Assembly (NCBI RefSeq): GCF_000153925.1
Contig: NZ_DS264358.1
Location: 62,001-126,000, forward strand
Reading direction: 5' to 3'
Origin: [Ruminococcus] torques ATCC 27756
GTDB lineage: Bacteria; Bacillota; Clostridia; Lachnospirales; Lachnospiraceae
Length of the DNA stretch: 64,000 nucleotides
Shown here: in pieces, positions 1 through 64,000 of the stretch
Layout: each line of letters starts with the position of its first letter
Position numbering within the stretch: the stretch's first letter is position 1
The notes under the pieces: model-generated
What the model was told of the DNA's origin: nothing
The model's input: the letters and a program-made list of their open reading frames with translations, nothing else
The model's database searches: none
Position numbers and translations under genes: made by a program

Positions 1-3000
1 ACTTTTGTTGTTCCGTCTGACATCGTTACTGTAAGCACAAGTCCTTTCGGATCGAATTTCTCCCCTTCTTTGTACTCTGTCTTAGCAGGATTTGCTTTAA
101 TTTCAACTTTGTCTACCGTTGGCGTCTCCGGCTCTACCGGCGTGTCAGCTTTCACTTCAATACCGATTTCTACCGTCTTGCCCGCATATGTTACATCAAC
201 TTTGCTCACACCTTCTGTAAGCGCTGTATCAAGTGACGGATTAAATGCGAAGTCTGCCTTTGTTGCATCACTGTAAGCTACTTCTTTGTCCTCGCCTTTG
301 TTATATTTCACTGTAAGCACAAGTCCTGCCGGGTCGAATTTCTCCCCTACTTTGTAAGTTGTCTTAGCTGGCACTTTTTTAACGGCAATTTTGTCTACCG
401 TCGGTTTTTCCGGCTCTACCGGTGTGTCAGCTTTCACTTCAATACCGATTTCTACCGTCTTGCCCGCATATGTTACATCAACTTTGCTCACACCTTCTGT
501 AAGCGCTGTATCAAGTGACGGATTAAATGCGAAGTCTGCCTTTGTTGCATCACTGTAAGCTACTTCTTTGTCCTCGCCTTTGTTATATTTCACTGTAAGC
601 ACAAGTCCTGCCGGGTCGAATTTCTCCCCTTCTTTGTACTCTGTCTTAGCAGGATTTGCTTTAATTTCAACTTTTTCTACCGTCGGTTTCTCCGGTTCTA
701 CCGGTCTTTCTTCCAAACCTTCAAATGCTGAAGTTAATACTTTCAGCGCTTCATCAATCTGAATCTGCTGTGCGGAAGAATCTGCAAATACTGTCTGTGC
801 ATCCGTCAGCGCTTTTGCAAATGCCGCATAAGAAGTGTCTGTGTACCCTTCTGCCGACGTATCTTTTACTTCATTGATTTTTGCTTCCAGGGCGCTTCTG
901 TCAATCAGACCGTTTTCATTCTCGATTTCACCAAGTTTGAATTTTGCCTGTTTGATATAACATAAATCTGTTCTTACATTATAATTACCTGATTCAAATG
1001 CATTCTTAGAAAACTCTTCGTCAAAGTGTCCGTAAGAATCCATGATAAATGTTCCATCATCCAGAACTAAAATTCCCGCATATCCCGTATCACCGGATTT
1101 TGCATTCATTGCCCAGTCTTCTTCGATCAGTATACGGTATTCACCTTCGTTTTGCTCTAACAGGTCTTCATATGTTCCAACCCATGCAACCCAGTCGCCT
1201 GCCATCCAGTTGTTATCAAGCTTACCGTCTTTGTATACGATCTCACGGAATGTGATCAAAAGACGTCCGCTGATCGGATCATATACAGCTTTATGTCTTT
1301 CCCCTGCAAGCGAACCTTGCATTTCTTCCGGTTTACTCCATGTTTTTCCTTCATCATCAGAATAGAACATCACGGATAAGTTTGGTTTTTTATCACTTCT
1401 TGCCAGCGCCATGATCCGTTTTCCATCCGGTGAGCGGAACATTCCGACTTCACAGATTCCATATTTGCTTTCGATACTTCTATAATCAGCTAAATATCTT
1501 TCCGGCTCGCTCCACTGTTCATTTCCGTCTTCATCAAATGTCAGATAGCTCTTGAAGTTGACATAACCATAATCATGGAAAACACCCATCCATTTCTGAA
1601 TGTAATTTCCCTGTTCATCTTTTAACTGCACAAGACTTGCCATTGCTACGATTGTATGTTTTTTCTCTGCTCCGTCAAAAGAAGGCCAGTGATTCTTATA
1701 TTCTGTCCAAGTTTCTCCGTCATCATCAGAGTAGGCAGTATCCCATCCGCCTCTTTGTAAATCCCAGTTCGGACATGCTGAAATCAGCATAATTCTTTCT
1801 TTTCCATTACCCATATCCAATGTATATAAGGTAGGTGTTTCCTGACAAGTTGCAAACGATGCCGGAATATCTTTCTTCTCCGTCCAAGTCTCGCCTTCAT
1901 CATCACTAATCTGCATAATAATCGGTCCATGACCGTGTCCTGTCGGATAAGCAGTAATCAGTCTGCCTGTCTTTGTCTGAACCATGTCCGGCTGTCCAAG
2001 ATACTGTCTAGGTGTATTCGGAGCTTTTTCAATATCTTTCAGATATTTATCCGCCAATTCATACTGTGGAATCCTTGAATTTGCATACAATACTTTCTTA
2101 CAGTTTACTGTAACTTTTTCCGTATATCCGCCGCCTGTTACAGTAATGACCGCTTTTCCTTTCTTGTTCGCCGTTACTAAACCGTCCTCATTTACACTTG
2201 CAATTTCCGGCTTGTTTGAGACATATGTAATCGTCTTATCTTCGGCGTCTGTTATCAAGTTTGTTGTAATCTGATACGTTTCTCCGATATTTACCGTTGG
2301 ATTCGTATCCGCAATGTTTAATCCTTTTACTTTCATTGCGGAAAGTATTTCACTTTCATTCAATACACGGTTATAAACTTTCACTTCATCGATCAGACCT
2401 GTAAATCCAGTACCGCCGATCACATCCGCAGGTGTTTTAATAGGATTATTTTTTGTCCATGCATTGATATCACCGACTCTTGTACCGTTTACATACATGG
2501 CAAGACCCTGATCTTTATCCTGCACCCATGTAATATGATACCACTTGTCTTTCTCGAAATCATACTGATACGACAAGACGTCTCCGCCATTATTTCCTAC
2601 ACGGAATCCGGATACTCTGTCTGCCGCCATCTTCAATGAGAAGGAAAATGCTTTTGTGGAATCTTCCAATACAGAAATCTCTTTATTAAATTCTGACGTA
2701 GTCTTTACCCAATACGAAATCGTCCAGTCTTTGTCATTCAGATCGCCTGCCGTCTGCGTAATCACTGCACCTTTTCCGTCTTGTGTTACGTTCAGCGCTT
2801 TTCCTGATTTGCCGGCTTCGGTTGTGCAGGAAGCATCAAGAGTACCGTCACGTTTTCCCCATTCATCCTCTAACTTCTGTCCTTTCACATCGTCAAATGA
2901 ATAGTAAGAAACCTGCGCTCCTTCTTCAACCTCAGCTTCTTTTACAACGATCGTAACAGAATCTTTCTTTTCTTCATTTTGGTTAGATGTCACCGTAATA

Positions 3001-6000
3001 ACAGCGCGGCCTGATCCCTTCGCAGTTACCGCTCCGTCTTTCACAACTGCAACTGCCGGATTATCGGTCGACCATGTGACTGTGTTATTCAATACATTTT
3101 CCGGAAGGACTGTAACTTCAAGCTGAGTTGTACCTCCCTGCTGTAATTCAACCTCTTTCTCTCCGTTGATCGATACTGAGTCAACCTCGGTCACTCCCGC
3201 TTTCTTTAATGCGACATATTCTTCTGTCAGCTCGGCAATTTTTGTTTTGATCGTATTCATATCCGACGCAAGTTCTTGTTTTCCCGCATCTGTCAGATAA
3301 TACGCGCTTGATGCATAAGTCGGTTTTACAGAATCCATCAAAGCATCCACTTTTGCCGCCATGCTCGGAACATCTGATTTCATTTTAATAAGTTTATTTA
3401 CATCGCGTACACCTTCTGCCATTTTTTCAAAACGTGTACTTGATTTTGTAACTTTTGCTTCAGAATCATCCGGGAATACAAGGAAACAATCCCCGGCTTC
3501 AAATGCATTGTGAGTCGTATCTTCCAATGGATTCTCAACCCATGAGTCATATGCCCAGCGAAGATATCCTTCTCCGCCTACGGAATAAGAATACATCATT
3601 GTCCAGTAGCTTTCTCCCGGCGCACTTAATGAAAAGTTACCCGGTTTATGACCTGTACATGTATAAATAGTTGTACGAAGTCCCGCATCTTCACGAGCCT
3701 GTCTTATTTCTTCAAACTGCTGAGGATGGGCCTTTACCGCGATAGAACCTACATTCAGGTCGTCTACGCGCATTGCAAGATCTTTTTTCTCAACAAATCC
3801 ATCCATCGCTCCCGCACTCTTTAATTTCAAAGGTGTCGGAATGCCGCGTTTAATTGAATCGATCAAATCAAACGCCGCCTTATTAAATCCTCTTTCATCG
3901 ATACCGATATAAGCGTCGTTAAACCAGCCTTTTTCATATAAATGGTCTGCAAGATCATTCAGAAATGCCGTCCATATCGTTGTCCATTCTTCTGAACCCG
4001 GAGTCAATCGTTTTTTTACTGTTGTCTTTGTCGCTTCATCATAATAAACAACTGAGTTTGTCCAAGGCGCAATACTGTAACATACGATCTTGTCCCCGAT
4101 TTTCATAACGTCTTTGTTAAACGTTACCCATTTATCAAAATCCGTATAATCAAAACTCCATTTTCCATCCGCTCTCTTTGTCCATTTAACCATAGAAGGG
4201 AATTTAACAGTTCCTTCCCCGTATGTCTGGCCTGCCCACGCCTCTTCTACGATTGTAGTTGTAATGGCATGTCCGCCGGCATTTTTATATAATCCCATGT
4301 GGGATTTTAAAATTTCAAAATGCTCTTCAGAAAACGGCGTTACATCATAATATTCTGCGATACGATACGGGTTCTGCCACAATTCCATATCAAAACCATC
4401 TTTAAACTTCGTCGCATCCGGAAGTTCTGCATCAGCAACTTTTAACGTATAAGTAAATGTAAGTGGTTCTGCTAATTCTTTTGCCGTTACCGTAACCGTT
4501 CCTGTATAACTACCTGCCGCTGTTCCTGCCGGAACTTTCACAGATACCCAGATATTCTGAAGTTTGTTCGTTCCAATATTCATCGCTGTTCCGGCATCCT
4601 GATAAAGCACTTCATTTGCTTCCTGTCTGCTTCCTTTCGGAACTTCTCTGTCAGGATCACCGTATCCCGGCATTCCTGTATAAGCCTGAACTGATTTAAT
4701 AAATTTTAAATCCACATTTGCTTTCGGAATCGTATTGCCGTTTCCGGTGAAATCACTTGCCGTCGCTGTTACATCTGTATAAGAAGAATCTATCGAAGCT
4801 AAAGAAATCTCAGAAGTAACCGTATCATTCTTCCATGCATTCAAAGTATCTTCTGTTTTGTTTGCTGCTTTTACCTCAGTTAATTTATCCTGGGTATACT
4901 GAAGATTATTATCTGTAATTGTTCCGTGAAGTTTTGCTTCTTCCGGTTCTCTGTAAGTATATACATACACCTCAGCGGCATCGATCAGAATGTCCGAACC
5001 TGTTCCTGATGCATTTCTTTCCCCTGTAGCCACCGCTTTTAATGTGTGTTCTTTTTCTTCTAAATCGGAAATCGTTGTAATGAATGTAGAATTGATATTA
5101 GTAGCATTATAAAGGTCTCCCTCTGCTTTTTCCTCACCGTCGATCAGATACTTCACTTTTCCCATCATTCTGTTTTTACCGGAATAGATATCGATCTTAT
5201 GTCCTGTAAATTTCACTTCATAATAGGTTGCTTCAGGATGCGCCGGATCTACTTTTTTTGACCATGTATGCTGCGCATCTCCTGCCTCCCATTTTCCTTC
5301 TGCGAATGTGAAGTAGTTTGTTTCTCCGCTCTGCTGTGTATGCGGAATTTTCACCTTTTCTTCAATCGGAGCTTTTTTTCCTGTAATCTTTTCATACATG
5401 CATTCTGCTATGTACAGATATCCTGCATCTGTAAAATGTACTTTATCTGTATTATAAAGATTTTCTTTTCCTTCGGTCTTTTCATACATATCAATGAAAT
5501 CCCATGCGGCATTTTCTTTAATCAATGCCTTCTGAGCCTGATAGACTTTTTCGACCTTTTCCTGAGTGATATCGTTTCCCGTCGTCTGATAACATTTCGG
5601 AGACGTGGCAAAAATAACTTTGTTATTCTCCGTCTTATACTCATTATAAAACGCTGTCATCTGTGTTTTATAATTTTCTTCGTTCCAGTTTTTGGAATCA
5701 TTCGTTCCAAGCATAATAATTACAATGTCTGCATTATAAGCTTTACTTTGTTCGTATTCTGTACCGCTTTTATATGGATTACTTGTCCCCTCCATCAAAA
5801 ACGCACCTGTTTCCCCAAAGTTTTTTACTTCATATCCGCTTCCAAGTAAACTCTGCAAACGTGCCGGATATGCATTTGGTCCTTTCTTTCCTGAATTCGC
5901 GCCCGTCGAAGTGTACCCTTCCGTCAGGCTGTCTCCCACGCATGCCACCTTGATCTTCGCGGCGGCATCTGCCGTCTCACCTTCTGCCCATGCGATCGTG

Positions 6001-6086
6001 CCGCTTCCTAGAATACACCCTAATGTAAGCACAACACTTAAAACAATTCCCATTGCTTTTCGCATTAGTTTTTTGACATTTTCCAC
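1..6086 (-). CDS. Giant secreted multidomain glycan-active enzyme (SGNH esterase, GH123-like/DUF4091, LamG, BNR sialidase-like), C-terminus outside window
   Basis: The reading frame is open from 6086 to the window edge (about 2,028 codons), so the C-terminus is missing. A GTG start at 6086 has a GGAAGGG ribosome-binding site 9 nt upstream; an internal ATG at 6065 lacks one. A signal peptide (about residues 1-35) precedes an SGNH hydrolase (about 45-235) with GDSLTEG (Ser53), GTND and a DKVH block. Next come a galactose-binding-like domain (245-375), a GH123-like/DUF4091 region (385-890) with an Asp730-Glu731 pair in GIDERG, Big_2 Ig domains (about 955-1050 and 1252-1330) flanking a LamG domain (1050-1250), a BNR/sialidase-like fold (1330-1695) with three Asp boxes such as SDDEGETW, a FIVAR domain (1710-1790) and repeated Big_3-type Ig domains to the edge. 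Inference: an extracellular enzyme acting on acetylated host glycans. The sialidase-like domain lacks an obvious catalytic RIP arginine, so it may not be a true sialidase. Confidence 0.88.
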   Translation of the reverse strand, partial: MENVKKLMRKAMGIVLSVVLTLGCILGSGTIAWAEGETADAAAKIKVACVGDSLTEGYTSTGANSGKKGPNAYPARLQSLLGSGYEVKNFGETGAFLMEGTSNPYKSGTEYEQSKAYNADIVIIMLGTNDSKNWNEENYKTQMTAFYNEYKTENNKVIFATSPKCYQTTGNDITQEKVEKVYQAQKALIKENAAWDFIDMYEKTEGKENLYNTDKVHFTDAGYLYIAECMYEKITGKKAPIEEKVKIPHTQQSGETNYFTFAEGKWEAGDAQHTWSKKVDPAHPEATYYEVKFTGHKIDIYSGKNRMMGKVKYLIDGEEKAEGDLYNATNINSTFITTISDLEEKEHTLKAVATGERNASGTGSDILIDAAEVYVYTYREPEEAKLHGTITDNNLQYTQDKLTEVKAANKTEDTLNAWKNDTVTSEISLASIDSSYTDVTATASDFTGNGNTIPKANVDLKFIKSVQAYTGMPGYGDPDREVPKGSRQEANEVLYQDAGTAMNIGTNKLQNIWVSVKVPAGTAAGSYTGTVTVTAKELAEPLTFTYTLKVADAELPDATKFKDGFDMELWQNPYRIAEYYDVTPFSEEHFEILKSHMGLYKNAGGHAITTTIVEEAWAGQTYGEGTVKFPSMVKWTKRADGKWSFDYTDFDKWVTFNKDVMKIGDKIVCYSIAPWTNSVVYYDEATKTTVKKRLTPGSEEWTTIWTAFLNDLADHLYEKGWFNDAYIGIDERGFNKAAFDLIDSIKRGIPTPLKLKSAGAMDGFVEKKDLAMRVDDLNVGSIAVKAHPQQFEEIRQAREDAGLRTTIYTCTGHKPGNFSLSAPGESYWTMMYSYSVGGEGYLRWAYDSWVENPLEDTTHNAFEAGDCFLVFPDDSEAKVTKSSTRFEKMAEGVRDVNKLIKMKSDVPSMAAKVDALMDSVKPTYASSAYYLTDAGKQELASDMNTIKTKIAELTEEYVALKKAGVTEVDSVSINGEKEVELQQGGTTQLEVTVLPENVLNNTVTWSTDNPAVAVVKDGAVTAKGSGRAVITVTSNQNEEKKDSVTIVVKEAEVEEGAQVSYYSFDDVKGQKLEDEWGKRDGTLDASCTTEAGKSGKALNVTQDGKGAVITQTAGDLNDKDWTISYWVKTTSEFNKEISVLEDSTKAFSFSLKMAADRVSGFRVGNNGGDVLSYQYDFEKDKWYHITWVQDKDQGLAMYVNGTRVGDINAWTKNNPIKTPADVIGGTGFTGLIDEVKVYNRVLNESEILSAMKVKGLNIADTNPTVNIGETYQITTNLITDAEDKTITYVSNKPEIASVNEDGLVTANKKGKAVITVTGGGYTEKVTVNCKKVLYANSRIPQYELADKYLKDIEKAPNTPRQYLGQPDMVQTKTGRLITAYPTGHGHGPIIMQISDDEGETWTEKKDIPASFATCQETPTLYTLDMGNGKERIMLISACPNWDLQRGGWDTAYSDDDGETWTEYKNHWPSFDGAEKKHTIVAMASLVQLKDEQGNYIQKWMGVFHDYGYVNFKSYLTFDEDGNEQWSEPERYLADYRSIESKYGICEVGMFRSPDGKRIMALARSDKKPNLSVMFYSDDEGKTWSKPEEMQGSLAGERHKAVYDPISGRLLITFREIVYKDGKLDNNWMAGDWVAWVGTYEDLLEQNEGEYRILIEEDWAMNAKSGDTGYAGILVLDDGTFIMDSYGHFDEEFSKNAFESGNYNVRTDLCYIKQAKFKLGEIENENGLIDRSALEAKINEVKDTSAEGYTDTSYAAFAKALTDAQTVFADSSAQQIQIDEALKVLTSAFEGLEERPVEPEKPTVEKVEIKANPAKTEYKEGEKFDPAGLVLTVKYNKGEDKEVAYSDATKADFAFNPSLDTALTEGVSKVDVTYAGKTVEIGIEVKADTPVEPEKPTVDKIAVKKVPAKTTYKVGEKFDPAGLVLTVKYNKGEDKEVAYSDATKADFAFNPSLDTALTEGVSKVDVTYAGKTVEIGIEVKADTPVEPETPTVDKVEIKANPAKTEYKEGEKFDPKGLVLTVTMSDGTTK
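142..634. repeat. Direct repeats encoding Big_3 Ig-like domains, 282-bp period
   Basis: About 210 bp starting at 142 recur almost identically at 424, a 282-bp (94-aa) period. A further, more diverged copy begins at the window edge. The repeats encode consecutive bacterial Ig-like domains of the form VEIKANPAKTEYKEGEKFDP. Near-identical DNA between tandem domains favours recombination that changes the number of stalk modules. The true repeat number cannot be seen because the gene leaves the window. Confidence 0.85.
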
Positions 6087-6135
6087 AACTATTTTCCCTT
6101 CCTTTCTTAGCATTTTGCCCACATACTCATACAGA

Positions 6136-6164
6136 ACCATATACCCTTTTGTTCAATGTGTCAA
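6136..6164 (-). promoter_or_regulatory. Sigma-A-type promoter of the giant SGNH/GH123-like gene
   Basis: On the reverse strand TTGACA (6164-6159) is followed after 17 nt by TATGGT (6141-6136), about 50 nt before the GTG start. A run of nine G (reverse strand, 6184-6176) lies 11 nt upstream of the -35 box. Confidence 0.6.
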
Positions 6165-6325
6165 CATTATTTTTACCCCCCCCCGCTCCATATGTCGTAT
6201 TTTCATCATTTTCCATATAAAATACATTTATTTTTATGCATAATGACGAGTTTTTCGAGGGCTGATTTTCTAACTTCTGCATATACTATATAAAATACTT
6301 TTCTGCTTATGAAAGGAGACTTGTT

Positions 6326-6841
6326 ATGCTTGCTTCCTATAAACTTTCCGGTAAATACATCTTTATCTCCGGTTTTCTGTTCACGTCTGTTCTCGGAACA
6401 CTGTCGCACTTTTTCTATGAATGGTCCGGCGATTCAACTTTTATAGGTCTTGTCTGCCCAATCAGCGAATCTGCATGGGAACATATGAAACTTTTGTTCT
6501 TTCCGGCTCTGCTCTACTGCTTTCTTTTCAAACTAATATATAAAAACGCCGTTCCAAACGTATCTTTACCACTTTTATCCGGCATTCTGACAGGAACGAC
6601 ACTTATCCCTGTTTTCTTTTATACTTACTCAGGCATACTCGGCTTTACGGTTGTCTGGATCGATATTGCTATTTTTTACCTTTGTACTGGAATCACTTTT
6701 TCAATGGCATCCAAATTATATGAGCAGAAAAATATCGCACGTTTCCGCTTCCTCATATATGGACTGACTATATTATATTCCATCCTTTTCTTTATATTTA
6801 CCTTTATTCAGCCGGATATTGCCCTGTTTCAAAATCCATGA
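6326..6841 (+). CDS. DUF6512-like small integral membrane protein
   Basis: A 171-aa, strongly hydrophobic protein with about five predicted membrane segments. The start is supported by GAAAGGAG 7 nt upstream of the ATG. The N-terminal half carries GTLSHFFYEW and a CPISESAWEHMKL stretch typical, as I recall, of the DUF6512 family of Clostridia. No catalytic motif is visible and the function is unknown. It diverges from the giant surface enzyme, with a 239-nt intergenic region between them, and converges on the NUDIX gene. Confidence 0.7.
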   Translation: MLASYKLSGKYIFISGFLFTSVLGTLSHFFYEWSGDSTFIGLVCPISESAWEHMKLLFFPALLYCFLFKLIYKNAVPNVSLPLLSGILTGTTLIPVFFYTYSGILGFTVVWIDIAIFYLCTGITFSMASKLYEQKNIARFRFLIYGLTILYSILFFIFTFIQPDIALFQNP

Positions 6842-6919
6842 CTTTTCATACCGCGTCCGCTTACGCCTGCTTCTTTTTTCTATCTGTCTTTCACTTCATT
6901 TTTCAGTCTGTTTTCCGGT

Positions 6920-7423
6920 TCATTTTCCAATCCACTTTCCATCCTCGGTAAGAGGAAGCGGCTTCCCGTCAAGAACAGCGCTTTTTAAAATATCTTCTAT
7001 ATTATAAACAAGTTTCAGAGAAAAGAAGCCGCAGTCTCTCTCCAACAGATCAAAGAAAATCTTATCTCCCTCCCATAACTTCAGCGTCTCGATCTTTGAT
7101 TTTTCAACCCATTCCAACTCGCCCTCATCACAGTCGATCGGTTCTCCTTCAAACCCGTCAGCCGTATAAAGCGACATGTATTCTACAACATCTTCACCGT
7201 AAACAAATGTCACGATTCCCCGGTAAGCCCACGAAGTCAGCGTATATCCCGTTTCTTCTTTCACTTCTCTTAGCAAGCACTCTTCAGGACTTTCTCCATA
7301 TTCAAAATGTCCGCCGACACCGATCCATTTATCTTTATTCACATCATTTTCTTTCACCGTACGGTGAAGCATTAAATATTTATCGTCTTTTTCTATATAG
7401 CATAATGTACTTAATTTTGTCAT
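6920..7423 (-). CDS. NUDIX hydrolase (MutT / 8-oxo-dGTP diphosphatase-like)
   Basis: A 167-aa protein with a full NUDIX box, GHFEYGESPEECLLREVKEE plus TGY, matching GX5EX7REUXEEXGU, which binds the divalent cation for hydrolysis of nucleoside diphosphate-X substrates. The N-terminal strand (LCYIEKDDKYLMLHR) resembles the MutT/8-oxo-dGTP diphosphatase subgroup, so nucleotide-pool cleaning is likely, but the exact substrate cannot be read from sequence. ATG 7423 is preferred over ATG 7429 because AAGGAGG abuts the latter and lies 6 nt before the former. It follows the ABC exporter genes by 76 nt on the same strand and may be read with them. Confidence 0.85.
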   Translation of the reverse strand: MTKLSTLCYIEKDDKYLMLHRTVKENDVNKDKWIGVGGHFEYGESPEECLLREVKEETGYTLTSWAYRGIVTFVYGEDVVEYMSLYTADGFEGEPIDCDEGELEWVEKSKIETLKLWEGDKIFFDLLERDCGFFSLKLVYNIEDILKSAVLDGKPLPLTEDGKWIGK

Positions 7424-7499
7424 AGCCATCCTCCTTAATACGGTCTCTATATTTGTATCTTTATCCGTTTTCAGACTTTTTTATTTTCTTCACTTTTTA

Positions 7500-9344
7500 T
7501 CATTTATCCTCATCTTTTCCCCTAAGAAACTGCGATTCATACAAATGTCTGTAAAATCCGTCTGCAGCCATCAAGCTCTCGTGATTGCCCTGCTCAATAA
7601 CTTTTCCGTCTTTCATAACGAGAATCACGTCCGCCTCGCGGATCGTTGACAGACGATGCGCCACAATAAACGTCGTCCGCCCTTCCATCAATTTTGTAAA
7701 AGCCGCCTGTATCTTTACTTCTGTTCTTGTGTCGATCGATGACGTCGCTTCATCGAGGATCAGCATAGGCGGTCTGCACAGCATAACACGCGCGATGCAT
7801 AAAAGCTGTTTCTGTCCTTGCGACAGCCCGTCTCCGTCTTCTGTCACCCACGTGTCATATCCGTTTGGCAGACGCAGGATTACATTGTGAATATAAGATG
7901 CTTTTGCAGCTTCTATCATTTCCTCTTCTGACGCGTCGGACCTTCCTAAAAGAATATTTTCCCGGATCGTTCCCGTTTTCAGCCACGTTTCCTGAAGCAC
8001 CATGCCATATGCACAGCGCAGACTTTCCCTCGTAACCTCACGCACATCCTTTCCGTCTACTGAAATACAGCCGCCGTCTACATCATAAAACCGCATAAGC
8101 AGATTGATCAGCGTTGTTTTTCCGCATCCCGTCGGTCCTACAACAGCGATCTTTTGTCCCGGCATAACTTTCAAATTAAAATCCGTGATCAGATTCTGTT
8201 GTGGCATATACGAAAAATCAACATGCTCTGCCAGTACATGTCCCCGGACATGAGTCAGAACCGCCGCATCTTTTGCATCTTCCGGCTGAGGAATTTCTTC
8301 TATTAACTCAAAAATACGACCGGCACATACAACCGCGTTTTGGAACTCTGTCACAACTCCGGATATTTCATTAAACGGCTTTGTATACTGATTTGCATAA
8401 CTCAAAAAACTTGTAAGCTGCCCTACTGTCAGCGTTCCGTTTACTACCGCAAACGCACCTGCGATCCCGACTCCCGTATATACGAGACTGTTTATAAAAC
8501 GGGTCGCCGGATTTGTAACGGAAGAGAAAAATGTCGCTCTCAAATATGCGCTTCCTAATTTTTCATTAATCTTATCAAACCGCTCCGTCACTTTTTCTTC
8601 CTGCCCAAACGCCTGTACTACTTTCTGATTGCCGATCATTTCGTCGATCAGACCTGTCTGTTCTCCTCTGATTTCAGACTGAAGACGAAACATCGCAAAT
8701 GTTTTGCGGGCAATAAAGTTCGCCACAAAAAATGAAATCGGAGTGATCAAAACGACGACAAACGTAATATTTACATCAACCGACAACATAAATCCCAGCG
8801 TGCCGATAATCGTTGCAGCTCCTGTAAACAACTGGGTAAATCCCATCAAAAGTCCGTCCGCAAACTGATCTACATCCGCAATAACACGGCTTACTATTTC
8901 TCCGGATGGATGATTGTCGATGTATTTCAGCGGAAGGATCTGAATCTTCCGAAAAGCTTCGTTTCTCACATCCTGCACGACCTGATAAGTCATTTTATTA
9001 TTGCACACATTCATCAGCCACTGCGCAAGCGCCGTAATACCCGTACATATTCCGATCTGAAACAGAATTCGGAATATCCCGGCAAAGTTTACCGCTCCTT
9101 TTCCTATGATCTCATCTACCGCATAACCGATCAGTTTCGGAATGTAGAGCGTAAGGGCGACGCTGACTGCTGCCAGCAAAACAGAAAAAACAACAAAAAT
9201 ACGATACTTCCCAAGATGCCCGAATACTTTTTTTAATATTTCTCCCCGGCTCATTTTCCGATCTTTGCTCTGTGGCTTACTCTGCTCTGCCTGCACTTTT
9301 GACTTCTGTATTTTATCTTCATTGACTGTTTGTTTTTTAAGCAT
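7500..9344 (-). CDS. ABC exporter half-transporter, consensus ATPase site subunit
   Basis: A 614-aa ABC exporter subunit: a basic cytoplasmic N-terminal extension (about 35 aa), six membrane segments (about 50-340) and a nucleotide-binding domain with Walker A GPTGCGKTT, signature LSQGQKQLL, Walker B MLILDEATS and switch VAHRLS. Both the catalytic Glu and the switch His are present. It overlaps the upstream partner by 8 nt, as in BmrCD/LmrCD-type heterodimeric exporters, and has GGAGG before its ATG. Likely role: efflux of drugs, lipids or peptides across the membrane; the substrate is unknown. Together with the partner it makes one consensus and one degenerate ATP site. Confidence 0.9.
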   Translation of the reverse strand: MLKKQTVNEDKIQKSKVQAEQSKPQSKDRKMSRGEILKKVFGHLGKYRIFVVFSVLLAAVSVALTLYIPKLIGYAVDEIIGKGAVNFAGIFRILFQIGICTGITALAQWLMNVCNNKMTYQVVQDVRNEAFRKIQILPLKYIDNHPSGEIVSRVIADVDQFADGLLMGFTQLFTGAATIIGTLGFMLSVDVNITFVVVLITPISFFVANFIARKTFAMFRLQSEIRGEQTGLIDEMIGNQKVVQAFGQEEKVTERFDKINEKLGSAYLRATFFSSVTNPATRFINSLVYTGVGIAGAFAVVNGTLTVGQLTSFLSYANQYTKPFNEISGVVTEFQNAVVCAGRIFELIEEIPQPEDAKDAAVLTHVRGHVLAEHVDFSYMPQQNLITDFNLKVMPGQKIAVVGPTGCGKTTLINLLMRFYDVDGGCISVDGKDVREVTRESLRCAYGMVLQETWLKTGTIRENILLGRSDASEEEMIEAAKASYIHNVILRLPNGYDTWVTEDGDGLSQGQKQLLCIARVMLCRPPMLILDEATSSIDTRTEVKIQAAFTKLMEGRTTFIVAHRLSTIREADVILVMKDGKVIEQGNHESLMAADGFYRHLYESQFLRGKDEDK

Positions 9345-11070
9345 GTAAAACCGCCTCCTCCGGAAATTGTGAATAATAAATCTCCTGATAAGCCGAACAG
9401 TTTTGCATCAGCTCCTCATGTGTTCCGACCGCCACAGCTTTCCCTTCTTCCAGCACAACGATCCGATCTGCATATCTGACCGATGCCGCCCGCTGAGAGA
9501 CAAGAAATACTGTCGGATTTTCTTTCATGTTTTTAATCGCGTCACGCAAAGCCGCGTCGGTCGCGAAATCAAGCGCCGACGCACTGTCGTCCAATATAAG
9601 AATATCTGGTTTTCTTACAAGCGCTCTTGCGATCGTCATACGCTGTCTCTGCCCGCCGGACAAATTTCTCCCGTTTTGTTCTATCATAAATTCAAGCTTT
9701 CCCGGCTTTGAATCAACGAACTCTTTCGCCTGTGAAATTTCAAGCGCTTCTTCCAGTGTTTGTTCCGATGCATTTTCATCTCCCCACCGAAGATTCTCCG
9801 CAACCGTCCCTTTAAAAAGCACCGCTTTTTGAGGAACCACGCCGATATGACTGCGCAAACTTTCAATCTCATATTCTCTTACATCATGTCCGAAAACCTT
9901 CACTTCTCCTTCCGACGCGTCATAAAACCGAGGGATCATGTTTACGATCGATGATTTTCCAGCCCCTGTTCCGCCGATAATCCCTATCGTCTCTCCCGGC
10001 ATTGCCCGAAACGAGATGTTGCTCAACGAAGGCGCTCCCGCATTTTTATATGTCAATGACACATTGGAAAATTCCACCGCAGGAATCCTTTTTTCTTCTG
10101 TATACAACAAACTTCCCGACTGCATTTCCGGTTTCATTGCCAACACAGCTTCGATCCGTTTTCCGCATGCAGCCGCTTTCGTCACCGTAATGATCAGATT
10201 CGCCAGTTTCACAAGCTCCACAAGAATCTGCGACATATAGTTGACAAGAGCCACTACTTCCCCCTGAGTCAGACTCCCCATATTTACACGAACCGCGCCG
10301 ACATAAATAAGAACTATAATACCCACGTTCACGATAATATACGTCAGTGGATTCATAAGCCCGGAGATACTTCCAACAAATTTTTGTTCCTTTGTCAACA
10401 TTTGATTGTTTTCTTCAAATTCAGCCTTTTCTTTTTCCTCTTTATTAAAAGCACGAAGCACTCTTACACCGATAAGATTTTCTCTCGTTTTTAGAAGAAT
10501 TTCATCTAAATATGACTGCACTTTCTTATAAAGAGGCATTGTAATCAGCATGATCCCAAATACAACTACCGACAAAAGAGGAATTACAACAACAAAAACC
10601 ATTGCCGCTTTGACATCTACCATAAAAGACATTGCCATTGCGCCGAATACAATAAAAGGCGAACGTAAAAAAAGACGAAGGACAAGGTTCACTCCTGCCT
10701 GCGCCTGATTTACATCACTTGTCATTCGGGTCACAAGCGTAGAACTGCCGATTTCATCCATTTCCGAAAAACCGAAATGTTGAATATGTTCAAACAGCGC
10801 ATGCCGCAGTCCTGTTCCGAACCCAGCCGCCGCTTTTGCCGAAAAATATTGAGCTGTAAGAGAACATATCAGCCCGACGATTCCCAATACAATCAAAACA
10901 AGACACATTCTTATAATATACGGGCTGTCTTTTTGAGCAATTCCTTTATCGATCACCGCAGCCATAACAAGAGGAACAAGAAGTTCAAAAGATGCCTCCA
11001 GCATTTTAAACAGCGGAGCCAATATAGTCTCTTTCTTATAATTTTTTAAATAAATAAAAAGTGATCTCAT
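9337..11070 (-). CDS. ABC exporter half-transporter, degenerate ATPase site subunit
   Basis: A 577-aa ABC exporter subunit with six membrane helices and a nucleotide-binding domain carrying Walker A GGTGAGKSS and signature LSGGQRQRM. Walker B reads ILILDDSAS (Asp in place of the catalytic Glu) and the switch motif is SQRAAS (Gln in place of His). These two changes mark the non-catalytic half of heterodimeric exporters such as TM287/288 or BmrCD. The start ATG is 1 nt after the nth stop and has AGGGAG upstream; the end overlaps the partner gene by 8 nt, so nth and the two ABC genes form one transcription unit. Confidence 0.9.
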   Translation of the reverse strand: MRSLFIYLKNYKKETILAPLFKMLEASFELLVPLVMAAVIDKGIAQKDSPYIIRMCLVLIVLGIVGLICSLTAQYFSAKAAAGFGTGLRHALFEHIQHFGFSEMDEIGSSTLVTRMTSDVNQAQAGVNLVLRLFLRSPFIVFGAMAMSFMVDVKAAMVFVVVIPLLSVVVFGIMLITMPLYKKVQSYLDEILLKTRENLIGVRVLRAFNKEEKEKAEFEENNQMLTKEQKFVGSISGLMNPLTYIIVNVGIIVLIYVGAVRVNMGSLTQGEVVALVNYMSQILVELVKLANLIITVTKAAACGKRIEAVLAMKPEMQSGSLLYTEEKRIPAVEFSNVSLTYKNAGAPSLSNISFRAMPGETIGIIGGTGAGKSSIVNMIPRFYDASEGEVKVFGHDVREYEIESLRSHIGVVPQKAVLFKGTVAENLRWGDENASEQTLEEALEISQAKEFVDSKPGKLEFMIEQNGRNLSGGQRQRMTIARALVRKPDILILDDSASALDFATDAALRDAIKNMKENPTVFLVSQRAASVRYADRIVVLEEGKAVAVGTHEELMQNCSAYQEIYYSQFPEEAVLHA

Positions 11071-11071
11071 G

Positions 11072-11695
11072 TCATTTTCTCCCTGTGCAATATTTCTTTA
11101 AGAAGCATTCCCCGCATTTAGGATTTCTTGCTGTACAGATACTTCTTCCAAACGTAATGATCTGAATATTATACAATATCCAATGATCCTTTGGCAGTTC
11201 CTTCATCAGATCCTGTTCTATCTTTTCGGGATCAGATTGTTTTGTAAATCCCAGTCTGTTAGAAATCCTTTTCACATGCGTATCCACAACTACGCTGGCA
11301 TCATGATAGATGTTCCCTCTGATCACATTCGCCGTCTTCCGTCCGACGCCTGCTAAAGAGGTCAGATCTTCCAGACTCCTCGGCACTTCACCGCCAAACT
11401 TCTCCCTGATATCTTTCATACAGGCAATGATGTTCTTCGCTTTATTGCGATAAAATCCTGTCGGCTTGATATCCTGCTCCAACTCCTTTAAGTCCGCGTC
11501 GGCAAATGCGTCCACAGATGTATATTTTTGAAACAAATCTTTCGTCACAATATTCACTCTGGCATCCGTACACTGAGCGCTCAACATCGTTGCGATCAGC
11601 AGCTGCCACGGCGTCTCATAATTCAGATAACAAATATATTCCCGTCCATATTGTTCATCTAAAAGATTCAAAATTTCTTCGGTTCGCTTTTTCAT
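11072..11695 (-). CDS. nth: Endonuclease III (DNA glycosylase/AP lyase)
   Basis: A 207-aa protein matching the family length. It has the helix-hairpin-helix LAGVGRKTAN with catalytic Lys120, the catalytic Asp138 in VVVDTHVKR, and a C-terminal 4Fe-4S cluster motif Cys-X6-Cys-X2-Cys-X5-Cys. It removes oxidised pyrimidines and cleaves the abasic site in base excision repair. It heads an operon with the ABC exporter (1-nt gap). An AAGGAG lies 14 nt upstream of the ATG, which is rather distant. Confidence 0.95.
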   Translation of the reverse strand: MKKRTEEILNLLDEQYGREYICYLNYETPWQLLIATMLSAQCTDARVNIVTKDLFQKYTSVDAFADADLKELEQDIKPTGFYRNKAKNIIACMKDIREKFGGEVPRSLEDLTSLAGVGRKTANVIRGNIYHDASVVVDTHVKRISNRLGFTKQSDPEKIEQDLMKELPKDHWILYNIQIITFGRSICTARNPKCGECFLKKYCTGRK

Positions 11696-11713
11696 GCAGC
11701 TTTTATCTTCTCC

Positions 11714-11881
11714 TTATTTATAATCCGTCAACTTGCATCTGTATACAACAAAATCAACGTCACTTGTATCGGTTGTAGTCCCTGTTGCAAAAGACCCAAA
11801 TAGATCCAACCTTTTTACACCATTTGCTTTACAAATTTCCGTAACTTTATCAATCAATTCCGTTATCGGCATAACATTCAT
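11714..11881 (-). pseudogene. Truncated MNT-type nucleotidyltransferase fragment
   Basis: A 55-aa frame contains the signature of minimal nucleotidyltransferases, GSFATG followed by SDVDFVV, which supplies the nucleotide-binding loop and the two metal-binding Asp residues. Intact family members (MntA-type antitoxins and related enzymes) run to about 95-140 aa; here the frame stops just after the DVD strand. No complete partner HEPN gene is adjacent. Interpretation: a decayed remnant, although a functional minidomain cannot be excluded. Confidence 0.6.
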
Positions 11882-11887
11882 CGTCTA

Positions 11888-11995
11888 TCAGTCTTCCTTA
11901 TTCTTCACTTTTGTTATTAACACACTTGGAGTTTTACAATTAATACTTCCTTTTATTTCATACAGATCAGATTCAATGCAATATTTCATTCCCAT
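11888..11995 (-). CDS. Short unrecognised ORF upstream of the nucleotidyltransferase remnant
   Basis: A 35-aa frame beginning MGMKYCIESDLYEIKGS and ending VLITKVKNKED, stopping 6 nt before the nucleotidyltransferase fragment. The composition is protein-like, but no family is recognised and no clear ribosome-binding site precedes the ATG. It may be the 3' remnant of a larger gene decayed together with its neighbour. Confidence 0.25.
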   Translation of the reverse strand: MGMKYCIESDLYEIKGSINCKTPSVLITKVKNKED

Positions 11996-12103
11996 TGTAT
12001 CAGAACTTTTTACTCTTTTCTATTAATGTTCCGCACTTCATCGTCATATTTGCAATATTTTATATATCATCAGTTATCGAGGACAGCGCCTGACTAACGA
12101 AAC

Positions 12104-13858
12104 TTAACTTGAGCCCAATCCCGGCAGGCTATCCCGCACGCACAGCGCTCCATACCCAAGCAGCGCATTCGGCCATCGCTCGTATCCCGCAAGCTGCTTT
12201 GCGCCTTTTCTTAAATAAGCTTTTACTTTTTCTCCATAAAGATATGGATCGTTTCCTCTGACAATTCCCCACTCCATCAAAAGCGCAGCGCTCCCGGTCA
12301 CAAAAGGAGCAGCAAAAGAAGTTCCGCTAAAAGACTGATATCCGCCTCCCGGGACAGGCGCTGTAACGCGCACTCCAGGTGCGGCAATATCCGGTTTCAG
12401 CACGTTCTCACCTTCGTACATCCCCGCCGGACCTCTTCCCGAAAAATCCGCATACGAAAATGTCCGGGCATCATATGCCGCCACGGTAACAGCAAGCGAC
12501 GCCGTAGATGGAATCGTCAATGTCGACATACTGTTCGGCTGTAAAAACGCTGTCCCCATATTTAATGACGACTGTGTCGGAAGCCACATTTGATACTCCC
12601 CGTCCACAATACGGCCGGGAGTTAAAACAATTTTCCACACGCCGCTTTCTATATACTGTTTTCCGGGAAGAAGCGACAGATAAATCTCCTGTTTCACGCT
12701 GTACGGCTTCGGTTCTCCATAATAAATCAAAAGTTCTGTATCTCCGAGTATATACCGCTGAGCTCCCAAAAATTCATAAAACGGTCCTGCCTGCCTTCCC
12801 GACGGACTGATCACCGAAACTCCCATCTCGTCAACATACGATTTCCATATTTGAATACTCAGCGCCGGTTCTCTTTGCTGAACGGCAAGTTCTACCGTCT
12901 CAGATATCTGCCGCCGCACTTTTCCCGACACATGACCTGCCGACGCCCCCTCATTTCCGCTTCCGATGCAGATTACATTTTTCCACATGTCCGCAATATC
13001 GTTCAAAAAACGTTCTACAAGAGAAGTTCCGTCATGAGATCCATATGTGTTGCCAAAACTGATGTTTATCGCCACCGGACGACGAAGTTCTACAGCCTTA
13101 CGGACAATATAATCTACTCCCCGCATCAGTTCTGTTGTTCTCGGAAAACCGCCTTCTCTGGGGGCTCCCATCTTTACGATGATCAGTTCCGCCTCAGGCG
13201 CAGCTCCCCGAAACCTTCTTCCCTCACTTCCCCGGCCATTCCCTGCCGCGATTCCCGCCACCGCTGTTCCATGACCACTGACATCGGATGTTTTCACCAT
13301 CTGCCGCCTTACCTCTTTGTCCTCTGTTGCTAACGCCGCATCGATCTGCTCCCGTGTATACTCTGTTCCTGCCGAATATCCTGCCGGAGGCCTCCCATTA
13401 ACAGACTGATCCCAAAGAGACACAATCCGCGTTGTTCCATCCTCATTTCTGAACTCTGCATTTTCATAATCGATCCCACTGTCAACAATTCCGATAAGAG
13501 TCCCTTTTCCTCTCAAAGATAACGGCATATCCTGTACAATATCTATGCACGACACCTGCCTGCCTACATCAGTTTGAAAATACAGCTTTTTCGGTTTTTC
13601 TATAAATTCCACTTCCGGGAGCTGAGCCAGTTGTCCGATCCGTTCTTCCTCGATGACAATAACCGCATAGCCGTTCAACAGTTCCGTAACCGATCGCGCC
13701 GTTTGCCTGACCGCTTCAAGTGTTCCCGAATATTTTACGATCAGTTCCCACACATTTTCTTCTTTATCATATCCAACATCCAGCTCTTCGGAGCGTTCTC
13801 TTTCTCCCTGATCGGCATCCAGAGCCAGATTTAAAAGATTTTCCAGTTTTTGACTCAT
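12104..13858 (-). CDS. S8 (subtilisin-like) serine peptidase, Csp-like
   Basis: A 584-aa subtilase with the complete triad: Asp126 in GIVDSGID, His197 in SGHGTAVAG and Ser514 in SGTSFAAP. A roughly 95-residue N-terminal prodomain-like region (IVKYSGTLEAV and RIGQLAQLPEVEFIE) precedes the catalytic domain, and a large insertion between His and Ser (about 320-450) resembles the jelly-roll domain of clostridial CspB/CspA/CspC germination proteases. No signal peptide is seen, consistent with action in the mother cell or spore. AGGAG precedes the ATG by 5 nt. A spore-germination role is inferred from family resemblance only; many Lachnospiraceae carry several such paralogs. Confidence 0.85.
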   Translation of the reverse strand: MSQKLENLLNLALDADQGERERSEELDVGYDKEENVWELIVKYSGTLEAVRQTARSVTELLNGYAVIVIEEERIGQLAQLPEVEFIEKPKKLYFQTDVGRQVSCIDIVQDMPLSLRGKGTLIGIVDSGIDYENAEFRNEDGTTRIVSLWDQSVNGRPPAGYSAGTEYTREQIDAALATEDKEVRRQMVKTSDVSGHGTAVAGIAAGNGRGSEGRRFRGAAPEAELIIVKMGAPREGGFPRTTELMRGVDYIVRKAVELRRPVAINISFGNTYGSHDGTSLVERFLNDIADMWKNVICIGSGNEGASAGHVSGKVRRQISETVELAVQQREPALSIQIWKSYVDEMGVSVISPSGRQAGPFYEFLGAQRYILGDTELLIYYGEPKPYSVKQEIYLSLLPGKQYIESGVWKIVLTPGRIVDGEYQMWLPTQSSLNMGTAFLQPNSMSTLTIPSTASLAVTVAAYDARTFSYADFSGRGPAGMYEGENVLKPDIAAPGVRVTAPVPGGGYQSFSGTSFAAPFVTGSAALLMEWGIVRGNDPYLYGEKVKAYLRKGAKQLAGYERWPNALLGYGALCVRDSLPGLGSS

Positions 13859-13894
13859 TCATTCTCCTATGACTGCAGCACATTCATTTTTTGC

Positions 13895-13921
13895 ATTATA
13901 TGTACTTCAGGAAACTTTCAA
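13895..13921 (-). promoter_or_regulatory. Candidate promoter of the S8 peptidase gene
   Basis: On the reverse strand TTGAAA (13921-13916) and a perfect TATAAT (13900-13895) are separated by a short 15-nt spacer. The site lies immediately downstream of the pfp terminator and 37 nt before the peptidase ATG. Confidence 0.4.
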
Positions 13922-13922
13922 C

Positions 13923-13974
13923 ATAAAAAATCATGATCTTTACCAACCTTTTTATCTCCGGCAAAGACCATGAT
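13923..13974 (-). terminator. Rho-independent terminator of the phosphofructokinase gene
   Basis: Arms 13974-13960 and 13944-13930 pair over 15 positions on the reverse-strand RNA, two of them G-U wobbles. A run of six U follows (13930-13925). On the forward strand the wobbles become mismatches, so the element favours the reverse strand. Confidence 0.75.
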
Positions 13975-14061
13975 CTTCTTTTTTCTTTATTACGTCGTCT
14001 ATTTATTTTCTTTTCTTGATTTTCTTTTCTTTAGTTCCTTTTCTTTAGTTCCTCTGTCCGT

Positions 14062-15285
14062 TTACTTCCTGTATGCAAACAGCGGAAGTCCGTCCTGCTG
14101 CGGAACTTGTACTTCTCCTTGAATAAGCGGTTTCGCATAACGGATAAATTCATCACTTACGTCTGATCCGTCTTTAGTGATCCACCCGGCAGGCACACCT
14201 TTTTCACGATTGCAGATTTCATTCACATCTTTTGCCTCGTAACTAAGTTTATATTCTTCACCGTCCGCTCTCACAAAGGCGATCATCTTTCCGCTTTCGC
14301 CATGCAAAGCACATTTTACGCCATACGCTCCCGAATCAACCGCCTCCTGCAAATCCGTCGCAGAAAGCATTGCCGAAGAACATCTCTGACTTACGTTCAA
14401 TTCAACAGAACGAACCTTTACGCCGAGACGGTCTTTTATCAGGTTTTCCAAATATTTTCCTGATCCGGTCAGCATTTTATGCCCGAAAGTATCCACTCCT
14501 ACCTCGCTTGCAAGTTCACAAATAAACGTTCCTTTGCCATCGTTAATTCCTTCCGAGATACAAACGATCACATTTGACACTTTTTCAAGAGACGCGCTCA
14601 CATCCTGTATAAACCGTTCTGTATCAAACGCCACTTCCGGCAAATAGATCAGAACCGGATTATCTCCTTCAAATTTTCGTGCCAATGCGCTTGCCGCTGT
14701 AAGCCATCCCGCATGACGCCCCATGATCTCGACGATTGTCACTGATTTTTTATTATCATATACCGATGCGTCAACTGCAATCTCCCGCACGGTTGAAGCC
14801 ACATATTTTGCCGCGCTTCCAAACCCCGGCGTATGATCTGTATTGACAAGGTCGTTATCGATCGTTTTCGGTATACCCAGAAAGCAAATATCGCTTCCGA
14901 CCATCTCCGCATAACGCGACAGTTTGCTCACTGTATCCATCGAATCATTTCCTCCGATATAAAAGAAATAACCGATGTCATATTCCTTAAATCTTTCAAA
15001 TAATTTCGGATATACTTCGTCGTTTAGATCTTTCGGTAATTTATATCTGCAAGAGCCAAGATATGAACCGGGCGTTGTCTTTACTAATTCCAGTTCTCCC
15101 GAGCGCTTCAATTCTTCCATATCCATGACCCGGCCTTCGGCAAACCCTTCGATTCCGTTAATCATGCCGAACACTGCACCAAAAGAATCTTTTCTGTTCA
15201 ACGCTTCATTGACAACTCCGTATAAGCTTGCGTTGATAACTGCCGTCGGTCCGCCCGACTGTCCTACGATCACATTTTTTTTCAT
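14062..15285 (-). CDS. pfp: Diphosphate-dependent 6-phosphofructokinase (PPi-PFK)
   Basis: A 407-aa PfkA-superfamily enzyme that phosphorylates fructose 6-phosphate to the 1,6-bisphosphate in glycolysis. Active-site landmarks are GQSGGPTAVINAS at the N-terminus, GGNDS (112-115) and PKTIDND with catalytic Asp143. Two positions diagnose the phosphoryl donor: the residue equivalent to Gly104 of E. coli PfkA is Asp114 and the equivalent of Gly124 is Lys140. Both are hallmarks of PPi-using rather than ATP-using enzymes, and the reaction would then be reversible. AAGGAGG precedes the ATG. The gene is monocistronic: it has its own terminator, and its leader carries an inverted repeat (15302-15372). 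Confidence 0.9.
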   Translation of the reverse strand: MKKNVIVGQSGGPTAVINASLYGVVNEALNRKDSFGAVFGMINGIEGFAEGRVMDMEELKRSGELELVKTTPGSYLGSCRYKLPKDLNDEVYPKLFERFKEYDIGYFFYIGGNDSMDTVSKLSRYAEMVGSDICFLGIPKTIDNDLVNTDHTPGFGSAAKYVASTVREIAVDASVYDNKKSVTIVEIMGRHAGWLTAASALARKFEGDNPVLIYLPEVAFDTERFIQDVSASLEKVSNVIVCISEGINDGKGTFICELASEVGVDTFGHKMLTGSGKYLENLIKDRLGVKVRSVELNVSQRCSSAMLSATDLQEAVDSGAYGVKCALHGESGKMIAFVRADGEEYKLSYEAKDVNEICNREKGVPAGWITKDGSDVSDEFIRYAKPLIQGEVQVPQQDGLPLFAYRK

Positions 15286-15301
15286 CTCTTCCTCCTTATT
15301 T

Positions 15302-15372
15302 TAATCACCGAAAGTTCAAAAATCACATTCCGGGATTGTAAGCATCTGCCAAGATTTCGGATAATCCCGGCC
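15302..15372 (-). promoter_or_regulatory. Structured 5' leader of pfp with shared CAATCCCGGAATGTG motif
   Basis: On the reverse strand CCGGGATT (15370-15363) can pair with AATCCCGG (15337-15330). The second arm begins a motif (15338-15302) that is nearly identical to sequence after the SDR gene (32826-32862) and similar to the rplJ leader (53822-53859). The arm could alternatively pair with downstream CGGTGATT, so two exclusive folds are possible. No known riboswitch class is recognised. Confidence 0.4.
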
Positions 15373-15425
15373 TTTAGCTTTTCGCTATTATAAAAACACT
15401 TTTACTATATATGAAAAAATTGAAT

Positions 15426-15454
15426 TTTACAATATAGAATAACTAATGTATACT
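15426..15454 (+). promoter_or_regulatory. Promoter of the glycosyltransferase gene
   Basis: TTTACA (15426-15431), a 17-nt spacer and TATACT (15449-15454). The start codon follows 42 nt downstream. Confidence 0.65.
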
Positions 15455-15495
15455 ACACCTTAGACAACATGACAGATAAAATCAGGAGGTATGAT

Positions 15496-16512
15496 ATGAA
15501 ATACATTTCATTTGCAATTCCTTGTTATAACTCAGAAGCCTATATGGAAAAAGCGATCAACTCAATCCTTATCGGAGGAGAAGATGTCGAAATTCTTATC
15601 GTCAACGATGGTTCAAAAGACGGAACGCAGGAAATCGCCGAACGGTACGAAGCTCAATATCCGACGATCGTCAAGGCGATCCAAAAAGAAAACGGAGGAC
15701 ACGGCGATGCAGTCAACTGCGGACTTTCTCATGCCACAGGAAAATATTTTAAAGTAGTAGACAGCGACGACTGGGTTGACGAAAGCTCTCTGTTTAAAAT
15801 TCTTGAAACAGTAAAAACATTTGTGAAAGAAGACACACTTGTCGATATGGTAATCTCAAACTATGTTTACGAAAAAGTCGGCATGGAACATAAAAAAGTG
15901 ATCCGCTATGACAATGTGCTTCCCGAAAATACGATTTTTCACTGGGATGAGATCGGACATTTCCGGCTCGACCAATATATTTTGATGCACTCCGTTCTTT
16001 ATCGGACAGAGATGCTGAAACTGTGCCAGTTAAAATTACCGAAGCACACTTTTTATGTTGATAATATTTACGTGTATTATCCGCTTCCGCATGTACGCAC
16101 CCTTTATTACCTGAATGTCGATTTCTACCGCTATTTTATCGGGCGGGAAGATCAGTCCGTCAACGAAAAAATCATGATCGGAAGGATAGATCAGCAATTA
16201 TTTGTAACCAAGACAATGATCTCCATGTATGAACTGCGGATGATCTCAAGTAAAAAACTGCGAAAATATATGGTTAATTATCTTGCGATCATGATGACTG
16301 TTTCATCCATTTTATGTATCCGCTCTAAAAAACCGGAGAACTTAACTAAAAAGAAAGAACTGTGGAGCTACTTAAAACGAAAAGATTACAAAACTTATAT
16401 GAAGATCCGCTACGGTATACTCGGACAGACGATGAATCTCCCGGGAAGATCCGGACGTAAAGTATCTTCTCTTGCATACAGCGTTGCAAGACGCCTGATC
16501 GGATTTAACTAA
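15496..16512 (+). CDS. Family 2 glycosyltransferase
   Basis: A 338-aa GT-A fold glycosyltransferase: N-terminal IPCYNSEAYMEKAI, nucleotide-binding VNDGSKDGT (37-45), and the metal-binding VVDSDDW (DxD at Asp89-Asp91). It transfers a sugar from an activated donor, probably to a cell-surface polysaccharide or lipid; donor and acceptor cannot be inferred. The second ATG (15496) is chosen over 15469 because AGGAGGT lies 5 nt before it. No membrane helix is obvious, so it is likely a peripheral cytoplasmic enzyme. Its own promoter and terminator make it a single-gene unit outside any polysaccharide cluster. Confidence 0.88.
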   Translation: MKYISFAIPCYNSEAYMEKAINSILIGGEDVEILIVNDGSKDGTQEIAERYEAQYPTIVKAIQKENGGHGDAVNCGLSHATGKYFKVVDSDDWVDESSLFKILETVKTFVKEDTLVDMVISNYVYEKVGMEHKKVIRYDNVLPENTIFHWDEIGHFRLDQYILMHSVLYRTEMLKLCQLKLPKHTFYVDNIYVYYPLPHVRTLYYLNVDFYRYFIGREDQSVNEKIMIGRIDQQLFVTKTMISMYELRMISSKKLRKYMVNYLAIMMTVSSILCIRSKKPENLTKKKELWSYLKRKDYKTYMKIRYGILGQTMNLPGRSGRKVSSLAYSVARRLIGFN

Positions 16513-16515
16513 CTT

Positions 16516-16556
16516 AAAAAACGGTGCATCGGAAGCTTTTCCATGTACCGTTTTCT
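16516..16556 (+). terminator. Terminator after the glycosyltransferase gene
   Basis: Arms 16517-16528 and 16543-16554 pair over 12 positions (one wobble: AAAACGGTGCAT with ATGTACCGTTTT) and end in a T-rich run. Confidence 0.75.
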
Positions 16557-16570
16557 TAATTTTCAATTTT

Positions 16571-16738
16571 TTGTAACAGTTCAGCCATACAGTGTACGGG
16601 AAGCACAAAACATGTCTGCATGTTTTTGCTAACGGACATCTGTATGCGCTAAGCGCCCATTTATGAGTAAAACAGTGGCGTCAGCCACAATAAGCACGTG
16701 GTGCGGTTTTGCGAATGGCGCGTGCTGAATTGTTACAA
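16571..16738. repeat. Palindromic intergenic element, full-length copy upstream of the tRNA pair
   Basis: Terminal inverted repeats TTGTAACAGTTCAGC (16571-16585) and GCTGAATTGTTACAA (16724-16738) match with one change. Inside lie a variable hairpin arm, AGCGCC pairing with GGCGC, and a GC hairpin GTGGC-GTCA-GCCAC. The same order occurs in the copies at 38488-38853 and, in reduced form, at 36863-36921. No coding frame is convincing. It could be a MITE-like element or a structured RNA. Confidence 0.7.
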
Positions 16739-16773
16739 TTTTTTCATTTTTTCATTTTTTTTTAAAAAAACAC

Positions 16774-16802
16774 TTGATTTTTTTTTTAGAGTCTGATATA
16801 AT
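16774..16802 (+). promoter_or_regulatory. Promoter of the tRNA-Gln/tRNA-Pro unit
   Basis: TTGATT (16774-16779), a 17-nt spacer rich in T, and a perfect TATAAT (16797-16802), about 50 nt before the first tRNA. Confidence 0.75.
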
Positions 16803-16851
16803 AACCATGTTGCTTACGGGAAACAACAAAAAACAACACAAAACGGTACAA

Positions 16852-16923
16852 TGCGGAATGGTGTAATTGGCAGCACAGCAGACTCTGACTCTGTTAGTAG
16901 GGGTTCAAGTCCCTTTTCCGTAG
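16852..16923 (+). tRNA. tRNA-Gln (anticodon CTG)
   Basis: A 72-nt cloverleaf. The acceptor stem TGCGGAA pairs with TTCCGTA, the anticodon loop is CTCTGAC with anticodon CTG, and the T-arm contains GGGTTCAAGTCCC. The 3' CCA is not encoded. It reads CAG codons. Confidence 0.93.
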
Positions 16924-16926
16924 CTT

Positions 16927-16953
16927 GGAATTTGTAATAAACAAATTCCTTAT
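16927..16953 (+). terminator. Hairpin between the two tRNAs
   Basis: A perfect 9-bp stem GGAATTTGT / ACAAATTCC with a 5-nt loop, followed by TTATTTTAT. It is either a weak terminator that lowers expression of the second tRNA or a processing signal. Confidence 0.5.
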
Positions 16954-16958
16954 TTTAT

Positions 16959-17032
<74 letters not shown>

Positions 17033-17035
17033 TTC

Positions 17036-17068
17036 ATCCTCCATTTTATGGAGGATTTTTTATTTTTC
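17036..17068 (+). terminator. Terminator of the tRNA unit
   Basis: ATCCTCCA (17036-17043) pairs with TGGAGGAT (17049-17056), followed by a long T-rich run. Confidence 0.85.
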
Positions 17069-17097
17069 ATAATGTAAAAGCTGATTGAATTTCGTTA

Positions 17098-17160
17098 AGG
17101 TTATCCGATGCATGTCAGATTCTTAAATTGGAAGCTGCATGTTTGGATAATCTTTTTTAT
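17098..17160 (+). terminator. Second hairpin with T-run ahead of the sigma factor gene
   Basis: An 11-bp stem with wobbles (17098-17108 with 17142-17153) and a loop of about 33 nt ends in six T. It could act as back-up terminator for the tRNA unit or as leader attenuator of the sigma gene; its position alone does not decide. Confidence 0.4.
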
Positions 17161-17224
17161 TTACTTTTTTACTAAGATAATTGTAACAAAATGAAAGAAT
17201 TCGGCACTAACTGGCAGAAGGAGG

Positions 17225-17707
17225 TTGAAAGCACAAGTGATCGAAGAAATATACGAGATGTATTCAAGAAAAGTCTTTTTGTTTTTATTGAGCAAGACGA
17301 ATAATGAAGATATTGCAGAAGAACTTACTCAAGAAACTTTCTTTCAAGCTGTCCAATGCATCGATCGGTTTAAGGGGAATAGTTCCATATTAACCTGGTT
17401 ATGCGGAATCGCGAAAAATGTTTGGTTGAAAGATTTAAGAAAACGTCAAGAAATCTTATCTACAAATGATCATATTCAGGAAATAGCGGATGAAAAAGAA
17501 GTAAACGTTCAATGGGAACAAAAAGAAATCTTACAGTTGATACACAACATGAATGAACCGATACGAGAGGTCATGTATCTAAGATTGGTCAGCAACTTGT
17601 CTTTTGCCGAAATCGGAGAAATAATCGGCAAAACAGAAAATTGGACAAGAGTAACTTTTTTTAGAGGAAAACAAAAAATTGTAAAGGAGATTTTAAAAGA
17701 TGAATAA
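17225..17707 (+). CDS. ECF-type RNA polymerase sigma factor
   Basis: A protein of about 160 aa with sigma region 2 (residues 5-75: FLFLLSKTNNEDIAEELTQE and LTWLCGIAKNVWLKDLRKR) and region 4 (100-155: MYLRLVSNLSFAEIGEIIG plus KTENWTRVTFFRGKQKI, a helix-turn-helix for the -35 element). Regions 1 and 3 are absent, as in ECF factors. The start is uncertain: TTG 17225 directly abuts AGGAGG, while GTG 17237 lies 12 nt after it. It overlaps the anti-sigma gene by 8 nt, so the pair is co-translated. A TGTAAC box at 17182-17187 resembles an ECF -35 element, hinting at autoregulation; weak evidence. Confidence 0.85.
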   Translation: MKAQVIEEIYEMYSRKVFLFLLSKTNNEDIAEELTQETFFQAVQCIDRFKGNSSILTWLCGIAKNVWLKDLRKRQEILSTNDHIQEIADEKEVNVQWEQKEILQLIHNMNEPIREVMYLRLVSNLSFAEIGEIIGKTENWTRVTFFRGKQKIVKEILKDE

Positions 17708-18155
17708 AAGACTTCCATGCTACATCGTTTCCGACCTGTTACCACTATATCAAGATGATATATTATCGGAACAAACGAAAAAAGATATTGATAAACATTT
17801 AACCGAGTGCAGAGAGTGCCAAAAAAAGATGGCCGCAATGAAAACACAGCTAGACATTCAAAACACCAACGTTGACCTAAAGATCAATCCATTAAAAAAG
17901 GTAAGATTTTATCAAAAAATACTGACAGTCTTGGGAGCGGTTATAGCATTCATTTTAGGTGCATGCATTCCGATCGCTATATTAGGGTTTACTGTTCTTG
18001 AACGAGGAGAAATAGCCGCTTATCAAATCGAGAGAGTAAAAGGCCTTTGGTATGTACTCACTTCATGGAGCTGCGCTTCGGGAATTGTAGTATGCGTAAT
18101 TTATTTTTTGCTCATACTGCTTATCAAAAAAATAATCAAAAAAAAGGGAAAGTAA
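17700..18155 (+). CDS. Zinc-finger (zf-HC2) anti-sigma factor, membrane-bound
   Basis: A 151-aa protein. The N-terminal anti-sigma domain has Cys7 and the His-X3-Cys-X2-Cys signature in HLTECRECQKK, typical of ZAS/zf-HC2 anti-sigma factors that hold the cognate ECF sigma inactive. Two membrane segments follow (about residues 70-100 and 115-145) before a lysine-rich tail, so the sensor would face the short extracytoplasmic loop. It overlaps the sigma gene by 8 nt. The inducing signal is unknown. Confidence 0.82.
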   Translation: MNKRLPCYIVSDLLPLYQDDILSEQTKKDIDKHLTECRECQKKMAAMKTQLDIQNTNVDLKINPLKKVRFYQKILTVLGAVIAFILGACIPIAILGFTVLERGEIAAYQIERVKGLWYVLTSWSCASGIVVCVIYFLLILLIKKIIKKKGK

Positions 18156-18181
18156 AAATTATCTCAGTTTTTCCGGACATA

Positions 18182-18229
18182 AAAATACCCCCATATCGGA
18201 CTTTTATACATCATTGTCCTATATGGGGG
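18182..18229 (-). terminator. Terminator of dapF (possibly bidirectional)
   Basis: The 14-nt arms 18229-18216 and 18201-18188 pair with one mismatch (GGGGG core). On the reverse strand ATTTTTA follows. It lies between the convergent anti-sigma and dapF genes. Confidence 0.7.
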
Positions 18230-18277
18230 GCATCATATCAGTCAAAGCGGCAGCCTTAAAATCTGTCAACAAAGAAG

Positions 18278-19111
18278 CTACTTCCACTCCCCGTCAAATA
18301 CAACTTCCGCAGGGCCTGTCATATATACCGTATTCTTTTCTCTGTCCCACTTGATCTGCAAATCTCCGCCAAGCAGTTTTACTGTCACCTCATCTTCCGT
18401 CAATCCGTTCAACGCACAGGCAACGGCGACTGCGCATGCTCCGGTTCCGCACGCCAGCGTCTCTCCCGATCCCCGCTCCCACACGCGCATCTGCGCCGTA
18501 TGACGGTCAAGAACATTTACAAACTCCGTATTCACCCTCTTTGGAAACCTTTCATGATTTTCAAATTTTACTCCGACTGTTTCAAGCGGAAATTCTTTTA
18601 CATCTTGATCTATAAATACGACTGCATGAGGATTTCCCATAGAAACACATGTCATCCTATATTCCTGTCCATCCACGGTAATCGGTTCATCTATCACTTC
18701 TTCCTTTTCCGAAACAACAGGCACTTCTTCCGGACGCAGCATCGGTTTTCCCATATCAACTTTGACAAGGACAACTTTCCCGTCTTCTACAGTCAGATCA
18801 AGATATTTGATACCTGCCAATGTCTCTACAGAAATACTTGTTTTATCTGTTAAGCCGTAATCATATACATATTTCGCCACGCAGCGAATCCCGTTTCCGC
18901 ACATTTCTCCACGAGAACCGTCCGCATTATACATCTCCATTTCAAAATCGGCTTTATCAGATGGATTGATCATAATAAGCCCGTCCGAACCGACTCCGTA
19001 ATGCCAATCACTGATCTTCTTTGCCAGTTCCGATGGATTTTCTATCGTTTCCTGCAAACAGTTCACATAAACATAATCATTTCCTATGCCCTGCATTTTT
19101 GTAAATTTCAT
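18278..19111 (-). CDS. dapF: Diaminopimelate epimerase
   Basis: A 277-aa PLP-independent epimerase that converts LL- to meso-diaminopimelate for lysine and peptidoglycan synthesis in the cytoplasm. The catalytic cysteine pair is visible: Cys71 in [10 protein letters not shown] and Cys221 in [11 protein letters not shown]. The N-terminal [12 protein letters not shown] is typical. ATG 19111 is preferred to an upstream extension because AAAGGAG lies 7 nt before it and the family begins MKFTKMQG. It sits 99 nt downstream of a CobW-like gene on the same strand. Confidence 0.96.
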
Positions 19112-19210
19112 AGGTTTTCTCCTTTTCTCTCGCGTTCCTCTTTTTTTCTTCAAATCCAGTCCGACTCTTCTGCCGGTCTTCTTTTCGTCTTTTCAATACT
19201 CATTTCATCT

Positions 19211-20158
19211 CTAATTAAAATAGACAAGTTCTTCTATCGGTTCTGCCGCCTCGATATGTTCCGCTTCGAGAACAGGCCCTTCTCCGCGATAAACCGATAC
19301 ATTCGCAAACCGTACTTTCGCCCGTACTTTTACCCATTGTCCTGCTTTTAATTTCGGAGCGTACGCACTTCTGCATACATATCCCAGAAATGTCGTATCA
19401 TCCGCACAACATGTCATCGCCATCCGCCCCGGAAGAAACACTTTTGACGGAAATCCGGAAGGTTTCAACACCTTCGCTGTGATTTCAATAACTTTTCCAC
19501 GATATCGGGCGGGATTTTCCATCATATCCACATACCAGATACCATAATCTTCTCTCGGAATCTCGATTACAGGCGCATCCAGATCATACGGCACGTCATC
19601 TTCAAAAATATTTTCCACTTCTCCTTGTTCATCTTCAAATATAACTTCCGCCTGAGGGCTGACTACTTTGACGCTTCTCCTGTATCCCGCCAGAGGCTTA
19701 ATATCTTCACAGCGGTTAAAAAGAACCATCTCGGCGCCTCTTACCATTTCTACAAAGAGCGGTTTTAAATTAGTCAGATATGTCTGAAATGTGCTTGCGT
19801 CCACTGTTGTGATCTTCTGCTCGATCCCCCAGCCCTTAGGAAGCTTCATATTTTCAAAATCACTGACCTTCCACATTCCGTTATATTCAATGACAACTCG
19901 ATCAGGCTCGTGCTTTCGATCTAATTCCGCCAAATACTCCTCTGTCAGTTCTTCTCTGTCTTCCAGCCGCTCTATTACAACGCCGTATCTTAACATTTCC
20001 ATCGCATCATACTCATCTTCTCCATCTTCGCAAAGAATGAGCAATGTTTTTCCATCGATCTGAAAATAATCCTGCTTCAATGTAAATTTTAAAAATCCGG
20101 TCTTTCCACTGTCTAAAAATCCCGTCATCAAATAAACCATTACATCCGGTTCATTCAT
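19211..20158 (-). CDS. CobW-like GTPase fused to a TIGR03943/YcgQ-like C-terminal domain
   Basis: A 315-aa protein. The N-terminal half is a G3E/CobW-type P-loop domain (MTGFLDSGKTGFL, ILCEDGEDEY, RVVIEYNGMW, FNRCED). The CXCC metal motif of classical CobW chaperones is absent. The C-terminal part (about 215-305: GKVIEITAKVLKPSG, FLPGRMAMTCCADD, GQWVKVRAKV) resembles the OB-like domain of TIGR03943/YcgQ proteins, which are normally membrane partners of YcgR-type permeases. It lies 82 nt downstream of the His-rich CobW paralog. A metal-handling role is inferred from this pairing; substrate unknown. Confidence 0.72.
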   Translation of the reverse strand: MNEPDVMVYLMTGFLDSGKTGFLKFTLKQDYFQIDGKTLLILCEDGEDEYDAMEMLRYGVVIERLEDREELTEEYLAELDRKHEPDRVVIEYNGMWKVSDFENMKLPKGWGIEQKITTVDASTFQTYLTNLKPLFVEMVRGAEMVLFNRCEDIKPLAGYRRSVKVVSPQAEVIFEDEQGEVENIFEDDVPYDLDAPVIEIPREDYGIWYVDMMENPARYRGKVIEITAKVLKPSGFPSKVFLPGRMAMTCCADDTTFLGYVCRSAYAPKLKAGQWVKVRAKVRFANVSVYRGEGPVLEAEHIEAAEPIEELVYFN

Positions 20159-20240
20159 GTTTTATTTTTCCCTCCTTATTTTTTCATTCCATATTTTCCG
20201 GTTCTCGCTCTTTCATTCGTTTCCTTTGTATGTTCGCCGA

Positions 20241-21395
20241 TTAAAGGCCGAACAGTTTTTCCAGTTTTTCTTCATTTATCTTTGCTCCGATCACACAAAT
20301 ACGTCCCGTGTATTCCGGCGCTCCGGTACGCACTTCATATTCTCCCGGAACCATGTCAAAGTAGATCCATGTTCCGTCTTCTCCTTTGACCATTCCTTTT
20401 GCTCGAAGGATATCGCCATACTCTTCTTCATTTTCAAGACTCTTTAAAATCTCCCCGACCTGTTCTTCCGAATACACATGGATCGTCTCACGCCCCCAGC
20501 TCGTAAACACTTCGTCTGCATGGTGGTGACCGGCATGATCATGACCACATCCACAGTCATGATGATGGTGGTCGTGGTGATGCCCGTCCTCTCCGTGGTC
20601 ATGATGGTGATGCTCGTGATGATGCTCGCACTCTCCGTGATCATGATGGTGATGTTCGTGATGATGCTCGCACTCTCCGTGGTCATGATGGTGATGTTCG
20701 TGATGATGCTCATCCTCTCCATGGTCATGATGATGCGCTCCGTGGTGATGACCGCACTCCGGGCAGACAACCTCCGCAAGGAGTTCCTCCTCCATTGATC
20801 TGACGGATTCCATCGTTTCCAAAATTTTACTTCCCGCAAGTTGTTCCAAAGGTGTAGTAATAAACGGCGCCTTCGGATTCAATTCTCTTAAAATAGCAAT
20901 ACTTTCTTCGATCTTTTCCGGTTTTGCCTTATCTGTCCTGCTCAAAATAACCGCGCCCGCATATTCTATCTGATTACTGAAAAATTCACCGAAATTTTTT
21001 CTGTAAATTCTGCATTTCGTCACATCCACAACAGTCGTAAAACTATTTAACTTAGCGTCGATCTCACTTTGTACGTCTTGAACCGCCTTTATGACGTCTG
21101 ATAATTTTCCGACCCCCGACGGTTCTATCAAAATACGATCCGGATGATAAGTATCCACAACTTCTCTCAAAGATTTGCCGAAATCTCCGACAAGAGAACA
21201 ACAGATACAACCCGAATTCATTTCCCTGATCTCGATTCCTGATTCTTTTAAAAATCCGCCGTCAATCCCGATCTCTCCAAACTCATTTTCGATAAGAACA
21301 ACCTGTTCTCCCGCAAACGCCTCCGAAAGCAGTTTTTTAATAAGCGTTGTTTTTCCAGCTCCTAAAAAGCCCGAAATAATATCAATCTTTGTCAT
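20241..21395 (-). CDS. CobW/COG0523 GTP-binding metallochaperone with His-rich repeats
   Basis: A 384-aa G3E GTPase: P-loop GFLGAGKTTL (9-18), metal-binding CXCC at Cys63-Cys65-Cys66 (GCICCSL), IEPSGVGK (Walker B-like) and SRTDKAK (guanine specificity). A His/Asp/Glu/Cys-rich insertion (about 213-290) has four 14-aa repeats of the type HHHDHGECEHHHEH plus a CGCGHDHAGHHH tail, then the CobW C-terminal domain. Likely a Zn (or Ni/Co) chaperone or store coupled to GTP hydrolysis. ATG 21395 has GGGAGG 9 nt upstream; an in-frame TTG at 21404 is too close to it. No Zur-like operator was recognised, so regulation is unknown. Confidence 0.88.
   Translation of the reverse strand: MTKIDIISGFLGAGKTTLIKKLLSEAFAGEQVVLIENEFGEIGIDGGFLKESGIEIREMNSGCICCSLVGDFGKSLREVVDTYHPDRILIEPSGVGKLSDVIKAVQDVQSEIDAKLNSFTTVVDVTKCRIYRKNFGEFFSNQIEYAGAVILSRTDKAKPEKIEESIAILRELNPKAPFITTPLEQLAGSKILETMESVRSMEEELLAEVVCPECGHHHGAHHHDHGEDEHHHEHHHHDHGECEHHHEHHHHDHGECEHHHEHHHHDHGEDGHHHDHHHHDCGCGHDHAGHHHADEVFTSWGRETIHVYSEEQVGEILKSLENEEEYGDILRAKGMVKGEDGTWIYFDMVPGEYEVRTGAPEYTGRICVIGAKINEEKLEKLFGL
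20589..20740. repeat. 42-bp tandem repeats encoding the His-rich metal-binding segment
   Basis: Units start at 20589, 20631, 20673 and 20715 (CTCTCCGTGG or close variants), a strict 42-bp period that keeps the reading frame. Copy-number change would alter metal-binding capacity without a frameshift. Confidence 0.9.
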
Positions 21396-21419
21396 TTCAA
21401 ACAACCTCCCATATTATAT

Positions 21420-22172
21420 TCAATCCATATCCAGCTCAATAGGACAATGATCCGATCCCATCACATCTGTCAAAATCTTCGCATCTTTCAGACGCTCTTT
21501 CAAACTTTCCGAAACACAGAAATAATCGATCCGCCATCCGGCATTTTTTGCTCTTGCGCTGAAGCGATACGACCACCAGGAATAAATTCCTTCCCGATCG
21601 GGATAAAAATACCGAAACGTATCAATAAATCCCGCGTCAAGAAGTTCGGTAAACTTTCCTCTCTCCTCATCTGTAAATCCGGCATTTTTTCGATTTGTCT
21701 TTGGATTCTTCAGATCAATTTCCTTGTGCGCCACATTCATATCTCCGGTTACGATGACCGGCTTTTTTTCTTCCAGTTTTTTCAGGTACATACGAAAATC
21801 ATCTTCCCATCTCATGCGGTAATCAAGTCTCGCCAATTCATTTTGCGAATTGGGCGTATATACCGTAACAAAGTAGAAATCTTCAAATTCGCATGTGATC
21901 ACTCTGCCTTCCTGATCATGTTCTTCGATTCCGATACCGTAAGTTACAGACAACGGTTCCTTTTTCGTAAACACCGCCGTTCCCGAATATCCTTTTTTCA
22001 CCGCATAATTCCAATACTGATGATATCCCGGCAAATCGAGTTCCAACTGCCCTTCTTGCATCTTTGATTCCTGTATGCAGAAAATATCCGCATCTGCCTC
22101 AGTGAAAAAATCCAAAAAACCTTTTTGCACACACGCTCTTATTCCATTTACATTCCACGAAACAAATTTCAT
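21420..22172 (-). CDS. exoA: Exodeoxyribonuclease III (AP endonuclease, ExoA/XthA family)
   Basis: A 250-aa member of the endonuclease/exonuclease/phosphatase family. Motifs: [15 protein letters not shown] (metal-ligand Glu), TGDMNVAH (Asp/Asn catalytic), [20 protein letters not shown] and the C-terminal GSDHCPI with catalytic Asp-His. It cleaves abasic sites and trims 3' ends in base excision repair. ATG 22172 follows GAGAGGTGG with proper spacing, whereas ATG 22178 abuts it. The stop is 24 nt before the CobW start on the same strand, so co-transcription is likely. Confidence 0.95.
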
Positions 22173-22235
22173 TATCATCCACCTCTCTCACATAATATTA
22201 ATATCACTCTGATAGAACCTGTTTCCGGGTAAAGC

Positions 22236-22266
22236 ATAAAAGGACAGATGCTTTCACTACCTGTCC
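22236..22266 (-). terminator. Terminator of truA
   Basis: Stem GGACAG/CTGTCC (22266-22261 with 22247-22242) followed on the reverse strand by TTTTATGC. Short but well placed, 9 nt after the truA stop. Confidence 0.55.
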
Positions 22267-22274
22267 CTCTCTTC

Positions 22275-23057
22275 TCATTCATACCGTACTTCTCTCAAAA
22301 AAAGTCCGCCTGCCGGAGCCAGAAACCCCGCTTTTGATCTGTCTCCTGTCAAAAGCGCCTCTTTCACACTTTCGGCGGTACGTTCCCGCATCCCGACTTC
22401 AAGTAAAGTTCCTGTCAATATTCTCACCATATGATACAAAAATCCCGTTCCGTCATATCGAATGACAATACAGTTTCCATTCCCGATCTGATCGGATTTT
22501 CCGCACGGCAAAAAGTCTTTTCTTTCATCTCTGATCATGATCGAGTAAATCGTACGTCTGACAGATCTGTTATCTTTTTTATCCGTATACTCCGCAAAAA
22601 AATGTGTGCCTGTCAAATATCCGGCCGCCTCCCTCATCCTTGCAAGATCCGGTTCTCCCGGAAAATGACCGCTGTACTTCCGTGTAAATACATCTTGTTT
22701 GATCCCCGTATCGATCCGATATTCATAAACTTTCCCTACCGCACTTTTCCGGGCATGAAATCCGTTCTTCACAAGCTCCACATCAAGGATGCGTATATCA
22801 GGCGGAAGACACCCGTTCATTTTTTCCGTAAACAAAGCCGTATCCACTTTTCCCGGCAAAACAACACTCGCAGTCTGGCCGCTTGCATGAACTCCGGCAT
22901 CGGTTCTCCCGGAGCCGTCGATCTGCACCTGATATCCTATGCAGTTTTCCAGCGTCTCTTCCAAAATCCCCTGTATCGTCCGATCTGTATCTGACTGCCT
23001 CTGCCAGCCTTGATAGTTTGTCCCGTCATAGGCAATCGTCAATTTATATGTTCTCAT
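22275..23057 (-). CDS. truA: tRNA pseudouridine(38-40) synthase
   Basis: A 260-aa enzyme that isomerises uridines 38-40 in the tRNA anticodon arm. The catalytic Asp53 lies in GRTDAGVHA; other family signatures are IAYDGTNYQGWQRQ at the N-terminus and FLYHMVRILTGTLLEVG near the C-terminus. Length is normal. It starts 8 nt after the nrdR stop, so ylmC, nrdR and truA probably form one operon. Confidence 0.96.
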   Translation of the reverse strand: MRTYKLTIAYDGTNYQGWQRQSDTDRTIQGILEETLENCIGYQVQIDGSGRTDAGVHASGQTASVVLPGKVDTALFTEKMNGCLPPDIRILDVELVKNGFHARKSAVGKVYEYRIDTGIKQDVFTRKYSGHFPGEPDLARMREAAGYLTGTHFFAEYTDKKDNRSVRRTIYSIMIRDERKDFLPCGKSDQIGNGNCIVIRYDGTGFLYHMVRILTGTLLEVGMRERTAESVKEALLTGDRSKAGFLAPAGGLFLREVRYE

Positions 23058-23065
23058 AATTTTAT

Positions 23066-23515
23066 CTACTGCAAAAACTTCTTAAGCTCGTCCATAAATG
23101 TGCCCGCATCTTTAAACTCTCTGTACACAGAGGCAAAACGTACATATGCTACCGGATCAAGCTCTTTTAGTTTTTCCATAACGATTTCCCCGATCTCACT
23201 GCTCGGGATTTCTTTCTCCTCACGATTAAAAATCTCAAGTTCGACCGCATCGATCGTTTTCTGGATTGCTTCTGCGGGAACAGGGCGTTTATAACATGCG
23301 CTCAATACACCTTGTTCAATCTTAGACCGTTCATACTGCTCTCTGTTATTATCTTTTTTTATAACAATGAGCGGAATCGTCTCTACTTTTTCGTATGTCG
23401 TAAATCTTCTGCCGCATTCATCACACGAACGTCTTCTTCTGATCGAGTTTTTATCTTCTGCAGGACGAGAATCAATCACTCTCGTATCCGGATTTCCACA
23501 ATATGGACATCTCAT
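23066..23515 (-). CDS. nrdR: Transcriptional repressor NrdR
   Basis: A 149-aa ATP-cone repressor of ribonucleotide reductase genes. The N-terminal zinc ribbon MRCPYCGN and CDECGRRF is followed by the ATP-cone (about 49-139: PLIVIKKDNNREQYERSKI). ATG 23515 is chosen because all NrdR proteins begin at MRCPYC and AGGCGG lies 8 nt upstream; the open frame extends further 5' without support. No nrd gene is in the window. Confidence 0.95.
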   Translation of the reverse strand: MRCPYCGNPDTRVIDSRPAEDKNSIRRRRSCDECGRRFTTYEKVETIPLIVIKKDNNREQYERSKIEQGVLSACYKRPVPAEAIQKTIDAVELEIFNREEKEIPSSEIGEIVMEKLKELDPVAYVRFASVYREFKDAGTFMDELKKFLQ

Positions 23516-23573
23516 GAGCATTTCCGCCTTTCTCTTTCCATTTTCTATATGCGCAATTATTATACCACACGCT

Positions 23574-23828
23574 TTAAAATTTTTGCAAAAATTTTTCTTC
23601 TTTAATCTCCACAAGCACGATATCCGGACCGATCTTTTTTATGCAGGAAAAGGGAATCACATATTCACAATCTGTCCCGAAAAATCCGCATATTTTCCCC
23701 GGTCCGGGTATTACGATCGCCTCGATTTCTCCTGTACATATGTTGATCTCCACATCTGCGATACAGCCGAGACGCCTTCCGCTGCATACATTGATCACTT
23801 CTTTTTCCTTCAGTTCACAGATCCGCAT
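23574..23828 (-). CDS. YlmC/YmxH family PRC-barrel sporulation protein
   Basis: An 84-aa single PRC-barrel protein beginning MRICELKEKEVINVCSGRRL, with VEINICTGEIEAIVIPG in the barrel, matching the YlmC/YmxH family conserved in endospore formers. The biochemical role is unknown. It precedes nrdR by 58 nt on the same strand, a gene order I recall from other Lachnospiraceae. A TATAAT (reverse strand 23869-23864) 36 nt upstream is a likely -10 box. Confidence 0.85.
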   Translation of the reverse strand: MRICELKEKEVINVCSGRRLGCIADVEINICTGEIEAIVIPGPGKICGFFGTDCEYVIPFSCIKKIGPDIVLVEIKEEKFLQKF

Positions 23829-23996
23829 ACCGCCTCACCGCCATTTTACGCTCTTCTTAATTTATTATATGAACGAACAGTTCCACCATGCACAAAGCCG
23901 CAATCCATTTCTCTTTCTTTTTTCCAGTTTATGCGATACAATAACATCAGTAAAACAAATAAAAATATATTTATATAAAATGAAAGGATTTCACAC

Positions 23997-24371
23997 ATGA
24001 AAGAAATGATCTTACTATTTAATCCACCGGCAAAAGAACAACTGCTGAAAATCCGTTCTGCCCTGCTGCCTCTGCATATCCGCATACAGCTTATCAAACC
24101 GGAACAGTACAATCAGCCGCTCGGATATCTTGCCGGCATGAAAGATATCTCTCCTGTCGAAGGAAATTACGCCGGAGAGGAACTTCCGGATACAATGTTT
24201 CTCTTCTCTTCTTTAAGCAGCAGCCGTCTCGATCAGGTTCTGGCAGCCCTTCGCAAAAGCGGAGCCGGCCCGTTCCCGTATAAAGCCGTCCTGACTGCAA
24301 CTAACAGCAAATGGAATGCTCTTGACTGCTTCAACGAGATTCGTCGCGAACATGAAGCACTCCATCCTTAA
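23997..24371 (+). CDS. DUF3783 domain protein
   Basis: A 124-aa soluble protein beginning MKEMILLFNPP, with MFLFSSLSSSRLDQVLAALR and a C-terminal YKAVLTATNSKW, which matches the DUF3783 family. AAAGGA precedes the ATG by about 10 nt. No catalytic residues can be assigned. It is divergently transcribed from ylmC and 67 nt upstream of the large membrane protein. Confidence 0.7.
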   Translation: MKEMILLFNPPAKEQLLKIRSALLPLHIRIQLIKPEQYNQPLGYLAGMKDISPVEGNYAGEELPDTMFLFSSLSSSRLDQVLAALRKSGAGPFPYKAVLTATNSKWNALDCFNEIRREHEALHP

Positions 24372-24438
24372 AACACTTTTTTCAAACCAATCAGGCAGAC
24401 TGCCGATATTGTTATAACTTTAGAGGGGGACTATCATT

Positions 24439-26013
24439 ATGTGGAAACAAAAAACATTAAAAAAATCTTCTAAATCATGCATGAAACCGGCGTATACAAG
24501 GATGGTTTCCGTCTGTTTCATTATCTCTTTGCTTACGACAGCATACCCTGTTTCCACAACATTTTTAAATCTGCAGAAACTTTCCGGTCCTGCCTATACA
24601 GACGCCGCATTTTCTCTTAGCATTACGAATTCCGAAGCGTTTGCCGAAACACTCGGTCTGATCTTAGGCGGGAACGCTTTTCCAAAACTTTTACAAAATA
24701 CTGTATTTCATGTATTTTCTTTTGTGATCGATCTATGTTCCGCCGGCATATCCATATTTTTTAATGTCCTTAGAACAGTCAATGCATTTTTTACAGAACC
24801 GTTAGGCACATCTTTTGTATTTCTTATAATAGGACTGTGTATAACATTTCTCTATCAACTGTTTGTGAACTATGTGCTTATCATCGGAGAAATGCGGTTT
24901 TTTCTTGAAGTACGCAAATACAAAAGAACTTCTATCTCAAAGATTTTCTTCTTATATAAACTTCGGTGTATAGCCGCCCCTGTGTGGGTCATGTTCTGCA
25001 GATCTGTATTTCAGTTTCTTTGGAATTTCACGATCGCAGGAGGGATCATAAAACATTATGAATATGCCATGATCCCGTACATACTCGCCGAAAATCCAAA
25101 AATAAGCCGAAAAGACGCCTTCTTTTTATCCAAACAGCTCATGAATAAAAACAAATGGCGTGTGTTTCTGCTGGACTGCTCTTTCTTAGGATGGAAGATC
25201 TTATCAATCTTAACACTCGGTATTCTTGACTTCATATTTGTCAATCCATATATTACGGGATGTAAGGCTGAACTTTATGCGTCGCTTCGCAGAGACTATG
25301 TCCTCTCGCGGTCGCCGCGCTATGAAATGCTAAGCGATTCTTATTTGGAACATGTTCCTTCCGAAGACGAACTTCTTATCAGCAAAGCTCTTTATGACGA
25401 TTCCCAGGGACCGTATACGAAGACTTCCTATTTTGAACCGGAACAATACCCTGTCTTTCTCTTCTCCGTTCAGCCAAAGACAGTAAAACCTTCCGCCCGT
25501 GTATTTCGGAATTACGATATTTTGTCCTGCATCTTCCTCTTTCATGCCGCATCCTGTTTCGGATGGATCATGGAAATGCTCATACACCTTATGCGCGACG
25601 GAACTGTGGCCGACATCCATCTGCTGTTCGGCCCGTGGCTGCCCCTTTACGGCATTTACGGAATCATTATTCTGAAAGCATCAAAACGCCTGCTCAAAAA
25701 ACCGATTTTTGTATTTTTCCTGAATTTCATTGTGTTTTCATTCCTGCAATATATTTTCAGTTTTACGGTTGAACTTTTTTCAGGATACAAACTTTGGGAT
25801 TTCAGCGAATTCTTTCTGAACATTAACGGCAGAATTTATCTCGGAGGATCTGCCGCATTTGCGTTACTCGGATGTGCGTTTATTTACTACCTCGCCCCGA
25901 ACTGGACAAATTATTTTTCAAAATTATCAAAAAAGACACAAACCGTTTTCTGCGTAATCTTAAATTCTTTATTTATTACGGATGTCATTTTAACTTTGAT
26001 CTTTTCATACTAA
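24439..26013 (+). CDS. DUF975-CmpB (PF06541) fusion membrane protein
   Basis: A 524-aa polytopic protein. The first 300 residues resemble DUF975 (FFLEVRKYKRT, AMIPYILAENPKISRKDAF, FLGWKILSILTLGILDFIFV, NPYITGCKAELYASLR). After an acidic linker (about 300-350) the C-terminal half resembles the putative permease family PF06541 (ASCFGWIMEML, FGPWLPLYGIYG, YIFSFTVELFSGYKLWDFS). Each domain usually occurs as a separate protein. AGAGGGGG lies upstream of the ATG. Function unknown; the membrane location is certain. Confidence 0.72.
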   Translation: MWKQKTLKKSSKSCMKPAYTRMVSVCFIISLLTTAYPVSTTFLNLQKLSGPAYTDAAFSLSITNSEAFAETLGLILGGNAFPKLLQNTVFHVFSFVIDLCSAGISIFFNVLRTVNAFFTEPLGTSFVFLIIGLCITFLYQLFVNYVLIIGEMRFFLEVRKYKRTSISKIFFLYKLRCIAAPVWVMFCRSVFQFLWNFTIAGGIIKHYEYAMIPYILAENPKISRKDAFFLSKQLMNKNKWRVFLLDCSFLGWKILSILTLGILDFIFVNPYITGCKAELYASLRRDYVLSRSPRYEMLSDSYLEHVPSEDELLISKALYDDSQGPYTKTSYFEPEQYPVFLFSVQPKTVKPSARVFRNYDILSCIFLFHAASCFGWIMEMLIHLMRDGTVADIHLLFGPWLPLYGIYGIIILKASKRLLKKPIFVFFLNFIVFSFLQYIFSFTVELFSGYKLWDFSEFFLNINGRIYLGGSAAFALLGCAFIYYLAPNWTNYFSKLSKKTQTVFCVILNSLFITDVILTLIFSY

Positions 26014-26062
26014 GTTGTTAAAAATAGTTTTATCTTCCTAAAGCAACTTTTTAAATTTGTGG

Positions 26063-26091
26063 TTGATTTCCATGAATTGATGGTGTAATAT
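26063..26091 (+). promoter_or_regulatory. Candidate promoter of the 47-aa ORF and trhA
   Basis: TTGATT (26063-26068), a 17-nt spacer ending in TG, and TAATAT (26086-26091), about 70 nt before the small ORF. The -10 match is 4 of 6. Confidence 0.4.
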
Positions 26092-26159
26092 ATGCATATA
26101 CTTAATGTAGTTTCAAAAACTACATGTTGCATTTAACTAATTCGGAGGTGCATATTATT

Positions 26160-26303
26160 ATGGGAAATACTCATGCCATTGCTAAAAAATCAACCTTTAT
26201 AAAAAAACATCCTACGCTTCATATACAAAATTACGCAGGGAACAGCTATTCTGCCGCCGGTTATAAAAAACCGGTTATAATTCCGGGAAATCCGCCTCTT
26301 TGA
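26160..26303 (+). CDS. Unrecognised 47-aa small protein, coupled to trhA
   Basis: A 47-codon frame from MGNTHAIAKKSTFI to IIPGNPPL, with GGAGGTG 9 nt before its ATG, the strongest ribosome-binding site in this stretch. It is basic, not hydrophobic, and matches no family I recognise. Its TGA overlaps the TTG start of trhA (sequence TTGA), so ribosomes finishing here could restart on trhA. It may be a genuine small protein or only a translational leader. Confidence 0.6.
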   Translation: MGNTHAIAKKSTFIKKHPTLHIQNYAGNSYSAAGYKKPVIIPGNPPL

Positions 26304-26968
26304 ATGAACTTCGGGGGAAATTTTATATAAAGGAGCCCGGCAGCGCCATCACTCATTTTATCGGAATGATCATGGCGCTTATCGCCGCTTTCCCTCTGCT
26401 TATAAAAGCCGCGGCGCAGCCTGATCCGGTTTACCTGATCTCCATGTCCGTTTATGCCGCAAGTCTGATCTTATTATATGCGGCAAGCACAACTTACCAC
26501 ACATTTGACATTTCCGAAAAGGGAAACACTGTCTTAAAAAAGATCGACCATATGATGATCTCCGTCCTGATAGCAGGAAGTTACACGCCTGTCTGCTTAC
26601 TTGTCTTAGAAGGCCGTATGCGGATCATTTTACTTGCTGTTGTATGGACTCTCGCATTGACAGGTATACTGATCAAAGCTTTTTGGGTATTTTGTCCGAA
26701 ATGGGTTTCTTCCGTTCTTTATATCGGAATGGGATGGACGTGTGTCCTTGCATTTGCACAGATTTTCCGCAATATGCCTTTGGCCGCTTTCGGATGGCTG
26801 CTTGCAGGAGGTATTATCTACACAGTCGGCGGTATTATTTATGCATTGAAAGTACCGATTTTCAATAACAAACATAAAAACTTCGGAAGCCACGAGATCT
26901 TCCACCTCTTCGTTATGGGCGGAAGCATCTGCCACTTCATTGTAATGTACGGATACCTGCTTCCGTAA
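26300..26968 (+). CDS. trhA: Hemolysin III family membrane protein (PAQR, TrhA)
   Basis: A 222-aa seven-helix protein of the PAQR/YqfA/hemolysin III family, implicated in membrane-fluidity homeostasis. Conserved family residues include SAITHFIGM near the N-terminus, STTYHTFD (first His) and the C-terminal GSHEIFHLFV with two His of the putative zinc site. The only early in-frame start is TTG 26300, which overlaps the stop of the 47-aa ORF. No independent ribosome-binding site precedes it, so translational coupling is inferred. Confidence 0.9.
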   Translation: MNELRGKFYIKEPGSAITHFIGMIMALIAAFPLLIKAAAQPDPVYLISMSVYAASLILLYAASTTYHTFDISEKGNTVLKKIDHMMISVLIAGSYTPVCLLVLEGRMRIILLAVVWTLALTGILIKAFWVFCPKWVSSVLYIGMGWTCVLAFAQIFRNMPLAAFGWLLAGGIIYTVGGIIYALKVPIFNNKHKNFGSHEIFHLFVMGGSICHFIVMYGYLLP

Positions 26969-26974
26969 AAAATT

Positions 26975-27023
26975 AAAAAATCAACAGACATCTCATCTCT
27001 GATTTGACGTCTGTTGATTTTTT
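26975..27023. terminator. Bidirectional terminator between trhA and the DeoR gene
   Basis: The perfect arms AAAAAATCAACAGAC (26975-26989) and GTCTGTTGATTTTTT (27009-27023) carry A and T runs on both sides, serving both convergent genes. Confidence 0.9.
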
Positions 27024-27049
27024 CTGTATGACCGGCTCTTAGAATCGTC

Positions 27050-27793
27050 TTATCTGCACACGATCAGCCGTTCATTTTCTTTATATCCGTCTACTGTTTC
27101 TTCCGTCAGTATCACACTGCCGGAAAAGGGAGCAAACGTCACGGCGCTTATATTGCCGAACTTTGTACTGTCGGCAAGAATATACGACTTTTGACACTGT
27201 TGTACCGCCGTTTGTTTCACCTGCGCTTCTCCTACGTCCGGAGTCGTAAACCCTTCCTCTTTCGTAATACCGTTTGTTCCGAAAAATCCTTTTGTGAAAT
27301 GATATTTTCTTAAAAGTTCTATTGCCTGCGCTCCGACAACAGCCTCAGTCGAACTTTTCAATTCACCCCCTATAAGTAAAACACGATTTCCCTGAGCCGC
27401 CAGACGCTGCGCGTGTGCGACTGCGTTCGTTACAAACGCCGCCCGTTTCTCTGCCAAAAATTCTACCATATAGCCGACTGACGTTCCCGCATCAAGATAA
27501 ACAAAATCATTGTCTCCGATCATATCTGCCGCATATTGTGCGATTTTGATCTTTTCCTCTTTCCTGACGTTCACTTTTTGTGCCACTGTCGGTTCTTTCA
27601 TCTCATAAGTATGCTCGGCAGCAACCGCTCCGCCAAACACTTTCGTCAGCTTCCCCGCCTTATCAAGCGCAGTAATATCCCTCCTTGCCGTGGATTCCGA
27701 AATTCCGAGATCTTCTGTAATTTCAGCTACTGTAATACTTTTCTTTACTTTCAGCCGTTCTAATATCCGTTCAAACCTTTGCTCTGTTAACAT
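27050..27793 (-). CDS. DeoR-family transcriptional regulator of the fructose locus
   Basis: A 247-aa DeoR regulator: N-terminal winged helix (ITVAEITEDLGISESTARRD, residues about 20-40) and a C-terminal sugar-phosphate sensor domain (DADT-type VYLDAGTSVGYM, VTNAVAHAQRLA, LIGGELKSSTEAVVG, FFGTNGI, ILADSTKFG). By position next to fruA and fruK it is probably a FruR-like repressor relieved by a fructose phosphate. It lies downstream of fruA in the same direction, separated by 222 nt that include a 15-bp inverted repeat. Confidence 0.88.
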   Translation of the reverse strand: MLTEQRFERILERLKVKKSITVAEITEDLGISESTARRDITALDKAGKLTKVFGGAVAAEHTYEMKEPTVAQKVNVRKEEKIKIAQYAADMIGDNDFVYLDAGTSVGYMVEFLAEKRAAFVTNAVAHAQRLAAQGNRVLLIGGELKSSTEAVVGAQAIELLRKYHFTKGFFGTNGITKEEGFTTPDVGEAQVKQTAVQQCQKSYILADSTKFGNISAVTFAPFSGSVILTEETVDGYKENERLIVCR

Positions 27794-27845
27794 AATGCCC
27801 TCTGTGCATATAATAAACTATACTATATGTTCTTTCTCTTTTTCC

Positions 27846-27893
27846 AATACGAGGGTCATCTTTCAATCTATATTTTTTGATGACCCTCGTATT
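27846..27893. repeat. Perfect 15-bp inverted repeat between fruA and the regulator gene
   Basis: AATACGAGGGTCATC (27846-27860) and its exact complement GATGACCCTCGTATT (27879-27893) flank an 18-nt spacer. Neither strand has a proper U-run after it, so it is an atypical terminator, an mRNA-stabilising hairpin or a regulator site. Confidence 0.7.
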
Positions 27894-28015
27894 TACTATT
27901 TGACACTATTCTATCATTTTTTCACTTTATATGCTTCACTTTTTTTTGCTTTTTCTTATTTTTCTGTTTCCCGCTGAGGACAAACAGTTTTTTATTCTTT
28001 ATATTTTTATACTTT

Positions 28016-29932
28016 TTAAGCTTTCTTTTTCAATACTCCGAGCAGCAATGCCGACACAACTGTTCCCGCAACAAGCGCGATCAGATATTGAAGCGGATTT
28101 CCTACAACCGGGAATACGAAGATTCCGCCGTGCGGCGCCATCAGCGTACAGTTAAACGCCATGGAAAGCGCTCCTGCAACCGCCGATCCTGCGATACAGG
28201 CCGGGAGCACATGAAGGGGATCAGATGCAGCGAACGGGATCGCTCCTTCTGTAATGAAAGCAAGACCCATAATAAAGTTTGTCGGACCTGCGTCTCTTTG
28301 TTCTTTTGTAAATTTGTTTTTAAAGAGCATTGTCGCAAGCGCGATCGCGCACGGCGCCGTCATTCCTCCGACCATAACCGCCGCCATAATGTCATAATTT
28401 CCCGCCGCGATAGACGCAGTGCCGAACACATATGCCGCCTTATTAAACGGACCTCCCATATCGATCGACATCATTCCTCCGACGATCATTCCGAGAAGGA
28501 TCTTGCTCGTTCCGCTCATGCTGGAAAGTCCCGCATTCAAAGCGGTGTTGATGCCTCCCATAACCGGTTCGACCGCAAACGTCATCAGTAATCCCATGAT
28601 CAAAATACCAAATACCGGATACAATAATACAGGCGCGATTTTCTCGACTGCTTCGGGCAGCTTGCCGCACACTTTTTTCAGACCTACGATAATGTATCCT
28701 GCCGCAAATCCTGCTACAAGCGCTCCTAAGAATCCTGATTTTCCGCCTGCTGCGATCATTCCGCCTACAAATCCGACTGCAAGCGCCGGACGATCTCCGA
28801 TCGCCATCGCGATGTAGCCCGCAAGCACCGGAAGCATAAATCCAAACGCAACTCCTCCGATCTGTTTAAACAAAGCCGCAGCCGGCGTGATCGTACCAAA
28901 AGCCGCTCTTTCATCCGCCGGAAGAGAATTAAGGTCGATACTTAAACCGTCGATCAAAAATGCGATCGCGATCAGGATTCCTCCTCCTACTACAAACGGA
29001 AGCATATGAGAAACGCCGTTCATAAGCTGTGTATAAATTTTATGTCCGATTCCTCCTGATTTTCCTGACGAAGACACCGCTGTCGAAGAGGACGTTTCGT
29101 TTCCGCTGTGATATACAGGAACGTTGCCGGACATTGCCTGATCGATAAGCTGAGGCGCTTTACTGATTCCGTCTGATACCTGACAGATGATCACTTTCTT
29201 TCCGTCAAAACGATCCATCGGAACTTGCGCGTCTGCCGCTACAATAATACAGTCCGCTTCTTTGATCTCTTTCTCTGTAAGAACGTTTTTCGCTCCGCCC
29301 GAGCCTCTCGTCTCGATCTTCACGAAACAATCTTTTTCCTTCGCCGCTTTCTCAATACCTTCCGCCGCCATATAAGTATGGGCAATTCCTGTCGGACAGG
29401 ACGTTACGGCAAGAATTTTAAATCCGTTTGCAGAAGCTTCGTTCATATCTGCAAGACGCTCGTCAATATCGCCCTGCTCCGCATCTGCCTTATCGATAAT
29501 ATCAAGAAATTCATCGGCGCTTTTTGCATTTCTCAGCGCATCGGCAAATACTTCATCCATCATCAGTACCGACAGCTTGCTCAACACGTCCAAATGTACG
29601 TTATCTTTCGTATTCGGCGCTGCGATCAAAAACATCAGCGTAACCGGCTGTCCGTCCAATGCGTCGAATTCTACTCCGTCTTTTACTACCATTGCCGCAA
29701 GACCCGGTTTCGTTACCGCATCACATTTTCCATGAGGAATGGCAATTCCTTCTCCGATTCCTGTGGTGCTTTCTTCTTCTCTTGCGTATACTTGTTCTCT
29801 GTATGCTTCACGGTCGTTGATCTTTCCGCTTGCAACCATAAGATCAATAATCCTGTCAAGCGCTTCACTTTTCGTTTTCGGAGTCTCGTTTAACGAAATA
29901 CTCCTTTTATCAAGCAGATCTGTGATCCTCAT
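28016..29932 (-). CDS. fruA: Fructose-type PTS transporter subunit EIIABC
   Basis: A 638-aa fused phosphotransferase permease. EIIA (1-150) has the phospho-His67 in IAIPHGKC; EIIB (about 170-270) has the phospho-Cys179 in AVTSCPTGIAHTYMA; EIIC (about 300-638) is the membrane channel (GFLGALVAGFAAGYII, PAAALFKQIG). It imports fructose as fructose 1-phosphate, the substrate of fruK just upstream. ATG 29932 has AGGAGG 8 nt before it, and a TTG at 29938 is rejected. The 210-nt upstream gap holds a 10-bp tandem repeat. Confidence 0.95.
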   Translation of the reverse strand: MRITDLLDKRSISLNETPKTKSEALDRIIDLMVASGKINDREAYREQVYAREEESTTGIGEGIAIPHGKCDAVTKPGLAAMVVKDGVEFDALDGQPVTLMFLIAAPNTKDNVHLDVLSKLSVLMMDEVFADALRNAKSADEFLDIIDKADAEQGDIDERLADMNEASANGFKILAVTSCPTGIAHTYMAAEGIEKAAKEKDCFVKIETRGSGGAKNVLTEKEIKEADCIIVAADAQVPMDRFDGKKVIICQVSDGISKAPQLIDQAMSGNVPVYHSGNETSSSTAVSSSGKSGGIGHKIYTQLMNGVSHMLPFVVGGGILIAIAFLIDGLSIDLNSLPADERAAFGTITPAAALFKQIGGVAFGFMLPVLAGYIAMAIGDRPALAVGFVGGMIAAGGKSGFLGALVAGFAAGYIIVGLKKVCGKLPEAVEKIAPVLLYPVFGILIMGLLMTFAVEPVMGGINTALNAGLSSMSGTSKILLGMIVGGMMSIDMGGPFNKAAYVFGTASIAAGNYDIMAAVMVGGMTAPCAIALATMLFKNKFTKEQRDAGPTNFIMGLAFITEGAIPFAASDPLHVLPACIAGSAVAGALSMAFNCTLMAPHGGIFVFPVVGNPLQYLIALVAGTVVSALLLGVLKKKA

Positions 29933-29990
29933 TCTCAAAACCTCCTGTTCATCTTCGTTTTCTTCCGTTTATTTTTTTGCTTATTTGCTT

Positions 29991-30110
29991 CTGTTTATTT
30001 ATGTTTGATTCTGTTTGCTTATGTTTGGCTCTGTTTGTTTCTTTCTAACTCTGTTTGTTTCTATTTATTACTGTTTACTTCTGTTTGTTTCTGTTTACTT
30101 TTCTTTTCTG
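29991..30110. repeat. 10-bp tandem repeat upstream of fruA
   Basis: About twelve consecutive decamers of the type CTGTTTGTTT (reverse strand AACAAACAG-like) with exact 10-bp spacing fill the fruK-fruA gap. On the mRNA the region is A/C/G-rich and unstructured. No protein-coding sense is evident. Confidence 0.85.
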
Positions 30111-30143
30111 CTTACATCTTTACTGTACATAGTTCGTTTTTAT

Positions 30144-31052
30144 TCATTTTGAAACCTTTTCGTACAGATCCATGATTTCTTCTTTTGTTGCAAGATATTC
30201 AGAAAATGCACTTGCACTTCCTGCGGATACCCCCATATAAAATGCGTGTCTATAATCTTTCTTCTCGATCCATCCTGCCGTAAATCCGGCAACCATGGAG
30301 TCGCCTGCACCTACTGCATTTACCAAAGTTCCTTTTGGCGCCGGAGCTTCATACACACTGCCGTCTTCCGCTACGAGTACCGCGCCTTCACCTGCCATAG
30401 AGATCAGAACGTTTCTCGCGCCCTGCTTTTGAAGTTTTTTCCCGTAAGGAATCACCTCTTCTCTTGTCGTCAGTTTGACATCGAACAATTCTCCCAGTTC
30501 ATGATTATTCGGCTTGATCAAAAACGGCTTGTATTTTAATACATTAATAAGCAAATCTTTTGTAGCGTCTACAATAAACGTTACATTTTTATGCTGAAGC
30601 CGTTCCATGATCGTACTGTACATGTCCGCCGGCATCGACGCCGGAATGCTTCCCGCAAGAACAAGAATATCTCCCTCTCCCAAAATATCCAGTTTCCTCA
30701 ATAGTTCTTCGATCTTCTCTTCGCTTATTTCCGGCCCTGAACCGTTAATTTCCGTACCGTCAATATTTTTCAGTTTCAGATTGATCCGTGAAATCCCACT
30801 GTCGATCTTAATAAAATCAGAACGGATTCCCATCGCTTCTACTTCTCTGATAATCTCTTCTCCCGTAAATCCTGCCGCAAATCCAAACGCTGTACTGTCA
30901 ATTCCGAGATTCATTAAAATTGTCGATACATTGATTCCCTTTCCTCCGGGAAGGATCAATTCCGAATCCGTCCGGTTCGTAAGTCCAAGCTGAAAATCAT
31001 TTACAGAAACGATATAATCCAAGGACGGATTAAATGTAACTGTATAGATCAT
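30144..31052 (-). CDS. fruK: 1-phosphofructokinase (PfkB family)
   Basis: A 302-aa PfkB sugar kinase converting fructose 1-phosphate to fructose 1,6-bisphosphate. N-terminal MIYTVTFNPSLDYIV and GGKGINVS are typical of the 1-PFK/tagatose-6-P kinase group; the C-terminal NAVGAGDSMVAGF holds the catalytic Asp and anion hole. ATG 31052 is preferred, with AAAGGAGG 7 nt upstream; earlier in-frame ATGs would extend the protein into the promoter. First gene of the fru unit, followed by fruA. Confidence 0.93.
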   Translation of the reverse strand: MIYTVTFNPSLDYIVSVNDFQLGLTNRTDSELILPGGKGINVSTILMNLGIDSTAFGFAAGFTGEEIIREVEAMGIRSDFIKIDSGISRINLKLKNIDGTEINGSGPEISEEKIEELLRKLDILGEGDILVLAGSIPASMPADMYSTIMERLQHKNVTFIVDATKDLLINVLKYKPFLIKPNNHELGELFDVKLTTREEVIPYGKKLQKQGARNVLISMAGEGAVLVAEDGSVYEAPAPKGTLVNAVGAGDSMVAGFTAGWIEKKDYRHAFYMGVSAGSASAFSEYLATKEEIMDLYEKVSK

Positions 31053-31098
31053 CTCCATTCCTCCTTTTCTTTTTGCGTCTTTTTGTTTTCTTGATGTC

Positions 31099-31127
31099 AT
31101 TATATAATCATATTCAGTCAAATTCAA
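31099..31127 (-). promoter_or_regulatory. Promoter of fruK-fruA
   Basis: On the reverse strand TTGAAT (31127-31122), a 17-nt spacer and a perfect TATAAT (31104-31099), 47 nt before the fruK ATG. Upstream, GTCAAAATAAGTCAAAA (around 31187-31203) is a direct repeat with 10-bp spacing that could be a DeoR-type operator; that part is inference. Confidence 0.65.
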
Positions 31128-31215
31128 TCATAATAATTCACATAGTTTTCATTTTATTTTCGTTGAATTTGCACAAATATAATCTTTTTTGACTTATTTT
31201 GACCGAATTAAATAT

Positions 31216-31263
31216 AATAACCGGACAGAACACAAATATTTATCTGCATTCTGCCCGGTTATT
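31216..31263 (-). terminator. Terminator of the alarmone hydrolase gene
   Basis: The 15-nt arms AATAACCGGGCAGAA and TTCTGTCCGGTTATT (reverse strand 31263-31249 with 31230-31216) pair with one wobble. The U-run after the stem is interrupted (ATATTTAAT). Confidence 0.65.
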
Positions 31264-31312
31264 TATAGTTATTTGTATTCATTTATATCTGAGCAAACAG
31301 ATCTCTGTCGCG

Positions 31313-31888
31313 TCAGACATCCTGCTTGTCCCATGACATGTCTATCTCAGACGATCCGAAATTTTTCTCGATCAAACCGCAATACTCTTTATACTCTTCC
31401 TCTTCGGAAAAGTTTTCTTTTAAAGCGTCCCGAACCCCTTTATAATACCACTCCAACGCCGCTTTGCTTTTCATCCGAAAACGCTCCCATAACTTCTCTC
31501 CTACAACCGGATAATCTCTGTCGATATCCCGCATATTTGAAAGCTTATCTGCAAGACCGATCAACTGTACTTCTCTTTGTGCGTCTTTTAATCTGGCGAT
31601 CGTCGCGCTCTTGCGTTCTTTCCAGCTAAGCGTCTTATCCTCACTTTCCTGCGCTACAAGCTCTGCAACTCTGTCTCCGAAACGGAGCTTCAAAACGTCT
31701 TTTGTAATCCCCCTGCAGTCTTCAATCGTATCATGCAGCACCGCCGCACATATCACTTCTTCATCATCTGTCATTGCCGATACAATCTCTGACACCTCTA
31801 TCGGATGAACAATATAAGGTTTCTTCGTACCTTTTCTCAACTGTCCCTCGTGTGCCTTTGCCGCAAATTCGATCGCCTCATTTATCAT
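31313..31888 (-). CDS. HD-domain small alarmone hydrolase (MESH1/SpoT-N-like)
   Basis: A 191-aa protein with all metal-binding features of the RelA/SpoT hydrolase domain: AAKAHEGQLRKGTKKPYI, HPIEV (His), AAVLHDTIED (His-Asp) and LIGLADKLSNMRD (Asp). No synthetase, TGS or ACT domain follows, so it is a stand-alone hydrolase, probably degrading (p)ppGpp or a related pyrophosphorylated nucleotide. GGAGG precedes the ATG with 8-nt spacing. Confidence 0.85.
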   Translation of the reverse strand: MINEAIEFAAKAHEGQLRKGTKKPYIVHPIEVSEIVSAMTDDEEVICAAVLHDTIEDCRGITKDVLKLRFGDRVAELVAQESEDKTLSWKERKSATIARLKDAQREVQLIGLADKLSNMRDIDRDYPVVGEKLWERFRMKSKAALEWYYKGVRDALKENFSEEEEYKEYCGLIEKNFGSSEIDMSWDKQDV

Positions 31889-32076
31889 ACCGCATCCTCC
31901 GCTTTCTTAATTTTCGCACAATTCACTTTTCTCGATAAATTTATTTATAAATTTTAGCACAACCGTAATCTAAGTACAAGACAATTACGACGTTCAGCTT
32001 TTCCTCATTTGCGCCTCTTAATTTTTCCTGATATACTGTTCTCTGACAATCAATTATTTTGAAAGGTACGAAAACA

Positions 32077-32808
32077 ATGAAGAAAAAATATGTCCTTATC
32101 ACCGGATCTTCCAGAGGAATAGGGCGCGCCTGCGCCGTCGCCTTTGCCAAAAACGGTTATCATGTATTTATAAATTGTAAAAACTCAGTCGAACAACTGG
32201 CTGAAACCGAACATGAAATTCTTGCTTCCGGCGGCGGCTGCACAGCTCTCCCCGGCGATGTAAGCGATCCCGACGTTGTCCGCAGCATATTTTGCAAAAT
32301 AAAAAAAGTCTGCCAAGGCGTTGATGTCCTCGTCAACAATGCCGGAATTTCCCATTTCGGCTTATTAAGCGATCTTTCCGACTCGGAATGGAAAAATCTG
32401 ATCGACACAAACCTTTCTTCTGCATTTTACTGCTGCAGAGAAGCTATCCCTCATATGGTATCTGAAAAATGCGGGAAAATCATCAATATTTCTTCCATGT
32501 GGGGAACGGCGGGCGCTTCCTGTGAAGCCGCTTATTCTGCTTCCAAATCAGGACTCCACGGCCTGACAAAAGCTTTGGCAAAAGAGCTTGCGCCAAGCGG
32601 CATTTCGGTAAACGCCGTTGCCTGCGGCGTCATTGACACAGATATGAACTCCCGCTTAAATGAAGAAGAAAAAAATATGCTTTGCGAAGAAATTCCCGCC
32701 GGCAGATTCGGAACTTGTGAAGAAGTTGCAAGGACAGTCCTTGCCCTTGCCGAAAGTCCCGCCTATCTCACCGCACAGATTATAGGCATTGACGGCGGAT
32801 TTTTATAA
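32077..32808 (+). CDS. Short-chain dehydrogenase/reductase (FabG-like)
   Basis: A 243-aa classical SDR: TGSSRGIGRA (cofactor loop; the following Arg suggests NADPH), VNNAG (86-90), catalytic Ser140, Tyr153 and Lys157 (YSASK), and the C-terminal IIGIDGGFL. It resembles 3-oxoacyl-ACP reductase, but it stands alone and not in a fab cluster, so the substrate is open. ATG 32077 is preferred over TTG 32059, since GAAAGG lies between them. Confidence 0.88.
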   Translation: MKKKYVLITGSSRGIGRACAVAFAKNGYHVFINCKNSVEQLAETEHEILASGGGCTALPGDVSDPDVVRSIFCKIKKVCQGVDVLVNNAGISHFGLLSDLSDSEWKNLIDTNLSSAFYCCREAIPHMVSEKCGKIINISSMWGTAGASCEAAYSASKSGLHGLTKALAKELAPSGISVNAVACGVIDTDMNSRLNEEEKNMLCEEIPAGRFGTCEEVARTVLALAESPAYLTAQIIGIDGGFL

Positions 32809-32817
32809 ACAAAGCAC

Positions 32818-32872
32818 AAAATGGATCAATCCCGAAAGTACCAAAAGGCACATTCCGGGATTGATCCATTTT
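32818..32872. terminator. Terminator after the SDR gene, carrying the shared CAATCCCGG motif
   Basis: An 18-19 bp stem from AAAATGGATCAATCCCG (32818-32834) and its complement ending at 32872, with flanking A/T runs on both strands. The reverse-strand loop half closely matches the leader of pfp. Confidence 0.8.
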
Positions 32873-32937
32873 GTAACATTACTTATCTGAGCGCATATTT
32901 TATATAGATCAGATAAAAAATTCAGGAGGATATTACT

Positions 32938-33807
32938 TTGCCGTACTCAATCATGCTTGACGCCGGACATGGGGGACGCGATCCGGGAGCTGTATACAAC
33001 GGAAGACAGGAAAAGATCGATACACTTTCTCTTACACTTGCCATCGGACAGATTCTGCAGGAGCGGGGAATCGATGTTCTCTATACACGCACGACAGATA
33101 TTTACGAGTCGCCTTATCAAAAGGCAATGGAAGCAAATGAAGCCGGAGTCGATTTTTTCATCTCTATCCATCGTAATTCTTTTCCGCAAGATAACGCTGT
33201 CTCGGGAGTCGAATCTCTTGTCTACGACAAATCCGGCATTAAACTGGAGATGGCGGAAAATATAAACGAACAACTTGAGGGGATCGGTTTTGTAAATCTC
33301 GGAGTAAAAGCCCGCCCCGGGCTCGTTGTCCTCCGACGCACAAAAATGCCTGCGGTTCTTGTCGAAGTCGGATTTATCAATTCTGACACGGACAACATGC
33401 TCTTTGACGATAACTTCAGCGATATCGCCCTTGCCATAGCTGAAGGCATCCTCGATACACTCGGCATCAATACCCCTGTTGTTCCTCTTCCGGATGAAAA
33501 TGAAGCTCCGGTCGCTCCGCTGCCTGATGAAAACACATATCCTGATGATGCCTTTCCTAATGAAGACAACGTTCCTGTCGTTCCTCTTCCGCCTCGCTAC
33601 ACAGTTCAAACAGGCGCATTTCGTAATCCCCTGTATGCCGAACGACTCCGCCGGGAGTTGTCCGAACTTGACTTTCCTGCCTCTGTCGTCGAGGGAAACG
33701 GATTATACCGAGTCATGGTAGGCGTTTTCCCCACACTTCACGATGCGGCAGAAACAGAACGTCGGCTGCGAAGCGCCGGTTATCAAACAGTCATCGTCAG
33801 CCAATAA
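32938..33807 (+). CDS. N-acetylmuramoyl-L-alanine amidase with SPOR domain (CwlC-like)
   Basis: A 289-aa Amidase_3 enzyme. The zinc and catalytic residues are visible as His11 (DAGHGGRDPG), Glu25, His78 (SIHRNS) and Glu143 (LVEVGF). A proline/acidic linker (about 178-218) contains repeats of the type PVVPLPDEN, then a SPOR domain (about 219-288, TVQTGAFRNPLYAERLRR) that binds denuded glycan strands. There is no signal peptide, as in B. subtilis CwlC, which acts inside the mother cell at lysis. TTG start with AGGAGG 8 nt upstream. Likely a late-sporulation mother-cell lysin; the sporulation link is inference. Confidence 0.88.
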   Translation: MPYSIMLDAGHGGRDPGAVYNGRQEKIDTLSLTLAIGQILQERGIDVLYTRTTDIYESPYQKAMEANEAGVDFFISIHRNSFPQDNAVSGVESLVYDKSGIKLEMAENINEQLEGIGFVNLGVKARPGLVVLRRTKMPAVLVEVGFINSDTDNMLFDDNFSDIALAIAEGILDTLGINTPVVPLPDENEAPVAPLPDENTYPDDAFPNEDNVPVVPLPPRYTVQTGAFRNPLYAERLRRELSELDFPASVVEGNGLYRVMVGVFPTLHDAAETERRLRSAGYQTVIVSQ

Positions 33808-33815
33808 ATAAAACT

Positions 33816-33880
33816 AAAACGTACCCTAATGATCCGACACGCTTCTTGATATGCGTTTTCTTTTATTAGGGTACGTTTTA
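33816..33880. terminator. Bidirectional terminator between the amidase gene and spoVG
   Basis: The perfect arms AAAACGTACCCTAAT (33816-33830) and ATTAGGGTACGTTTT (33865-33879) lie between convergent genes. Confidence 0.88.
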
Positions 33881-33914
33881 TATTTCATATTATCAGGTAT
33901 CTATCATACATTAT

Positions 33915-34196
33915 CTATGGATTTTCCCCATCCGGCTCTTCTGCTAATGCCTGCTCATATTTTTCTAAAATCATAGACTGAATCCGTTCTCTCGTATTAG
34001 AATTGATCGGATGTGCAATATCTCTGTACTCACCGTCCATTGCTTTTTTACTTGGCATGGCAATGAACATTCCTTTCTCTCCTTCTATAACTTTAATGTC
34101 ATGAACAACAAATTCATCGTCGATCGTAATGGATACAACCGCTTTTAATTTTCCCTCTTTCGCAACTTTTCGCACTCGTACATCTGTGATCTGCAT
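33915..34196 (-). CDS. spoVG: Septation/sporulation regulator SpoVG
   Basis: A 93-aa protein, [11 protein letters not shown] at the start and FIAMPSKK plus [12 protein letters not shown] in the core, the full signature of SpoVG, a small nucleic-acid-binding regulator of septation and spore cortex formation. AAAGGAG lies 9-10 nt upstream. It follows glgD by 51 nt with no evident promoter, so it may be read through from glgCD. Confidence 0.95.
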
Positions 34197-34247
34197 AGGT
34201 TCAGATCTCCTTTCTTTTCTGCCTTTTCGGAGTATTACGCCGCTTTT

Positions 34248-35366
34248 TTACAATGCGTAACGCTCATTTTTCTCTACTACAACTTCTACGCCGTTTTCTC
34301 CGACGTATCTTGTATTCGCTCTTATTGTATCCCTGCTCTCTACGATACAATTTTCGATATATGTATTATCTCCCAGATATACATCATTCAATATAATTGA
34401 ATTTTTGATCACACAATTATTACCGACAAATACTTTTTTAAAGATAACGGAATTTTCAATCGTTCCGTTTACGATGCTTCCGCTTCCGATAAGACTGTTT
34501 TTCACAACTGCGCCCGGATTATATTTTGCAGGCGGCTGATCGCTTACCTTTGAATATACGCTTGGAAGCTCTCTGAAAAAGTAGTTTCTTACTTCCGGTT
34601 TCAGGAAATCCATATTTGTCTTATAATACGCATCTACCGTTGAGATATTATTCCAATAACTGTTGATCTTATATCCGTATATTTTTTTCAGATTTTTATA
34701 ACGAATCAAAATATCGTTTACAAAATCATGTCTTTCATCTTCCGCACAATGCTCGATCAGATCGATCAGTTGTCTTCTGCGGAGAACATAAATTCCTGTT
34801 GAAATCGTATGCGAATGAGCCACCATCGGCTTTTCTTCAAACTCTTCGATCCTTGATTCTTCATTCATGCGAACCGTTCCAAATCTCGTGGCATCTTCTC
34901 CCGGTTCAAGATCCTTGCACACAACCGTTATGTCTGCTTTCTTCGCAATATGATACTCAAGCACTTTATTATAATCCAGCTTATAAACCGCATCACCAGA
35001 AGTAATGATCACATATGGTTCATGACATTTTTTCAGGAAATCCAGATTCTGGTAAATGGCATCTGCCGTTCCTCTGTACCAATATCCGTTGTCAGCCGTA
35101 ATCGTAGGCGTGAACACGAACAATCCTCCCTGTTTCCTTCCGAAATCCCACCATTTTGATGAGTTCAGATGCTCGTTCAGCGATCTGGCATTGTACTGTG
35201 TCAGCACGGCAACTTTCTGAATATGAGAATTTGTCATATTGCTGAGTACAAAATCAATCGCACGATAGCTTCCCGCTACCGGCATCGCAGCCACCGCTCT
35301 TTTTGCAGTCAGCTCGCGCATCTTCCTGCTGTTTCCTCCTGCCAAAATAAGTCCTACTGCTCTCAT
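34248..35366 (-). CDS. glgD: Glucose-1-phosphate [23 protein letters not shown] subunit GlgD
   Basis: A 372-aa GlgC paralog with the nucleotidyltransferase fold ([12 protein letters not shown]), a sugar-binding region ([14 protein letters not shown]) and a C-terminal left-handed beta-helix of hexapeptides. The pyrophosphorylase loop deviates from the catalytic GGQGSRL consensus (GGNSRKM), as in GlgD of other Firmicutes, which is regulatory and stimulates GlgC. Its ATG overlaps the glgC stop by 4 nt (ATGA), so the two subunits are co-translated for a hetero-oligomer. Confidence 0.93.
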
Positions 35367-36637
35367 ACTCTCTCACCTGCCTTTATCAAGGTTTCGCCGC
35401 TTGCAAGTACGCCGTCCTCATAATCTTCCGCCGCTGTCACTCCGCTGATCGCAGTATTTTTTCCGATCTGCACGTTTGACGGAATCACAGAGTTCTCGCC
35501 GATCGTAGCAAGTCCTCCACTGTAAATGTTCGGTTTCATCTTGTTCGGCACATCGCTTCCGATTCCGATCACAACATTATCTCCGATTACCGTATCTTCT
35601 GCTATGATCGCCCTGTCTATCACACAGTTCTCTCCAATCGTTACTCCCTGCATAATAATCGAATCACGAACGACACTTCCCTTTCCGACGCGCACTCTTC
35701 CGCCTAAAACCGAATTATGCAGTTCCCCGTACACCTCTGTTCCGTTGCTGATAATACACCGATCTACCACTCCGTCCTGCGCAATATACTGAGGTGGGAT
35801 ATTCGCGCTGTTCGTATAGATCTTCCAGAATTCTTCATATAAATTAAATTCAGGGATAATATCAATCAGTTCCATATTGGCTTCCCAGTACGAACTCAAT
35901 GTTCCTACGTCTTTCCAATAACCGTTATATTCATATGCAAAAAGCCTGTCCCCTTTGTCGTGACAATACGGAATAATATGTTTTCCGAAATCACAATTCG
36001 GTTGATCTTTCAACTTGATAAGAGCTTCTTTTAACACCGGCCAGCTAAAGATATAAATACCCATCGACGCCAGATTACTGCTTGGTTTTTCCGGTTTTTC
36101 TTCAAACTCTTTAATCCTGCTCTCATGATCAGTAACAACGATGCCGAACCGGCTCGCCTCTTCAATCGGAACAGGCATTGCCGCGATCGTCACATCCGCA
36201 TGATTCGCTTTGTGAAAATCAAGCATCACTTCGTAATCCATTTTGTAAATATGGTCGCCTGAAAGAATAAGAACATAATCCGGATTATACGTCTCCATAT
36301 AATCAAGATTCTGATAAATCGCGTTTGCCGTACCGGTGTACCATTCACTGTTAGAACTCTTCTCATAAGGAGGAAGTATCGATACACCTCCGACATTTCT
36401 GTCTAAATCCCACGGAATTCCTATTCCGATATGAGTATTCAGCCTCAGCGGCTGGTACTGAGTCAGCACTCCTACTGTATCAATTCCTGAATTAATACAG
36501 TTACTCAGCGGAAAGTCGATAATACGGTATTTTCCGCCAAATGCTACGGCAGGTTTTGCGACTTTTGCTGTAAGAACCCCCAATCGACTGCCCTGCCCGC
36601 CTGCTAAAAGCATTGCAATCATCTCTTTTTTAAACAT
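35363..36637 (-). CDS. glgC: Glucose-1-phosphate adenylyltransferase, catalytic subunit
   Basis: A 424-aa ADP-glucose pyrophosphorylase making ADP-glucose for glycogen. Motifs: [30 protein letters not shown] (Lys in substrate binding), [25 protein letters not shown] and EFEEKP, plus a beta-helix domain at the C-terminus. GAGGTG precedes the ATG. It heads the glgC-glgD(-spoVG) unit; no glycogen synthase or branching enzyme gene is in the window. Confidence 0.96.
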
Positions 36638-36668
36638 TACGTCACCTCATTTCTAGTTAGATATATTT

Positions 36669-36696
36669 ATTATATCATATTTTCATGTTTATCCAA
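36669..36696 (-). promoter_or_regulatory. Promoter of glgC-glgD
   Basis: On the reverse strand TTGGAT (36696-36691), a 16-nt spacer and TATAAT (36674-36669), 32 nt before the glgC ATG. Confidence 0.65.
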
Positions 36697-36761
36697 TCAT
36701 TTTTTACAATTTTTTCTTTAACATTTTTAACTTTTTGTTTATTTCGCACAAAAAGAACTTC

Positions 36762-36789
36762 TTTCAATTTTTTGCATATATAGTATAAT
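36762..36789 (+). promoter_or_regulatory. Candidate promoter of murC
   Basis: TTTCAA (36762-36767), a 16-nt spacer and a perfect TATAAT (36784-36789). The -35 box is weak. About 170 nt of leader follow, including the short palindromic element. Confidence 0.5.
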
Positions 36790-36862
36790 ATAGTAGGTTA
36801 TGATATTTTATGACTAATTTTTAAAAAACGATTGTTACACATAGAAATAACGGTGCATTTTA

Positions 36863-36921
36863 ATTGTAACAGTTCAGCTATACAGCGCGATTTTACGAAT
36901 GGCGCAGACGAAACTGTTACT
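36863..36921. repeat. Short copy of the palindromic intergenic element in the murC leader
   Basis: TTGTAACAGTTCAGC at the left and AAACTGTTAC at the right frame GCGCGATTTTACGAATGGCGC. The GC hairpin and variable arm of the long copies are missing. It lies between the murC promoter and its ribosome-binding site, so it would be transcribed. Confidence 0.65.
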
Positions 36922-36957
36922 TTCAACCCATTTAGGTGAAAGAAAAGAGGAAGCATT

Positions 36958-38334
36958 ATGTATAAAATTGATTTTAACGAACCGATCCATATCCATTTTA
37001 TAGGAATCGGCGGTATCAGCATGAGCGGACTTGCGGAAATCCTTTTAAAAGAAGGATTCACTGTATCCGGCTCCGACACAAAGGAATCTCCTTTAACGAA
37101 GAAACTGGTTTCTGAAGGCGCTCATATTATCTATGGTCAGAAAGCGGAAAATATCACACGGGATATCGGTTGTGTCGTTTACACTGCGGCAATCAATCGA
37201 AATAATCCTGAACTGATCGAAGCAGTTGCGCTGAAAATTCCGATGCTGACCCGCGCAGAACTGCTCGGACAGCTTATGAAAAACTACGATACGCCGATCG
37301 CAGTTTCCGGAACTCACGGGAAAACAACGACAACGTCCATGATCTCTCATATTTTACTGGAAGGAGATCTCGACCCGACGATTTCAGTCGGAGGTATTTT
37401 GAAGGCGATCGGAGGAAATATCCGTGTCGGAAATTCAGGTACGTTTATTACGGAAGCATGTGAATATACGAACAGTTTTCTTCATTTCTTCCCAAAAATC
37501 AGCGTAATCCTTAATATCGAAGAGGATCACCTCGATTTCTTCAAAGATCTGGAAGATATTCGTCATTCATTTCATCAGTTTGCGGAACTGCTTCCTGAAG
37601 ACGGAACTCTTATTATCAATGCCGAGATCAAAGATTATGCCGAGATATACGAAGGTCTTTCCTGCAATGTCGTGACATACGGAACAAACGGATGTTTTGA
37701 TTACAGCGCGAAAAATATTACTTATGACGAAAACGGACATGTCGCATTTGACTTGTTCCGCCGCGGTGAATATGCGGATCATATCCAGTTGTCGGTAACA
37801 GGCGACCATAATGTTTCAAACGCTCTGTCCGCCATTGCCGTTGCTGATATTCTTGGTCTTTCTATAGATATCACTAAGAGAGGATTGTTGTCTTTTACAG
37901 GAACAGACCGCCGTTTTGAATATAAAGGGGAATTTAACGGAGTAACTGTTATTGATGATTATGCACACCATCCGACAGAGATTCTTGCCACATTAAAAGC
38001 AGCGCAGCACTCTTTGCACAACAGTGTGTGGTGTGTATTCCAACCTCATACTTATACAAGGACAAAAGCGTTCTTCCATGAATTCGCAGAGGCGCTCTCT
38101 CATGCAGACCACCTCGTACTTGCCGATATCTTTGCTGCAAGAGAAACAGATACTCTCGGCATCTCCTCGGCAGATCTGGCGAAAGAAACCGAAAAACTCG
38201 GAACAGATACGCACTACTTCCCAAGCTTTGCACAGATTGAAGCATTCCTGAAAGAAAACTGCCGTCCCGGTGATCTGCTCATCACAATGGGAGCCGGAGA
38301 CGTTGTTACAATCGGTGAAAATCTGCTAAAATAA
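36958..38334 (+). CDS. murC: UDP-N-acetylmuramate--L-alanine ligase
   Basis: A 458-aa Mur ligase adding L-alanine to UDP-MurNAc in cytoplasmic peptidoglycan synthesis. The N-terminal UDP-binding domain has FIGIGGISMSGLAEIL (15-30), the ATPase P-loop is GTHGKTTTTS (118-127), DDYAHHPTEI lies near the third domain, and the C-terminus ends with ITMGAGDV. Length is typical. AGAGG precedes the ATG by 7-8 nt. It is followed by a long non-coding stretch before dnaD. Confidence 0.96.
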   Translation: MYKIDFNEPIHIHFIGIGGISMSGLAEILLKEGFTVSGSDTKESPLTKKLVSEGAHIIYGQKAENITRDIGCVVYTAAINRNNPELIEAVALKIPMLTRAELLGQLMKNYDTPIAVSGTHGKTTTTSMISHILLEGDLDPTISVGGILKAIGGNIRVGNSGTFITEACEYTNSFLHFFPKISVILNIEEDHLDFFKDLEDIRHSFHQFAELLPEDGTLIINAEIKDYAEIYEGLSCNVVTYGTNGCFDYSAKNITYDENGHVAFDLFRRGEYADHIQLSVTGDHNVSNALSAIAVADILGLSIDITKRGLLSFTGTDRRFEYKGEFNGVTVIDDYAHHPTEILATLKAAQHSLHNSVWCVFQPHTYTRTKAFFHEFAEALSHADHLVLADIFAARETDTLGISSADLAKETEKLGTDTHYFPSFAQIEAFLKENCRPGDLLITMGAGDVVTIGENLLK

Positions 38335-38411
38335 ACATCGTAGAAGCTATTTTTAAGTTCTCCACATAGTTATCTACAAAAAAGAGCAAGTTACCAACAA
38401 AAAAGCCCTTT

Positions 38412-38440
38412 TTTACCCGGCAGTAAAATGATACTATATA
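38412..38440 (+). promoter_or_regulatory. Candidate promoter in the murC-dnaD gap
   Basis: TTTACC (38412-38417), a 17-nt spacer and TATATA (38435-38440). A terminator hairpin begins only 13 nt later, so any transcript would be very short unless it reads through into the repeats and dnaD. Confidence 0.4.
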
Positions 38441-38453
38441 AGAAACACCTGAC

Positions 38454-38482
38454 AAAAGCGGATTCCATGTCCGCTTTTTGTT
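38454..38482 (+). terminator. Terminator in the murC-dnaD gap
   Basis: AAAAGCGGA (38454-38462) pairs with TCCGCTTTT (38470-38478) around a 7-nt loop, followed by TGTT. It probably ends murC transcription. Confidence 0.7.
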
Positions 38483-38487
38483 AACCC

Positions 38488-38853
38488 CAGTTCAGCCCAT
38501 CTCCGTGCTTGTAAGCATAAGTCATACTCGTATGACTTTGCGAACAAGTACCGAGATGGAGTGAGCGCCTTTTCATGAGCAAACCGCGGCAGCGCCGCTT
38601 TGAGTCCGCAGGACGTGTTTGCGATTGGCGCGGGCTGAACTGGGAGACTCCCTATACGGCGAGCGCCTTTTCATGAGCAAACCGCGGCAGCGCCGCTTTG
38701 AGTCTGCAGGACGCGTTTGCGATTGGCGCGGGCTGAACTGGGAGACTCCCTATACGGCGAGCGCTTTTTCATGAGCAAACCGCGGCAGCGCCGCTTTGAG
38801 TCCGCAGGACGCGTTTGCGATTGGCGCGGGCTGAACCGGGAAAAACGCGGCAG
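38488..38853. repeat. Tandem palindromic elements with 98-bp period upstream of dnaD
   Basis: The first unit (38488-38641) is framed by CAGTTCAGCCC and GGGCTGAACTG and contains a variable arm (CATCTCCGTGCTTG with CAAGTACCGAGATGG), GAGCGCC/GGCGC and a hairpin GCGGC-AGC-GCCGC. Near-identical 98-bp copies follow from 38642 and 38740, each lacking the variable arm, then a partial tail with the GC hairpin. The 574-nt gap 38335-38908 holds no convincing gene. Confidence 0.75.
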
Positions 38854-38908
38854 CGCCGCTTTGACCTTCACAAAACACTTAAGAATAATGAAACAGGATG
38901 GAGTAAGT

Positions 38909-40099
38909 ATGAAAACACTGACATTAAAAAATAAATTTCAGACAAACGCGACGCTGCTGCCAAACGATTTTATCGACAATTACATGGTCAATGCCAACGG
39001 CGAATTTATAAAAGTATATCTTTTTCTTCTGCGGCATGCCGAAGACGACAATCCTGCGCTGACACTTTCTATGATTGCAGATTGTCTCAACAATACGGAA
39101 AAAGACATCTTGCGGGCGCTTAGATATTGGGAATCCGAAGGACTGCTCCGATCAGAATATGCGGCGGACGGAAAAATCACATCTCTCGAACTGCAAAGTT
39201 TTGCATGTGCATGGACTCCTCCCGCGTCCCGGAATACCGATTCTCCTGCCGGAGGCATTGCGCCGCAGACTGTCCGCTCCACGATACAAAATGTGTCCGA
39301 CCGGAATCTTCCTTCTCAGCCTCAGTCAGATATTTCTTTATCTGCAGGTCTGACAGATCCGGTTCACTCTATACATAATAAAGAAGGGCTGCACACAGCT
39401 TCACGCCAGACAGCATCCGCTTCAAATGCATCCATTCAAAAAGCCGTCGCTATTGACGAATTTCGGGCACAAAAAGAAATAAAATCTCTCCTCTTTATTG
39501 CAGAACAATATTTGGGAAAAACATTAACACATACTGAAATGGAGACAATTACTTATTTTTATGATACACTGCATATGTCGGCAGATCTGATTGAGTATTT
39601 GATCGAATCTTGTGTAGAAAACGGACATAAAAGCATCCACTATATCAAAAAGGTCGCTTTTTCATGGGTCGAAGAAGGAATCGAGACAGTCTCTCAGGCA
39701 AAAGAGCAGTCTATGCTCTATTCCAGAAGCTGCTACACTGTACTGAATGCGTTCGGTATCAAAGGCAGAGGACCTGCTGCCTCAGAACTTGAATTTATCA
39801 AAAAATGGTCTGAGCAGTATGCATTTTCCTCTGACATTATCGCAGAGGCGTGCAGACGCACGATTACCTCTACACACCAGCCGAGCTTTGAATATGCCGA
39901 TTCTATTCTGACAAAGTGGCATGAACACAATATCCGTCACTTAAAAGAGATCTCGGCGCTTGACGAAGCTCATCAGAAACAGAACTCTGCCGTAAGAACT
40001 GCCGCGCGGCAAAAACCTGTAACAAAGAATCTGAACAATTTTGAGCGCCGCAGTTACGATATGGAATCACTTGAAGAACAACTGCTGAAAAGCAATTAA
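38909..40099 (+). CDS. DnaD-family primosomal/replication initiation protein
   Basis: A 396-aa protein: N-terminal winged-helix-like domain (IKVYLFLLRHAED, LSMIADCLNNTEKDILRALR, WESEGLL), a variable linker, then two DnaD C-terminal-type domains (about 190-270, FIAEQYLGKTLTHTEMETI and HYIKKVAFSWVEEGI; about 280-360, with ILTKWHEHNI). It would help load the replicative helicase at origins or restart sites, with the DnaI-like loader next door. ATG 38909 has GGATGGAG upstream; the open frame extends upstream only through the repeats and is not credited. Confidence 0.85.
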   Translation: MKTLTLKNKFQTNATLLPNDFIDNYMVNANGEFIKVYLFLLRHAEDDNPALTLSMIADCLNNTEKDILRALRYWESEGLLRSEYAADGKITSLELQSFACAWTPPASRNTDSPAGGIAPQTVRSTIQNVSDRNLPSQPQSDISLSAGLTDPVHSIHNKEGLHTASRQTASASNASIQKAVAIDEFRAQKEIKSLLFIAEQYLGKTLTHTEMETITYFYDTLHMSADLIEYLIESCVENGHKSIHYIKKVAFSWVEEGIETVSQAKEQSMLYSRSCYTVLNAFGIKGRGPAASELEFIKKWSEQYAFSSDIIAEACRRTITSTHQPSFEYADSILTKWHEHNIRHLKEISALDEAHQKQNSAVRTAARQKPVTKNLNNFERRSYDMESLEEQLLKSN

Positions 40100-40146
40100 C
40101 AAAACGATTATCATTGAGCCAGACGGCAAGTAGAAGGAGTATCTCC

Positions 40147-41145
40147 ATGGCACTTAAAAATTCACAATATTATGCACTGATGCGGGAGTACGAACAAACC
40201 AGATTGAAAAATCACGATCTTCAAATGAAGCGTTATGAAGAAGTTTACAAAAAACTTCCGGAATTCAAATCACTGGATGAATCGATTTCCATCCTTTCAG
40301 TGCAGTATGGCAAAAAAATGCTAAACGGCGATCCGAAAGCATTGTCTTCTCTCAAAGAAGAGCTTGCAATCCTGCGGCAGAACAAAAAGAACCTTCTTAC
40401 TTCTGCCGGATTTCCCAAAGATTATCTGGAACCGATCTACGATTGTCCCGACTGCATGGACACCGGATATATCGGAAACGAAAAATGTCACTGTTTCAAA
40501 CGCTCCGTTATTGAGCTTTTATATGAACAGTCCAATATCAAAGAATTTCCGACAGAAGCATCTTTCGACTATTTTGACCTTGATTTTTATCCGGCTTCCC
40601 AGTATGATAAAACAACGGGAAAAAACGCCCGCGCTATGATGGAAGAGACATTAAATATATGCCATCGCTTTATAAATAACTTCGGAAAGGAATTCAACAA
40701 TCTCTTTTTCTATGGGAGCGTCGGAGTCGGAAAAACTTTCCTTTCCACCTGTATCGCCCGCGAAATCATGGAACGTGAATTTTCGGTTCTCTATTTCTCG
40801 GCGCCGCAGCTTTTCAGTGTACTTACGCAGACAAAATTTGACCGCAATGACGTCGATTCAAAAAATATGAATGACTATATATTCAACTGTGATCTTCTGA
40901 TCATTGATGATCTTGGAAGCGAGTACACAAATGCGTTCATTGCCGCACAGTTTTTTACATGTATCAACGAACGTCTCATTCACAAGAAATCAACGATCAT
41001 CTCAACAAATCTTTCTCTTGAATCGCTTGCCAATCTTTATACCGAGCGCTCTTTCTCGAGAATCACAAGCAGCTATGCATTGTTAAAGATAATCGGTGAT
41101 GATATACGAATCAAGAAAAAATTAAAAAATAGGGAGGTACATTAA
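40147..41145 (+). CDS. DnaI/DnaC-type helicase loader ATPase
   Basis: A 332-aa AAA+ protein. The N-terminal region has a coiled-coil-rich part and a Cys cluster (CPDCMDTGYIGNEKCHC) as in the zinc-binding domain of DnaI; the C-terminal ATPase has Walker A GSVGVGKTFLS and Walker B LLIIDDLGSE. It loads the hexameric helicase with DnaD. ATG 40147 has AAGGAG 7 nt upstream; an in-frame TTG at 40114 is rejected. It follows dnaD by 47 nt, and its TAA shares one base with the prs ATG. Confidence 0.9.
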   Translation: MALKNSQYYALMREYEQTRLKNHDLQMKRYEEVYKKLPEFKSLDESISILSVQYGKKMLNGDPKALSSLKEELAILRQNKKNLLTSAGFPKDYLEPIYDCPDCMDTGYIGNEKCHCFKRSVIELLYEQSNIKEFPTEASFDYFDLDFYPASQYDKTTGKNARAMMEETLNICHRFINNFGKEFNNLFFYGSVGVGKTFLSTCIAREIMEREFSVLYFSAPQLFSVLTQTKFDRNDVDSKNMNDYIFNCDLLIIDDLGSEYTNAFIAAQFFTCINERLIHKKSTIISTNLSLESLANLYTERSFSRITSSYALLKIIGDDIRIKKKLKNREVH

Positions 41146-42329
41146 TGTTACGCCGAACAGAACGAATTTTGGAAAATATTCCGGTAGGAAGTCTTGGTCT
41201 TATTTCCCTCACGGGATGTGAAGAACTGGGAAAGAAAGTAGATGACTATCTTGTAAAATGGAGACACGAAAGCGGAAATGCTTTTCGCGACGATATTGCA
41301 TTTTCGGGATATGAAAAAGATTCTTATCTTCTTGATGCCCGCGTTCCGCGCTTTGGCTCAGGAGAAGCAAAAGGAGTTCTCGGAGAATCCGTTCGCGGAA
41401 AAGATCTGTATCTTATGGTAGATGTATGTAATTACAGCATTACTTACTCTCTTGCGGGAAAGACAAATCACATGTCTCCTGACGATCATTTCCAGAACTT
41501 AAAGAGAATTATCGCTGCCATTGGCGGAAAAGGACGACGTATCAATGTTATCATGCCGTTTTTATATGAGAGCCGTCAGCACAAAAGAAGTTCCCGTGAA
41601 TCACTCGACTGCGCTCTTGCTTTGCAGGAACTTGTACGCATGGGAGTTGAAAACATCATTACTTTTGACGCTCATGACCCACGTGTACAAAATGCGATCC
41701 CGCTGAGCGGATTTGAAACAGTTTCTCCGACATATCAGTTTATAAAAGGGCTTCTGCGCAATGTCAAAGACTTACAGATCGACGCAGATCATATGATGGC
41801 GATCAGTCCTGACGAGGGCGGAACAAACCGTGCCGTATATCTTGCCAACGTACTTGGCCTTGACATGGGTATGTTCTATAAACGCCGCGATTACACAAAG
41901 ATTGTAGACGGACGTAATCCGATCGTTGCTCATGAATTCCTTGGCTCTTCCGTAGAGGGAAAAGATGTCATCATCATCGACGATATGATTTCTTCAGGCG
42001 ACAGCATCATAGATGTCGCTACGGAACTGAAACAGCGTAAAGCAAACCGGATTTTCGCTGCGGCTACATTCGGTCTGTTTACAAACGGTATGGAGAAATT
42101 CGACAAAGCATATGAAGACGGTATTATTCACGGTATCCTTACGACAAACCTGATCTACCAGACACCGGAGCTTTTGTCTAAACCATATTACATCAACTGT
42201 GATATGAGCAAATATATTGCTCTTATCATCGATACATTGAATCATGACGGATCTCTTAGTTCTATTTTAAGTCCGAACGAAAGAATCCAGCATGTTCTTC
42301 AGAAATACAAAAACGGAGAGCCGGTCTAA
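41145..42329 (+). CDS. prs: Ribose-phosphate pyrophosphokinase, long form
   Basis: A 394-aa PRPP synthetase. The ribose-5-phosphate/PRPP loop is VIIIDDMISSGDS; other signatures are PFLYESRQHKR (flexible loop) and FDAHDPRVQN. It is about 75 residues longer than the classical enzyme, mainly through an N-terminal extension and an altered region (SGEAKGVLGESVRGKDLYL), as in a long-form subgroup of Clostridia. It makes PRPP for nucleotide, His and Trp synthesis. It starts with a 1-nt overlap with dnaI, so its translation is coupled. Confidence 0.9.
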   Translation: MLRRTERILENIPVGSLGLISLTGCEELGKKVDDYLVKWRHESGNAFRDDIAFSGYEKDSYLLDARVPRFGSGEAKGVLGESVRGKDLYLMVDVCNYSITYSLAGKTNHMSPDDHFQNLKRIIAAIGGKGRRINVIMPFLYESRQHKRSSRESLDCALALQELVRMGVENIITFDAHDPRVQNAIPLSGFETVSPTYQFIKGLLRNVKDLQIDADHMMAISPDEGGTNRAVYLANVLGLDMGMFYKRRDYTKIVDGRNPIVAHEFLGSSVEGKDVIIIDDMISSGDSIIDVATELKQRKANRIFAAATFGLFTNGMEKFDKAYEDGIIHGILTTNLIYQTPELLSKPYYINCDMSKYIALIIDTLNHDGSLSSILSPNERIQHVLQKYKNGEPV

Positions 42330-42350
42330 GACCGCTCTCCATGCTTTTTT
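42315..42350 (+). terminator. Terminator of the dnaD-dnaI-prs unit
   Basis: GGAGAG-CGGTC pairs with GACCG-CTCTCC across the prs stop codon (one bulged C), followed after a few bases by TTTTTT. The stem overlaps the end of the coding region. Confidence 0.75.
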
Positions 42351-42374
42351 CATACTTTAAGCGAATAAATTACT

Positions 42375-43478
42375 ATGAACAGACAAAACAACAAAACAGA
42401 ACGAAAAAAAACGATTTCTGACACACTATTTACAGCTTTCATGCTCTTCACTGCGACTGCTGTCTCTTTTTGTTTCTTTCACTTAGGAAATAAAAATTCA
42501 GCAAACATCACTGTGATCTATACGCTTGCGCTCATTTTGACCGCTCTTAAGACGTCCGGATATGTATACGGCATTGTCGCCTCTTTATTCTGCGTCATCG
42601 CCGTTAATTTCCTTTTTTCTTATCCATTTTTTAAATTTAATTTTTCATTGGACGGATATCCTGTCACGTTTATCGGGATGCTCGCGATCACACTAATCAC
42701 AAGCGCAACAACAACTTCTTTAAAACAACATCAAAAAGCCGCTGCGGAACGAGAAAAAGCGCTGGCAGAAGCTGATAAAGAAAAACTGCGTGCAAATCTT
42801 TTACGTGCCGTATCACATGATCTGCGAACACCACTCACAAGTATTATCGGCTCTTCCTCTTCTTATTTGGAAAACGGATCAGATATGACCGAATATGAAC
42901 GAACCGAACTTGTATCAAATATTAAAGAGGATTCTGAATGGCTGCTGAATATGGTCGAGAATCTTCTTACGATCACGCGCATAGACAACAACTCTCAAGA
43001 CAAAGTGAAGAAGTCTCCGGAAGTCGTCGAAGAAGTCGTTTCAGAGGCTATACAACGGCTCAGAAAACGGCTTTCGGACGTCCGTATCAAAGTCCATATG
43101 CCGAATGATTTTCTTATGATTCCCATGGACGCCACATTAATCGAACAGGTTCTCATTAATCTTCTGGAAAATGCTTCCGTTCATTCTGAAAGTACGGAAG
43201 AGATCGATCTGATCATTACACAGACAAAAGAGTGTGTTTCTTTTTCTGTCCGTGACTACGGAAAGGGAATCGATCCCGAACAGCTTCCTTATATATTTGA
43301 AGGTCAGCGCAGTTCCGGAAAAAATTCAGACCACCATAAAGGAATCGGAATCGGTCTGTCAATCTGTAAGACGATCATAGAAGCTCATGGAGGGAAATTA
43401 ACCGCTGTCAATCACAAACACGGCGCCGAATTTATTTTTACACTTCCAAAAGAAAAGGAGGTTGAAGCAAATGCCTAA
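42375..43478 (+). CDS. KdpD-like sensor histidine kinase lacking the N-terminal sensor domain
   Basis: A 367-aa kinase: DUF4118-type membrane domain of KdpD (about 16-112, three to four helices), HisKA with phospho-acceptor His148 (VSHDLRTPLTS) and HATPase_c (NLLENASVHS, GKGIDPEQLPYIFE, GIGIGLSICK). Full KdpD proteins are about 900 aa with N-terminal KdpD and USP domains; these are missing here. It overlaps the kdpE-like gene by 8 nt. No kdpFABC transporter is nearby, so its regulon is unknown. No clear ribosome-binding site precedes the ATG. Confidence 0.85.
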   Translation: MNRQNNKTERKKTISDTLFTAFMLFTATAVSFCFFHLGNKNSANITVIYTLALILTALKTSGYVYGIVASLFCVIAVNFLFSYPFFKFNFSLDGYPVTFIGMLAITLITSATTTSLKQHQKAAAEREKALAEADKEKLRANLLRAVSHDLRTPLTSIIGSSSSYLENGSDMTEYERTELVSNIKEDSEWLLNMVENLLTITRIDNNSQDKVKKSPEVVEEVVSEAIQRLRKRLSDVRIKVHMPNDFLMIPMDATLIEQVLINLLENASVHSESTEEIDLIITQTKECVSFSVRDYGKGIDPEQLPYIFEGQRSSGKNSDHHKGIGIGLSICKTIIEAHGGKLTAVNHKHGAEFIFTLPKEKEVEANA

Positions 43479-44178
43479 ATTTTCAGTCTTAATCATTGAA
43501 GATGAAAAAAATATACAAACTTTCATGGGAAAGGTTTTAAAACGTCATGACTATCAGGTTCTTTATGCCGATACCGGTAAGCAAGGACTGGAAATGATCC
43601 GTTCCCGATGCCCGGATCTTATCCTTCTTGATCTGGGACTTCCGGACATGGACGGCTGTTCTATTATCCGGGACGTCCGTACATGGGCAAGTACTCCGAT
43701 CATCGTTATTTCCGCCCGCACTGCCGAACGGGAAAAGGTTGCGGCTCTTGATCTGGGTGCTGATGATTATATTACAAAACCATTCGGAACTTCCGAGCTT
43801 CTTGCACGGATCCGCGCTTCCCTCAGACACAGCAATCGTCTGCTCACTGACAGCACCTTCTATATCCGTCCTTACCGACATAAGGATTTAATACTTGACT
43901 TTTCCAAACGGCTGCTCACGATTCGCGGCAATGCTGTCCATCTGACTCCGATCGAATATAAGATTGTAGCATATCTGGCGCAAAATTCCGGAAAAGTCAT
44001 TACATATGCATCGATTCTTTCAAATGTATGGGGACCTTACGCTGATAATGACAATAAGATTCTTCGTGTCAACATGGCCAATATCCGCCGAAAAATCGAA
44101 GAAGATCCCGCACAGCCTCAATACATTTTTACCGAAGTCGGAGTCGGCTATCGTATGGCTGAAGATGAAGATGAGTAA
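43471..44178 (+). CDS. KdpE-like OmpR-family response regulator
   Basis: A 235-aa regulator: receiver domain (IIEDEKN acidic pocket, phospho-Asp54 in LLDLGLPDMDG, VISART, Lys in YITKPFG) and an OmpR/PhoB winged helix (about 135-230, LTPIEYKIVAYLAQNSGKVI and ANIRRKIEEDP plus VGVGYRM). ATG 43471 has AGGAGG 9 nt upstream and lies inside the 3' end of the kinase gene (8-nt overlap). Partner of the preceding kinase. Confidence 0.9.
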   Translation: MPKFSVLIIEDEKNIQTFMGKVLKRHDYQVLYADTGKQGLEMIRSRCPDLILLDLGLPDMDGCSIIRDVRTWASTPIIVISARTAEREKVAALDLGADDYITKPFGTSELLARIRASLRHSNRLLTDSTFYIRPYRHKDLILDFSKRLLTIRGNAVHLTPIEYKIVAYLAQNSGKVITYASILSNVWGPYADNDNKILRVNMANIRRKIEEDPAQPQYIFTEVGVGYRMAEDEDE

Positions 44179-44271
44179 ATGTTAAAAACCCGCTAAGGTT
44201 TTTGCCGCTTTATTCCATTTTACACTTTGCTCCTTTAAAATAGAGACTGATTTGTTTTTATTTCATTTGTT

Positions 44272-44300
44272 TTGCACAGAAAATTATTTTTTTGTGTAAA
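44272..44300 (+). promoter_or_regulatory. Candidate promoter of the 47-aa membrane peptide
   Basis: TTGCAC (44272-44277), a 17-nt spacer and TGTAAA (44295-44300), 33 nt before the ATG. Confidence 0.35.
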
Positions 44301-44332
44301 ACCGCAAAATTTATTTTAAGGAGTGACCTACA

Positions 44333-44476
44333 ATGAATATCGGTTTAATTTTACTTATGCTAATCGGAGGCTCTGTCGGAGTTTTTTCTACACTCTACAT
44401 TCTGATCAGCCTTCCTGTCATAATTTTTCTGAAGATTTATCGAAAAATTCGATTCGGAGCTTCTCTTTATGATTAA
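44333..44476 (+). CDS. Unrecognised 47-aa single-pass membrane peptide downstream of kdpDE
   Basis: MNIGLILLMLIGGSVGVFS and further hydrophobic residues to about residue 35 are followed by the basic KIYRKIRFG tail and ASLYD. AAGGAG lies 10 nt before the ATG, and a bidirectional terminator follows. One or two membrane helices are predicted, with a positive C-terminal side. It could be a KdpF-like or kinase-modulating peptide by position; that is inference. No family is recognised. Confidence 0.65.
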   Translation: MNIGLILLMLIGGSVGVFSTLYILISLPVIIFLKIYRKIRFGASLYD

Positions 44477-44526
44477 ATAAAATCAATGATTTTCTTATCT
44501 TATGCATGTTTTTTACAGAGCTGAAC

Positions 44527-44587
44527 AAAAAACTCCGTATACGTCACCGGGTTTTATCCCGAATCTGTATACGGAGTTTTTATTTTA
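44527..44587. terminator. Bidirectional terminator of the membrane peptide and rpoC
   Basis: AAAAAACTCCGTATAC (44527-44542) and its complement GTATACGGAGTTTTT (44567-44581) form a stem of about 15 bp with A and T runs on both sides, between convergent genes. Confidence 0.88.
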
Positions 44588-44651
44588 TCTTATTCTTTGT
44601 CTTTCTTGTTTATTATTCTTGCACTTTCTTGCTTAGCAGAACAATGATCTT

Positions 44652-47600
44652 TTATTCTTCTGTGACAAAAGCCTCTTCATCATCTGCTTCTTCTGTATCC
44701 ATCACTTCATCCGTCAACGCTGTCTCTTCGTTTTCCAAACTTTCATTTACTGCATCTGCGCTTACTGCCTCAGCGTTTTCCACTTCTGCATTCTCTCCTT
44801 CTGCGCTCTCTTCAGTTTCAAGTTCCTCTGCCAGCATCGCTTCTGCTCTGGCATCTGTATTTAACGCTACGTCACGATATTTTTTCATACCCGTACCCGC
44901 CGGAATATGTTTACCGATAATTACGTTTTCTTTCAGACCGACAAGATGATCGACTTTTCCTTTGATTGCCGCTTCGGTAAGAACTTTCGTTGTTTCCTGG
45001 AAAGATGCGGCTGAAAGGAAGGAATCTGTAGCAAGTGAAGCTTTCGTAATACCAAGCATGATCTGCTCGCCTATAGCCGGCTCTTTTCCTTCTTCTTCAA
45101 GACGCTCGTTTACTTCATTGAATTCAAGAACGTCAACCATTGTTCCCGGAAGGAATTCTGTATCACCCTTCTCTTCGATGCGGACTTTCTTCAACATCTG
45201 GCGAACGATAACCTCGATATGCTTATCGTTGATCTCAACACCCTGCAGACGGTATACTCTCTGCACTTCCTGAAGCATATAATCCTGAACGGCTCTAAGA
45301 CCTTTGATCTTCAGAATATCATGCGGATTTACACTACCTTCCGTCAGTTCGTCTCCGGCTTCAAGCATCACGCCGTCCTGTATTTTAATACGAGAACCGT
45401 ACGGGATCAAATACGCCTTTGATTCGCCTGTCTCATCATTTGTAACGATGATCTCACGTTTCTTCTTCGTGTCGGAAATCATTGCGCGTCCGGCAAATTC
45501 CGTGATGATCGCAAGACCTTTCGGCTTTCTCGCCTCGAAAAGCTCCTCGACACGCGGAAGACCCTGTGTGATATCGTCACCGGCAACTCCTCCTGTATGG
45601 AACGTACGCATTGTAAGCTGTGTTCCCGGCTCACCGATCGACTGGGCAGCCACAATACCAACTGCTTCTCCGACCTGAACCGCTTCTCCTGTCGCCATGT
45701 TTGCTCCGTAACATTTTGCACATACGCCGTTCTTACATTTACATGTAAGGATCGTACGGATCTTCACTTTCTTCAGTGACTCGCCGTTCTCATCCACGCC
45801 TTTTTTCATAACGCGTTCCGCGCGGCGCGGTGTGATCATGTGGTTTGCTTTTACGAGTACATTTCCGTCTTTATCTTTGATGTCCTCACAGGAATAGCGT
45901 CCTGTAATACGCTCCTGAAGGCTCTCAATCTCTTCATTTCCATCCATAAATGCAGATACATACATTCCCGGAATCTCTTTTCCTTCTTCTGCACAATCAG
46001 AATCATGGATAATCAATTCCTGAGATACGTCTACAAGACGTCTCGTCAGGTAACCTGAATCGGCTGTACGAAGAGCCGTATCTGACAGACCTTTACGAGC
46101 ACCATGAGCAGACATGAAATATTCAAGTACGTCAAGACCTTCACGGAAGTTTGATTTGATAGGCAACTCGATCGTACGTCCTGTCGTATCTGCCATAAGT
46201 CCACGCATACCTGCAAGCTGCTTGATCTGCTTATCAGATCCACGGGCTCCAGAGTCAGCCATCATAAAGATGTTATTATATTTATCAAGACCTGTCAGCA
46301 GAGCCTCTGTCAGCTTATCATCGGTTGCTTTCCAAGTTTCGACAACTTCTTTATAACGCTCTTCTTCTGTTATAAGACCACGTTTGTAATTCTTTGTGAT
46401 TTTATCTACGGTATTCTGTGCTTCCTCGATCATCTGAGGTTTCTGCGGCGGCACCGTCATATCTGAAATTGATACAGTCATAGCCGCTCTTGTAGAGAAT
46501 TTGTATCCGATTGCCTTTACATTGTCAAGCACTTCCGCTGTTTGTGTTGCTCCGTGAGTATTGATTACTTTTTCAAGAATCTGTTTCAACTGTTTCTTTC
46601 CGACATGGAAATCAACCTCGAGAAGCAGCTCGTTTCCTTCTACCTCTCGATCTACGAATCCAAGATCCTGCGGAATAATCTCATTAAACAAAAGACGTCC
46701 GAGTGTCGCATCGATCGTTCCTGTCTTCTCAGTTCCGTCCGGCATCATTCTAGTTACACGAACTTTGATTCGCGAGTGGAGCGTAATATATCCGTTCTCA
46801 TATGCAAGAATTGCTTCGCTCATGCTCTTAAAGAACATTCCTTCGCCCTTTACTCCCGGTCTTTCCTGCGTCAGATAATAAATACCGAGAACCATATCCT
46901 GTGAAGGAACCGCCACCGGTCCTCCGTCAGACGGTTTCAGCAGGTTGTTCGGTGAAAGAAGCAAGAAACGGCACTCTGCCTGAGCTTCCTGTGACAGCGG
47001 AACGTGTACCGCCATCTGGTCACCGTCGAAGTCGGCATTGTACGCTGTACAAACGAGCGGATGGAGCTTGATTGCCTTACCTTCTACAAGAATCGGCTCA
47101 AATGCCTGGATACCGAGTCTGTGAAGCGTGGGGGCGCGGTTAAGCATAACCGGATGTTCCTTGATCACTTCCTCAAGAACATCCCAAACTTCCGGCTGAA
47201 GTCTCTCTACCATTTTCTTTGCATTTTTTATATTATGTGCTGTTCCGTTTGCCACAAGTTCTTTCATAACAAACGGTTTAAACAGTTCGATTGCCATCTC
47301 TTTCGGAAGACCGCACTGATAAATCTTAAGTTCCGGTCCTACGACGATAACAGAACGTCCCGAATAGTCGACACGTTTTCCAAGCAGGTTCTGACGGAAA
47401 CGTCCGGATTTACCTTTCAGCATATCTGAAAGTGATTTCAGTGCTCTGTTTCCCGGGCCTGTAACCGGACGTCCACGGCGTCCGTTGTCGATCAAAGCGT
47501 CTACCGCTTCTTGAAGCATACGTTTTTCATTTCTTACAATAATGTCCGGCGCTCCAAGCTCAAGCAGTCTTTTCAGACGATTGTTTCTGTTAATGATTCT

Positions 47601-48401
47601 TCTGTACAGATCATTCAAATCACTTGTCGCAAAACGGCCTCCGTCAAGCTGTACCATAGGACGAAGATCCGGCGGAATAACCGGAATTGCAGAAAGGATC
47701 ATCCATTCCGGACGGTTGCCCGACTCACGGAACGCCTCAACAACTTCAAGGCGTTTCACGATTCTCGCTCTCTTTTGACCTGTCGCATTTTCCAACCCTG
47801 CCTGAAGTTCTGCATATTCTTTTTCAAGATCGATGCTTTCCAGAAGTTCTTTGATTGCCTCGGCTCCCATGCCTACGCGGAATGAGCCGCTGCCCCACTT
47901 CTCTTTCTGTTCCTGATACTCTGTCTCAGAGAGAATCTGTTTATACTGAAGATCCGTCTCTCCTTTGTCGAGAACAATGTATGAAGCAAAGTAAAGCACT
48001 CTTTCCAATGTTCTCGGAGAGATATCAAGGATCAATCCCATACGGCTCGGAATTCCCTTGAAATACCAGATATGAGACACCGGAGCGGCAAGGGCGATAT
48101 GCCCCATACGCTCACGACGCACACTTGCCTTTGTAACCTCGACGCCGCATCGGTCACAAACAACACCTTTGTAACGGATCTTTTTATATTTTCCACAATG
48201 ACACTCCCAGTCTTTGCTCGGTCCGAAGATTCTCTCACAGAACAGTCCGTCTTTTTCCGGTTTTAATGTTCTGTAGTTGATCGTCTCCGGCTTTGTAACC
48301 TCACCTCTTGACCATTCCATGATCTTTTCCGGTGAAGCCAGACCGATCTTGATCGCGTCAAATGTTAACGGTTGATATTGTTGTTCATTATTGTTTGGCA
48401 T
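44652..48401 (-). CDS. rpoC: DNA-directed RNA polymerase subunit beta'
   Basis: 1,249 aa, the catalytic beta' subunit. Visible landmarks: N-terminal zinc site ([20 protein letters not shown]), the Mg-binding [12 protein letters not shown] loop, the second zinc cluster ([13 protein letters not shown]) and trigger-loop region [17 protein letters not shown] Glu-rich tail of about 55 residues ends the protein. The ATG has AGGAGG upstream and lies 17 nt after rpoB, so the two are one operon. Confidence 0.98.
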
Positions 48402-48418
48402 ATATTTGGATCCTCCTC

Positions 48419-51400
48419 TTATTCTTCCTCATAATCGGAATACTCGTCAAACTCAATGTCCACCGGGGCATCATCATCCGGCTCTTCCTCAGGTTCAACA
48501 TCCTCGAGTTCCTCGCCTACAAACTCCTTCTCACTAAATCCGTGATCACCGAAAGATTCATTCTCATCACGGTACTTTCTGTCTCCTTCGATAATGTGAC
48601 GCAGATCTGTCTCGCCGTAATCTACGTTCTCCATAATCTCTACTTCTGTATTGTCATCACGCAGGACACGCACATCCAACGCAAGAGACTGAAGCTCTTT
48701 TAAAAGCACCTTAAATGACTCCGGAATACCCGGTTCCGGTATATTTTCTCCTTTGATGATCGCCTCGTAAGTCTTCACACGACCTACAACGTCGTCGGAC
48801 TTCACTGTCAGGATCTCCTGCAGTGTATAAGATGCGCCGTACGCCTCCAGCGCCCAAACTTCCATCTCTCCGAAACGCTGTCCGCCGAACTGTGCTTTAC
48901 CACCGAGCGGCTGCTGCGTAACGAGGGAGTAAGGACCTGTAGAACGCGCATGGATCTTATCATCTACAAGATGGTGAAGTTTCAGGTAGTGCATGTGTCC
49001 GATTGTTACCGGACTGTCGAAATACTCACCTGTACGTCCGTCTCTCAAACGCACTTTACCGTCTCTTGAGAGCGGAACGCCTTTCCAAAGGTTTCTGTGT
49101 TCTCTATTGTCAGACAGGTACTGCAATACTTCCGGAAGAAGCTCCTGTCCATGCTTTTTCTCAAACTCTTCCCACTCAAGATTGACATAATCATTTGCCA
49201 GATCAAGAGTATCCATAATGTCGATCTCGTTTGCTCCGTCAAAGACAGGCGTAGAAATGTTAAATCCAAGAGCTTTCGCCGCAAGACTCAAGTGGATCTC
49301 AAGCACCTGTCCGATATTCATACGAGACGGCACACCAAGCGGATTCAAAACAATATCCAGCGGGCGCCCGTTCGGAAGAAACGGCATATCCTCTACCGGA
49401 AGCACACGGGAAACGACACCCTTGTTACCGTGACGTCCGGCCATCTTATCTCCTACAGATATCTTTCTCTTCTGCGCGATGTAAATTCTGACCGCCTGAT
49501 TTACCCCGGGTGAAAGCTCGTCGCCGTTTTCTCTTGTAAATACTTTCGCATCTACAACGATACCATACTCACCGTGCGGCACTTTCAAGGATGTATCTCT
49601 TACTTCACGGGCTTTCTCTCCGAAAATCGCACGGAGAAGTCTCTCCTCAGCCGTAAGCTCTGTCTCTCCTTTCGGAGTTACTTTTCCGACGAGAATATCT
49701 CCGGCGCGCACTTCCGCACCGATACGGATGATTCCTCTCTCATCAAGGTCTTTCAACGCATCATCGCCGACGCCCGGAATATCTCTCGTGATCTCTTCAG
49801 GTCCGAGTTTTGTATCTCTTGCCTCTGCCTCATATTCTTCGATATGAACAGAAGTATAAACATCATCCTGTACAAGTCTCTCACTCAGAAGAACAGCATC
49901 CTCGTAGTTATAACCTTCCCATGTCATAAAACCGATGAGCGGGTTCTTACCAAGAGCCATCTCTCCGCCTGATGTAGACGGTCCATCTGCAATAACCTGT
50001 CCTGCCGCAACAACGTCGCCTTTATTAACGATCGGACGCTGATTGTAACAGTTACTCTGGTTGCTTCGCTGGAATTTTGTCAGCTTATAAGATGTCTTCT
50101 TGCCGTCTTCTTCGCGGACAACGATCTCTTTTGACGTAGAGCTTTCTACTGTTCCCGCCCGTTCTGCGACAACACATACTCCCGAGTCAACGGCAGCTTT
50201 TACTTCCATACCCGTACCGACTACCGGAGCCTCTGTCGTCAGAAGCGGAACTGCCTGACGCTGCATGTTCGATCCCATAAGAGCACGGTTGGCATCGTCG
50301 TTTTCAAGGAACGGAATCAGAGCCGTAGCGACTGAGAATACCATCTTCGGAGAAACATCCATGTAATCGAACTTGCTTCTCTCGTATTCCTGTGTTTCCT
50401 CTCTGTAACGACCGGATACATTTTTATGAATAAAGTGGCCTTCTTCATCAAGCGGTGTATTCGCCTGTGCCACATGATAATTGTCTTCTTCGTCAGCTGT
50501 CATATAAACAACTTTTTCTGTAACGACCGGATTTTCCGGATCAGACTTATCAATCCAACGATATGGCGCTTCAACAAATCCATACTGATTAATTCGCGCA
50601 TATGTTGCCAAAGAGTTGATCAGACCGATGTTCGGACCTTCAGGCGTCTCGATCGGACACATTCTTCCATAGTGTGAATAATGTACGTCTCGAACCTCGA
50701 ATCCGGCGCGATCTCTGGAAAGACCTCCCGGTCCAAGTGCGGAAAGACGTCTCTTATGTGTCAGCTCTCCAAGCGGGTTGTTCTGATCCATAAACTGAGA
50801 CAACTGAGAAGAACCGAAGAACTCTTTCACCGCTGCCGTCACCGGTTTGATATTGATCAGTGACTGCGGGGAAATTCCTTCCTGATCCTGTGTCGTCATA
50901 CGCTCACGGACAACTCTTTCTAATCTTGAAAGACCGATTCTGTACTGATTCTGGAGCAATTCTCCTACTGCGCGGATACGGCGGTTACCCAAATGGTCAA
51001 TGTCATCATCCGTTCCCATGCCATATTCAAGATGCATATTATAGTTGATGGACGCGAGGATGTCCTCTTTTGTAATATGCTTCGGGATCAAATCGTGAAT
51101 GTCACGTTTGATCAACGCTTTCATCTCTTCGATGTCTCCTGCGGACTCTTCGATAATCCCCGCCAAAACCGGATAATATACCTGCTCCGTAACACCTACT
51201 TCTTCAGGATCGATATCTGTAACAGCCTGAAGATCTACCATCATATTAGAAAGGATCTTGATGTTTCTCTCTTCATCTTCACCTTCTACCCACAGATAAG
51301 GAACGGCATTGTTCTGGATCTTATCTGCAAGTTCACGAGTAATCTTCGTACCTTTTTCAGCAACTATCTCTCCCGTAAGCTGACTCACCGCATCCTCTGC

Positions 51401-52282
51401 AAGTATGCAGCCTGCAATACGGTTTTTCAGCATCAGTTTCTTATTGAATTTATAACGTCCAACCTTTGCGAGATCATATCTTCTCGGATCAAAGAACATG
51501 CTGTTGATCAGACTTTCCGCGCTGTCTACTGCAAGCGGCTCGCCCGGGCGGATCTTCTTGTACAGTTCCAAAAGACCTTCCTGATAACTCTCCGCAGTGT
51601 CCTTTGTAAAGCTTGCAAGGATCTTCGGCTCTTCACCGAAAAGATCAACAATCTCTGCATTCGTTCCGATACCAAGTGCACGGATCAGCACTGTGATCGG
51701 AACTTTTCTTGTACGATCGACGCGCACATAAAAAACGTCGTTGGAGTCTGTCTCATATTCAAGCCATGCGCCTCGGTTTGGGATCACTGTAGATGAGTAC
51801 AGTTTCTTTCCGAGTTTATCATGAGCAATGCCATAATAAATTCCCGGAGAACGCACGAGCTGACTGACGATAACACGCTCTGCACCGTTGATAACAAATG
51901 TACCCGTCTTTGTCATCAGCGGAAGATCTCCCATAAAAATCTCATGCTCGTTAATCTCATCAGTCTCTTTATTGTGGAGACGGACTCTCACTTTTAAGGG
52001 AGCAGCATAAGTCGCATCGCGCTCTTTACACTCATCGATCGTATATTTCACATCGTCCTCGCAAAGTGTGAAATCTACGAATTCCAGACTTAAGTGTCCG
52101 CTGTAATCAGCGATCGGGGAAATATCGTCGAACACCTCTTTGAGTCCTTCGTCAAGAAACCATTGATAGGAATCTTTTTGAACTTCAATGAGGTTAGGCA
52201 TCTCCAATACTTCTTTCTGCCGTGAGTAACTCATGCGGAAACTTTTTCCGGTTTTAATGGGACGGATTCTGTTTTTCTCCAT
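48419..52282 (-). CDS. rpoB: DNA-directed RNA polymerase subunit beta
   Basis: 1,287 aa. The rifampicin-binding region reads [17 protein letters not shown] then [15 protein letters not shown], matching the sensitive wild-type consensus (Asp, His and Ser positions intact). The C-terminal part contains [15 protein letters not shown] and [20 protein letters not shown], which contacts beta'. It ends in an acidic tail (about 35 residues rich in Asp/Glu). It begins an rpoB-rpoC operon with its own promoter, separate from rplJ-rplL. Confidence 0.98.
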
Positions 52283-52325
52283 TGACGTTTCACTCCTCTA
52301 TCATTTTTTCAATCATTCCTCTTTC

Positions 52326-52353
52326 GTTGTCCGCATCTCCTTTGTCGGACAAC
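52326..52353 (-). promoter_or_regulatory. Hairpin in the rpoB leader
   Basis: GTTGTCCG and CGGACAAC (8 bp, 12-nt loop containing an AGGAGA stretch on the RNA) lie about 44 nt before the rpoB ATG. No U-run follows, so it is not a classic terminator; it may affect leader stability or pausing. The rest of the 480-nt gap shows other short inverted repeats but no gene. Confidence 0.4.
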
Positions 52354-52539
52354 ATCGAATGACCTGAATCTTTACAAACGGGACTTCTCTTGCATCTCAA
52401 TTATTCCCGTTATCGTGGCAGTCGCCAAAACACCGTATAAACAGAGATTTTGGCACGTTGCTTCGCGTAAATGAAAAGAGCCTTGTAATAGTAATAACGC
52501 TTCTAATACGGCATACCTTTCCATAATAGTGCATTTTTA

Positions 52540-52569
52540 ACTATAACACAAAGCTCTTTTCGTTGTCAA
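52540..52569 (-). promoter_or_regulatory. Promoter of rpoB-rpoC
   Basis: On the reverse strand TTGACA (52569-52564), an 18-nt spacer ending in an extended TGT, and TATAGT (52545-52540). The transcript would carry a leader of about 250 nt. Confidence 0.75.
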
Positions 52570-52664
52570 TAACATTTCCCATTTTTTTCTTGACATTTTT
52601 CTTCATATATGATATTATGCGTCACTTTTCGACAAACGGCGATGTTTAACGTAAACGCACAACA

Positions 52665-52706
52665 AAGACAAAAGAACCGCAGAAGCATTTTATCTTCTGC
52701 GGTTGA
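52665..52706 (-). terminator. Terminator of rplJ-rplL
   Basis: AACCGCAGAAG (52704-52694 on the reverse strand) pairs with CTTCTGCGGTT (52685-52675), an 11-bp stem with an 8-nt loop, followed by CTTTTGTCTTTG. It lies upstream of the separate rpoB promoter. Confidence 0.75.
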
Positions 52707-52760
52707 TTTTCTTAAGACCGTCTTACTTAAAGACGTTCATAAAGTTATCGGAAACTCCGA

Positions 52761-53135
52761 TTATTTCATGCTAACTTCTGCACCTTCTGCCTCAAGTTTA
52801 GCTTTGATCTCCTCAGCCTCTGCTTTGGAAACACCCTCTTTGAGTGTCTTCGGAGCGTTGTCAACAAGCTCTTTTGCTTCTTTCAGTCCAAGACCTGTGA
52901 TCTCGCGAACTGCTTTGATAACTTTAACTTTGGAAGCTCCTGCAGATACGAGTTCTACGTCAAACTCATCTTTTTCTTCTGCTGCTGCGCCACCGTCTGC
53001 TGCTGCTGCAACTACAACGCCTGCTGCTGCAGATACACCAAACTCTTCTTCACATGCTTTTACTAATTCATTTAACTCTAATACTGATAACTCTTTGATC
53101 GCTTCGATCATTTCAGCTGTTGTCATTTTAGCCAT
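52761..53135 (-). CDS. rplL: 50S ribosomal protein L7/L12
   Basis: 124 aa: N-terminal dimerisation domain ([20 protein letters not shown]), Ala-rich hinge (about 35-55) and the conserved C-terminal domain ([31 protein letters not shown]) that contacts translation factors. GGAGG precedes the ATG by 9 nt. It follows rplJ by 108 nt and is in the same unit. Confidence 0.98.
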
Positions 53136-53243
53136 TTTTGATATCCTCCATTTTTAAATTTACTCTGCCGGACTCTTCTTCTGATCTCCGGTTCAGATTT
53201 TGTTCCTTTTTACATTGCGCCGCATATCCGGCACATCTGTATT

Positions 53244-53774
53244 TTACTCCTCTGCTGCCGCTTCTTCGGCCGGAGCCTCTGTTGTTGCCTCGCCGTCTTT
53301 CTCAGCGATCTGTTTAATAACACGAGCAAAGTTTGTAATCGGTGACTGCAAGCTTCCGAGCAATTTGGAGAGAAGTACCTCTCTTGACGGAATCTTAGCC
53401 AGTTCATTCAATCCGGCTACATCATATACAGTTCCTTCAATTACACCGGCTTTCATCTCAAGTTTGTCTGCTGTCTTAGCAAACTCTGCAAGAATTCTGG
53501 CCGGAGCTGTCGCATCTTCCTTAGATACGCAAAGTGCGCTCGGTCCTTCTAAATACTCATCCAGACCCGCGAACTCTGTTCCTTCAAATGCTCTCTTCAT
53601 CATTGTGTTCTTACATACTTTGTAAGTAACGCCGGCTTCTCTGAGCTTTTTACGAAGCTCTGTATCCTGTGCTACTGTAAGTCCACGGTAGTCAACGATA
53701 ACTACAGACTGAGCATCTTTGATGTCTTCTGCGATAGCTGCTACGATCGGTTGTTTTAATTCAACTTTTGCCAC
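53244..53774 (-). CDS. rplJ: 50S ribosomal protein L10
   Basis: 176 aa: VVIVDYRGLTVAQDTELRKK, YKVCKNTMMKRAFEGT and GPSALCVSKEDATAPA are family signatures, and the C-terminal helix holding L7/L12 dimers ends in an Ala/Glu-rich tail. The GTG start at 53774 is preferred, with AAGGAGGT about 10 nt upstream; the open frame extends 38 codons further into the leader and is not credited. The upstream neighbour is an Rpn-type gene rather than rplA, so rplK-rplA must lie elsewhere. Confidence 0.95.
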   Translation of the reverse strand: MAKVELKQPIVAAIAEDIKDAQSVVIVDYRGLTVAQDTELRKKLREAGVTYKVCKNTMMKRAFEGTEFAGLDEYLEGPSALCVSKEDATAPARILAEFAKTADKLEMKAGVIEGTVYDVAGLNELAKIPSREVLLSKLLGSLQSPITNFARVIKQIAEKDGEATTEAPAEEAAAEE

Positions 53775-53815
53775 GTCCAGGTGCACCTCCTTATAGATTT
53801 TAAATGACTGCGTCC

Positions 53816-53910
53816 TGAGACCTTCAATCATCGGAAGCGCCGAAAGGCACGTCCCGGGATTGCAGGCGATTACCAACATCCCGGGCAACCCCGAACTTTG
53901 GCTCGTCGCC
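53816..53910 (-). promoter_or_regulatory. Second structured segment of the rplJ leader with shared motif
   Basis: Between the attenuator and the ribosome-binding site, CCCGGGAT can pair with ATCCCGGG. The second arm begins CAATCCCGGGACGTGCC, related to the motif in the pfp leader and the SDR terminator. It may form an alternative fold that affects readthrough or translation. Confidence 0.4.
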
Positions 53911-53913
53911 TAT

Positions 53914-53948
53914 ACAAAAAACCTCTGCGACAGAAGACACAGAGGTTT
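53914..53948 (-). terminator. Attenuator hairpin in the rplJ leader
   Basis: AAACCTCTG (53948-53940 on the reverse strand) pairs with CAGAGGTTT and runs into TTTTTT (ending at about 53915). It lies between the L10-binding leader and the gene, the position of an L10-controlled attenuator. Confidence 0.7.
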
Positions 53949-53973
53949 ACAAATGTTCTTTTTAAAAAGAATT

Positions 53974-54038
53974 CGTATCTTCCTCGGCAGGCGTTCTCAA
54001 CCTTATGCCTAACGGCACCTGCTGTCTTCGGCAGTCAA
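53974..54038 (-). promoter_or_regulatory. Ribosomal protein L10 leader (autoregulatory RNA)
   Basis: The reverse strand carries GACTGCCGAAGACAGCAGGT and, after a short arm, CCTGCCGAGGAAG, the conserved core of the Firmicutes L10 leader that binds the L10(L12)4 complex. An intrinsic terminator follows. Known behaviour of the family: excess L10-L12 lowers expression of its own operon. Confidence 0.85.
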
Positions 54039-54048
54039 TTACTTTTAT

Positions 54049-54077
54049 AAAATATCACTACTCATCCAAATTGTCAA
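54049..54077 (-). promoter_or_regulatory. Promoter of rplJ-rplL inside the end of the Rpn gene
   Basis: On the reverse strand TTGACA (54077-54072), a 17-nt spacer and TATTTT (54054-54049). The -35 box and most of the spacer lie within the last codons of the upstream gene, whose stop is at 54058. Confidence 0.7.
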
Positions 54078-54813
54078 GCACTTTTTTCACATATTGTTCC
54101 GCTTCACCTTCCGATAAAGAAAACTCTTCCTCATTATATTCCGTCAAAATCATATCGATTACCTCCGACCGATTTTTACGAAGTATTTCAGACAAAATTC
54201 CCTGACGGATGCAAGTGTCTACCACCTCTTCAAACGGAAGTTCTCCTGACATCTGCTGACGGATCATTACGACAAACCGGGAATATTCCCGCAGTGTCAC
54301 ACACTTTTCCATAAGTTCTCTGTTGTGACCAAAATTAATATTCAGCACAACCGCTTTACATTCAAGCGCCGGCGGCACTTCTTTTCCCGTCTTAACAAAC
54401 AAGTCGCTTAGTTTCAGTTCCTGTCGTTCCGGCTCTTGTTTCGTTCCGTTATAAAAAACAATATACTGCGGGAACGGGATATGTAAAGGAACGTTCATAT
54501 AGAGCTTTTGTTTCACATCTTCGATCCGTTCCCGGTAAAGCGACGCAAAGTAAAACAATCCTCTCAGCGGCAGATTTGGACTATATGAACTTTGATGTTC
54601 ATATAAATTCATCACATCACCGATAATAAAGGACAAGTCATTCTTCATTCCCATGTACACAACATCTTCAATCGTTGTGATCGTCAGTTCATCGGGATTC
54701 GTATACGCGCTGTCATTAACCACGTTATACAGCTCCGGAAGTTCCTTTTTATCTCGAAAAATAATACGGAAAACCCTGTCTTTATACTTCCTGTGTATTC
54801 TTTTATTTTTCAA
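54058..54813 (-). CDS. Rpn-family PD-(D/E)XK nuclease / putative transposase
   Basis: A 251-aa protein of the Rpn (PDDEXK, YhgA-like) family: N-terminal RKYKDRVFRIIFRDKKEL, NDLSFIIGDVMNLYEHQSSY (Asp and Glu-X-Gln of the active site), SPNLPLRGLFYFASLYRE and a helical C-terminus. Rpn proteins are recombination-promoting, Mg-dependent nucleases often present in many variable copies. The TTG start at 54813 has GAAGGAGG 7 nt upstream. Its insertion next to rplJ separates that operon from the usual rplA, and its 3' end supplies the rplJ -35 box. Confidence 0.82.
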   Translation of the reverse strand: MKNKRIHRKYKDRVFRIIFRDKKELPELYNVVNDSAYTNPDELTITTIEDVVYMGMKNDLSFIIGDVMNLYEHQSSYSPNLPLRGLFYFASLYRERIEDVKQKLYMNVPLHIPFPQYIVFYNGTKQEPERQELKLSDLFVKTGKEVPPALECKAVVLNINFGHNRELMEKCVTLREYSRFVVMIRQQMSGELPFEEVVDTCIRQGILSEILRKNRSEVIDMILTEYNEEEFSLSEGEAEQYVKKVLDNLDE

Positions 54814-55068
54814 CCGATTTCCTCCTTCATTGTAGCAAACATAATTATATGAAGCAATCAAAAATACGCGCTTTCCTCAGCGCCTTTATCCCTTTTTCTT
54901 TTCTCATGTTTTTTTACAAATTTGATTTTCACTGCAGCGACTGCCGCAAGATTATTAGAATTCAACGAAATAAAACCGGTTCTTTTTCTTCCCACATTCT
55001 CAGAAAACTGAATTTGTGATAAAAGAATAACACATCTTCTATTTTTGCACAAATATTTTATCTTTTTT

Positions 55069-55091
55069 CAATGACAGAATTCCTGTCATTA
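55069..55091. repeat. Perfect palindrome in the Rpn-GH20 gap
   Basis: AATGACAG and CTGTCATT flank a 5-nt spacer containing an EcoRI-like AATTC. A run of A follows on the reverse strand. It could be an operator or a weak terminator. The rest of the 449-nt gap 54814-55262 shows only the terminator at 55195 and an unsupported 64-aa frame. Confidence 0.4.
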
Positions 55092-55194
55092 ATTCACCAT
55101 TACAAAATCTGTATCTGGGAGATGTCTGTATCTTATTTCGATTGTACGAACTACTATTTCGATATCGGAAGATCTGATATGGGATTACTCATAC

Positions 55195-55229
55195 ACAAAA
55201 GGCGATGCTTTACACGCACCGCCTTTTGT
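55195..55229 (-). terminator. Terminator of the GH20 surface protein gene
   Basis: ACAAAAGGCG (reverse strand 55229-55220) pairs with CGCCTTTTGT (55204-55195), a 10-bp stem with a 15-nt loop. The U-run is part of the stem and is followed by GTATG. It lies 34 nt after the stop. Confidence 0.6.
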
Positions 55230-55262
55230 ATTTCATACAGCATCTTACGAATCAGATGTTTT

Positions 55263-58200
55263 TTATTTCACTCTTTTTCTTCTAAAGAATGTTACTACAG
55301 CGATTCCACCTGCTGCCAGAAGAACTGTCAGATATCCTGCGATATTTGCGCTGTCTCCTGTGACAACCGCTGTGCTGCCAACGTTTCCGCCGTTTCCGCC
55401 CGGTGTCGGATTCGGCTGCGTCTTAGGAACAAGACCTTTATAAGCTGCTTCCAGAGCCGCTTTCGCCGCATTCACATCATCTTGTGTCGCATTCGGATTT
55501 GCAAGGATCTTTTCTGCTTCTGCACGGGCTTTATCAAATGCCGCCCAGCTTTCTGCTGTGTACCCGTCCGATTTAATGTCTTTATACGCTTCATAAAGAT
55601 TCTTCAGTCCGCTTACATCTGCAGCGCCCGGGTCTGGATCCGGTGTCGGGTCTGGATCCGGCTTCGTTTCCTCTTTCTTGAGTGATTTAAACGCTTTTTC
55701 AAGATTCTCCGCCGCTTTATCCACTTTTTCCTGTGTTGCTTTTTCATTTGCAAGAACCGTTTCCGCCTCTGTACGTGCTTCAGCAAATGCCGTCCAACTT
55801 TCTGCTGTATACCCGTCTGCTTTGATACCTTTATATTTATTATAAAGCTCCTGCAGTTTGCTCTTATCCACTTTGCCCGGTTCTGGATCTGAAGTTACCT
55901 TGTCCTCTAAAATGAGAGATGTCATTGCTTTTGATAATTCTCTCTTCATGATTTCCACATCATTCGCATCTGCATTTTCCGCAGACGCCAATTCTTCTGC
56001 CTCTGCAATCTTGTTCTGAAGCGCATCCCATGATTCTTTTGTAAATCCTTCATTCTTGATTGCTTTTGCCTCGGTGATCACAGCAGTCAAACCTTCAATA
56101 TCTGCCGGAACGTCGGCCTGATGCAGTTTTAATTCTGCCGCAGCGCCATTGTTATTTGCCGCCTCCAGATAAACCAGACGCACATGTTTCGTAGTAACTT
56201 TGTTAAAATCAATTACTTTTGTATCCGCATTATTTTTCAATGTGCCTTCTGCATGCTTCGTATAATTTGTTCCGTCATTGCTGATCTGAATCTCATACTT
56301 AGTCACATTTCCGTTTGTTCCTGTCTGACGCGGCACATAAGTAAGTCCGTCAACCGCCATTGGTTCTTCCATTTCAAGATCGATCCAATGGGGCATAGTT
56401 GTGATATCCCACTTTGAATGCCAGATTGTGTTTGTGTCTCCATCCAGCGCTTTATCCGGCGCAGATCCGTTATCCTGATGCGAGGATGCTGTCGCCGTAA
56501 GTTTTGCATTATCTACATAGTTGACATTTCTTTCTTCAACCAGTGTCAGACCTGCCAGAGCATCTGCCAGCATTTTCTCATAACCGTCTACCGTACTCTG
56601 CATTTCTTCCGGCAGTCCGGTACGAATCTGCGAAAGCACGTACTCAAGCCATGCCGCCGATTCTTCTGTAAACGGAGAAAGATCCGACGGGATTGTCTTC
56701 TTGAGCGTTTCAATTCTGCTGTAGTCCGCTTCTTTGTAATCGCTGTCGTCTAAAACTGCTTTTATCTCTGCCGCCAAGTCATTGATTGCCGACGCGTCAG
56801 GATTATAAGCTGCAAATATCGCCTCTGCCTCTTTTACAAGCTGGGCAAGTTGTGCATTTTCCGTTTTTCCGATTACCTGATTTGCAGTAAGCACTGCGTA
56901 ATCAAGCGGCATTGTAGACGCAAAATCAGCATTCGTTCCAAGGCGGACGTCGTCCACGTAACCTGTGAACGCATTCTTAGTACTTCCGATTCTTTCGATC
57001 GGGAACATCGTTGTCGCAAGCAGCGGTCTTCCCTCTACCCGTTCATCGTCTCCAAGTACGTCTCTTAACTCTCCGTTGACATAGAGATATGTCTTATTCT
57101 GCTCATTTTTAAATTCCAGTTCTACCCATTCATTGACAGGCAGTTTATAGTTAAAGGAATAATCATGATTTTCTCTTGTGAAACCAACCTTTCCGGTTTC
57201 TTTTTGAACTGCTTTGATCGTTCCGTAGCTGCTTTCAAAGAGAATCTGTTCTTCGTCGCCGTCTGTTGTCCTCTTTACTTTTACGCGCAAATCATTTCCA
57301 AGTCCTGCCGTCGCAAGATCTGTACTTACATAGCTTTCTTTGCCTTCGAGCTTCAGCGCGTTTCTTCCGTCTACGCTTTCGATAGCGGCATTCTTTCCTT
57401 CTTTAAGATCCTGTCCGCTGCCGGAAGCATCTTTCATATTATCCATCGGATAATGAACTGCCGCGCCTTCTTCGTTTTTCTCTGTCTCGTATGTAAAGTT
57501 TGTCCGCGGAGCTGTTCCAAGCGCCGCATAATCTTCTTTTGCCGCGCTTAAGTCTTTATTTCCTTTTCCCCACAGCTTTGCGCCAAACAATGCGATCTCA
57601 TTGTCGATACGATCATATACGTCATATTCGCTGACACCGTTTTCCAGATAGTCTGTCATGTCGTTCCATACCGCAATAGCGCCGCCGATCATCTGTTTAT
57701 CTCCTGCCGGAATTGTCACTCCGCCGATAGAGTTGATTGCCAGATTATATAATGTATCTTCATTCAGATAATCATAGTAATAGCCGGCATTCGGAACAAT
57801 GTAGTAATTTCCGTCGTTGCAGTTGATCAAATCGTAACCCTGCTCGTACATCTTGTCCATATTTGCCCAGCCAAAGTTCCACAGGTTCATCTGCACGCCT
57901 TCGCTGCGCACCGAAGTTTCTCCCTTGATCGTGGAAAGACTTCCCCAGATACGCGGCGTACGTCCGCTGTCCTGCACATACTTAAGCATGTCGTCCGCAA
58001 ACTTTCTGTATGCTTCCGGCGCCGCCGTATATTCATCCGCGCCGACATGTACGACCGTATCTTTATCGAATACCGGATCGGACAGATCTTTTCCCATATA
58101 TTCATTGAAAATACTCTGTACGAATTCCAGACTTTCATCATATTTTTCTTTCAGCGCAAGATGATCGTTGTCTCTTCCGTATGTACCGTGACGCAGATCC

Positions 58201-60272
58201 GGTCTTACCTTTGTCAAAGCAAGAGAATGTGCCGGCGTATCGATCTCCGGTACAATATCCACTCCGTATACCCTTGATTCCTGAATCAGGTTTCGGAACT
58301 CGTCTTTTGTATAGAATACGTCTTTACTCGTCAGATCCGCCTTATACAGACCGTCTTTTCCGCCTTCTTTAATATCAGATTCCAGACGGAATGCAGAATA
58401 TGCCTGCATCGGATCTTCTCCGATCTGGGAATAGTGCTCCAGCGGGATCAGGTTATCGTTCAGATGGATCTGGAAGTCGTTCATCTTATACCATGACATC
58501 TGTTTTACCGTATCTTCCAGCCAGTCCATTGTAAACGTCTTACGTCCGACATCCAAAATGAATCCGCGCACTTTATAAAGCGGGTAGTCTCTTGCAACAC
58601 CCTGCGGAATATTTCCGTTCGCTTTCAGGCTCTGTAAAATCGTTCTTGTTGCCCAGAATGCTCCTGTTGTTGTCTCCGCTTCTACCGCAGTCTTTTCATC
58701 TACCGTCATAAGGTAGCCTTCCTCCTGCAGTCCCTTTCCTTCTTTTGTCAGCGCAAAGAAAAAGTCGCCTGCATTCGCCGAATCTGCAGTTACTACAGGG
58801 AGCGTCTGTCCCATAATTGCCTCATAATCTTTTGCAAATGCATCTGCCATTTCCTGAAGTTCTGCATCTTTAATGACAATACGGCTTCCCGCATTCGGAG
58901 CAAACGTTCCGGCATTTCCCTTCCATTCTCTGATTTCCGGCAAAACGTCCGGCGCTGCGTTATCTCCTTCTTTCGTTTCATATTCTCCCGGAACTGTTAC
59001 CGGAATTTCCTTGAAACGATAAGAGCCGTTTTCTTTATTCTCGATTTTAAAGGAAACTTTCACTGTCGTATCTACAACCGGCTGATAAAGATTCAAATCC
59101 GCATCTACAACCTGTTCATAATCCGTTCCGTTATATGTTACCTTTTCCGTTTTTGTTTCTTCCGGAATATGGACTGTCAGCTTCTTATCACCCTTTTTCG
59201 GAGTATCAACCGAGATTCCTTCCTCGATATCTACCTTAGGCTCGCCGCCGTATACTTCCATTTCATAAATCGAGATCGAATTCCAGCTTGCCCCTTCATT
59301 ATCAGGATCATTCTTTGTAAATGAATTGATGTACAAGCGCACATATCTTGCTTTCTCAACTTTATCCAACACGATTGCATCTTTCAATGCCTTCGGACGA
59401 TCCTGTACGTGCTTCACATCTTTCCAATCGGATTCCGCCGGCGCTTCTGCCGTGTTTGCGATCTGGATCTTATAGTCCGTCGCTTTTCTTGTTTCCCAGA
59501 AAATACAGACTGTTTTTACATCCATTTCTTTTCCGAGATCGACATAAATCCAGTGCGGGGCGTCCGCTACCGCGCTACTCCATCTTGAGCTTCGATCTTT
59601 TGTGTTGCCGTCAAACGCTTTCGCCGCGATCAAACTATTATCTTCTGTAGAATCTGCTGCTGCCGTTTTTTTCAGAGCCACGTTTTCTTCCGGGTCTTGC
59701 GGTTTTTCCGGAGTTGTCTCTTCTTTATCACGGATCTCAAATTCGCGAATCGAAACGCTGTCAAAAGCTCCTGTTTTCAACGACTCCACCGTCAGCTTCA
59801 CGTATCGGTAACTTACCGGTTTTTCCAGCGTTACCACTGTATCCTGCGGAAAACCTTCCGCCTGTTTATCCTCCGACTGATGGATCAAAGTCCACTTTGA
59901 ATTGTCGTTAGAACCTTCGATTTTGAACTTCCCGATCAACTGTTTTCCTACGGTAACTCCTGTACCGCCTTCACTTAAGATGCGGAACTGCGTAAAGGAC
60001 TTTTGTTCTCCCAAGTCCACTTGCAGCCATCCCGGGGCCGCACCTTCAGAAGACCACCGCGTTTCATCGTTGCCGTCAACTGCCTTTGACGCGCTCATAT
60101 CATTACCGTTTTGATTGTACTGGGCATTTGCAGTCGCCTGACATCCCAAAGCCAGATTCACCGCCTTGTCCTCTGCCCCTTCCGCAAGAGAAAGCATCCC
60201 ATTTGACAAGACGCAGCTTGCGCATAATGATACCGCCAATAGTCTTTTGAATGACTTTTTCACGTTATGCAT
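55263..60272 (-). CDS. Giant cell-surface beta-N-acetylhexosaminidase (GH20) with CBM32, LamG and FIVAR modules
   Basis: A 1,669-aa secreted protein. Signal peptide (about 1-32); two F5/8 type C (CBM32) modules (about 37-185 and 194-345); Ig-like segment; GH20b (about 440-557) and a GH20 TIM barrel (about 560-893) with the catalytic pair Asp746-Glu747 in HVGADEY; LamG (about 938-1075); a third CBM32 (about 1251-1388); three FIVAR repeats (about 1394-1610) separated by Pro/Asp linkers; a C-terminal membrane helix and RRKR anchor without a clear LPXTG. It would cleave terminal GlcNAc/GalNAc from host glycans at the cell surface. ATG 60272 precedes the signal peptide and has AAGGA nearby; a further upstream in-frame ATG is unsupported. 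Confidence 0.92.
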   Translation of the reverse strand: MHNVKKSFKRLLAVSLCASCVLSNGMLSLAEGAEDKAVNLALGCQATANAQYNQNGNDMSASKAVDGNDETRWSSEGAAPGWLQVDLGEQKSFTQFRILSEGGTGVTVGKQLIGKFKIEGSNDNSKWTLIHQSEDKQAEGFPQDTVVTLEKPVSYRYVKLTVESLKTGAFDSVSIREFEIRDKEETTPEKPQDPEENVALKKTAAADSTEDNSLIAAKAFDGNTKDRSSRWSSAVADAPHWIYVDLGKEMDVKTVCIFWETRKATDYKIQIANTAEAPAESDWKDVKHVQDRPKALKDAIVLDKVEKARYVRLYINSFTKNDPDNEGASWNSISIYEMEVYGGEPKVDIEEGISVDTPKKGDKKLTVHIPEETKTEKVTYNGTDYEQVVDADLNLYQPVVDTTVKVSFKIENKENGSYRFKEIPVTVPGEYETKEGDNAAPDVLPEIREWKGNAGTFAPNAGSRIVIKDAELQEMADAFAKDYEAIMGQTLPVVTADSANAGDFFFALTKEGKGLQEEGYLMTVDEKTAVEAETTTGAFWATRTILQSLKANGNIPQGVARDYPLYKVRGFILDVGRKTFTMDWLEDTVKQMSWYKMNDFQIHLNDNLIPLEHYSQIGEDPMQAYSAFRLESDIKEGGKDGLYKADLTSKDVFYTKDEFRNLIQESRVYGVDIVPEIDTPAHSLALTKVRPDLRHGTYGRDNDHLALKEKYDESLEFVQSIFNEYMGKDLSDPVFDKDTVVHVGADEYTAAPEAYRKFADDMLKYVQDSGRTPRIWGSLSTIKGETSVRSEGVQMNLWNFGWANMDKMYEQGYDLINCNDGNYYIVPNAGYYYDYLNEDTLYNLAINSIGGVTIPAGDKQMIGGAIAVWNDMTDYLENGVSEYDVYDRIDNEIALFGAKLWGKGNKDLSAAKEDYAALGTAPRTNFTYETEKNEEGAAVHYPMDNMKDASGSGQDLKEGKNAAIESVDGRNALKLEGKESYVSTDLATAGLGNDLRVKVKRTTDGDEEQILFESSYGTIKAVQKETGKVGFTRENHDYSFNYKLPVNEWVELEFKNEQNKTYLYVNGELRDVLGDDERVEGRPLLATTMFPIERIGSTKNAFTGYVDDVRLGTNADFASTMPLDYAVLTANQVIGKTENAQLAQLVKEAEAIFAAYNPDASAINDLAAEIKAVLDDSDYKEADYSRIETLKKTIPSDLSPFTEESAAWLEYVLSQIRTGLPEEMQSTVDGYEKMLADALAGLTLVEERNVNYVDNAKLTATASSHQDNGSAPDKALDGDTNTIWHSKWDITTMPHWIDLEMEEPMAVDGLTYVPRQTGTNGNVTKYEIQISNDGTNYTKHAEGTLKNNADTKVIDFNKVTTKHVRLVYLEAANNNGAAAELKLHQADVPADIEGLTAVITEAKAIKNEGFTKESWDALQNKIAEAEELASAENADANDVEIMKRELSKAMTSLILEDKVTSDPEPGKVDKSKLQELYNKYKGIKADGYTAESWTAFAEARTEAETVLANEKATQEKVDKAAENLEKAFKSLKKEETKPDPDPTPDPDPGAADVSGLKNLYEAYKDIKSDGYTAESWAAFDKARAEAEKILANPNATQDDVNAAKAALEAAYKGLVPKTQPNPTPGGNGGNVGSTAVVTGDSANIAGYLTVLLAAGGIAVVTFFRRKRVK

Positions 60273-60337
60273 TGCTTCCTTGTTCCTCCTTTTCATAACT
60301 TTTTCTCGGAAATAATCCCCTGATTTCCTCATAATAC

Positions 60338-60396
60338 AAGAAAAAAGGCAATCCCTGCTTTACCAACCATATAATCAGTTAAAAAGGTCTTGCCTG
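60338..60396 (-). promoter_or_regulatory. Possible attenuator in the leader of the GH20 gene
   Basis: On the reverse strand AGGCAAGACC can pair imperfectly with GGGATTGCCT, followed by TTTTTTCTTG, between the promoter (60468) and the start codon. The stem has two mismatches and a loop of about 30 nt, so this is tentative. Confidence 0.35.
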
Positions 60397-60444
60397 CTCT
60401 GTACAGCAATACTCTGTCACATATTTTCTTGTATCATCTAAATA

Positions 60445-60473
60445 ATGTTACCAATTTTCAACAAAAATGTCAA
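60445..60473 (-). promoter_or_regulatory. Promoter of the GH20 surface protein gene
   Basis: On the reverse strand TTGACA (60473-60468), a 17-nt spacer and TAACAT (60450-60445), about 170 nt before the ATG. Confidence 0.65.
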
Positions 60474-60574
60474 ATTATTTTCCGCTTTTTGCACCACTTT
60501 CCCTACCGGTTTCATTACTATCTTACAGCTTTAAAACTATCGTTCCCTCATATTTCCCCCTTTATTTTTGGTAA

Positions 60575-61816
60575 TTATATACAAACCTTCCCATAAATAT
60601 CTTTCGGAACGTACGCTTTCACTTCAATCCCTTCCGGAACATACTTCTCCGACAAAAGTTGTCCACGACTTCGGATAAGCTGAATTTTCGATGCTTCCGA
60701 GAAATCATACAAACGCTCCACATAGATCTGTTCTCTTCGTACGATCTCGAGAAGCGCCTTTTTTAGTTCTGCAAGACCTTCTCCTGTTTTTGCCGAAGCC
60801 GGAATTGAATATTCCGCCTGAAAATCCCGATAGCTGCCTGCCGACTCGAGTTTATCCTGCTTATTAAAAAGTGTGATCACCGGTCGGTCTGCCGCTCCAA
60901 GCTGACGCAATGTATCGTAAACGACATGCATTTGCTCATCCATTTGCGGATTAGACGCATCTACCACATGAATAATAATGTCCGCATACTTCGCTTCTTC
61001 TAACGTACTTTTAAACGCTTCCACAAGGTGATGAGGCAGTTTTCTTATAAAACCGACCGTATCTGTAACTAATATTTCCTGCGTATTATCGAGAACAAGA
61101 GAGCGGGTTGTAGTATCTAATGTAGAAAACAGCATGGCGTCTTCTAAAATGCCGGCATTTGTCAGCGCATTTTCTATACTGCTCTTTCCCGCCGATGTAT
61201 ATCCTACTAAAGCCGCCACCTTTAATCCCGACTGTTTTCTCTGTGTCCGTATTAATTCCCGATGCTTTTCCACGTCTTTTAGTTCTTTTTTCAGTCTGCT
61301 GATCCGTTCTCTGATCAAACGCCTGTCCATCTCCAGCTTTTTTTCTCCCGGACCTCTCGTTCCGATCCCCCCGCCGAGACGGGATAAAGATCTGCCAAGC
61401 CCCGCCAGTCTTGACGCTCTGTATCGAAGCTGAGCAAGCTCCACCTGGATCTTTCCTTCTCCCGATACTGCCCGCGCCGCAAAAATATCAAGGATCAAAA
61501 GCGTCCTGTCTATAATTTTACATGACAGTTCTTCTTCAAGGTTGCCTAATTGTGCGCTCGTCAGCTCATCGTCGCAAATAATCCCCGTCGCGTCAGTCTC
61601 CCATATAAGATCTTTGAGTTCCGTCAATTTGCCTTTCCCGATATATGTTCCCGGATGCGCGCTCTCTCTTGGCTGGATCAGCCTGCCGACTACAGCCGCT
61701 TTTGCAGTTTTCGCCAATTCCGAAAGTTCGTCAAGCGAACGGTTTGCCGCATCTTCATTTCCCGTATCGATTCCGACGAGGATCACCCTCTCGTCGATTT
61801 GCTCCATCTCATACAT
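60575..61816 (-). CDS. hflX: Ribosome-associated GTPase HflX
   Basis: A 413-aa GTPase: N-terminal HflX domain (ILVGIDTGN, ESAHPGTYIGKGKLTELK), a coiled-coil/Gly-rich linker (GGGIGTRGPGEKKLEMDRR), then the G domain with G1 GYTSAGKSS, G3 DTVGF and G4 NKQD. HflX splits stalled 70S ribosomes under stress. GGAG lies 7 nt before the ATG, just downstream of a 17-bp tandem repeat. Confidence 0.95.
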   Translation of the reverse strand: MYEMEQIDERVILVGIDTGNEDAANRSLDELSELAKTAKAAVVGRLIQPRESAHPGTYIGKGKLTELKDLIWETDATGIICDDELTSAQLGNLEEELSCKIIDRTLLILDIFAARAVSGEGKIQVELAQLRYRASRLAGLGRSLSRLGGGIGTRGPGEKKLEMDRRLIRERISRLKKELKDVEKHRELIRTQRKQSGLKVAALVGYTSAGKSSIENALTNAGILEDAMLFSTLDTTTRSLVLDNTQEILVTDTVGFIRKLPHHLVEAFKSTLEEAKYADIIIHVVDASNPQMDEQMHVVYDTLRQLGAADRPVITLFNKQDKLESAGSYRDFQAEYSIPASAKTGEGLAELKKALLEIVRREQIYVERLYDFSEASKIQLIRSRGQLLSEKYVPEGIEVKAYVPKDIYGKVCI

Positions 61817-61842
61817 ATTATTTCTCCGAATTTTCTTTTATG

Positions 61843-61945
61843 AGAATTTTCCCTTCACAAAGATTTTCCCTCCACATAGATTTTCCCTCCACATAGATTT
61901 TCCCTTTACGTAGATTTTCCTTTCACGAAAAATTCCCTTTCATGA
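61843..61945. repeat. 17-bp tandem repeat upstream of hflX
   Basis: Six units of the type AGATTTTCCCTCCACAT run from 61843 to 61945; two are identical and the others drift. On the hflX strand each unit contains GGAGGGAAAA or GAAGGGAAAA, which resembles a ribosome-binding site. The repeat fills most of the gap to the lipoprotein gene. Confidence 0.88.
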
Positions 61946-61969
61946 GAACTTTCTTTTGCCAAACGGTGT

Positions 61970-62554
61970 TTATCTCGTTTCCAAAAACTCGGCTTCTCTT
62001 TCCATCGCCGTATCTTCCGGATATTCGATCAGATACTCGGACGCTTTTTGCTTCGCGTTTTCCCAATCAGCCAGTTTTTCATAACAGACAACTTCGTTAT
62101 ATCTCATCTCCTGAATCATTTCAGCAGAATCTTTTCCATTTTCCGAATTCTTCTCTTCTTCACCTGACATATCTGTTTCCGCCATGGCAAGACCCGCCTG
62201 TATATATTCAAGAGCCGCCTCGTAATCCTCTGTCTTCATTGCACAAATACCCATCAGATTATAGATCTGAGTCGTCTGTACTACTCCTGTGTCAACAGCT
62301 TTTTTAAACGCATCGAGAGCCGAGCTATACTCCTCCTGCTCATAATATGTCATCGCAAGTCCCCGATACCCCTCTGCCGATTTCTTCTTATCCTTTTCTT
62401 CAGTCAGTTTTTCAAACTGTGCCTGCGCCTCTTTATAATCTCCTGCCTCCAATGCCTCTACACCTGATTTCGCACTGTTTGCACAGCCTGATGCCACAGT
62501 CGGCACAGCCATACAAAGAACTGCCGCCAACACGATCTGTTTTTTGATTTTCAC
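61970..62554 (-). CDS. Tetratricopeptide-repeat lipoprotein
   Basis: A 194-aa protein: signal peptide with lipobox VASGC (lipidated Cys24), then TPR-like helices (EALEAGDYKEAQAQFEKL, AMTYYEQEEYSSALDAFKKA, NLMGICAMKTEDYEAALEYI, YEKLADWENAKQKASEYL). It is anchored to the outer face of the membrane and probably scaffolds protein interactions; partners are unknown. The GTG start lies 7 nt after the stop of the metal ATPase, whose last codons provide a GGGGGTG ribosome-binding site, so the two genes are in one operon. Confidence 0.82.
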   Translation of the reverse strand: MKIKKQIVLAAVLCMAVPTVASGCANSAKSGVEALEAGDYKEAQAQFEKLTEEKDKKKSAEGYRGLAMTYYEQEEYSSALDAFKKAVDTGVVQTTQIYNLMGICAMKTEDYEAALEYIQAGLAMAETDMSGEEEKNSENGKDSAEMIQEMRYNEVVCYEKLADWENAKQKASEYLIEYPEDTAMEREAEFLETR

Positions 62555-62561
62555 GATTCGT

Positions 62562-64000
62562 TTACACCCCCGATTCCGGATACTTCATCATCCAAAATGA
62601 ATTCAAAATATTAATTACCATCACAACCATGTCTGCTATAATAGCGCTTTGCATCGTCACAAGACCGAAAAACGCAAGTATGACTAAAAATACTTTCATA
62701 CCGATCGCAAACAATACATTTCCCCGTACAGACCGGATCGTTCCTTTTGCGATCCGCACCGCATTTATAATCTTCGACGGCTCATCTTCCATAAGGATAA
62801 TGTCCGCCGCCTCAAGCGCGGCATCCGCGCCGAGACCGCCCATCGCGATGCCGATGTCTGCAAGCGCCAAAACAGGCGCGTCATTCATTCCATCTCCTAC
62901 AAACGCCAATTTTTCATTTTCCATGCGGTCATTGCAAAACTCTTCCAGAAGCTGCACTTTATCTTCCGGCATCAGCTCCGCATAAACGCTGTCGATTTTC
63001 AGCTCTGCCGCCACTTTTTCCGCCGTACGCTCGTTATCTCCGGTCAGCATAACCGTTCCCATATTTTTCTTTCGCATCCAGCGCATCAGTTTTCCCGTAT
63101 CTTTACGAATCGTATCCGCAATCAATATGTATCCCGCATACTTTCCGTCAACAGCCACATGAACGGCAGTTCCGTCTTTTTCCGTCTGTGCGTAGAGGAT
63201 TCCTTCCCGGTTCATCAGCCTTGTGTTCCCGGCATAAACTTCCAGTCCGTCCACAAACGCATGAACACCGTACCCCGGTTCTTCTTTCACATCTTTGATC
63301 CGCGTACTTTCAGCCGGCTTTCCATAAGCTTCCGCAAGAGACAGCGCCACCGGATGCTTTGAATAACTTTCCGCCAAAGCCGCAAGCTCCAACAGTCTTT
63401 CCTTTTCAAACTTATACGGAACAATATCTTTCACATGAAATACGCCTTCCGTCAGTGTTCCCGTTTTATCAAAAACATATGTGTCTACCCGGATCAGATC
63501 TTCCAAAACAGCTCCGCTTTTTATCAGAACGCCCTGCTTTGAAGCAGATCCTATCCCGCCCAAAAACGCAAGCGGTATAGAAACCATCAACCCGCACGGA
63601 CATGCCGCCACAAGAATGATCAATCCTCTGTATATCCACTCAGCCTTCGCCTCCACAAACATCATAGGCGGGAGAATGACAGTTAAAAGCGCGATCAAAA
63701 TAACGATCGGCGTATAATATTTTGTGAATTTATCTACAAAATGTACGCTCTCCGATTTGTTTTCATTTGCGCTTTCTACAAGCCGCATAATCTTCGCCGC
63801 AGTAGAATCATTGTACAGTTTCTCAACTCTGGCTTCCAACACGCTGTTCAGATTGATGCTTCCGCTGAACAGCCTGTCTCCGATCCGCACAGTGACAGGA
63901 TCCGGTTCTCCTGTCAGCGCTTTCATATCAACTGTTCCCGTTCCGCTTGTCACAACCGCATCAACCGGGATCTTGTCTCCCGGATGCAGTACGATCGTCT
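62562..64000 (-). CDS. P1B-type heavy-metal transporting ATPase, N-terminus outside window
   Basis: The frame is open to the window edge, giving about 478 C-terminal residues. The visible part starts in the actuator domain (PGDKIPVD, LTGEPDPVT) and includes the intramembrane AACPCGLM (CPC) metal site, phosphorylation motif DKTGTLTEG, SKHPVALSLAEA (HP locus), MLTGDNERTA and GDGMNDAPVLALADIGIAMG, then two C-terminal helices. CPC-type P1B pumps export Zn/Cd/Pb or Cu; specificity cannot be fixed without the N-terminus, though a ZntA/CadA-like pump is plausible. It is the upstream gene of the TPR lipoprotein. Confidence 0.9.
   Translation of the reverse strand, partial: TIVLHPGDKIPVDAVVTSGTGTVDMKALTGEPDPVTVRIGDRLFSGSINLNSVLEARVEKLYNDSTAAKIMRLVESANENKSESVHFVDKFTKYYTPIVILIALLTVILPPMMFVEAKAEWIYRGLIILVAACPCGLMVSIPLAFLGGIGSASKQGVLIKSGAVLEDLIRVDTYVFDKTGTLTEGVFHVKDIVPYKFEKERLLELAALAESYSKHPVALSLAEAYGKPAESTRIKDVKEEPGYGVHAFVDGLEVYAGNTRLMNREGILYAQTEKDGTAVHVAVDGKYAGYILIADTIRKDTGKLMRWMRKKNMGTVMLTGDNERTAEKVAAELKIDSVYAELMPEDKVQLLEEFCNDRMENEKLAFVGDGMNDAPVLALADIGIAMGGLGADAALEAADIILMEDEPSKIINAVRIAKGTIRSVRGNVLFAIGMKVFLVILAFFGLVTMQSAIIADMVVMVINILNSFWMMKYPESGV

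Follow-up and report, generated by a model that had tools for sequence, protein, structure and literature searches.

Within the IS66 family of transposons, the ISBst12 group consists of single-ORF elements, and one of its members, ISDge4, has ends GTAACTGCTCAGCA and GTGACTACTCAGCA, a direct repeat of 8 bp and one gene, which encodes a transposase of 449 aa (PMC12898284). Short folded repeats are known from other bacteria. BOX and RUP elements of pneumococcus are small, interspersed and predicted to fold as RNA, and BOX elements contain a variable number of an inner module and have ends related to ISSpn2 (PMC3049150). Correia/NEMIS and ERIC sequences are MITEs with folding transcripts for which an effect on mRNA processing has been proposed, orientation-dependent in ERIC; they have TA motifs at their termini and long stem-loops (PMC2229807). 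Clostridiales-1 (RF01699), typed in Rfam as an sRNA gene, was rated probably an RNA and probably not cis-regulatory, and the accessible text of that report gives no function for it and does not describe it as mobile (Weinberg et al. 2010, PMC2864571).

Here we analyse an intergenic element in a 64,000-nt stretch of [Ruminococcus] torques ATCC 27756 (contig NZ_DS264358.1; hereafter the window), the features of which are collected in Table 1. Our reading, to which we assign a probability of roughly 0.8, is that the element is a MITE with IS66-type ends and an RNA-like body that is under selection and related to Clostridiales-1. Each part of this reading has precedent in BOX, NEMIS or ERIC. The 98-bp tandem units at 38563-38856 of the window recall the variable inner module of BOX, although sequence, ends and hosts differ from those of BOX and RUP as far as these are described in the sections of PMC3049150 at hand, and the accessible accounts of Correia/NEMIS and ERIC contain no multi-branched fold common to unlike transposon ends. 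In the literature searched, some of it in partial text, we found no precedent for one RNA core on two sets of transposon ends.

Table 1 Features of the element and its copies in the window.
Feature	Position	Strand	Remarks
Full-length element, almost certainly a MITE, GTAAC...GTTAC	16573..16736	+	164 bp
Left target-site duplication AATTTTTT	16565..16572	.	flank sequence
Right target-site duplication AATTTTTT	16737..16744	.	flank sequence
Left terminal inverted repeat GTAACAGTTCAGCC	16573..16586	+	same as one end of the L091 IS66-type transposon
Right terminal inverted repeat, imperfect	16723..16736	-	element end reads CTGAATTGTTAC
P1 long hairpin	16586..16646	+	sequence varies among copies; site of the G-U over A-C strand bias
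Right module: GCGCC/GGCGC stem, AUGAG/CGAAU, GUAAAAC/GUUUUGC helix, two-hairpin junction	16653..16721	+	
Hairpin GTGGC-GTCA-GCCAC	16675..16688	+	in right module
Hairpin GCAC-GTG-GTGC	16694..16704	+	aligned copies: C-GNA-G 81/130, C-GNNA-G 35/130
Internally deleted 55-bp copy	36866..36920	+	both terminal repeats kept; duplication absent (5/8 bases)
Divergent full-length copy	38484..38646	+	R1 E 1.2e-23; outermost ends altered
Two further tandem right-module copies	38661..38856	+	98-bp spacing; first unit 38563-38660

The element is preceded by a 347-aa ORF that ends at 16512 and followed by a tRNA-Gln/tRNA-Pro pair, and its terminal inverted repeats are 14 bp long. No ORF of at least 80 aa overlaps it, and it is too short to contain one. 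An earlier note on this DNA had described a palindromic family with terminal repeats and a covarying inner hairpin, and these parts are where it placed them: TTGTAACAGTTCAGC occurs at 16571 (and again at 36864), GCTGAATTGTTACAA at 16724 and the inner hairpin GTGGCGTCAGCCAC from 16675, whereas the variant hairpin GCGGCAGCGCCGC, in which a T-A pair is correctly described as replaced by C-G, occurs at 38586, 38684, 38782 and 38847. Its account of the second site needs amending, as the supposed copies at 38488 are actually one full divergent element (38484-38646) followed by right-half tandem copies at 98-bp spacing, and the outer repeats said to be kept there retain the inner GTTCAGC/GCTGAAC at 38486 but end in CCCAG instead of GTAACAG. 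No target duplication was found in the flanks of this divergent copy. The single T-A to C-G change is, taken alone, insufficient evidence for selection on structure.

The plus strand of the window copy is predicted to fold as RNA at -68.9 kcal/mol (z -5.8), a value equalled by none of 200 shuffled sequences; the minus strand reaches -56.5 kcal/mol (z -3.9), and the 38486 copy has a z-score of -7.4. The apical loop of P1 reads UCUG in the window copy and CUYG in most relatives, and the AUGAG/CGAAU motif could form tandem G-A pairs. A chance palindrome is ruled out by the fold z-scores, the copies found throughout the genus and the covariation described below. A hammerhead-like core, prompted by AUGAG...CGAAU, was rejected because the hammerhead core bases do not fit and Rfam gives no match. 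Nor does the site belong to a known Rfam family: a scan of the window at gathering cut-off returned no family there, and RF01699 did not match at this exact site even at E<=10. Between 16400 and 16960 there is one sigma-70-like match, outside the element on the tRNA side (shuffled sequences average 1.2), and, within the element, one terminator-like match on the minus strand. Elsewhere in the window, a ribosomal protein L10 leader occupies 53907-54049 (-); at the relative locus L066 an element copy (1430-1593) stands beside such a leader (1606-1749).

Further copies were sought with a covariance model, R1, built from an alignment (A1) of 38 copies of 155-170 nt in which identical sequences were taken once and L017 was left out. 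This is the search that the earlier note had set as a check on its proposal, and further copies do exist: in the own assembly R1 has 24 matches at E<=1e-3, a number that rises to 32 at E<=1 and includes parts of tandem arrays, and BLAST gives 38 matches at E<=1 in the own genome, 11 of which span at least 150 of 168 bases. Among relatives, which the note had also proposed to search, R1 has matches in 49 of the 58 genus genomes and in 34 of 299 family genomes taken one per genus, and BLAST finds the element in 47 of 99 genomes, the own genome being counted in all three surveys. Per-genome copy numbers from these surveys are lower bounds, since at most 8 (BLAST, 99 genomes), 50 (R1, 58 genomes) or 9 candidates (R1 and RF01699, 299 genomes) were scored in each genome. 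Head-to-tail arrays of 2-4 elements with a period of about 160 bp occur at G107:C3:77376-78020, G303:C56:8991-9473, G000:C26:37151-37575 and G000:C38:90046-90369, in addition to the 98-bp half-module array of the window. Plasmids or phages as the main spreading route receive little support. A search of plasmids for the element returned no match. Positions 1-87 of MT839594.1 (4,169 bp, Bacteriophage sp., human faeces) correspond to the right half of the element at 88.5% identity, and ten viral contigs contain the left end GTAACAGTTCAGCCAT exactly.

Marks of transposition surround part of the copies. Exact 8-bp target duplications flank 27 of 134 distinct copies, compared with 0.32 for shuffled flanks, and 8-bp duplications with at most one mismatch flank 38 (0.91 for shuffled flanks); no exact 9-bp duplication occurs in the flanks of these 134 copies, 107 of which lack an exact duplication. 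The 27 exact cases comprise 25 different 8-mers, so that a few represent orthologous copies. The duplications are T-rich on the plus strand of the element. Three internally deleted forms of 55, 63 and 81 bp (L023, L019 and L022) have duplications matching at 8/8, 8/8 and 7/8 positions, and other internally deleted forms, including the one at 36866 in the window, have none. A short length, the lack of a coding gene, terminal inverted repeats, a fixed 8-bp duplication and an autonomous element with the same ends are the features by which MITEs are recognised, and all are found here, the autonomous element in relatives; the element is almost certainly a MITE with IS66-type ends.

The autonomous counterpart emerged from a PF03050 search of 99 genomes, which yielded 30 loci that were then scanned for the element ends. 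The transposon at L091 measures 1820 bp end to end, with GTAACAGTTCAGCC exact at one end and with one mismatch at the other, is flanked on both sides by the duplication CGAAAAAA, and has one long ORF of 485 aa, in agreement with the single-gene organisation of the ISBst12 group. Its protein scores 75.5 bits against PF03050 (cut-off 23.1) and 145.6 bits against NCBIfam NF033517, which is under the 180 cut-off of that model and therefore marks the transposase as a divergent IS66 member. L107 is the same stretch as L091 and comes from the same genus as the window element; L109 and L111, outside the genus, are autonomous transposons with the same ends. Searching a genome contig collection with the L091 protein returned 16 loci, L107 included, with carriers such as Roseburia inulinivorans, a Blautia MAG and several Lachnospiraceae MAGs. 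Five of these have paired ends matching at 15-16 of 16 positions and 8/8 duplications (L110 with the variant GTAACTATTCAGCC), one has ends at 14/16 and a 7/8 duplication, three have the ends and no duplication, and in seven, some of which are truncated, no such ends were found. Such ends were also not found at L103-L106, four more distant relatives of the L091 transposase from the genus. The IS66-type gene at L116 is bracketed by inverted repeats (near 111-161 and 2396-2446) that lack the GTAAC ends.

Ends starting with GTAA and an 8-bp duplication place the L091-type loci with the ISBst12 group, and in ends, 8-bp repeat and single gene they resemble ISDge4 (PMC12898284). The window element differs from this group in having no gene, and its interior beyond the ends is, on comparison by eye, unlike the L091 transposon. 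Because single-gene IS66-type transposons share the ends and the 8-bp duplications, the mover of the element is likely an ISBst12-like transposase. No match to an IS66 transposase was obtained in the window's own assembly, and mobilisation there would therefore be past or depend on missing sequence. A MITE of another type, at L224:2337-2509 (-), has ends GTAACTATTCAGCC and a 7/8 duplication; as the L110 transposon is bracketed by the same variant, this suggests that MITE and transposon ends were altered together.

The body of the element is kept folded by compensatory change. In A1, 97.8% of 1700 cells pair, compared with 89.6% after shuffling, and 137 cells are changed on both sides, compared with a shuffled mean of 37.0 and with none of 500 shuffles as high. 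The covariation score is 0.257 (0.103 shuffled), and sliding the partner columns by 1-3 positions lowers pairing to 31-44%. The two central proposals of the earlier note, that stem changes are compensatory and that structure is under selection, are borne out by these values. A larger alignment comprised 132 unique full-length copies (150-175 nt) from 156 rows minus two degenerate 167-nt rows; two more copies were removed for tree and loop counts, leaving 130. On the tree, 72 changes from one Watson-Crick pair to another fall outside the terminal stem. AUGAG is present in 125 and CGAAU in 122 of the 130 copies, the P1 loop reads G-CUYG-C in 115, and the last hairpin loop is C-GNA-G or C-GNNA-G in 116 (81 + 35). 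Copies from other genera also show the AUGAG/CGAAU motif, the GNA loops and the two-hairpin junction. Across the outer seven pairs, 131 copies contain 77 double-changed cells, of which 41 pair, compared with 13.7 of 30.4 after shuffling, and of 128 one-sided changes 30 lead to G-U and 52 to A-C. An optional inserted domain, CGTTTAGCACSGACCGRAGCGGAGCG, is seen in L243, a window-type copy, and in L378, a copy with RF01699-type ends.

Comparisons with RF01699 indicate that the element fold is related to that of Clostridiales-1, distantly and through intermediates. The distant copy L292 matches R1 at E 7e-11 and RF01699 at 66.1 bits, and is the only one among 13 sources above the 48-bit RF01699 cut-off; 8 of 10 tested R1-family relatives match RF01699 at E<=0.0042. 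In the reverse search of 30 RF01699 loci with R1, the best hit scored 23.8 bits (E 0.0012) and the rest had E>=0.054. The window copy reaches 13.1 bits and the top own-genome copy 28.0 bits, both under the cut-off, so that the window copy is a relative of RF01699 and not a member by Rfam's rule. The alignments share a closing stem, a long hairpin with a CUUG-type loop and the AUGAG...CGAAU helix; RF01699 copies likewise show a GNA-type hairpin, the optional domain is common to L243 and L378, and other R1-family copies come near the cut-off that one exceeds. Besides the low score of the window copy, the differences lie in the ends and in the RF01699 duplications of 7-8 bp.

RF01699 is above cut-off in 129 of 299 sampled genera, the own genome not being among them. 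Its flanks were studied in 70 loci, the best-scoring rows of the 299-genome search with several per genome, from which L315 was dropped for its short flank. As the right end varies, which defeats a duplication search at fixed offset, it was identified as the stretch matching the left end. Both matching ends were found in 50 of 69 copies, with a left end of GATRCCAGGGTCAAAA type and a right end mostly ending in CCAACATC, and exact duplications flank these 50 at 7 bp in 21 cases (0.84 expected from shuffled flanks) and at 8 bp in nine (0.17 expected). RF01699 copies consequently look like MITEs with ends other than those of the window family, and because of this one RNA core appears to ride at least two sets of transposon ends. 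A scan of 377 loci for the transposase of these GATRCCAGGGTCAAAAGG ends revealed no such transposon. Among 8 genomes searched for the pattern, the only candidate was L378, where two left-type ends face inward at a distance of about 2.1 kb; it was rejected as a transposon, since a truncated end and a full MITE there enclose host-type genes. A literature search by family name and accession, covering mostly papers outside subscription and partly in excerpt, returned no link between RF01699 and transposons; an elephant shark cDNA paper contains the words Clostridiales-1 and transposable.

Whether the fold acts as RNA or DNA can be approached through strand asymmetry. We folded 193 sequences in 86 clusters with G-U forbidden, which gives the two strands nearly equal treatment. 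Each single mismatch with pairs on both sides was counted one time for a given combination of cluster, position and type. On the plus strand of the element, P1 mismatches are G-U rather than A-C at 42:13 (P 1e-4), whereas the right module (7:6) and the terminal stem (5:8) are without this bias, which is confined to P1. In the 68 copies of a separate RF01699 set, the ratio for all stems together is 26:6 (P 5e-4). On the 130-copy tree, 48 G-U and 24 A-C events fall outside the ends (P 0.006), but the alignment places two subfamilies out of register at P1 columns 34-37, which raises the G-U count, and we therefore rely on the G-U-forbidden test. The predicted RNA is also stabler on the plus strand in 126 of 133 genus copies, in 60 of 66 rows that come for the most part from other genera and in all 68 RF01699 copies. 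A wobble bias on one strand of P1 suggests a single-stranded product, probably RNA, and strand-specific selection of the fold as RNA is, on this sequence evidence, probable. Of the two identities that the earlier note had offered, a non-coding RNA or a cruciform mobile element, the marks of mobility and the RNA-like character stand, and the cruciform is disfavoured, because a double-stranded form should lack the G-U over A-C bias seen in P1 and RF01699.

Selection could nevertheless act on DNA, with hairpins, cruciforms or single-stranded hairpins serving replication or transposition and no RNA needed. Folded as DNA, the window copy likewise lies far beyond its shuffles (z -6.7), C-GNA-G loops, which are very stable in DNA, dominate one hairpin, and the unbiased right module and terminal stem fit this explanation. 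Single-stranded DNA would accommodate the bias in P1 that misfits a cruciform, yet IS66-type DDE transposition is not known to require a single-stranded form, and we regard selection on DNA as unlikely. A fold without function is very improbable. The arms of a passive palindrome could be corrected against each other by gene conversion, or covariation could arise from turnover of source copies, and the terminal stem is without a G-U strand bias as this predicts; arm correction, however, would neither preserve AUGAG/CGAAU, the C-GNA-G loops and the two-hairpin junction across genera nor favour G-U over A-C on one strand.

It is also rather doubtful that these are domesticated repeats, formerly mobile and now maintained by host selection as terminators, attenuators or mRNA stabilisers. 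Nearly all copies are intergenic (an ORF spans 2 of 126), some stay at the same site between species, and copies with altered ends keep their terminal pairing as counted above, all of which would suit a host function. So would the orientation bias, in which 80 of the 111 copies with two usable ORF-based neighbours have the left one on the opposite strand, but these copies are not independent and oriented insertion into T-rich sites can produce the same bias. At 16 orthologous sites, moreover, the element and its 100-bp flanks are conserved to a similar degree, which gives no sign of host-level selection in place; the changes there comprise 4 double changes that keep pairing and 1 that breaks it, and 12 single changes that keep pairing as G-U and 11 that break it.

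Returning to a mobile element with an RNA-like body, we propose that an ISBst12-like single-gene transposase of the IS66 family recognises the 14-bp ends and inserts the element at A/T-rich sites, where 8-bp duplications would result, mobilisation presumably occurring in trans. The interior is a conserved multi-branched fold with RNA-type loops and not a shrunken L091 transposon. Its P1 stem is selected on one strand, and what is selected is most likely an RNA whose transcription starts in the element or reads through it; this RNA core seems to be carried by more than one type of transposon. Why selection would favour such a fold can be suggested tentatively: the transcript may be a compact, translation-inert module that lets the host tolerate insertions, and copies that fold well would then persist as sources. 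We put just under even odds on the wider proposal that Clostridiales-1 and its unrecognised relatives are mobile RNA cargo that captured or evolved at least two end types, borrows transposases and is selected on one strand.

RF01699 is widespread in the family. Its MITE-like copies, and a second MITE family that has unrelated ends and carries a relative, raise new experimental questions about Clostridiales-1. For a transposon-borne fold of this kind, a case can be argued from covariation together with strand bias, beyond prediction alone. If the wider proposal is true, Lachnospiraceae-like gut bacteria would harbour a transposable structured RNA of bacteria that serves either the element or its host.
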